IMG/VR virus record: IMGVR_UViG_3300021115_000021
Span: 1 to 21,774 of that record
DNA length: 21,774 nucleotides
Reading direction: 5' to 3' (one strand)
Origin: a virus
Shown: positions 1 through 21,774 of the stretch, piece after piece
Numbering within the stretch: the first letter of the stretch is position 1
Layout: every line of letters starts with the position of its first letter
Translations under genes and position numbers: made by a program
The notes under the pieces: model-generated
Databases searched by the model: none
The model's input: the letters and a program-made list of their open reading frames with translations, nothing else
Told to the model about the DNA's origin: nothing

Positions 1-1015
1 CTTTTTTTACATCTCTAGCAATGTAGGTGCAGAATTGACCATCATCGTGTAATACTTCGAGCTTGCCCTTGTAGTCAATGCCAGTTTCTTCTTTGGTTTC
101 TCTGCGAGCAGCTTCTTCTAAAGTTTCGCCTTCTTTTTGATGACCGCCTGGTACGCACCAAGTATTAGGGTAATCCCCACCACCTGCGCCTCTGCGAATC
201 AGCAAAGTATGACCTTCGCCAGTAACAAACATAATTCCAGAAGCCCGACCTGCTGCGCCAGCATTATTGGCAACTGGAGCAACTACTTCTGGAGTCTTAG
301 CTACAAGTTCGGCTGCATCTGGCACACAATTTGGCACTTCTTTACCATTCTTTTCTTTCATGCCAATCTGGTGATAGCCTTCCCAACAAGGATCATCATC
401 TGGAATGGCTTGAGCATATTCAATTAATGAATCGCAGATTTGAGCCAATTTATCCGACATGGAAGAATCATCATCACATTTCCATTTTCTAAGGGATTTG
501 TTGATTCTGGAATCTGGATCATTAGCGGTTGCGCTGCTAGTTAGTTTTGCTTTCATGCCCTTCATGCGAGCACAGAAAGACTCTTTTCTTGAGCCGCCTT
601 CAGGCTGAGGGGCTTTTAAATGAGCACCATGTTCCTTGTTATAGGATTCACGACCTTTTTCATTTAAACCGCCATTTTTGTTTTTACCCTCTTTGGTTTC
701 CCATGCTTCTGAGTCTTGTCCAAAGCGAGGTACAGTTTGGGATTGGTCTTTAAGACCCATAATGATTTTGGCTACATCAGCCAAATCACCTTGAAATTTC
801 TTTAATTCATCTTTTTTGCCAGCACGAATGACAATTTCGTCATCTTCTTTAAATTCTGGAGTGCTGAGTGGAGTAGCTTCTTCTGGGAAATCGCCAGAGT
901 TATCTTCGCTATGCTTAATGAATTTTTTAGCCACCTCTTTTGGAATTCCGATATTGCTATGCCCTGCTAAAGCAGCATACATAGCTTTTCTTTGAGCTTC
1001 GGATTCAAATGGCAT
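1..1015 (-). CDS. Nudix-domain phage head-module protein, 3' end missing
   Basis: The frame stays open to the left edge, so about 338 N-terminal residues are visible and the C-terminus is missing. Three parts can be read. Residues 1-40 are the kind of 'SEAQRKAMYAAL' lead-in seen in phage head-region proteins. The middle has a Cys-containing stretch (SFCARMKGMKAKLT, then NDPDSRINKSLRKWKC) that I recall as DUF5872-like, followed by a GMKEKNGKEVPNCVP motif. The C-terminal part is a Nudix hydrolase domain with a complete Nudix box: GHQKEGE, seven residues, then RETKEETGI, which fits GX5EX7REUXEEXGU. Nudix enzymes hydrolyse nucleoside diphosphates linked to another moiety; the substrate here cannot be told. 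The start ATG follows an AGGG ribosome site 8 nt after the stop of the head-morphogenesis gene. I infer a virion-associated or co-expressed enzyme. Confidence 0.85.
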   Translation of the reverse strand, partial: MPFESEAQRKAMYAALAGHSNIGIPKEVAKKFIKHSEDNSGDFPEEATPLSTPEFKEDDEIVIRAGKKDELKKFQGDLADVAKIIMGLKDQSQTVPRFGQDSEAWETKEGKNKNGGLNEKGRESYNKEHGAHLKAPQPEGGSRKESFCARMKGMKAKLTSSATANDPDSRINKSLRKWKCDDDSSMSDKLAQICDSLIEYAQAIPDDDPCWEGYHQIGMKEKNGKEVPNCVPDAAELVAKTPEVVAPVANNAGAAGRASGIMFVTGEGHTLLIRRGAGGGDYPNTWCVPGGHQKEGETLEEAARRETKEETGIDYKGKLEVLHDDGQFCTYIARDVKK

Positions 1016-1023
1016 AAACTACC

Positions 1024-1824
1024 CTACGATATTTTTGATGATTGTAACGCTAGTTCACCCTTTTTTGTCAGCATTTCTTTTGGCATTTTACGCAAACTGT
1101 AAATATACTTGTAATTACACCGACAATACACTTCTTCGCCTGGCGAAGTAATGTCATCAGTATATCCATTAATTGCCTTTATGTAACCTTTTTCACTCGC
1201 CCAGTTACCACGAATGACATAAACTTTTTCATCTCTCTCTTTATGATCTTTGCGGTAGTTGTAATTAATCTGCTTCCAATGACTATGCCATTTACCAGCA
1301 ATTGCGCCATTATCAATAGCGACAATGTCATTAATATTAGAAATGAGTTTATGAGTTTGATCTATTACAACTCGCCTTTGATTAAAAGGCATTTTGGCTA
1401 AAGACTTTTTAATATTTTGCTTTTCTTTATTGCGGTCTACTGCGAGTGAACCGCCTTTAGGAATGGATGTAGCCCAACCTTCAAATCTTCTGAGCACATC
1501 TGTAATACTTTGCTCTCGATTGTATTTAATAAGGTTTGCAGAAGCCATGATTCTGCGATCCAACTCAGCCCGAAGTTTAGGCTTGAGTTTCTCAATGTCA
1601 TACTTACTGACATCTTTATTGACTAAACCACTTTTGGTGACTAAGCGAGAAAAGGCTGCATTTAAAGCCTTTTCCATTTCCCTTTGCATTTGCTCATCGG
1701 AAATTAAAGCCTTTTCCGCAGCTTCTTTGATTTTCTTGAGCCAGTTATCGACACGACTTTGGGAATCAAAGCCATGTTCAATAAAGTCATTGATAGCAGC
1801 AGTTAAGACTTCATAGAAAGTCAT
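1024..1824 (-). CDS. Phage head morphogenesis protein (Mu F / SPP1 gp7-like)
   Basis: This 266-residue protein has a long helical N-terminal half rich in Lys and Glu. Its C-terminal domain (about residues 175-250) has the pattern of minor head proteins of the Mu gpF/SPP1 gp7 family: WHSHWKQINYNYRKDH, then EKVYVIRG, then SPGEEVYCRCNYKY. The Pro-Gly-Glu...Cys-Arg-Cys motif is the family's signature. Such proteins bind the portal and are present in a few copies inside the capsid. The gene lies 8 nt after the HPRD-linker protein and 8 nt before the Nudix gene, in the same operon. In most phages it follows the portal directly; here about 3.6 kb of small genes intervene. No strong Shine-Dalgarno sequence is visible, only AAGAC. 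Confidence 0.82.
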   Translation of the reverse strand: MTFYEVLTAAINDFIEHGFDSQSRVDNWLKKIKEAAEKALISDEQMQREMEKALNAAFSRLVTKSGLVNKDVSKYDIEKLKPKLRAELDRRIMASANLIKYNREQSITDVLRRFEGWATSIPKGGSLAVDRNKEKQNIKKSLAKMPFNQRRVVIDQTHKLISNINDIVAIDNGAIAGKWHSHWKQINYNYRKDHKERDEKVYVIRGNWASEKGYIKAINGYTDDITSPGEEVYCRCNYKYIYSLRKMPKEMLTKKGELALQSSKIS

Positions 1825-1832
1825 TTGAAGTC

Positions 1833-2312
1833 TTATTTTGGATGAAAATTAAATTGATTTAACCCTATCATTTGAGATTGTCTATCTACATCAATAGGAA
1901 CTCCTTGCGACATGGTAAAACCATTTTTTTCCATAGTTTGTAAAACTTTTTTTAATTCTGGCTCTTTCCAAGTTTGACCATAAGGTATAAAAACTTTAAC
2001 TGAACCGCCACCTTCGGCAACTTTTACATTAGCTTTTATACCAAAAGATTTAATTTCACTTCTAACAGTTTCGGCTTTTAAAGTTAATTTATTGCTTGAT
2101 TTTGAGGTTTTTCCACTTGATTTGGATTTTTCAGTAGTTTTTGAACTTCCACCGCCACCAGAGGAAAACTTTCCATCATTATCTCTTGGATGTTCAGATT
2201 CTTTAAAATCAGCATCAACAGCTAAACGATAATTTTTATCTTTTAAAAGGTCTTGAGCCAAATCTCCAACAGCATTAACAAAAGTATTATTTTTTAAATT
2301 TTTAAATTTCAT
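1833..2312 (-). CDS. Small protein with HPRDxDGKF linker motif and LPD29-like C-terminal half
   Basis: The chosen ATG start gives 159 residues and overlaps the XRE gene by 11 nt; an upstream TTG at 2324 would add four residues. Residues 41-49 read HPRDNDGKF, followed by a Gly/Ser/Lys/Thr-rich linker of about 30 residues. The same motif and context (Ala-Asp-Ala, Glu-Ser, HPRD, Gly-Gly-Ser) occur in the portal protein at residues 491-499, just before its RelA/SpoT-like domain. The C-terminal half (SEIKSFGIKANVKVAEGGG, then SVKVFIPYG) resembles in pattern the N-terminal part of the LPD29-like protein encoded at 3038-3526. Function is unknown. The shared motif suggests a virion protein or cargo built on the same linker as the portal tail. 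Confidence 0.65.
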   Translation of the reverse strand: MKFKNLKNNTFVNAVGDLAQDLLKDKNYRLAVDADFKESEHPRDNDGKFSSGGGGSSKTTEKSKSSGKTSKSSNKLTLKAETVRSEIKSFGIKANVKVAEGGGSVKVFIPYGQTWKEPELKKVLQTMEKNGFTMSQGVPIDVDRQSQMIGLNQFNFHPK

Positions 2313-2511
2313 GTCTAGAACCAATCTTTAATAAAAATAATTCCCAAGCAGCAGGGTGAATACGACTTTTGCCAGTTTCGTAATTACTCCACCTAGCTTG
2401 GGTAGTATATATTAAAGATGCTGCTTTGGATTGTGATAAATCACCTCTAGCTGCAATAATTTCAGTTGTATTAGGCACGACACCATTTGTGCCACGATTT
2501 CTTTTGTTCAT
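2302..2511 (-). CDS. XRE/Cro-like helix-turn-helix regulator
   Basis: A 69-residue protein with a single helix-turn-helix domain. The stretch DLSQSKAASLIYTTQARWSN, followed by YETGKSR and HPAAWELFLLKIG, matches the short phage and plasmid XRE-type regulators in which the recognition helix is followed by W-x-x-Y/W-E-x-G. Its start overlaps the stop of the (p)ppGpp-hydrolase gene as TGATG, so translation is probably coupled. It is the only clear XRE-family regulator in the left cassette. It is therefore the obvious candidate to bind the operator-like palindromes in the cassette promoters, but that is inference. Confidence 0.75.
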   Translation of the reverse strand: MNKRNRGTNGVVPNTTEIIAARGDLSQSKAASLIYTTQARWSNYETGKSRIHPAAWELFLLKIGSRHEI

Positions 2512-3038
2512 CAAATAACAATTCTTTTATCCATTAAATCATTGAAACATTCAACCAAATAAGGGTTTTTAATATTAGCAGCATTAAAAACTCTTTCGGC
2601 AAAATCGAAATAAGCAGCTTTTCTAGCATCATCCCAAGTTACAGGCGGTCTATATAAGACATCTTGCAAGTTACAGATTTTATCAGCTACTTTAATTAAT
2701 TTGCCCTCTGGACTAATCATGCCAACCTTAACTACCTGGGCATCCTTACGAGCCATGCCACTCAAAGCAGGATCATCGCTAACCTCTTGCACAATCAATC
2801 CGATACGAGGGTTAAAGCGAGCAGAAATGTCAGCCACCGAAACCCCACAATCTTCTACTACATCGTGCAAGACCGCAGCAGCGATAACATCCTCATCAAC
2901 TACACCAGCCATAATCAACAATTGAGCCACCTCGATTGGGTGTCTAATGTAGGCAGATTCTTCCGCATCCTTCCGAACCTGCTTTCCATGCTTGTCAATC
3001 GCAAAAGCAATCGCATCCAAAATAATATCTATATTCAT
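2511..3038 (-). CDS. Small alarmone hydrolase, HD domain (Mesh1/SpoT-like)
   Basis: This 175-residue protein is nearly all HD domain, the size of stand-alone small alarmone hydrolases such as Mesh1. Visible motifs match the Rel/SpoT hydrolase signature in order: RKD at 22-24, the metal-binding His of IRHP (His33), LHDVVED (His58-Asp59 for metal, Glu62-Asp63 for catalysis) and VADKICNL (Asp119). Enzymes of this family remove the 3'-pyrophosphate of (p)ppGpp using Mn2+. Some, such as the ATfaRel antitoxin, counter toxic RelA-like synthetases. The start overlaps the LPD29-like gene as TAATG and the stop overlaps the XRE gene as TGATG, so the three are one translational unit. No synthetase domain is attached; a RelA/SpoT-like domain is found instead at the C-terminus of the portal. 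Activity and substrate are inferred from motifs only. Confidence 0.85.
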   Translation of the reverse strand: MNIDIILDAIAFAIDKHGKQVRKDAEESAYIRHPIEVAQLLIMAGVVDEDVIAAAVLHDVVEDCGVSVADISARFNPRIGLIVQEVSDDPALSGMARKDAQVVKVGMISPEGKLIKVADKICNLQDVLYRPPVTWDDARKAAYFDFAERVFNAANIKNPYLVECFNDLMDKRIVI

Positions 3039-3526
3039 TACGCAGCCTTCTGTCCTTCTACAAACTCATAGTACTGGTTTTGCATATAACCACCAGCAAA
3101 CAACTTGTAAACCAAGTGGCTGGCATACCCATTGAAACTCATATTGTAGAAACTATGAGCATCCTTGAAACTATCTGGCGCACCTTCCATACCAGAGTAA
3201 TAACCTTTCATGAACTGGTAAATCTTCTCGCCCAACTCATCACTCATTTTGTTATCAACAAAGGCATACTTCACTTGAGGAATATCATCTCTACGATTGC
3301 TTATTTCGTAAATATCTTCCATGCCATTGAAGTGACCATACTCAAACTGATTAACATAAGCAACCAAATCAGCATACTGGGCTGGTGGCAAATCTTGGAC
3401 ATAAACATGAATACTGCTGCCCATGCTGTAGCTTTTGCTACGAACACTACCAGCGATTCCTTGAGCTTTCATATAAGCCCGAATCATTTTGGCAGCACCA
3501 GCATGACTACTAATTTCTTTTTTCAT
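3038..3526 (-). CDS. LPD29-like polyvalent-protein-associated domain protein
   Basis: A 162-residue protein. Residues 10-75 (AAKMIRAYMKAQGIAGSVRS, then GSSIHVYVQDLPPAQY, then FNGMEDIYE) follow the pattern of the LPD29 domain described in large polyvalent proteins of phages and conjugative elements: an alpha helix, two strands with a Gly-Ser-Ser-Ile turn, and an acidic helix. The remainder is rich in Tyr and Gly and unassigned. It opens a three-gene translationally coupled unit with the alarmone hydrolase and the XRE regulator. A CACGAAAGGA leader lies 6 nt before the ATG, and a GC-rich UUCG hairpin sits just upstream of it. Biochemical role is unknown. The family call rests on pattern resemblance only. 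Confidence 0.6.
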   Translation of the reverse strand: MKKEISSHAGAAKMIRAYMKAQGIAGSVRSKSYSMGSSIHVYVQDLPPAQYADLVAYVNQFEYGHFNGMEDIYEISNRRDDIPQVKYAFVDNKMSDELGEKIYQFMKGYYSGMEGAPDSFKDAHSFYNMSFNGYASHLVYKLFAGGYMQNQYYEFVEGQKAA

Positions 3527-3532
3527 TTTGAT

Positions 3533-3558
3533 TCCTTTCGTGAAGCCCCCGAAGGGGC
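3533..3558 (-). promoter_or_regulatory. UUCG hairpin followed by CACGAAAGGA leader
   Basis: On the minus strand a 5-bp GCCCC/GGGGC stem with a TTCG loop (3545-3558) is followed after two T residues by CACGAAAGGA (3533-3542) and the ATG of the LPD29-like gene. The stem is strong but lacks a real T-tract, so it is more likely an mRNA stability, processing or attenuating element than a complete terminator. Confidence 0.5.
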
Positions 3559-3563
3559 ATTAA

Positions 3564-3896
3564 TCAATCCATCCAACCATCGTAATACTCACCGACAATC
3601 CCATTAGCAGCCAAGAATTCCAAAGCAGGAGCAACTGATTTCGCAGCAGCCACATTTCCCTGAACAAAGCTACAAGGCACAATGCTTTTTTCTACAACAT
3701 TTCTTTTTCCTTTGCCCAAGTAGTAAATCCGAATCGCTTTGCCACCGCAGCAGCTACCGACATCCTCACCGCCATTGTCCAACCAGCTTTGATACCAGAC
3801 AGACTCAGCAGCTTTGATATAGGGCATTTTTTCAACCAAGTCAGCATCCTGGTATGCCATGACTTTTTTGCCAGCCCAGATTTCAACTTCTTTCAT
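3564..3896 (-). CDS. Hypothetical phage protein
   Basis: A 110-residue soluble protein that I do not recognise. It has a Cys-Cys pair in a Gly-rich turn (GSCCGGKAIRIYYLGKGKR) and a C-terminal YYDGWMD. It is the first gene behind the leftmost class I promoter (P1) and has the CACGAAAGGA leader 5 nt before its ATG. Both the promoter and the leader argue that it is a real, early-expressed gene. No membrane segment or signal peptide is seen. Confidence 0.7.
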   Translation of the reverse strand: MKEVEIWAGKKVMAYQDADLVEKMPYIKAAESVWYQSWLDNGGEDVGSCCGGKAIRIYYLGKGKRNVVEKSIVPCSFVQGNVAAAKSVAPALEFLAANGIVGEYYDGWMD

Positions 3897-3901
3897 AATT
3901 T

Positions 3902-3957
3902 TCCTTTCGTGGTTAATTACTACACTTTCAGTATATACCTATTAGGTATTAATGCAA
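3902..3957 (-). promoter_or_regulatory. Class I promoter P1 with perfect operator palindrome and CACGAAAGGA leader
   Basis: Read on the minus strand: -35 TTGCAT (3952-3957), a 16-bp spacer, -10 TATACT (3930-3935), then a leader ending in AACCACGAAAGGA. The spacer holds a 15-bp perfect palindrome, ATACCTATTAGGTAT (3935-3949). A dyad between -35 and -10 is the classical position of a repressor operator. The leader from AGTGTAGTA onward is nearly the same as that of P3 on the plus strand. Confidence 0.7.
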
Positions 3958-3985
3958 CAACTTTTTTAGGGTTGTTGCATTTTTG
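3951..3985 (+). terminator. Possible terminator hairpin or dyad
   Basis: An 11-bp perfect stem (AATGCAACAAC at 3951-3961 with GTTGTTGCATT at 3971-3981) has a 9-nt loop and is followed on the plus strand by TTTTGC. It has the shape of a Rho-independent terminator for plus-strand transcription, though no plus-strand gene precedes it. Its left arm covers the -35 box of P1 on the other strand, so it may equally be a regulatory dyad. Confidence 0.4.
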
Positions 3986-4228
3986 CTACTTCAGCATTTC
4001 CTTCATAAAAGATGCTTTCTTGGCATCCAATTCTTTGATATTCAACTTGCAATCTTCACAATCGCAGGGAATAACATCATTTTTGGCAGCTTGTCGAATT
4101 TCAGCCATAGTATCAAAACCTCGAACATGGACTAAATCATCTGAAAATCTAAAGCCGAATGGCAACCAGAGCATATAGGCATCGCCATCTGCATCTACAT
4201 CACGAGTAACATCTAATTGGTATTTCAT
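3986..4228 (-). CDS. Hypothetical acidic protein with CDCEDC motif
   Basis: An 80-residue protein of unknown function. It has an acidic stretch (DVDADGDAY) near the N-terminus and a Cys-rich motif, PCDCEDCKLN, near the C-terminus that might bind a metal, though only three cysteines are present. The ATG at 4228 is chosen because a CACGAAAGGA leader with AAAGGAG stands 6 nt upstream; an open extension to 4330 lacks any ribosome site. It follows the 4254-4451 gene by 25 nt and is probably cotranscribed from P2. Confidence 0.68.
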   Translation of the reverse strand: MKYQLDVTRDVDADGDAYMLWLPFGFRFSDDLVHVRGFDTMAEIRQAAKNDVIPCDCEDCKLNIKELDAKKASFMKEMLK

Positions 4229-4234
4229 AACAAC

Positions 4235-4244
4235 TCCTTTCGTG
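4235..4244 (-). promoter_or_regulatory. CACGAAAGGA leader copy, intercistronic
   Basis: This copy lies between two cotranscribed minus-strand genes, preceded by TAGTTCAAC. That resembles the promoter-proximal leaders, although no promoter is needed here. Confidence 0.6.
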
Positions 4245-4253
4245 GTTGAACTA

Positions 4254-4451
4254 CTAGAAAAACTTAGAAACCCGATACTCGATACCATCGAGCATATATT
4301 CAATATCAAGGGCTGCTGGCTCTGCTTCAAAGAACTTCAAAGCACTAGAAGCAACATAGCCCTGCCGACCCTCAAGAACTGGCAGACCATTGCGAACTAC
4401 AGCAACTTTTTGATAAGAACCAAAGCATTTTTTGGCAATCAAGAGGTTCAT
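4254..4451 (-). CDS. Hypothetical small protein
   Basis: A 65-residue protein that I do not recognise. It has alternating hydrophobic and charged segments (MNLLIAKKCFGSYQKVAVV, then GIEYRVSKFF), probably a small beta-rich domain. It is the first gene after class I promoter P2 and has the CACGAAAGGA leader 6 nt before its ATG. The gene pair 4451 to 3986 forms a short operon divergent from the plus-strand genes starting at 4636. Confidence 0.65.
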   Translation of the reverse strand: MNLLIAKKCFGSYQKVAVVRNGLPVLEGRQGYVASSALKFFEAEPAALDIEYMLDGIEYRVSKFF

Positions 4452-4457
4452 TTTTTA

Positions 4458-4515
4458 TCCTTTCGTGAGAGTTAATGAACAATTTAATATTATGCCTATT
4501 TAGCATCAATGTCAA
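4458..4515 (-). promoter_or_regulatory. Class I promoter P2 with operator-like dyad
   Basis: On the minus strand: a perfect -35 TTGACA (4510-4515), a 17-bp spacer and -10 TAATAT (4487-4492). The spacer contains an imperfect version of the P1 palindrome: plus-strand ATGCCTATTTAGCAT at 4492-4506, with five of seven arm positions paired. The leader carries CACGAAAGGA at 4458-4467. Confidence 0.72.
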
Positions 4516-4571
4516 ATCTATTTACCTAAAGTGTTGTTTTTGCACAAATACAACAAATAGTGAAATAGTCC

Positions 4572-4628
4572 TTGTGCCTATACCTAATAAGCATTAATAT
4601 GTAAGTGTAGTAGTTAATCACGAAAGGA
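4572..4628 (+). promoter_or_regulatory. Class I promoter P3 with operator-like dyad
   Basis: On the plus strand: -35 TTGTGC (4572-4577), a 17-bp spacer and -10 TAATAT (4595-4600). The spacer contains ATACCTAATAAGCAT (4580-4594), the third member of the dyad family (five of seven arm positions paired). The leader has GTGTAGTA and ends in CACGAAAGGA (4619-4628). P2 and P3 diverge, about 56 bp apart between their -35 boxes. Confidence 0.7.
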
Positions 4629-4635
4629 GTTTGAA

Positions 4636-4782
4636 ATGAGTTTGCCTTTGTATGGATATGAGGTTTTCAGTATTGCCCAAGCCCAAGGGATTTTGATCTT
4701 GGCTTTGGCAAAAGGTCAAATGGGCAGGGCTGCTGCTGCTAGGGCAGTTATCCAGCAATTTCAAGAAAGGAGTGCAGCATGA
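4636..4782 (+). CDS. Hypothetical small Ala/Gln-rich protein
   Basis: A 48-residue protein of unknown function, mostly helical (FSIAQAQGILILALAKG, then Ala-rich, then VIQQFQERSAA). It is the first gene behind promoter P3, with AAAGGAG 7 nt before the ATG. Its stop overlaps the next start as ATGA, which supports it as a real coupled gene. The hydrophobic stretch at residues 18-26 is too short for a confident membrane segment. Confidence 0.65.
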   Translation: MSLPLYGYEVFSIAQAQGILILALAKGQMGRAAAARAVIQQFQERSAA

Positions 4783-5009
4783 GTCAGGAAATGTATGGTT
4801 GCGACATTGAGCAGTTTATAGCGCAGATCAGATCATCAGCCAGCTACAAGTTGGGTGGGGCTGGTATTGTTGTTGCTGGTCTTATGAGTGATGCTCAAGA
4901 GGAATTGGCTGTGGGTGCGAATGAGAGAGCCAGACAGAGTTTGAACAGAGCCAAAGCGATTTTGTTTGAAATCATGGATGGCAATATGATTTTGGAAGTT
5001 CCAAGATAA
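4779..5009 (+). CDS. Hypothetical helical protein
   Basis: A 76-residue protein that I do not recognise. A Gly/Val/Ala stretch (KLGGAGIVVAGLMSDAQEEL) is followed by an amphipathic helix with Arg and Ala (ANERARQSLNRAKAILFEIM). The start has a strong AAAGGAG inside the end of the preceding gene and overlaps its stop as ATGA. It is the second gene of the P3 operon. Confidence 0.68.
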   Translation: MSQEMYGCDIEQFIAQIRSSASYKLGGAGIVVAGLMSDAQEELAVGANERARQSLNRAKAILFEIMDGNMILEVPR

Positions 5010-5010
5010 C

Positions 5011-5020
5011 CACGAAAGGG
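5011..5020 (+). promoter_or_regulatory. CACGAAAGGG leader copy, intercistronic
   Basis: This copy follows the stop codon of the preceding gene by one nucleotide (TAA-C-CACGAAAGGG) and ends 5 nt before the ATG of the next gene. Confidence 0.6.
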
Positions 5021-5025
5021 AAATC

Positions 5026-5208
5026 ATGTCAGTCAAATATTTTGTTGAAAGTTCGAAAGTTGATTATGACGATTGTTTGGAGTATTTCATTCTTTATAGC
5101 GGATTCTCAAAAGAAGATGCTATTTCTGAGTTTGATTCCAATAACAATCCAGAGTGCGCTGCTTACATTAGTGAATTGTGCTCGGATGTAGAAGTAGTTT
5201 ACGAGTAA
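5026..5208 (+). CDS. Hypothetical acidic small protein
   Basis: A 60-residue strongly acidic protein (many Asp and Glu, few basic residues) of unknown function. Small acidic early phage proteins are often inhibitors or DNA mimics, but nothing in the sequence proves this. It closes the P3 operon: a Rho-independent terminator starts 17 nt after its stop. Confidence 0.66.
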   Translation: MSVKYFVESSKVDYDDCLEYFILYSGFSKEDAISEFDSNNNPECAAYISELCSDVEVVYE

Positions 5209-5224
5209 AAATTCCTACTATTAC

Positions 5225-5246
5225 AAGCCCTTTCGAGGGCTTTTTG
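5225..5246 (+). terminator. Rho-independent terminator
   Basis: A 7-bp stem (AAGCCCT at 5225-5231 with AGGGCTT at 5236-5242) with a TTCG tetraloop is followed by a run of T residues. It ends the P3 operon. Confidence 0.88.
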
Positions 5247-5278
5247 TTATATGATAAAATGAATTGAAAGGGCAATAT

Positions 5279-5497
5279 ATGAAAATTGGTAACTACGAAA
5301 TCAGTCCATCAGCAATCTTCTATGTAACCGCAGAAGATGGTTTGCCTGTATCGGTTAATGCTGGCAAAGATATTCCTATGTCAGCAATCTGGATTAATGG
5401 TGAACCAAAAGAATTCAATATGAAAGATGAATTCTTATTGCCAAGCAATGCTAAAGTTTTTCAAGCCTTAGTAATGGATTCCCAAGCTGCATCATAA
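5279..5497 (+). CDS. Hypothetical small protein, converging on the portal gene
   Basis: A 72-residue protein that I do not recognise (MKIGNYEISPSAIFYVTAED at the N-terminus). The ATG at 5279 is preferred over an upstream TTG at 5264 because GAAAGGG lies at a normal distance before it. It starts 32 nt after the terminator, so it needs its own promoter; a TATGAT-like -10 is present near 5248 but no good -35 is visible. Its last 37 nt overlap the 3' end of the portal gene on the other strand, so the two transcripts are antisense at their ends. Confidence 0.6.
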   Translation: MKIGNYEISPSAIFYVTAEDGLPVSVNAGKDIPMSAIWINGEPKEFNMKDEFLLPSNAKVFQALVMDSQAAS

Positions 5498-7740
5498 AGA
5501 GCTTTCATCTTCGCATTAAGATTATTGACTTTAGCTTCTTCATAGACATTGAGTTGTTTACCAGCTTGTGCTGCATCTTCTAATATGATGCGAACTTCCT
5601 CATAGTAGCCATGCGCCTTTTCTTTGGCTTCCATCATCGCTGGTAAATTGATCTGCACTTCAGCATAAGAGCCATTGACCTCAACTACCATATTGACATC
5701 TCGATAGCCAGAGCCACCCAGAGAATCAGACTTAGGATCAAGCAAGTTTCTCAGCTTAACTGGAGTACCATATTCAGCTTTGAGTTTGCTAATTGCGCTA
5801 TCAACATCTTTTAGCGATTTGATTTCAATGGTAGTGCGAAGTAAATCTTTAATCTTGGTTGGATCATTGTCATACGACTTAGTAATCTTATCGACTGCTC
5901 TTTGTGATCCCTTCAATGGCACAATCGCAGCCCGACCACCTAGTTCTTCAGCAATCTTTAAGTTGGTGTTGTCGAAGTGATCTTTATTCTCGGCTGCTTT
6001 CTCATACATTTCTGTAAAGATTTTTTGTTTTTCTTCAGGCAATCTTTCTACATCAACTTGTTTCAGCTTACCAGCCAAGTGCTCTTTAGCACGATTGGCT
6101 TTTGGTGCTTCAGGCTTTTCAATTGTTTTTGCTCTAGGTGCTTGTGGTTTCTCAGTCAGAGCAGTTTTGGCTGCTGGTGCAGTAATCGCTGCGGTCTGTC
6201 TGCCCATTGGTTCAGTAGCAACACTACCACCAGCTATAGAAGTAAACTTTCCATCGGAATCTCTGGGGTGATCGGATTCTAGGAAAGCATCAGCCTTTGG
6301 GATGGGATTAGCCCAATCTCCCCTTGCAAAGTAAGCATCCAGCCTTGGTAAGTTTTTAAGTTCCGCTTCTGGAATTTCATATTCGGCAATAGCATCAGCA
6401 TCAATTTGTAGGCTGCTCTGAAACATATCTGGCATTTCATTGATATTGTCAGTAGCCCATTGAATTAAATTTGCCCTATTTTGTGGATCAACAACTGGCA
6501 ACATTGTGCGAAGCAACTCAGTAATACCTTTGAGTTTAATATCTTCCACCTTTACTTTTTCGCTAGGTGGTTCTTCCATGAGTGATTCCCACTCAGCTTT
6601 GAAGTTGTTTTGCCATTGATAGAATGCTTGTTCATAGGACATCTTGCTATAGATTTCTGGATAAGCAGATTGAACAGCTTCATAGAATTCTTTATTCCAT
6701 GCTCGGTGCATAACGATCTTGTCAAAGAAAGCAAATAGGCTTTCCATATCCACTCGGATGCCATCAATGTATTGAACAATGGCTTTTGCATCTTCTGAAC
6801 CTTCGCCAAATCCTTGAGTAAAGGCTTCATCTTTGAGGAGCAAAGCAGGAACATCAGAAGCAGCAGCGATATTGGCAATGATGTTATCTCTGGCAGTTGT
6901 CATAGATGTTGCGGTATTGGTCAAATCAATAGAGTTGATTTCCTCATCAATATCAATGGAGAGCACATTACCAGTACCGCCTTCTTGCAAGTAAGTGCGC
7001 TTGATACCAGCAGCATTTTGCATTAAGCGATTGACAATTGATCCAGCAGGTTTTTGTTTCGCAATGATTAAGCCAGACTTGAATGTCACCAAGTCATCGG
7101 TAATCATAGATTGAATAAAAGACTTTAGTGGATATAAAGCCCTTTGAAAGACTGACCTACCTGTAAAACCGAAGGCACTAGACTGAAATTGAAGATATAC
7201 AGGAGTGCCATTAAAAACAACAACACTACGACTAGGATGATAGGGCTGACCAGCAGCAGTAGTATAGGCAAGAGGTTTTTGAAAGTCAGGCGCATTTGGG
7301 TTCTGATTCGTCACAATCGAACCAGCCATATTGAGTGGGTCTAACTGATTAAAATAAAGATTAAGATAAGGAAGATTCCAAGGGTCAATGGGATCAGTAG
7401 TAGGAATCTTATCAGCCCCCACAACAATGCCAGCAGCACCATAGGTACGATTGATAAACATAACATCACGAATATGATTAGTAGCACCGAGTTTTTCCCA
7501 TTCTCTATTAAATGCTTCAGCCAACATTTCTTTAGGTTGAGCATCTATTGTAATAGTTCTTGGCTTAGATAGCGCAAGTTTTACAGGCTTTTCAACTAAT
7601 TTGCCACCGAGAGGATGATATGTCCAGATTTGTTTGCATAATTCATATCCTGCTTGCGAACCTGGCTGAATGTTGTCAGCACTTAAAAGGCTCATCAACT
7701 CACCGCCAAGATATGTATTATTAATCATTACATCTGACAT
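5461..7740 (-). CDS. Portal protein (DUF1073-like) fused to a C-terminal RelA/SpoT-like domain
   Basis: A 759-residue protein. Residues 1 to about 440 resemble the DUF1073 phage portal family (WTYHPLGGKLVEKPVKLAL near the start; SDVPALLLKDEAFTQGFGEG in the middle). The portal is the dodecameric ring through which DNA is packaged. Residues 485-505 carry the HPRDSDGKF motif, followed by an Ala/Pro/Lys-rich linker (about 510-555). Residues about 575-735 look like a RelA/SpoT synthetase fold: PLKGSQRAVDKI (Lys610, Arg614, Lys618), KDLLRTTIEI (Asp632), GSGYRDVNMVVEV (the Gly-Tyr loop, Tyr679), YAEVQINLP (Glu694, Gln696) and AHGYYEEVR. Asp632 and Glu694 match the two acidic catalytic positions of the family. 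The start has AAGGAAG. The fusion fits the theme of effector domains on phage head proteins; whether it makes (p)ppGpp, pyrophosphorylates tRNA or is inactive cannot be told. Confidence 0.85.
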   Translation of the reverse strand: MSDVMINNTYLGGELMSLLSADNIQPGSQAGYELCKQIWTYHPLGGKLVEKPVKLALSKPRTITIDAQPKEMLAEAFNREWEKLGATNHIRDVMFINRTYGAAGIVVGADKIPTTDPIDPWNLPYLNLYFNQLDPLNMAGSIVTNQNPNAPDFQKPLAYTTAAGQPYHPSRSVVVFNGTPVYLQFQSSAFGFTGRSVFQRALYPLKSFIQSMITDDLVTFKSGLIIAKQKPAGSIVNRLMQNAAGIKRTYLQEGGTGNVLSIDIDEEINSIDLTNTATSMTTARDNIIANIAAASDVPALLLKDEAFTQGFGEGSEDAKAIVQYIDGIRVDMESLFAFFDKIVMHRAWNKEFYEAVQSAYPEIYSKMSYEQAFYQWQNNFKAEWESLMEEPPSEKVKVEDIKLKGITELLRTMLPVVDPQNRANLIQWATDNINEMPDMFQSSLQIDADAIAEYEIPEAELKNLPRLDAYFARGDWANPIPKADAFLESDHPRDSDGKFTSIAGGSVATEPMGRQTAAITAPAAKTALTEKPQAPRAKTIEKPEAPKANRAKEHLAGKLKQVDVERLPEEKQKIFTEMYEKAAENKDHFDNTNLKIAEELGGRAAIVPLKGSQRAVDKITKSYDNDPTKIKDLLRTTIEIKSLKDVDSAISKLKAEYGTPVKLRNLLDPKSDSLGGSGYRDVNMVVEVNGSYAEVQINLPAMMEAKEKAHGYYEEVRIILEDAAQAGKQLNVYEEAKVNNLNAKMKALYDAAWESITKA

Positions 7741-7749
7741 AGTTCTTCC

Positions 7750-9051
7750 TTAGTAGCCATATTTATCACCAACACCAATGGCTAGACTATAAACGAAAGC
7801 ATCTAATAAGTCATCTGCTCTTTTGTAGGCTTCTTTATCGCCAATTCTGAAACTGGTGACTTGAGATAATAGATGATTACGACTTGCATTCTTAAATGTC
7901 ATAGTTTTATCAAAAGCATATTCGCTAATCTTCATTAGTCCTTGATGAAAGTAACCTGATACAGAAATGGCTCTTTCATCTTTGCCAACTGAAGTCAGTC
8001 CAGAATCAATCGCATGAGTATTCCATCCTCTGCTGCGACCTTGTTGTATGAGAATCGAACCAGCAGCAGCATCTTCAATGAATGTTCCGACAACTCCAGC
8101 CCTTGCATTAGTCAATCTAGCCAGTTCTTCCAACCTTGCAAAAACACTTGGCATCCAATTTTCCAACATTGCGCCATCAATCTGCACAATATCCCAATCA
8201 AGAATAATCAAGTTGTAGGGGTTTTGGGTGTACTTATCGACTGCCACATACACAATCGCAGTACCATCATTTTCTTTTCCACCCTTGACCGCAGTATCAA
8301 TGACTGCATAGACACCATCGCATTTAGTAGGATAGGCAACTGGCTTACCATCGACTAGCAGCTTATCGACACTAAAGAAGGCTTCACCAGCCCAATCCAC
8401 GAACTCAGCCAGATATTCCTGCTTAAAGACTAATGGGTGATTTTCTCTTTCCAGCTTCTTGAGTTCTTCGGCTGGCAAGAATGGATTGGTAAAAGTAGGG
8501 GCATGATACTCAGTAAAGCCATGTTCAGGTTGATTGCATATCTGCCAAAAGAAATTATCGCTATCTATGCCATTAGGAGTGGAAGCTACTAGACAACTGC
8601 CTTGATAGTCTAGTAATGCTGGTTTAATCGCAGTTTGCCAGACCTTTGGCATATTCGGCTTGGTAAAGGCTGCTTCGTCAATAAAGGCTTTATGGTACTT
8701 TCTGGATCGACCAGCCCTTTCATTTTCCAGAGTCCAGAAGTCTATGCGCCCACCTGTATAGGTTTGAATGATTCCATCAATCTTGGATGCTTGCTTAATC
8801 ATTGGGGATAATAGGTCGGTAATCTCTCGAAAGGCTTCCGATTGAATTTTGTAGTCTGGAGCAAACCAGCCTATCTTCTCGCCTTGGGCTGCTGCTGCAC
8901 AAGCAATATTCTGCATCATTGCAGTTTTGCCCCATCGTCTACCGCAGCGCACTACAAAGAATCGAGTGGAAGCATTGTAGGCTTCTTGTTGTCCCTGATG
9001 AAAAAGGGGTAGGTTTATGGGTTCTTTACTTTGTTTTGACTGGGATGCCAT
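7750..9051 (-). CDS. terL: Terminase large subunit
   Basis: The motor ATPase and nuclease that packages DNA into the prohead. With the ATG at 9051 it has 433 residues. Walker A is RCGRRWGKT (35-43), Walker B is KAFIDEAAF (121-129) and the coupling motif is LVASTPNG (154-161). The C-terminal RNase-H-like nuclease shows its acidic residues in VIDTAVKGG (Asp252), FIEDAAAG (Glu326-Asp327) and DDLLDAFVYSLA (Asp417). The ATG at 9051 has a weak GGA site and overlaps terS by 26 nt. An upstream ATG at 9099 in the same frame would add 16 residues but has no ribosome site. The stop is 10 nt before the portal start, so terS, terL and portal form one operon. Confidence 0.93.
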   Translation of the reverse strand: MASQSKQSKEPINLPLFHQGQQEAYNASTRFFVVRCGRRWGKTAMMQNIACAAAAQGEKIGWFAPDYKIQSEAFREITDLLSPMIKQASKIDGIIQTYTGGRIDFWTLENERAGRSRKYHKAFIDEAAFTKPNMPKVWQTAIKPALLDYQGSCLVASTPNGIDSDNFFWQICNQPEHGFTEYHAPTFTNPFLPAEELKKLERENHPLVFKQEYLAEFVDWAGEAFFSVDKLLVDGKPVAYPTKCDGVYAVIDTAVKGGKENDGTAIVYVAVDKYTQNPYNLIILDWDIVQIDGAMLENWMPSVFARLEELARLTNARAGVVGTFIEDAAAGSILIQQGRSRGWNTHAIDSGLTSVGKDERAISVSGYFHQGLMKISEYAFDKTMTFKNASRNHLLSQVTSFRIGDKEAYKRADDLLDAFVYSLAIGVGDKYGY

Positions 9052-9472
9052 TAACTGTCCAATTGTTATTCTCGGCATCAAATTGAACTTGATCGCCATA
9101 CTTGCGAGGAGCTAATCTTGCCACAATCCATTTTCTCGCATCAACTCTGAGTCGGCTGCGATTAATGTTCTCATGATTGGCTTTACCAGTAGGATTGCCA
9201 TTCTTATCTAATAGTTCATCGGCTTCTGATCCATCAGCGATTTCTAATATTTCCTCAAAATAGAAGTCGGCTTGATGTTCTCTCGCCTGTGCGTATATGT
9301 CTGCAAATTCTTTATGCTTAAACAACCATGACATGACTGTACTTCTATGGGGCATGGATTCGTCATCTCGACAAATTTTGACTAAACCATCTCCATTAGC
9401 AATTCTTTCGCAGATTTTGATTGCTAACTCTAATGAATAATCGGATGGTCTACCTATCTTGTTTTTACTCAT
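9026..9472 (-). CDS. terS: Terminase small subunit
   Basis: A 148-residue protein that recognises the packaging site and hands DNA to TerL. The N-terminal part (GRPSDYSLELAIKICERIAN, then MPHRSTVMSWLFKH) is a helix-turn-helix of the kind found in phage small terminases. An oligomerisation helix follows (FADIYAQAREHQADFYFEEI), and the C-terminal end has RKWIVARLAPRKYGD, also typical. I chose the ATG at 9472; a GTG at 9481 would add three residues but lacks a ribosome site. The 5' leader is bounded by an 11-bp perfect inverted repeat. The gene overlaps terL. Confidence 0.87.
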   Translation of the reverse strand: MSKNKIGRPSDYSLELAIKICERIANGDGLVKICRDDESMPHRSTVMSWLFKHKEFADIYAQAREHQADFYFEEILEIADGSEADELLDKNGNPTGKANHENINRSRLRVDARKWIVARLAPRKYGDQVQFDAENNNWTVNGIPVKTK

Positions 9473-9488
9473 AATCTTCACTAATGGG

Positions 9489-9552
9489 TGTCAGATAGGA
9501 AATAGCTTTTGACTATTTGTGGCATACAAGGACAGTTGTACCCTATCTGACA
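9489..9552. repeat. 11-bp perfect inverted repeat bounding the terS leader
   Basis: TGTCAGATAGG at 9489-9499 and its exact complement CCTATCTGACA at 9542-9552 are separated by 42 nt and spaced 53 bp centre to centre, about five helical turns. A second perfect pair, AAATAG (9500-9505) with CTATTT (9513-9518), sits directly inside. In the terS transcript these would fold into an outer stem with at least one inner hairpin. As DNA, they could be paired operator sites or a TerS-recognised site. Confidence 0.7.
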
Positions 9553-9557
9553 ATGTC

Positions 9558-9587
9558 ATATTAGCATAAGGGTTACAAATATGTCAT
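9558..9587 (-). promoter_or_regulatory. Probable terS promoter
   Basis: On the minus strand: -35 ATGACA (9582-9587), an 18-bp spacer and -10 TAATAT (9558-9563) with an extended TGC before it. Transcription would begin near 9550, inside the right arm of the inverted repeat. A TGACAATGTCA palindrome (9548-9558) overlaps the same spot. Confidence 0.5.
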
Positions 9588-9614
9588 TGATTATTAATTA
9601 AATTCAGTTAAGAT
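9587..9614 (+). promoter_or_regulatory. Probable promoter of the metallophosphoesterase operon
   Basis: On the plus strand: -35 TTGATT (9587-9592), a 16-bp AT-rich spacer and -10 TAAGAT (9609-9614). It lies about 25 nt before the AGGGAG ribosome site of the gene at 9639 and is back to back with the terS promoter. Confidence 0.5.
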
Positions 9615-9638
9615 TCGCTTACTCACTTAGGGAGTCTT

Positions 9639-10637
9639 ATGTCTAATTACCTTGCTACTGATGAGCAATTCATCGAATGTTGGAAAGAATTGGGTAGTCC
9701 AGATAGAGTATCAAGAGCATTGAAGATGGGTATTCGATCAGTCCATGCTAGAAGAAGGGCTTTAGAGTTAAAGTATCAAATAGAATTACCAACGACTAAT
9801 CCGCAATCAACTGGTCGTACTAATATTAAGAAAATAGATCAAACCTCTGGTCATGTTCGCAGGGGTATTGAGATTCCAGATAAAGGTCGAGTCATAGTAT
9901 TTTCTGATGCTCACTTTCAGCCAGGCGAAGTAACTACAGCTTATAAAGCATTATTAGCCATGATTAAGGCTTTTAAAGGTGAACTCAAAGCGATTGTAGC
10001 TAATGGCGATATGTTCGATGGAAGTCAAAATAGCGCACATAAGAGAATCAATTGGTCGCAAACTCCTACAGTAAAAGAAGAATTGGAAGCCTGTCAGGAA
10101 TTTATGACAGGAATTGAAAATGCTGCCAGAAAAGATACTCCTCTTATATGGTGTCTGGGTAATCATGATGCTCGCTTTGAAACATTTCTGTCAAATTCAG
10201 GTGCAGCGACTTATGAGGGTATTCTCGGATTTAGCCTTAAAGATCATTTTCCGCTATGGAAATCTTGCTGGTCTTTTTGGGTCAATGAAGATACCTGCAT
10301 AAAACACCGATGGAAGGGTGGTTTCGGTGCTACTAGGAGCAATGCCTTAAATAGCGGTATCAATTATATCTGTGGGCATACCCACAATTTATCCGCATTT
10401 CCTATTACCGATCTCAGTCCTGCCTTCAACATGGGAACGAGATGGGGTGTTCAAACTGGAACACTAGCCGATATTCATTCCGATGCCTTTGTACATTATA
10501 CAGAAGATGCGCCAGTAGATTGGCGATCAGGGTTTGTCCTACTATCATGGGAAAATGGCAGAATGTTAATGCCAGAATTGATTATGGTATCTGGTGAGGA
10601 TGAGTTTGAATTCCGAGGATGTATAAACAAGGTATAA
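9639..10637 (+). CDS. Calcineurin-like metallophosphoesterase with N-terminal helix-turn-helix
   Basis: A 332-residue protein. All the metal-binding motifs of the calcineurin-like phosphoesterase fold are present in order: FSDAHF (Asp90, His92), NGDMFDG (Asp124, Asp127), LGNHDARF (Asn175, His176), His223 and CGHTHN (His247, His249). The first 50 residues (WKELGSPDRVSRALKMGIRS) look like a DNA-binding helix-turn-helix, so the enzyme may act on DNA, as SbcD/Mre11-type nucleases do, or on a nucleotide. It starts after AGGGAG. Its stop is 2 nt before the HslV-like gene, so the two are cotranscribed. Similar proteins are common near terminase genes. Substrate is unknown. Confidence 0.85.
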   Translation: MSNYLATDEQFIECWKELGSPDRVSRALKMGIRSVHARRRALELKYQIELPTTNPQSTGRTNIKKIDQTSGHVRRGIEIPDKGRVIVFSDAHFQPGEVTTAYKALLAMIKAFKGELKAIVANGDMFDGSQNSAHKRINWSQTPTVKEELEACQEFMTGIENAARKDTPLIWCLGNHDARFETFLSNSGAATYEGILGFSLKDHFPLWKSCWSFWVNEDTCIKHRWKGGFGATRSNALNSGINYICGHTHNLSAFPITDLSPAFNMGTRWGVQTGTLADIHSDAFVHYTEDAPVDWRSGFVLLSWENGRMLMPELIMVSGEDEFEFRGCINKV

Positions 10638-10639
10638 AC

Positions 10640-11080
10640 ATGACTACAATTGTTGGCGATTGGATTAATAAAGTCTTGGTTTCAGATAGTCAATTCTCTG
10701 ATGAAGATACTGGTATCAAATACTTTGAAGAAAAGATTGTTGCAATTGATGGTGGCTGGCTTGGAGTTGCAGGAAATTGGAGTGATTGCGAAAAGGTTGT
10801 TGAATATATCAATAAAAAAGGCAAAGTCAAACCTAAATTAAAGCCAGATAGTTCTTTTATCAAATTGACCAAAGAAGGTCTTTTCTATTGCGGTGATGAT
10901 CTGGAATGGGAAAGAGCCAAAACATTTATGGCGATTGGGTCTGGTGCTATGGCAGCAGAAGTCTGTATGCGAATGGGTCTAACCGCAGAAGAAGCAGTTA
11001 AATGGGCTTGTAATGTTGATTTAAAAAGCCACGAACCCATTCAGAGTTATTCGCTATTAGACAATACTAAGACTGTCTAA
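10640..11080 (+). CDS. HslV/proteasome-beta-like Ntn-hydrolase
   Basis: A 146-residue protein that starts MTTIVGDW, like HslV (MTTIV). Removal of Met1 would expose a Thr nucleophile. The expected partners follow: Asp16 in VSDSQ, Lys32 in FEEKIVAI, and a GSG motif at 100-102 (AIGSGAMAAEVCMRMG), with GVAGNW in between. These fit the Ntn-hydrolase proteasome fold, although the chain is shorter than bacterial HslV (about 175). The ATG at 10640 is chosen over an upstream one at 10619 because it gives the HslV-like N-terminus and has an AAGG site. No HslU/ClpY ATPase is seen nearby, so it would borrow a host ATPase or have another role. The product may be a protease or an inactive relative. Confidence 0.75.
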   Translation: MTTIVGDWINKVLVSDSQFSDEDTGIKYFEEKIVAIDGGWLGVAGNWSDCEKVVEYINKKGKVKPKLKPDSSFIKLTKEGLFYCGDDLEWERAKTFMAIGSGAMAAEVCMRMGLTAEEAVKWACNVDLKSHEPIQSYSLLDNTKTV

Positions 11081-11087
11081 TAACTTG

Positions 11088-11207
11088 TTACAGACTAAAA
11101 AATGCTTTGGTGGTTGAATACAAAGAATTCAGCCAAAATTCATTGACTTGATTGATGCGATCAACTAATTCTTTATATTTATCAAATACTTCGGTGTAAT
11201 CGTACAT
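11088..11207 (-). CDS. Small 39-residue protein
   Basis: The reading frame codes for 39 residues (MYDYTEVFDKYKELVDRINQ at the start), amphipathic and probably helical. An unusually good AAAGGAG ribosome site lies 6 nt before the ATG, which is the main reason to call it. It is the last gene of the minus-strand replication module and converges with the HslV-like gene, leaving 7 nt between the stops. A possible promoter (TTGTAT, 16 bp, TAAAAT) lies just upstream. Function unknown. Confidence 0.6.
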   Translation of the reverse strand: MYDYTEVFDKYKELVDRINQVNEFWLNSLYSTTKAFFSL

Positions 11208-11254
11208 AACAATCTCCTTTAAGTTATATTGCATTGCACAATTTTACTATTGGA

Positions 11255-11323
11255 TTACCAAAATACAAGTATCAAAGCTACCAACATACAAAAAAATAGA
11301 GTAACTCCATCGACTTCATTCAT
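11255..11323 (-). CDS. Possible 22-residue membrane peptide
   Basis: A short frame starts in an ATGA overlap with the stop of the Ref-like gene and codes for MNEVDGVTLFFCMLVALILV plus two more residues, essentially one membrane helix. The overlap and the hydrophobic content are the only support. It may be chance. Confidence 0.35.
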   Translation of the reverse strand: MNEVDGVTLFFCMLVALILVFW

Positions 11324-11643
11324 TGAATTAGACTCCCCATCATCACACCATCAGAAACCTTTTCCCAATGATAACCTATTGATTCATTGGCAATTTCTAG
11401 GAGTTCTTCCTCAGTTATGTCATAGGTAGATTCGAATCGCTTGCGCCCAAGCCCATGTATCCCAGTATCTCCTCTATGGTGCTCTCGACACAAAGGGATG
11501 GCAGGACTATCTTTTCTCGGTCTAGTTCTTCGAATATGGTGAATTTCGGATGGTGTCCCTTCACCATATCCAAGGAAGAAACATAGGACACAGCCGAATC
11601 TGACAAGTTTGTCATAATGTTCCTTTTCCTTTTTGGTAGCCAT
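11320..11643 (-). CDS. Ref-like HNH nuclease
   Basis: A 107-residue protein resembling the Ref (recombination enhancement function) nuclease family of phage P1, which cuts DNA in a RecA-dependent way. Visible: a zinc-type pair CVLC (Cys18, Cys21), SEIHHIRR (His35-His36), IPLCREHHRG (Cys52, His55-His56), then GIHGLGRKRFE. The start at 11643 overlaps the stop of the previous gene as TAATG; an ATG at 11685 would lengthen it but lies inside that gene. The setting next to replication and RusA genes fits a role in recombination or repair. Confidence 0.78.
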   Translation of the reverse strand: MATKKEKEHYDKLVRFGCVLCFFLGYGEGTPSEIHHIRRTRPRKDSPAIPLCREHHRGDTGIHGLGRKRFESTYDITEEELLEIANESIGYHWEKVSDGVMMGSLIQ

Positions 11644-11975
11644 TACATATTGCCTTGTCTGCGGTTTGAAGATAGGGTGCGCCAAATGTCAATAATTCGC
11701 ATCTCATGATTTCTTTCATTATCTATCTTTTTAAACTGCTTTAAGGCATTTGTCCATGCTACGAGTGCTTCTTCGTATTTAAGGCTCGCTATGGCTTTTG
11801 CTTCCCTTTCGGCTACTGTCCCCTCAGCCAATAGAAAAGAGTGCGCCTTAGCTTGTTTTAAGCCTTCCTCAAGGTATTTAACCTGCCCTGCCCATGCTGC
11901 ATGATTCTCATCTGAGTTTGCCAGGCGAGTAAGGGCTTGTTCTACCCTATTTTCATTCAGTTGCTCTAAGTTCAT
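11643..11975 (-). CDS. Hypothetical coiled-coil protein
   Basis: A 110-residue, almost wholly helical protein with regular charged heptads (GQVKYLEEGLKQAKAHSFLL, then AEREAKA, then WTNALKQFKKIDNERNHEMR). I recognise the type as a frequent neighbour of phage recombination nucleases but not a function. The start overlaps the stop of the small membrane protein as ATGA, and the stop overlaps the Ref-like gene as TAATG. Confidence 0.68.
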   Translation of the reverse strand: MNLEQLNENRVEQALTRLANSDENHAAWAGQVKYLEEGLKQAKAHSFLLAEGTVAEREAKAIASLKYEEALVAWTNALKQFKKIDNERNHEMRIIDIWRTLSSNRRQGNM

Positions 11976-12115
11976 TTAGCCATCATCCAAAGTCCTACAT
12001 TGGCAAGTGAATATGCTAGATAAGTAATACCCATAGGAATATTACCTTTAAAGGCTTGTTCAAAACCAATGTAGGCATAAATCAAGCCAGTAACAATGAT
12101 GAGCCAACTACTCAA
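11972..12115 (-). CDS. Small two-helix membrane protein, TTG start
   Basis: A 47-residue protein with two hydrophobic helices (SSWLIIVTGLIYAYIGF, then GITYLAYSLANVGLWMMA) joined by an EQAFKGN turn. It resembles a short membrane protein frequent in phage replication regions. The start is TTG, overlapping the upstream TGA, with a GGTGGG ribosome site 8 nt before it. Its stop overlaps the next ATG as ATGA. These two overlaps make it a convincing coding frame despite its length. Confidence 0.65.
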   Translation of the reverse strand: MSSWLIIVTGLIYAYIGFEQAFKGNIPMGITYLAYSLANVGLWMMAK

Positions 12116-12276
12116 AATGTTTTCCCACCCCAGACTTGGGTTTCCAAATGACGAATATACGAGTCCTGGTGCTCAATATGCTTGAGCAGCTTGTCATAAG
12201 CTAATCGCCAGTAGTCGGCATCCATCTTTACTTTTTTTAGTTCTTCCTGAAGTCGGTTTACTTCCATACTGTCCAT
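12112..12276 (-). CDS. Hypothetical coiled-coil protein
   Basis: The C-terminal part (VNRLQEELKKVKMDADYWRL, then KLLKHIEHQDSYIRHLE) is a clear coiled coil; function unknown. The start is uncertain. ATG at 12276 or 12267 lies at the end of the upstream gene next to a GGGGGGA tract. ATG at 12333 has AAAGGA 10 nt upstream but would overlap the upstream gene by 76 nt. I prefer the shorter form. Confidence 0.6.
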   Translation of the reverse strand: MDSMEVNRLQEELKKVKMDADYWRLAYDKLLKHIEHQDSYIRHLETQVWGGKTF

Positions 12277-12458
12277 TCCCCCCGATTCCCTTTTGACCAT
12301 TGATCTGCGAAAGATTGTTCCAATGTCATCCATAATTTGATTGTCCTTTCACCACGAATATAAACTTGAAACTTTTTAAGACCCCAAGCCTTGCGATAAG
12401 CAAGCATCTGCCTGACAGCGCACTTGAATTTATGCAATTCGACTTGGGTGGTACTCAT
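12258..12458 (-). CDS. Hypothetical protein, DUF7696-like pattern
   Basis: A 66-residue basic helical protein: HKFKCAVRQMLAYRKAWGLK, a central part, and the ending FADQWSKGNRGEW. The Arg-Gln-x-Leu...Gln-Trp-x-x-Gly-Asn-Arg-Gly pattern resembles short phage proteins I recall as DUF7696; this is from memory and unverified. The ATG at 12458 is preferred to 12488 because it reduces the overlap with the winged-helix gene to 29 nt. Confidence 0.58.
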   Translation of the reverse strand: MSTTQVELHKFKCAVRQMLAYRKAWGLKKFQVYIRGERTIKLWMTLEQSFADQWSKGNRGEWTVWK

Positions 12459-12663
12459 ATTGCCAAACTTCTTTTCTGCCTTTAGCATGAGGATTGCAAA
12501 CCAAAGTTCTACTCAGGTATCGCTGTCTGCGAAGATAGCAAAGTGCCATTGAGATTTGAGGGGCTTTGAGATCGGTCTTTACAGCAATGTCATACAAAGT
12601 CAGAGGGGCTTGTTCTTCAATGAATACTGCCCTGACCTTAGATGCTGCACCTTGCTTTTCCAT
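12430..12663 (-). CDS. Small winged-helix DNA-binding protein
   Basis: A 77-residue protein with a winged-helix pattern: a helix (GAASKVRAVFIEE), then PLTLYDIAVKTDLKAPQISM as the helix-turn-helix, a further helix LCYLRRQRYLSRT, and a basic wing. Such proteins occur next to phage replication initiators. The ATG at 12663 has AAGGAG 6 nt upstream. It follows the initiator gene by 29 nt and could be a replication accessory protein or local regulator. Confidence 0.68.
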   Translation of the reverse strand: MEKQGAASKVRAVFIEEQAPLTLYDIAVKTDLKAPQISMALCYLRRQRYLSRTLVCNPHAKGRKEVWQYEYHPSRIA

Positions 12664-12692
12664 CAACTACTCCTTGTAATAGGTTAATAATC

Positions 12693-13418
12693 TTACTTCT
12701 TTTTTTTATCTCTGGCATCCAGAATAAATTTTTTCATCTCGAAATAACTACCAAATCGAGCCTTGGCTGGATCACCGCCACATTCGACCCTATAGGCTTC
12801 CTCAATCTGTTTATCGCTTCCTAAGGGCATTTCCTGAGCTTTTAGGGCTGCTTGTGTTACCCAACTAGCTTCAAAAGATCGCCATCCCTTAAACATGATG
12901 ATTTCAATGACTTCTGACAATGGCATCTTGGCTTTGGCAGCTTCGGTTACTAGACGATTCACAATTCTGTCTGTAACTGGTGCTTTCAGTCTTTTCCTAT
13001 AAACCAAAAAATCTTTCCAAAGATCAACACTTACACCTTCAGGTGTCTTTGTCTCTCTCTTTGTCTCTGTCTCTCTCTCTGTCTCTGTCTCTGTCTCTGG
13101 TATAGCATCTTGATAACACTCTGCTAGCACTCCGCTAGCAATAGAAAATAATCCCTTATCTATCAATGGTTTAAGACCGATAGTTACATCCTTTTCTGAC
13201 CATCTAAGGCGAAAAGCTATTTCTTCTATAGACCCATCAAAAATACCATCTTTTGACTCACTTGCTAGCAACCAAAGCATAGGTGCTAGCGCCTTGCTAG
13301 CAATAGGCAAGCGAGAAAAATCTCTATCATCCAAAAGAGTTTTGTGAAGTTTTACCCAGGGTGGATTGCGGTCTTTATAGTGCTGAAAGGATTGCCAGTT
13401 TTTAGGAATTAGCAGCAT
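12693..13418 (-). CDS. Phage replication initiator (O/DnaT-like)
   Basis: A 241-residue protein. The N-terminal 90 residues (PPWVKLHKTLLDDRDFSRLP, then FRLRWSEKDVTIGLKPLIDK) are the winged-helix type of phage replication initiators. Residues 108-125 are a Glu/Thr/Arg repeat encoded by a GAGACA microsatellite, a typical low-complexity linker in such proteins. The C-terminal domain (VSVDLWKDFLVYRKRLKAPV, then MFKGWRSFEASW) resembles the helicase-loader-side domain. The start has GGGGGAT and overlaps the preceding gene by 17 nt. Five GCTAGC palindromes lie inside the gene, which may be an origin, as lambda ori lies in O. No helicase gene is in the window. Confidence 0.75.
   Translation of the reverse strand: MLLIPKNWQSFQHYKDRNPPWVKLHKTLLDDRDFSRLPIASKALAPMLWLLASESKDGIFDGSIEEIAFRLRWSEKDVTIGLKPLIDKGLFSIASGVLAECYQDAIPETETETERETETKRETKTPEGVSVDLWKDFLVYRKRLKAPVTDRIVNRLVTEAAKAKMPLSEVIEIIMFKGWRSFEASWVTQAALKAQEMPLGSDKQIEEAYRVECGGDPAKARFGSYFEMKKFILDARDKKKK
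13045..13099 (-). repeat. Coding GAGACA microsatellite
   Basis: About 55 bp of imperfect GAGACA/GAGAGA repeats (GTCTCT on the plus strand) encode a Glu-Thr repeat in the replication initiator. The strand asymmetry (purines plus a regular C on the coding strand) and the repeat nature make it prone to slippage in steps of six bases, which would keep the frame. Confidence 0.9.
13123..13301. repeat. Five GCTAGC palindromes, candidate iteron origin
   Basis: GCTAGC occurs at 13123-13128, 13134-13139, 13264-13269, 13285-13290 and 13296-13301. I found only one other copy in the window, at 21421. Spacings within the two clusters are 11, 21 and 11 bp, close to whole helical turns, so the sites face the same side of the DNA. 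A moderately AT-rich stretch of 124 bp separates the clusters and the microsatellite follows. This is the layout expected of initiator-binding iterons. Confidence 0.6.
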
Positions 13419-13626
13419 TGCTATCCCCCTCTACTGGGTTATTTTTGTTGTATTCGGCTTGCTCTATCAATTCTTGAGCATTTTTAATAACTGCTCTAAA
13501 TTGACCTATGGTAAGCATTACTAATTGTGGTTCTGAATATTGCAGATCACCAATTGATTTAAAACAAATAAATCCTGTCTGACCTGCATAGACTTCAACC
13601 CCATCATGGGATGGAAATTCAAGCAT
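13402..13626 (-). CDS. Hypothetical protein upstream of the replication initiator
   Basis: A 74-residue protein that I do not recognise. It looks like a short beta-rich part (VEVYAGQTGFICFKSIGD) followed by a helix (IGQFRAVIKNAQELIEQAEY) and an acidic tail. The start has AAAGGAT 6 nt upstream, and it overlaps the initiator gene by 17 nt, so the two are coupled. Confidence 0.65.
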   Translation of the reverse strand: MLEFPSHDGVEVYAGQTGFICFKSIGDLQYSEPQLVMLTIGQFRAVIKNAQELIEQAEYNKNNPVEGDSNAANS

Positions 13627-13672
13627 AGTTATCCTTTTTTCTTCAAAAGTTATATAAGCATCTCGCTAATTG

Positions 13673-13694
13673 CTATTCAAAAGCTATTGAATAG
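13673..13694. repeat. Inverted repeat downstream of rusA
   Basis: CTATTCA (13673-13679) and TGAATAG (13688-13694) form a 7-bp stem with an 8-nt loop in the 81-nt gap between rusA and the next gene. A short T run follows on the plus strand only, so it is a weak terminator at best. Confidence 0.4.
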
Positions 13695-13707
13695 TTTTGT
13701 AATCATA

Positions 13708-14070
13708 CTACTTTTTACTTTGCACTTCAGAAATTGTTATTATGGTTTTCCCTTGTCTTATGATTTCCCCTCGATATACATGAAGTTCATCAACTTGTGA
13801 GTCATCATCAAATAATCCAGCTTGCACTAAAGCATCCAGTAAACTCTTGATCCGATTGTCAATGTCAGACTTCCTACGATCTTTGAAATGTAAAGTTACT
13901 GTCAAGGACAATCTTTTGTCCCCAAAATTAAGATGCTGCTGGCTCACTATATGAGCTACTTCTTTTTTAAACTCTCTGGCTGCAAGAGTTAAAAACCGCC
14001 TAGAACCAGCAAAACCCCAGTAGCTATTTACTGAGGGTGGAAGGGGCAGAATGAGGGTTAATTCGGTCAT
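13708..14070 (-). CDS. rusA: RusA-like Holliday junction resolvase
   Basis: With the ATG at 14070 the protein has 120 residues, the usual RusA length. The N-terminus LPLPPSVNSYWG is the family's strand-turn motif. The catalytic acidic residues are in KSDIDNRIKSLLDAL (Asp69, Asp71) and FDDDSQVDEL (Asp90), matching Asp70, Asp72 and Asp91 of E. coli RusA. It cuts four-way junctions as a dimer and fits a genome with Red-like recombination. A longer start at 14133 would run into the divergent promoter region and has no family match. It heads the leftward replication module. Confidence 0.9.
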   Translation of the reverse strand: MTELTLILPLPPSVNSYWGFAGSRRFLTLAAREFKKEVAHIVSQQHLNFGDKRLSLTVTLHFKDRRKSDIDNRIKSLLDALVQAGLFDDDSQVDELHVYRGEIIRQGKTIITISEVQSKK

Positions 14071-14093
14071 GTTGCATTTTTGCACATAACTTC

Positions 14094-14145
14094 TTGCAAG
14101 TGTAATAGTTTTGTGTAATACTACTTGTATCAACTTACGAAAGGG
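14094..14145 (+). promoter_or_regulatory. Class II promoter P4 with TGTAATA direct repeat and leader motif
   Basis: On the plus strand: -35 TTGCAA (14094-14099), a 16-bp spacer and -10 TAATAC (14116-14121). TGTAATA occurs twice, at 14101-14107 and 14114-14120, one copy in the spacer and one over the -10. The leader ends with a TACGAAAGGG variant (14136-14145). Nearly the same promoter is found at 16823. Confidence 0.65.
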
Positions 14146-14153
14146 AGATAAAG

Positions 14154-14456
14154 ATGTACAACAACAATCGCTACTATGAACCAGAAGATGACAATGATTC
14201 AGATAGAATCAATGATCGAGTTGCTGAACTCATGGAAGATGAATATAGCATCAAAAAGTATTCCAACTTTGCCGAAGGCATTTATGAAGCTAATGAAAAG
14301 AATCGAGCCATTATCGAGGAAATGCTTTCTAAACCCCATGTAGATATTAATTTTGAAGCCTTGGGTCGCAAGTTGTGGGATATGGCTTATGAATATATGG
14401 AAGGCTATGCCAACAGCCATGCAGAAGCAAATTTGTCTAGCGGTTATTTAGATTAA
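14154..14456 (+). CDS. Hypothetical acidic protein
   Basis: A 100-residue acidic protein with an Asn/Tyr/Asp-rich start (YNNNRYYEPEDDNDSDRIND) and helices after it. I do not recognise it. It is the first gene behind promoter P4, with AAAGGGAG 8 nt before the ATG, and precedes the annealing-protein gene by 15 nt. Its position suggests a recombination accessory or early protein. Confidence 0.65.
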   Translation: MYNNNRYYEPEDDNDSDRINDRVAELMEDEYSIKKYSNFAEGIYEANEKNRAIIEEMLSKPHVDINFEALGRKLWDMAYEYMEGYANSHAEANLSSGYLD

Positions 14457-14457
14457 A

Positions 14458-14467
14458 CACGAAAGGT
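14458..14467 (+). promoter_or_regulatory. CACGAAAGGT leader copy, intercistronic
   Basis: This copy follows the stop codon of the previous gene by one nucleotide and ends 4 nt before the ATG of the annealing protein. Confidence 0.6.
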
Positions 14468-14471
14468 AATA

Positions 14472-15005
14472 ATGAAAACTTTTAATGAACTTCGCAAGAT
14501 CAATGTTAATGAGCATACCGAAAAGAAGGGTCGCTTTACCTATCTTTCTTGGACATGGGCTGTAGATCAGCTATTGCAAAATGATCCATCAGCCACTTGG
14601 TCTTTTGGTGATCCAGTTTACTTTAATGAAACCTTGATGGTCTTTTGTACTGTCAATGCTTTTGGCAAATCTATGACCTGCCAGATGCCAGTTATCAATA
14701 ATCAGAATAAAGCTATCCCTAATCCAAATGCTATGGATGTAAATACAGCGATGATGCGCTGCCTAACAAAGACTATCAGTCTTTTCGGTCTGGGTCTATA
14801 CATATATTCTGGAGATGATCTGCCTTTTGAGGATGAAAAAGAACCAGTTGATACTGCGCCATACATCAGCAATATTATGAAATCTACAACTGTAGATGAA
14901 TTAAAGAATAGCTATATTGCAGCAGTTAAGGCTTGTGGCACATTAAAAGAATTGGAGCAAGCCAAAGACATTCGCAAGAATGAATTAATGGCGGTGCAGT
15001 CATAA
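14472..15005 (+). CDS. Single-strand annealing protein, Sak3/DUF1071-like
   Basis: A 177-residue protein with the pattern of the DUF1071 family, now described as Sak3-type single-strand annealing proteins. Seen here: FTYLSWTWAVDQLL near the N-terminus, MTCQMPVINNQNKAI in the middle, then DVNTAMMRCLTKTISLFGLG followed by LYIYSGDDLPFED. These proteins pair complementary single strands in phage recombination, the role of lambda Beta. The C-terminal part (from about residue 130) is a separate helical tail. It stands upstream of the exonuclease and SSB, giving a complete Red-like set. The next gene starts in its TAATG. Confidence 0.82.
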   Translation: MKTFNELRKINVNEHTEKKGRFTYLSWTWAVDQLLQNDPSATWSFGDPVYFNETLMVFCTVNAFGKSMTCQMPVINNQNKAIPNPNAMDVNTAMMRCLTKTISLFGLGLYIYSGDDLPFEDEKEPVDTAPYISNIMKSTTVDELKNSYIAAVKACGTLKELEQAKDIRKNELMAVQS

Positions 15006-15337
15006 TGAACAATGAACTAGCCGATGAATTGCATAAAATTTATATTCAAGAAGCAGCAGAGTGTTGGGATGTTGTTGAAGAAGCAGCCACCATGCTACGC
15101 CAGCAACAAGAAAAGCTGACCAAGTACGAACTGCGCCATGTTGCACAGCGTGACAGAATTGCAATACTAGAAATGCAGCATAAACAGCAACAAGCTGAAA
15201 TAGAATCGTTGAAAGCAAAGACACTAACAGATGAGGAAATAAATCAAGTAGCCATTGATATGGGAATGTTTGGTGATTTAAGCCACGATGAAATTGAATT
15301 GTGTAGGAATGTACTAAGAAAGGCTAATGAGAAATGA
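15005..15337 (+). CDS. Hypothetical coiled-coil protein
   Basis: A 110-residue protein with a long coiled coil (residues about 30-75: MLRQQQEKLTKYELRHVAQR, then LEMQHKQQQAEIESLKAK), followed by a small helical domain with SHDEIELCRNVLRK. It is a common phage type with no known function. It overlaps the annealing-protein stop (TAATG) and the HNH start (ATGA). Confidence 0.68.
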   Translation: MNNELADELHKIYIQEAAECWDVVEEAATMLRQQQEKLTKYELRHVAQRDRIAILEMQHKQQQAEIESLKAKTLTDEEINQVAIDMGMFGDLSHDEIELCRNVLRKANEK

Positions 15338-15654
15338 ATCAAGAATTATTACATAAGCTATTTGATTACAAAGAAGGCAAGTTGTATTGGAAAGAAAGCC
15401 CAAGCCGTAATGTAAAAGCTGGTGATGTTGCTGGTCATTATGGTAATCGTAGGTATGCTCAAATCCGTATAAATGGCAAATATTATTTAAAACATAGGCT
15501 TGTATATTTGTACCATTATGGTCATTTACCGCCTGAGCCATTGGTTATTGACCACATAAATCGCAATAGATTTGACAACAAAATTGAAAATCTAAGAGCA
15601 GTTACAAAATCAGAAAATCAGCGCAACAATAAATTTAAGGCACAAGAGAAATGA
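15334..15654 (+). CDS. HNH homing-type endonuclease
   Basis: A 106-residue protein with the NUMOD4/HNH_3 pattern: FDYKEGKLYWKE at the start, YAQIRINGKYYLKHRLVYLY in the middle, and the nuclease core VIDHINRNRFDNKIENLRAV (His74, Asn82, Asn86) followed by SENQRNN. Free-standing enzymes of this kind are often homing endonucleases. It is set into the recombination operon with ATGA overlaps on both sides, so it is translated with its neighbours instead of being a loose insertion. Confidence 0.85.
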   Translation: MNQELLHKLFDYKEGKLYWKESPSRNVKAGDVAGHYGNRRYAQIRINGKYYLKHRLVYLYHYGHLPPEPLVIDHINRNRFDNKIENLRAVTKSENQRNNKFKAQEK

Positions 15655-16283
15655 GTGAAATCATTCAAGTTATTGAACAGGGGTCAGATGCTTGGCATCA
15701 GCTTCGCCTGGGCAAAGTAACCGCTTCCAGAGTCGCAGATATATTGGCAAAAACCAAAACTGGTGTATCTGCTTCTAGGGGTAATTACTTAGTTGAATTG
15801 GCAATCCAGAGGGTTACAGGTCAGATCGAGGAGTCCTATACTAATGCTGCTATGGCATGGGGGACTGAAACTGAACCGAAAGCGAGAATGGCTTATGAAG
15901 TGTTTAATGATGTCTTGGTCGAGCAAGTGCCTTTTGTGGATCATTCCACCATTAAAGGCTTTGGTGCTAGTCCTGATGGGTTGGTTAATATTGATGGGCT
16001 TTGTGAAATCAAGTGTCCCAATTCTGCAACTCATTGGGCATATCTAAAGTCTGGTGAACCACCAAATAAATATTTTATTCAGATGCAAGCCCAATTGTCT
16101 TGTACTGGCAGAGAATGGAATGACTTTATTTCCTTCGATCCTAGGATGCCAGAGAAAAGTCAATTGTTTGTGAAAAGGGTTTTCCGAGATGACAAGTTCA
16201 TTGGCATCATGGAAGATGAAGTAAAGAAGTTTTTGGAAGAAGTAGAAAGAGAAACCGAACTCATGTTAAATCGGCAAATTTAA
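15651..16283 (+). CDS. YqaJ/lambda-type exonuclease
   Basis: A 210-residue protein of the YqaJ viral recombinase family (PD-(D/E)XK fold), which degrades one strand of double-stranded ends to feed the annealing protein. Motifs: GSDAWHQLRLGKVTASRVAD at 11-30 (the N-terminal active-site helix), MAWGTETEPKARMAYE (the conserved Glu), FGASPDGLV (Asp109) and CEIKCP (Glu119, Lys121), and YFIQMQAQL (the Gln motif). The Asp-Glu-Lys spacing is the same as in lambda Exo. It overlaps the HNH gene as ATGA and precedes ssb by 13 nt. Confidence 0.92.
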   Translation: MSEIIQVIEQGSDAWHQLRLGKVTASRVADILAKTKTGVSASRGNYLVELAIQRVTGQIEESYTNAAMAWGTETEPKARMAYEVFNDVLVEQVPFVDHSTIKGFGASPDGLVNIDGLCEIKCPNSATHWAYLKSGEPPNKYFIQMQAQLSCTGREWNDFISFDPRMPEKSQLFVKRVFRDDKFIGIMEDEVKKFLEEVERETELMLNRQI

Positions 16284-16296
16284 TCAAGGATAAATT

Positions 16297-16701
16297 ATGG
16301 CATCAGTAAATAAAGTAATTATTGTTGGCAATTTGGGTAAAGACCCTGAACTTCGCAGCTTTCCAGATGGCAGCCCAGTTTGCAACATTTCTGTAGCTTG
16401 TACCGAAAAATATAAGGATAAGCAAGGAGAACAAAAAGAAGTAACCGAATGGGTTAATGCAGTCTTTTTTGGGAAACTGGCTGAAATCGCTGGTGAATAC
16501 CTCAGAAAAGGCAGTTCAGTCTATTTGGAAGGCAAACTTAAAACCGAAAAATACACCGACAAGAATACTGGTGTCGAAAAGTACTCTACAAAGGTCATAG
16601 GAAGCACGATGCAAATGCTTGGGGGTAAGCCTTCAGAAGATTCAAAACCTTCTCAAAAGCCACAAAAAGCGGTTGATTTAGATAGCGATATACCTTTTTA
16701 A
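16297..16701 (+). CDS. ssb: Single-stranded DNA-binding protein
   Basis: A 134-residue SSB with the bacterial-type OB fold: [19 protein letters not shown] at the start, [19 protein letters not shown] in the middle and [19 protein letters not shown] after it. A short Pro/Ser/Lys linker leads to the acidic tail DLDSDIPF, the tip that binds host repair and replication proteins. It completes the annealing protein, exonuclease and SSB set. The region after its stop holds a structured element. Confidence 0.95.
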
Positions 16702-16714
16702 GCTAAAATGAACA

Positions 16715-16798
16715 TGGAGTCCCTATTTCTGGGAGTGGTACACCCAAAAATTACCTTCTGGTGCAATGCCAGACCTTTCGTGAGGGGTAGGGACTCCA
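16715..16798 (+). ncRNA. Candidate cloverleaf-like structured RNA after ssb
   Basis: An 84-nt noncoding segment is closed by an 11-bp perfect stem: TGGAGTCCCTA (16715-16725) with TAGGGACTCCA (16788-16798). Inside, in order, are TGGG/CCCA with the loop AGTGGTACA; a 5-bp TCTGG/CCAGA stem with a 7-nt loop TGCAATG; and a short CCT/AGG stem with TTCGTG. The order and the 4-bp, 5-bp and 7-nt dimensions echo tRNA arms. The closing stem is too long, position 33 is not T and the T-loop is not standard, so it is not a normal tRNA. It may be a riboregulator, a tRNA mimic or a processed operon end. Confidence 0.55.
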
Positions 16799-16822
16799 CC
16801 CATGCAAAAAAGCAACACCCTA

Positions 16823-16880
16823 TTGCAGATGTAATAGTTCTATGTAATACTATGAATGTAGTCTGATAACCACGAAAGGA
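16823..16880 (+). promoter_or_regulatory. Class II promoter P5 with TGTAATA direct repeat and leader motif
   Basis: On the plus strand: -35 TTGCAG (16823-16828), a 16-bp spacer and -10 TAATAC (16845-16850), with TGTAATA at 16830-16836 and 16843-16849, exactly as in P4. The leader ends in CACGAAAGGA (16871-16880). Confidence 0.68.
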
Positions 16881-16887
16881 AATCAAA

Positions 16888-17088
16888 GTGAGTCAAATTT
16901 ATTTAGTTCAGCAATATCCTTATGAAGATTGGGAAACAATTGCCCATTTTGATAATGTTGAAGAAGCAAATATGTTGTGTCAAAAATTAGAAATTGCACA
17001 TTCAAAATTAGCGGAACAATATAACAATTACAGAGTTAAAGCGATTTTTGATAATGAAATTAACCGCAATTTCTTTGGTGTCAATTAA
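16888..17088 (+). CDS. Hypothetical protein, GTG start
   Basis: A 66-residue protein (SQIYLVQQYPYEDWETIAHF at the start, then a helix EEANMLCQKLEIAHSKLAEQ) that I do not recognise. It resembles small phage proteins that look like short beta-alpha-beta domains. The start is GTG, supported by AAAGGA 7 nt upstream in the leader of promoter P5. It is the first gene of the last plus-strand operon. Confidence 0.65.
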   Translation: MSQIYLVQQYPYEDWETIAHFDNVEEANMLCQKLEIAHSKLAEQYNNYRVKAIFDNEINRNFFGVN

Positions 17089-17090
17089 CC

Positions 17091-17252
17091 ATGTATTACA
17101 TCTATGACGAACTAGGTATGCTGATGCGGAAAGTTCGTCATAAAGCAGAAGCAAAGCAGCTTGTCAGTATTAGAGATGGTTGGTCTTATGTCTTTGTCAA
17201 GACCAAAAAGAAACCTTTGAAGTCTTATAACTTTGCAGCAGCACCTTTTTGA
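17091..17252 (+). CDS. Hypothetical small basic protein
   Basis: A 53-residue protein of unknown function: YYIYDELGMLMRKVRHKAEA at the start, then QLVSIRDGWSYVFVKTKKK. The strand-helix-strand order with a Gly-Trp-Ser-Tyr turn is common in short phage proteins. It starts 2 nt after the previous stop, without a good ribosome site, so it probably relies on coupling. Confidence 0.6.
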   Translation: MYYIYDELGMLMRKVRHKAEAKQLVSIRDGWSYVFVKTKKKPLKSYNFAAAPF

Positions 17253-17263
17253 AAGGAAATGAA

Positions 17264-17368
17264 ATGTTGAAATATTTTGATGCGCTAGAACTTCCAGTTT
17301 GGGTTGAATGGGTAGGAGTCATTGCGATGGGCATTATTTTTGGATGTATGTTCGCTTTTGGAATTTAA
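17264..17368 (+). CDS. Small single-helix membrane protein
   Basis: A 34-residue protein with one membrane helix (VEWVGVIAMGIIFGCMFAFG). AAAGGAAA precedes the ATG at normal spacing and the stop overlaps the next start as TAATG. Function unknown. Confidence 0.58.
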   Translation: MLKYFDALELPVWVEWVGVIAMGIIFGCMFAFGI

Positions 17369-17790
17369 TGACAACATTTGATACCGATTTAGAAGTAGGA
17401 ATTGAAATTGAAAAAACAGTTCTTGGAATGCTTCAAAAAAAGTTTCCATCAGCAACTTTAGTCAATGCTTATAAAGGCTATGACATTTGGATTCCTGAAA
17501 TTCATAAGTCAGTAGAAGTCAAATCAGATCAAAAAAGTCAGCATACAGGAAATATTGTTATAGAAATTGAAATGTATGATAAGCCGTCTGGTTTAATGGC
17601 TACTACTGCTGATCTTTGGATTATTCATGATGGTGAAATTTTTTTAAAAATTACACCTAGAAATATTATTAAATGTATTTTTTTAAACAAATTGCAATAT
17701 GTTGAATTTATAGGAAAAGGAGATACCAGATCAAAAAAAGCATTTTTAGTACCAAAAGAAGTATTGTTTAAATATGGAGAACCACTTTAA
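17368..17790 (+). CDS. PD-(D/E)XK nuclease-like protein
   Basis: A 140-residue protein. The core GYDIWIPEIHKSVEVKSDQK gives Asp39, Glu50 and Lys52 in the D-(X)n-E-X-K arrangement of the restriction-endonuclease-like fold. NIVIEIEMYDKPSGLMATTA follows, which in this group packs beside the active site, and then ADLWIIHDGEIFLKIT. The start at 17368 is preferred because it overlaps the previous stop (TAATG); the frame is open further upstream to 17308. It may cut host or competing DNA or act in DNA processing. Target unknown. Confidence 0.72.
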   Translation: MTTFDTDLEVGIEIEKTVLGMLQKKFPSATLVNAYKGYDIWIPEIHKSVEVKSDQKSQHTGNIVIEIEMYDKPSGLMATTADLWIIHDGEIFLKITPRNIIKCIFLNKLQYVEFIGKGDTRSKKAFLVPKEVLFKYGEPL

Positions 17791-17799
17791 GGAGCAATC

Positions 17800-18006
17800 A
17801 TGAATGAATATGTCTGGACAGCAGCAGGTACAAATATTGAAGAAAGATGGATTAAACAATACGGATGGGTAAGACCATCAGAATTGCCAGAATATCAAGC
17901 CAAATTCAAGTACTTTCAGGAACTTCCATTAAGAAAATTGGATGACCATGCCAAGATTGAATATGAACTTGCTTTAAAAAAGGCAAAAGTAGTTCGCATC
18001 AAATGA
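17800..18006 (+). CDS. Hypothetical small protein
   Basis: A 68-residue protein (WTAAGTNIEERWIKQYGWVR at the start, then a Lys/Glu-rich helix) that I do not recognise. AAGGAG stands upstream of the ATG. Its stop overlaps the start of the 29-residue membrane peptide as ATGA. Confidence 0.63.
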   Translation: MNEYVWTAAGTNIEERWIKQYGWVRPSELPEYQAKFKYFQELPLRKLDDHAKIEYELALKKAKVVRIK

Positions 18007-18092
18007 CCTCAGATCAATGCTTCGCTTTTGTTGGCTTAGTATTTCTGGTTTTTATTGTAGTTACATTTATACATTTTAGGGACAGCAAATGA
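18003..18092 (+). CDS. Small single-helix membrane protein
   Basis: A 29-residue peptide with one long hydrophobic helix (CFAFVGLVFLVFIVVTFIHF). It has ATGA overlaps with both the previous and the next gene, which is the main evidence for translation. Function unknown. Confidence 0.52.
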   Translation: MTSDQCFAFVGLVFLVFIVVTFIHFRDSK

Positions 18093-18256
18093 ATGATATT
18101 AGTGAACAAATCACCAAAGTTAGAAAGCTAATCAACCGATTAGAAATGCTCAATGCCAATCCTGCTTTGGTTGGAAAACAACAACTTTACGATACCGCAG
18201 TCGAGTTAGATGTACTTGTACAAAATATTATTATGCAAGTCGCTAATTATGCTTAA
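18089..18256 (+). CDS. Hypothetical small helical protein
   Basis: A 55-residue helical protein (SEQITKVRKLINRLEMLNAN, then LYDTAVELDVLVQNIIMQVA) with the look of a small helical hairpin. AGGGA lies upstream of the ATG, which overlaps the preceding stop. Function unknown. Confidence 0.6.
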   Translation: MNDISEQITKVRKLINRLEMLNANPALVGKQQLYDTAVELDVLVQNIIMQVANYA

Positions 18257-18268
18257 AATACAATTTTT

Positions 18269-18278
18269 CACGAAAGGA
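18269..18278 (+). promoter_or_regulatory. CACGAAAGGA leader copy
   Basis: This copy stands 5 nt before the ATG of the 73-residue protein, 12 nt after the previous stop. No promoter-like sequence is visible just upstream. Confidence 0.58.
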
Positions 18279-18283
18279 ATTTT

Positions 18284-18505
18284 ATGACTTGGAATGTCAG
18301 ATTAATGAAAATGTACGATGAACCTGATGAGGTTTATTTTGAGATGCGAGAGGTTTTCTATAATGAAATGGGGAAACCTTTAGGACATACTGCTGCAATT
18401 GTAGGCGGTCAAAATATTGATGAAATCAAGCATTACATTGGTTTTATGAATGAAGCATTGACTAGACATATTCTTGATGAAAAAAACTTTGGGGGAGAGG
18501 GATGA
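18284..18505 (+). CDS. Hypothetical phage protein
   Basis: A 73-residue protein (TWNVRLMKMYDEPDEVYFEM, then FYNEMGKPLGHTAA, then a helix IDEIKHYIGFMNEALTRHIL). It is a type often seen in phage early regions and may be a small beta-beta-alpha domain, but the function is unknown. It overlaps the next start as ATGA. Confidence 0.65.
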   Translation: MTWNVRLMKMYDEPDEVYFEMREVFYNEMGKPLGHTAAIVGGQNIDEIKHYIGFMNEALTRHILDEKNFGGEG

Positions 18506-18660
18506 CAACTTTTACTACCGAAGATCGCTTAGAAGCGGAAAAAGAACCAATTCCTTTTGCTGGTCTTGCAGACCTATCAAAAAAAGATGAGGAAATCTGG
18601 CATTTTTCAATTCAAGATGGTGAAACCAAGATTGAGATTAAAAAAACTTGGGAATTTTAG
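18502..18660 (+). CDS. Hypothetical small charged protein
   Basis: A 52-residue charged protein (FTTEDRLEAEKEPIPFAGLA, then a beta segment EIWHFSIQDGETKIEIKKTW). It starts in an ATGA overlap with a GGGAGAGG ribosome site and ends 4 nt inside the 3' end of the convergent zinc-finger gene. It is the last plus-strand gene here. Function unknown. Confidence 0.6.
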   Translation: MTTFTTEDRLEAEKEPIPFAGLADLSKKDEEIWHFSIQDGETKIEIKKTWEF

Positions 18661-18863
18661 TGACCAGAAATCTTCTTGATTTTTTGTTCTAGTTCCCAAT
18701 CTTCTCTGCATTCCGCAGAACAAAATCGACCTTCTGGAATCAATTCATTACAACAAAGGCAATGCCCAGTATAGGGATGCCTTTTTTTACTTCTGATCTC
18801 TTGTATTGCCATTTCCCTATGAAGTTGTTCAGTTTCGCTGGCATCATCAAAAATATCACTCAT
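18657..18863 (-). CDS. Small zinc-finger protein
   Basis: A 68-residue protein. CLCCNELIPEGRFCSAECRE contains a C-x2-C plus C-x3-C set (Cys35, Cys38, Cys48, Cys52) that should bind one zinc ion, flanked by charged helices. Related short zinc-ribbon proteins (DksA/TraR-like or similar) occur near phage lysis genes. It overlaps the endolysin stop as ATGA and is the last gene of the lysis operon. Confidence 0.72.
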   Translation of the reverse strand: MSDIFDDASETEQLHREMAIQEIRSKKRHPYTGHCLCCNELIPEGRFCSAECREDWELEQKIKKISGH

Positions 18864-19309
18864 GCCAGAGTTCCACCTACATTTTCATAGAAGGCTTTTA
18901 AATAGCTCATCAAATTGGTATGTTGTCCATAAGGACTATTAGGCATAGATGCCCAGATGCGGTTGGCTTTAATAATCGCTTCTTCAAAATGTCCCTGATT
19001 GATTAAAAGGTCTGCCCCGACCTCTTTAAGCATCTCTAAAGCGATGCAATCTTGAGAGTGAGGGGAGAAGTCAGGCAAACCCAAAGAAGCCTTGTAGAAG
19101 TCGTAATTCCTCTCTAGGATTTGATATTTTCCTGCTGCGGTAGAAGTAATACCTGCTGCGGTAATGTGCTTTCTGGGATGATCTGCATAGCTGGCAAACA
19201 AAGTACCACCATAGAGCACATTGTAGCCATTGTCAGAATGAGCTAATAAATCCCTGCCAATCTCAGAAAAACCAATGGTCTTTAGCAAAGCAACTTCATT
19301 ATTAGTCAT
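18860..19309 (-). CDS. Endolysin, lambda-R-like transglycosylase (GH104 type)
   Basis: A 149-residue peptidoglycan-cleaving enzyme. It carries the family pattern in order: LKTIGFSEIGRDLL with the catalytic Glu16, GYNVLYGGTLFASYADHPRK, STAAGKYQILERNYDFYKAS, LPDFSPHSQDCIALEMLKEV and RIWASMPNSPYGQ. No signal peptide or SAR segment is visible, so release should depend on the holin. It overlaps the Rz gene as ATGA. Confidence 0.9.
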   Translation of the reverse strand: MTNNEVALLKTIGFSEIGRDLLAHSDNGYNVLYGGTLFASYADHPRKHITAAGITSTAAGKYQILERNYDFYKASLGLPDFSPHSQDCIALEMLKEVGADLLINQGHFEEAIIKANRIWASMPNSPYGQHTNLMSYLKAFYENVGGTLA

Positions 19310-19713
19310 TTCAAGCCCGACTGCTGATTAACAAAATCAATTAAAGACTCTAGTTGTTGGGTGGTTGCAGCGCATTTTTCAACAAATTGTGGGTCTGAGG
19401 GAGTGCCAGCAGTTCCTTCGGTGGTTGGCTTGGTGCAGGACAATTGACCGCAACTGGAGTAGTGCATCCCACCATAATAAGACTTAATGCGAGCCAGCTT
19501 ATTTTCGTAATCATTTTGCACCTGCTTGGTAATAAGTTGTTGTTGAACTAAAAGGTCTTTATTGTGTTGCTCTTGAACTCTACCTTCAGTTTCTACTTTT
19601 TCTTGGTAAGCCACCAGCTTAAGATGATATACATAACACCCACTACAAAAGCTAATGAATAGACCCAGAGCAATAAAGAGAACTTTGAACCAAACATTAG
19701 GCTGCATTTCCAT
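19306..19713 (-). CDS. Rz: Rz-like inner-membrane spanin
   Basis: A 135-residue protein with an N-terminal signal-anchor helix (VWFKVLFIALGLFISFCSGC) and a periplasmic coiled coil (QEKVETEGRVQEQHNKDLLV, then QVQNDYENKLARIK), as in Rz. The C-terminal part has three Cys residues and ends in a helix. It overlaps the holin candidate and the endolysin, the usual place. ATG at 19713 or 19707 are both possible. An outer-membrane partner (Rz1) is nested within it in another frame. Confidence 0.85.
   Translation of the reverse strand: MEMQPNVWFKVLFIALGLFISFCSGCYVYHLKLVAYQEKVETEGRVQEQHNKDLLVQQQLITKQVQNDYENKLARIKSYYGGMHYSSCGQLSCTKPTTEGTAGTPSDPQFVEKCAATTQQLESLIDFVNQQSGLK
19350..19514 (-). CDS. Rz1: Rz1-like outer-membrane lipoprotein spanin, nested in Rz
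   Basis: A 54-residue frame wholly inside Rz in a different reading frame. It begins MITKISWLALSLIMVGCTTP: a positive n-region, a hydrophobic segment and a lipobox ending at Cys17. A short Pro-rich part follows (NCPAPSQPPKELLALPQ, ending LQPPNN), as in Rz1. AGGTG stands 6 nt before the ATG. The nested arrangement is the same as lambda Rz/Rz1. Together they fuse inner and outer membranes at the last step of lysis. Confidence 0.88.
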   Translation of the reverse strand: MITKISWLALSLIMVGCTTPVAVNCPAPSQPPKELLALPQTHNLLKNALQPPNN

Positions 19714-19933
19714 CTTTCATAGTGGCAGCTTGAGAGCCTACATAGACACCGCCACCGCCCAGAATTGCGCCTAAACCCATACCAAATCCAGAAAAATCAA
19801 TATTATGATTATAAATAGTGTGAAGAAAACCAAGAGCAACAATAGAAATAATTCCCAGAAATACACCAAATCTGGCTATGCACCAGGTTTCATTGTCATT
19901 TTGAGTCAACAAGTCGACAAAAAACTTTTTCAT
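19697..19933 (-). CDS. Holin candidate, two membrane helices
   Basis: A 78-residue protein with two hydrophobic segments (FGVFLGIISIVALGFLHTIY, and FGMGLGAILGGGGVYVGS with a Gly-rich run). Size, topology and its place just upstream of Rz and the endolysin suggest a holin or related small lysis membrane protein. No named holin family was recognised. It overlaps the Lys-rich gene as ATGA and Rz by 17 nt. Confidence 0.6.
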   Translation of the reverse strand: MKKFFVDLLTQNDNETWCIARFGVFLGIISIVALGFLHTIYNHNIDFSGFGMGLGAILGGGGVYVGSQAATMKDGNAA

Positions 19934-20136
19934 TTTTCAGAGAGTTTAACTAATCGCTTATTGGCTTTTTTGACTGCTTTCTTTTTGGCAGGAGCAAAAT
20001 GAGTTTCTAAAGGTTTACGAGTAGTCGCTTTTTTAAGAGTAGGTTTTTTAATCTGTTTTTCTTTGACTTCTTCTTTTACAGGAAAATCAGGATATTTAGG
20101 CTTCTTTTTGAGTAAAGCGCAGATCATTTTAAACAT
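19930..20136 (-). CDS. Lys-rich small protein
   Basis: A 68-residue protein that is very basic (KKATTRKPLETHFAPAKKKA and similar), otherwise low in complexity. It resembles histone-H1-like Lys/Ala tails and might bind nucleic acid or a negatively charged membrane. The start overlaps the previous stop as TAATG and the end overlaps the holin candidate as ATGA. Function unknown. Confidence 0.62.
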   Translation of the reverse strand: MFKMICALLKKKPKYPDFPVKEEVKEKQIKKPTLKKATTRKPLETHFAPAKKKAVKKANKRLVKLSEK

Positions 20137-20402
20137 TATGATTTATCCATTTTATTGTCAAGTTTTGTCATAATTTGGTCTAATATATGCTCAATTCTAG
20201 ATAATCTATAGTCCAAATCTGCTTTTTTAACATAATCATTGGGAAGCATTACTTCTAAACCCTTTAAATCTCTAGCCAAAATAGTTTGATTTTTAGCCAA
20301 ATTATCTTGACTCTTGGAGATACTATTAACCCAATAGCTAATAACACCACCACCAATAAAGTAAACTAGGGTTAAACCAGCGAAGATAGCTTCCCAAGAC
20401 AT
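20136..20402 (-). CDS. Small membrane-anchored coiled-coil protein
   Basis: An 88-residue protein with one N-terminal membrane helix (IFAGLTLVYFIGGGVISYWV) and a helical, coiled-coil-like remainder (DYRLSRIEHILDQIMTKLDN). Such proteins are frequent between tail-fibre and lysis genes. It could be a lysis accessory or tail-related protein. Confidence 0.63.
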   Translation of the reverse strand: MSWEAIFAGLTLVYFIGGGVISYWVNSISKSQDNLAKNQTILARDLKGLEVMLPNDYVKKADLDYRLSRIEHILDQIMTKLDNKMDKS

Positions 20403-20405
20403 GAT

Positions 20406-20633
20406 TTATGCAGCAGTCGCTTCTACATCAGTTACTACTGAAGGATCAGTAGCATTAGCAGCAGCATAAGCATCTTCTAATGCCTTTAATTGTGCTCCAA
20501 CTACCTGCTGATAGTTTAAAGTTAACATTGCTGTCTCAGAAGAAGGCTTGCTGGCAATATATGACCAAATTGTAAAAGCCAAATTAGCTGGAATAGTAAT
20601 AGGTTGATCTTTAAAAACATCGGTTGGATTCAT
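20406..20633 (-). CDS. Hypothetical protein
   Basis: A 75-residue mostly helical protein (PANLAFTIWSYIASKPSSET, then QQVVGAQLKALEDAYAAANA) that I do not recognise. The second of two tandem ATGs is chosen because GAGG stands at better spacing before it. It is set between tail-fibre-adjacent genes. Confidence 0.62.
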   Translation of the reverse strand: MNPTDVFKDQPITIPANLAFTIWSYIASKPSSETAMLTLNYQQVVGAQLKALEDAYAAANATDPSVVTDVEATAA

Positions 20634-20685
20634 CATTTTCCTCTTTAAGTTAGGGCATCATTGCCTGAAAATATTATATATTAAA

Positions 20686-20904
20686 TTACTTAGCAATAGC
20701 TTGTTCAAAAGGTGTTAAATCATTACTTCCATAATATGCAGACCCTTTTGCAATCTGAATATTCAAATGGTCAATATTCCGTTGTTTGCAAGCAGCCCAT
20801 TCTTCGTCAGACATAAGCTCTGGTTTTCCAGCAGTCAATAAATTGACGCTATCCATAGCTGCTTTATAGTCCTGTGCTACTTGTTGTTCTTTAGTTAATT
20901 CCAT
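20686..20904 (-). CDS. Hypothetical tail-region protein
   Basis: A 72-residue helical protein (ELTKEQQVAQDYKAAMDSVN, then MSDEEWAACKQRNIDHLNIQ, then LTPFEQAIAK). The MSDEEW and TPFEQAI patterns recur in small phage proteins encoded beside tail fibres, which might be fibre chaperones or attachment factors. No firm function. Confidence 0.63.
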   Translation of the reverse strand: MELTKEQQVAQDYKAAMDSVNLLTAGKPELMSDEEWAACKQRNIDHLNIQIAKGSAYYGSNDLTPFEQAIAK

Positions 20905-20906
20905 TT

Positions 20907-20990
20907 TTATGCCTTTTTGTATCGGTTAATAATATTAAAAATGTGCATTAAAAATACTGCAACAAACCCAAGCCAAAATAAATATTCCAT
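20907..20990 (-). CDS. Small single-helix membrane peptide
   Basis: A 27-residue peptide (EYLFWLGFVAVFLMHIFNII, then basic residues) with one membrane helix and a positive C-terminus. AGGAG from the end of the tail-fibre gene stands 9 nt before the ATG, and it ends 2 nt before the next gene. Function unknown. Confidence 0.5.
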   Translation of the reverse strand: MEYLFWLGFVAVFLMHIFNIINRYKKA

Positions 20991-20994
20991 TTTT

Positions 20995-21774
20995 TTATGC
21001 TCCTAATTTAGCTTCTAAAGCGGTTACTTTTGCGTTGAGTTCTTGGATTGCTTTAATCATTGCTGGCACTAATACTGAAGAATCTACTTGCCAAGGCTTA
21101 TCAATAGAACCATCTTCTTTATCTACACCAGCAACAACAGCTTCAGGAGCTATTTCATTTAACTCTTGTGCAATTAAACCAAAATCTGTTTTTTCTTGAT
21201 TTTTTTTCCAATCAAAACTTCTAACTTTTATGTTTGCTAATTTATCAAGACCTGAACCAGCATCAACAATGTTTTCTTTTAATCTTTGGTCAGATAAAGA
21301 TGTAAATAATGTTGTTGAACCAGTAGATGTAATTTGTCCAACGGCAGAGCCGTTATAAGTAAAATAACCAAAATAAGCTGTTCCTGATGAAAAGTTAGCA
21401 TTAGCAACAAGCATACCAGAGCTAGCAGAAGTAGACCTAGCTGTTAAAACATTTCCGCCAGCCACAGGTGCGTTAATAACAAATTGTCCTGAATTATCAA
21501 TATATGCTCTAGGATTACCATCGCCATCAGATAACACAATGTAGTTACTTAGTGTGCGGATGTCTAGACCGCCTTGGTTGCCGTTGTAAGTACCAATAAT
21601 GGTGTTTTTAGTACCTGAAGTAATTAAATATCCAGCACCATTACCTAAAGCGGTGTTATATCCACCAGTTGTTGCTTGAAGTGCGTAGTCACCAATAGCT
21701 GTATTATTTACAGCAGTTGTAGCAGAATACAAAGCATAGCCACCAACTGCCACATTTAAAGCTCCACCACTTAC
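20995..21774 (-). CDS. Tail fibre with YadA-like repeats and S74 chaperone, 5' end missing
   Basis: The frame is open to the right edge, so only the last 259 residues are seen. The first part shows the repeat G-Y-x-A-L...T-T-G-x-N-T-A-L-G (VGGYALYSATTAVNNTAIGD, then YALQATTGGYNTALGNGAGY), typical of trimeric YadA-like head repeats. A strand-rich region follows. From about residue 160 there is a peptidase S74 intramolecular chaperone domain: LFTSLSDQRLKENIVDAGSG with the self-cleavage site before SDQRLK, then SFDWKKN, DFGLIAQELNEIAPEAVV and the C-terminal coiled coil MIKAIQELNAKVTALEAKLG. The domain trimerises the fibre and is then cut off. The fibre should bind the host surface. Confidence 0.9.
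   Translation of the reverse strand, partial: VSGGALNVAVGGYALYSATTAVNNTAIGDYALQATTGGYNTALGNGAGYLITSGTKNTIIGTYNGNQGGLDIRTLSNYIVLSDGDGNPRAYIDNSGQFVINAPVAGGNVLTARSTSASSGMLVANANFSSGTAYFGYFTYNGSAVGQITSTGSTTLFTSLSDQRLKENIVDAGSGLDKLANIKVRSFDWKKNQEKTDFGLIAQELNEIAPEAVVAGVDKEDGSIDKPWQVDSSVLVPAMIKAIQELNAKVTALEAKLGA

Follow-up and report, generated by a model that had tools for sequence, protein, structure and literature searches.

In FaRel/ATfaRel and other toxSAS pairs, a synthetase toxin is neutralised by a small alarmone hydrolase; these are free intracellular toxin-antitoxin pairs, unlike the locus described here, in which the synthetase is a domain of a head protein. The closest described systems are the MuF-Apk2 toxins, which occur together with IapK and Aph1 in prophages of Streptococcus, Mannheimia and Pasteurella (PMC12226406). 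MuF toxins have been described as cargo of temperate phages, with unknown purpose. The locus studied here lies in a stretch of viral DNA of 21,774 nucleotides (the window) which stems from a freshwater phage. It resembles MuF-Apk2 in that the head module combines a minor head protein ending in a predicted (p)ppApp-type synthetase with genes for a small non-enzymatic candidate immunity protein and an HD hydrolase. It differs in that the toxin domain is not attached to a MuF N-terminal part but carried by the portal or by a tagged free-standing protein; in that, of the solved structures, Apk1/Tas1 comes closest to the synthetase; and in that the small partner gene is convergent, overlaps the end of the toxin gene and encodes a protein with no matching solved fold.

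Pseudomonas aeruginosa uses Tas1/Apk1, whose partner is Tis1, as an effector of type VI secretion. Sequence and fold place Tas1/Apk1 in one domain family with the synthetase of the window, and the motifs are shared, but there the carrier is a PAAR/type VI secretion protein and here it is a phage portal. The turnover of Apk1 is 180,000 per min, and Mesh1 lowers killing by Apk1 by two orders of magnitude (PMC12691689). Effector domains joined to portal or MuF head proteins are also known from polyvalent phage proteins, with PBECR, 2H or inorganic pyrophosphatase domains fused to portals (Iyer et al. 2017, PMC5512222); in the sections of that survey consulted here, RelA/SpoT domains are placed on MuF and polyvalent proteins and a portal-RelA/SpoT fusion is not mentioned. 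A related arrangement is found in Bordetella phage vB_BbrM_PHB04, where a homologous synthetase is encoded by the gene after the portal and a Mesh1-like hydrolase downstream (ATI15652/ATI15650). Unlike in the window, that synthetase is not fused to the portal, pp77 is lacking, a 70-amino-acid ORF lies in between, and the 94-kb genome has a tyrosine recombinase family match. This type, with a synthetase gene beside the portal and the HD gene close behind, was found at eight loci (L072, L074, L077-L082). Our literature search for portal-alarmone or portal-Zeta reports gave no matching report, and the region looks like a toxin-plus-protection cassette on a carrier, the phage portal, for which we found no earlier description.

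The synthetase domain of the portal protein

The portal gene is a single intact reading frame of 759 amino acids (5461-7740, minus strand), encoding a PF06381 portal with a 200-residue C-terminal domain. The core of the protein (residues 1-461, 6358..7740, minus strand) matches PHROG 146 (1.6e-52) and Pfam PF06381 (Phage_portal_3, 1.5e-15), whereas residues 560-759 (5464..6063, minus strand) constitute a Tas1/Apk1-like alarmone synthetase domain. A phmmer comparison of this domain with the Tas1 structure 6ox6 gave an E-value of 7.8e-15, and 1.3e-21 when a profile was used. With the AlphaFold2 model of the domain (pLDDT 96.1), Foldseek returned Tas1 as the best PDB match (E 6.6e-9, probability 1.00), followed by SaEAS, SAS2 and Rel. 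According to this model the domain has the RelA/SpoT synthetase fold. The portal-RelA/SpoT fusion and the toxSAS-class relationship proposed in an earlier note, made from the DNA letters alone, are thereby borne out, the nearest relative being specifically Tas1/Apk1. The Pfam RelA_SpoT model detected nothing at E<=1 in the window protein; the homologue from L074 passes it at 4.4e-7, and the miss reflects a limit of that model rather than of the fold evidence.

The residues named in the earlier note, K610, R614, K618, D632, G678-Y679 and E694-x-Q696, are placed exactly and are invariant in 45/45 aligned relatives (K66/R70/K74/D88/G134-Y135/E150/Q152 in the numbering of the aligned 215-amino-acid fragment). 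The full set of catalytic motifs, K/R/K, D, GY, ExQ and H..Y, is invariant in the 45 synthetase sequences, and an omega of about 0.1 indicates strong purifying selection on the domain. A chance motif match is ruled out by the Tas1 sequence E-values, the fold and this selection. Signatures of adenosine-type enzymes at the positions syn2, syn3 and syn4 have been published (PMC12226406). All 45 sequences have R-x-T at syn2, S-x-H at syn3 is not present among them, and N or H replaces R at syn4 in 43 of the 45; the window reads D-x-N at syn3, the published signature being G-x-N. The domain thus carries the adenosine-type signature of the Apk1/Apk2 class, which makes (p)ppApp the better guess for its product. 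The same motifs suggest that the label '(p)ppGpp hydrolase', given earlier to the HD protein, probably named the wrong substrate.

The convergent gene pp77 and the HD hydrolase

The small gene pp77 (5264..5497, plus strand) converges on the portal gene and overlaps its 3' end by 37 bp. Its likely start is the ATG at 5279, which is preceded by AAAGGG, and the copies encode 72-77 amino acids. An omega of about 0.1 shows strong purifying selection on pp77 as well; together with the AAAGGG before the ATG and conservation across eight lineages, this rules out a spurious antisense ORF. The HD hydrolase gene (2511..3038, minus strand) encodes a Mesh1-like small alarmone hydrolase of the HD_4 family that matches human Mesh1 (3nr1) at 6.3e-30, in agreement with the Mesh1-like protein noted before at 2.4 kb downstream. 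Its active site is intact, with H33, H58-D59, E62-D63 and D119 all retained, and its omega within the close group is 0.04-0.10.

Both partners are linked to the synthetase: pp77 occurs in 7/7 synthetase lineages and in 0/14 synthetase-less relatives (p 8.6e-6), and HD_4 in 8/9 synthetase records as compared to 0/17 records without synthetase (p 5.8e-6), or in 5/6 versus 0/14 when counted by lineage (p 3.9e-4), counts which are not fully independent as the phages are related and the cargo-less records are partly fragments. The genetic tie between hydrolase and synthetase that had been suspected is thus supported. The hydrolase accompanies the synthetase in several fusion-carrying relatives (L004, L005, L006, L008, L036/L037 and L044), so that the expected pair does recur; neither finding that the earlier note named as refuting it, a fold unlike RelA/SpoT or a hydrolase missing from every fusion carrier, was obtained. 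The hydrolase is not universal, though: it was not found in the synthetase-carrying fragments L039 (10.4 kb) and L162 (21.4 kb), and in L041/L045 an HD protein of a different subtype is encoded upstream of the terminase genes. By analogy to Aph1, the HD protein is a candidate enzymatic immunity protein.

The partner most tightly linked to the synthetase is pp77: in a search of 2.9 million viral contigs, 29/29 copies adjoin a synthetase domain. Sequence searches against solved immunity proteins (Tis1, IapK) gave no match, and its AF2 model, although predicted at a pLDDT of 94, matches no PDB entry with confidence, the Tas1-Tis1 complex included. A relationship to Tis1 is therefore rejected on sequence and fold, and in this respect the system is unlike Tas1/Apk1. 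As pp77 resembles no solved structure, it is the linkage that argues for a role as cognate immunity protein, for which we consider it a candidate. It would represent a putative family of immunity proteins whose fold, though modelled with confidence, has no counterpart among solved structures.

Cargo exchange and the surrounding head genes

Related portals carry the synthetase, a Zeta-toxin-like kinase or no cargo, and these types are intermingled in the portal tree. The C-terminal toxin thus varies while its carrier is conserved, the carrier here being the portal rather than MuF; the predicted chemistry is that of MuF toxins, and other toxins take its place on sister portals. In two lineages, L013/L017 and L039, the synthetase has a gene of its own and the portal stops at ~470 amino acids. 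Portal fusion is therefore only one packaging solution, since some lineages have a tagged free-standing synthetase. A block of tag, synthetase, pp77 and HTH gene is also found on the distant portal of L162, where the HTH protein is 76% identical to that of the window. Most cargo-less relatives have MuF directly after the portal, and isolated phages have the portal core alone (~470 amino acids) with the next head gene immediately after; the cassette is absent from all four of the nearest isolates examined. No convergent immunity genes could be assigned to the Zeta cargo: the overlapping ORFs of L110 and L114 resemble noise on the antisense strand, and the small convergent gene seen in L098/L100 is present at synthetase loci too.

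Throughout this phage group, cargo domains are without exception preceded by a tag with the consensus [FW]xE.xHPRDxDGKF, as seen from a motif listing across the loci. In the window it reads FLESDHPRDSDGKFT (portal residues 486-500, 6241..6285, minus strand). We propose that the tag is a sorting or cleavage site. A head-maturation-protease-like region belongs to the gene following MuF. In the window this gene is truncated (2..1015, minus strand; DUF6321 and NUDIX domains), and its full-length homologue in L017 additionally has the head-maturation-protease-like (DUF2213) region.

The cassette sits between the portal gene and a separate gene for a MuF-like head morphogenesis protein (1024..1824, minus strand; PHROG 324, 2.3e-25). 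On the other side of the portal gene are the genes for the large terminase subunit (7750..9099, minus strand; PHROG 2, 1.9e-32) and the small terminase subunit (9026..9481, minus strand; Sf6_terminase, 2.9e-39). A small XRE-type HTH protein (2302..2514, minus strand; HTH_31, 1.6e-4) is common to synthetase and Zeta cassettes, is absent in cargo-less relatives and is probably the cassette regulator. The gene of an LPD29-domain protein (3038..3526, minus strand; Pfam LPD29, 1.8e-6) likewise belongs to the cassette, being present in both synthetase and Zeta loci. A PADLOC search for defence systems gave no matches.

Possible functions of the cassette

On balance, we regard the region as probably a swappable, head-borne toxin-immunity cassette of the Apk type in a tailed phage, with a (p)ppApp-making domain and with the hydrolase and pp77 as immunity proteins. 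The toxin would be a 3'-pyrophosphokinase domain of the Apk1/Tas1 type, predicted to make (p)ppApp from ATP or ADP and to be held inside the head by the portal fusion, behind a tag that may serve as sorting or cleavage signal. In the virion-producing cell, the Mesh1-like hydrolase would, like Aph1, destroy the toxin product, and pp77 would act in the manner of IapK or Tis1 by binding to the synthetase domain and blocking it. A cell would receive the toxin together with the phage DNA; alternatively, the toxin would act in cells that do not express the phage genes, such as those in which the DNA falls to host defences or a co-infecting rival lacks the immunity genes. The PHB04-type gene pair is a separate occurrence that supports this reading. 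The earlier note had recognised the synthetase/hydrolase pair but overlooked pp77, the Zeta-like cargo, the free-standing tagged synthetase and the precedent of MuF-Apk2 with IapK and Aph1. Against a toxin-immunity cassette stand the hydrolase-free fragments and the different HD subtype of L041/L045 mentioned above, the lack of a solved structure resembling pp77 and the incomplete independence of the linkage counts, as well as the consideration that twelve fused copies cannot come off the portal unless they are cleaved, the cleavage being putative. At an Apk1-like turnover, about twelve copies could drain the ATP of a cell within minutes, so an active enzyme injected at each infection would hurt the phage unless held inactive.

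No tyrosine or serine recombinase families were detected in two complete relatives (49.1 and 48.1 kb) whose records end in exact terminal repeats, unlike the situation in the MuF-Apk2 prophages, and a benefit to lysogens is therefore not an obvious explanation, although lysogeny by another route is possible. This would also suit a signalling timer, in which the packaged synthetase slows or reprograms the host early via an alarmone and the hydrolase, expressed along with the rest of the phage genes, clears it later. Such a timer predicts the same gene pair and linkage, and portal-bound copies would enter the cell or remain near the entry pore, but we consider it unlikely, as the nearest characterised relative of the domain is a killing toxin, exchange for Zeta-toxin-like kinases fits arms-race cargo better, and pp77, the tightest partner, is left without a role.

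Somewhat less probable still is that the HD protein is unconnected to the portal domain and counters host toxSAS or alarmone-based immunity. HD alarmone hydrolases are indeed encoded by many phages that have no synthetase of this kind (197 phage records), and a role against host alarmone immunity has been proposed for them (PMC7824862); in this phage group, however, HD_4 was seen solely alongside the synthetase, and in the PHB04 type it closely follows the synthetase gene. Equally doubtful is a cassette whose toxin, in the way of FaRel2 or CapRel, would pyrophosphorylate the 3' ends of tRNA instead of making (p)ppApp: the toxSAS-like fold is common to both and FaRel2 chains appear among the Foldseek results, but far more weakly (E about 1e-3) than Tas1/Apk1, a (p)ppApp maker that is nearest by both sequence and fold. 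It is very improbable that the domain survives as a non-catalytic RSH fold, a structural remnant used for portal assembly or DNA contact, even though the fused lineages have it as part of a structural protein, given its invariant catalytic motifs, its occurrence as a separate gene, its absence from the ~45-48% identical portals of isolated phages and the unrelated cargo on the same portals.

A wider version of the toxin-immunity reading, which we put forward tentatively as possible rather than probable, is a head-sorted polymorphic toxin system in non-integrating phages. Here a head protease would cut the common tag during maturation and free interchangeable capsid-borne toxins (synthetase or Zeta-like kinase), whose DNA-linked delivery would kill cells unable to express the immunity genes, pp77 being a new synthetase-blocking family. 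Portal carriage, cargo exchange and complete relatives without a detected integrase family make the role of head-borne toxins for the phage testable. The HPRDxDGKF tag may further be used as a handle for spotting packaged effectors in other phages; in the window itself, a second tagged protein (1833..2324, minus strand), with the tag SEHPRDNDGKF at residue 45 and a C-terminal part of ~100 residues, is possibly a further packaged protein.

Alarmone synthetase domain of the portal protein

The minus strand of the 21.8 kb virus record encodes the small and large terminase subunits and a portal protein of 759 amino acids (5461-7740). Also on this strand are several small genes, together with those for a MuF-like head protein, a small tagged protein, an HTH protein and a Mesh1-like HD protein (2511-3038). 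Small plus-strand genes in a row converge on the portal gene, and the last of them, pp77, ends within its 3' end. A Peptidase_S74 (endosialidase chaperone) domain, typical of a tail-fibre end, is found at 20995-21753 (-).

The RelA/SpoT-type assignment of the portal C-terminus (residues 560-759; 5464-6063, -) made in the earlier note is borne out by sequence, predicted fold, invariant motifs and selection, which identify a genuine alarmone synthetase domain. Its sequence matches Tas1 at 7.8e-15, and at 1.3e-21 when used as a profile. The Pfam RelA_SpoT model gave no match to the window portal protein; it does detect the homologue L074. The AlphaFold2 model of the domain (pLDDT 96.1) agrees with the expected fold, with Tas1 as best PDB match (6.6e-9, prob 1.00) and, ranking next, the exported synthetase SaEAS, SAS2 and Rel. 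The proposed motif residues K610, R614, K618, D632, G678-Y679, E694 and Q696 are unchanged across 45 diverse relatives, and the domain has accumulated far fewer non-synonymous than synonymous changes (omega about 0.1).

Adenosine-type enzymes carry R-Y-T, G-x-N and Y-H at syn2, syn3 and syn4, whereas (p)ppGpp synthetases carry A-V-R, S-x-H and I-R (PMC12226406). Because syn2 of the domain family is R-x-T in 45/45 sequences, S-x-H occurs at syn3 in 0/45 (D-x-N in the window) and 43/45 carry N or H at syn4, the signature favours (p)ppApp as the predicted product, as with Tas1/Apk1.

Genes accompanying the synthetase

The suggested pairing with a hydrolase also held among relatives: HD_4 was found in 8 of 9 synthetase records and in 0 of 17 synthetase-less ones (p 5.8e-6), the search covering whole records, some synthetase-less relatives being 40-60 kb. 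Counted by 90% portal lineages, the figures are 5/6 and 0/14 (p 3.9e-4). HD_4 was not found in the synthetase-bearing fragments L039 (10.4 kb) and L162 (21.4 kb). The HD of relatives L041 and L045 is of a different subtype and lies upstream of the terminase genes; this diverged protein (507-1010 and 362-865, respectively) occurs in lineages without the downstream HD.

Neighbourhood comparison revealed pp77 (5264-5497, +), which is convergent with the synthetase-carrying gene (3'-end overlap 10-49 bp) and occurs in 7/7 synthetase lineages versus 0/14 synthetase-less lineages (p 8.6e-6). All 29 pp77 loci in 2.9 million scanned viral contigs adjoin a synthetase domain. The gene is under purifying selection, and its product has a confidently predicted fold (pLDDT 94) with no confident match in the PDB. 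A terminator-like hairpin at 5225-5242, directly ahead of pp77 on the plus strand, is consistent with separate transcription.

Cargo exchange on related portals

Portals 45-48% identical occur in the isolates Klebsiella RothD, Shewanella QDWS, Yersinia vB_YenM_06.16-1 and Actinobacillus pPE4; these are ~470-485 aa long, and the next head gene comes directly after them, as in many environmental relatives. In other relatives a 3-5 kb cassette separates portal and MuF. The synthetase is portal-fused in the window group, L024, L034, L037, L041 and L044, and free behind a tag in L013/L017 and L039. Further loci carry a Zeta-toxin-like P-loop kinase behind the tag, either portal-fused (L098 8001-10589, L101 3388-5910, L110 2491-5130, L112 241-2694) or free (L100 5511-6644, L114 10085-11254). 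Pfam Zeta_toxin matches range from 3.3e-7 (L100) down to weak (L101, L110), passing the cut-off for L098 and L100 and being weak in the other Zeta loci.

Cargo types are interleaved in the portal tree, the window lineage standing beside one Zeta-carrying and one cargo-less lineage. The HTH (2302-2514, -) and LPD29 (3038-3526, -) genes accompany both cargo types and occur in no cargo-less phage; pp77 and HD occur only with the synthetase, not with Zeta cargo. In L162-L164, tag, synthetase (54%), pp77 (53%) and HTH (76%) are found together on a distant portal that shares the Pfam family of the window portal and shows no pairwise BLAST similarity to it.

The tag, [FW]xE.xHPRDxDGKF with a Gly/Ser-rich stretch, precedes every cargo in this phage group, including free versions, and may be a sorting or cleavage signal. 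It is also present on the window's second tagged protein (1833-2324, -), which has a short C-terminal part; similar proteins with no assigned function occur in L013 (3643-4092), L017 and L114 (9392-10081). Full-length homologues of the gene after MuF contain a head-maturation-protease-like region (PHROG 2229, DUF2213). The window gene (2-1015, -) has DUF6321 and NUDIX, the full-length L017 gene (11668-14265) all three, and homologues follow MuF both with and without synthetase.

Proposed function and wider occurrence

The evidence best fits a toxin-immunity cassette on the phage head, with activity, neutralisation, packaging and delivery as predicted steps. Portals in general comprise about twelve copies. 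Such a set of about twelve portal-borne enzymes could in principle use up cell ATP within minutes, since Apk1 turns over 180,000 per minute (PMC12691689); free action in every infection is therefore less plausible than restraint of the enzyme, or its use in cells where the phage fails.

Alarmone toxins borne on head proteins, with immunity provided by a hydrolase and a binder, are an already known kind. New within the literature searched are the portal carrier, the tag, pp77, the swap with Zeta-like cargo and the apparent lack of integrases in these phages. MuF toxins have been described in temperate phages (PMC5576092). Two close relatives of 49.1 and 48.1 kb, probably complete because their ends repeat exactly over 127 and 99 bp, gave no match to tyrosine (PF00589) or serine (PF00239) recombinases, although lysogeny by other routes is possible.

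The synthetase domain also occurs within large polyvalent virion-type proteins with no HD nearby (e.g. L050-L070, where they reach at least 3,700 aa and a C-terminal extension recurs), and in the Bordetella phage PHB04 group, where an HD gene follows immediately. A few bacterial genomes encode it in proteins resembling Tas1 effectors; those of Oceanobacter and Pseudomonas sp. JUb42 (L088 1817-2296, L089 7001-7378) have a weak HD match 78-202 bp downstream.
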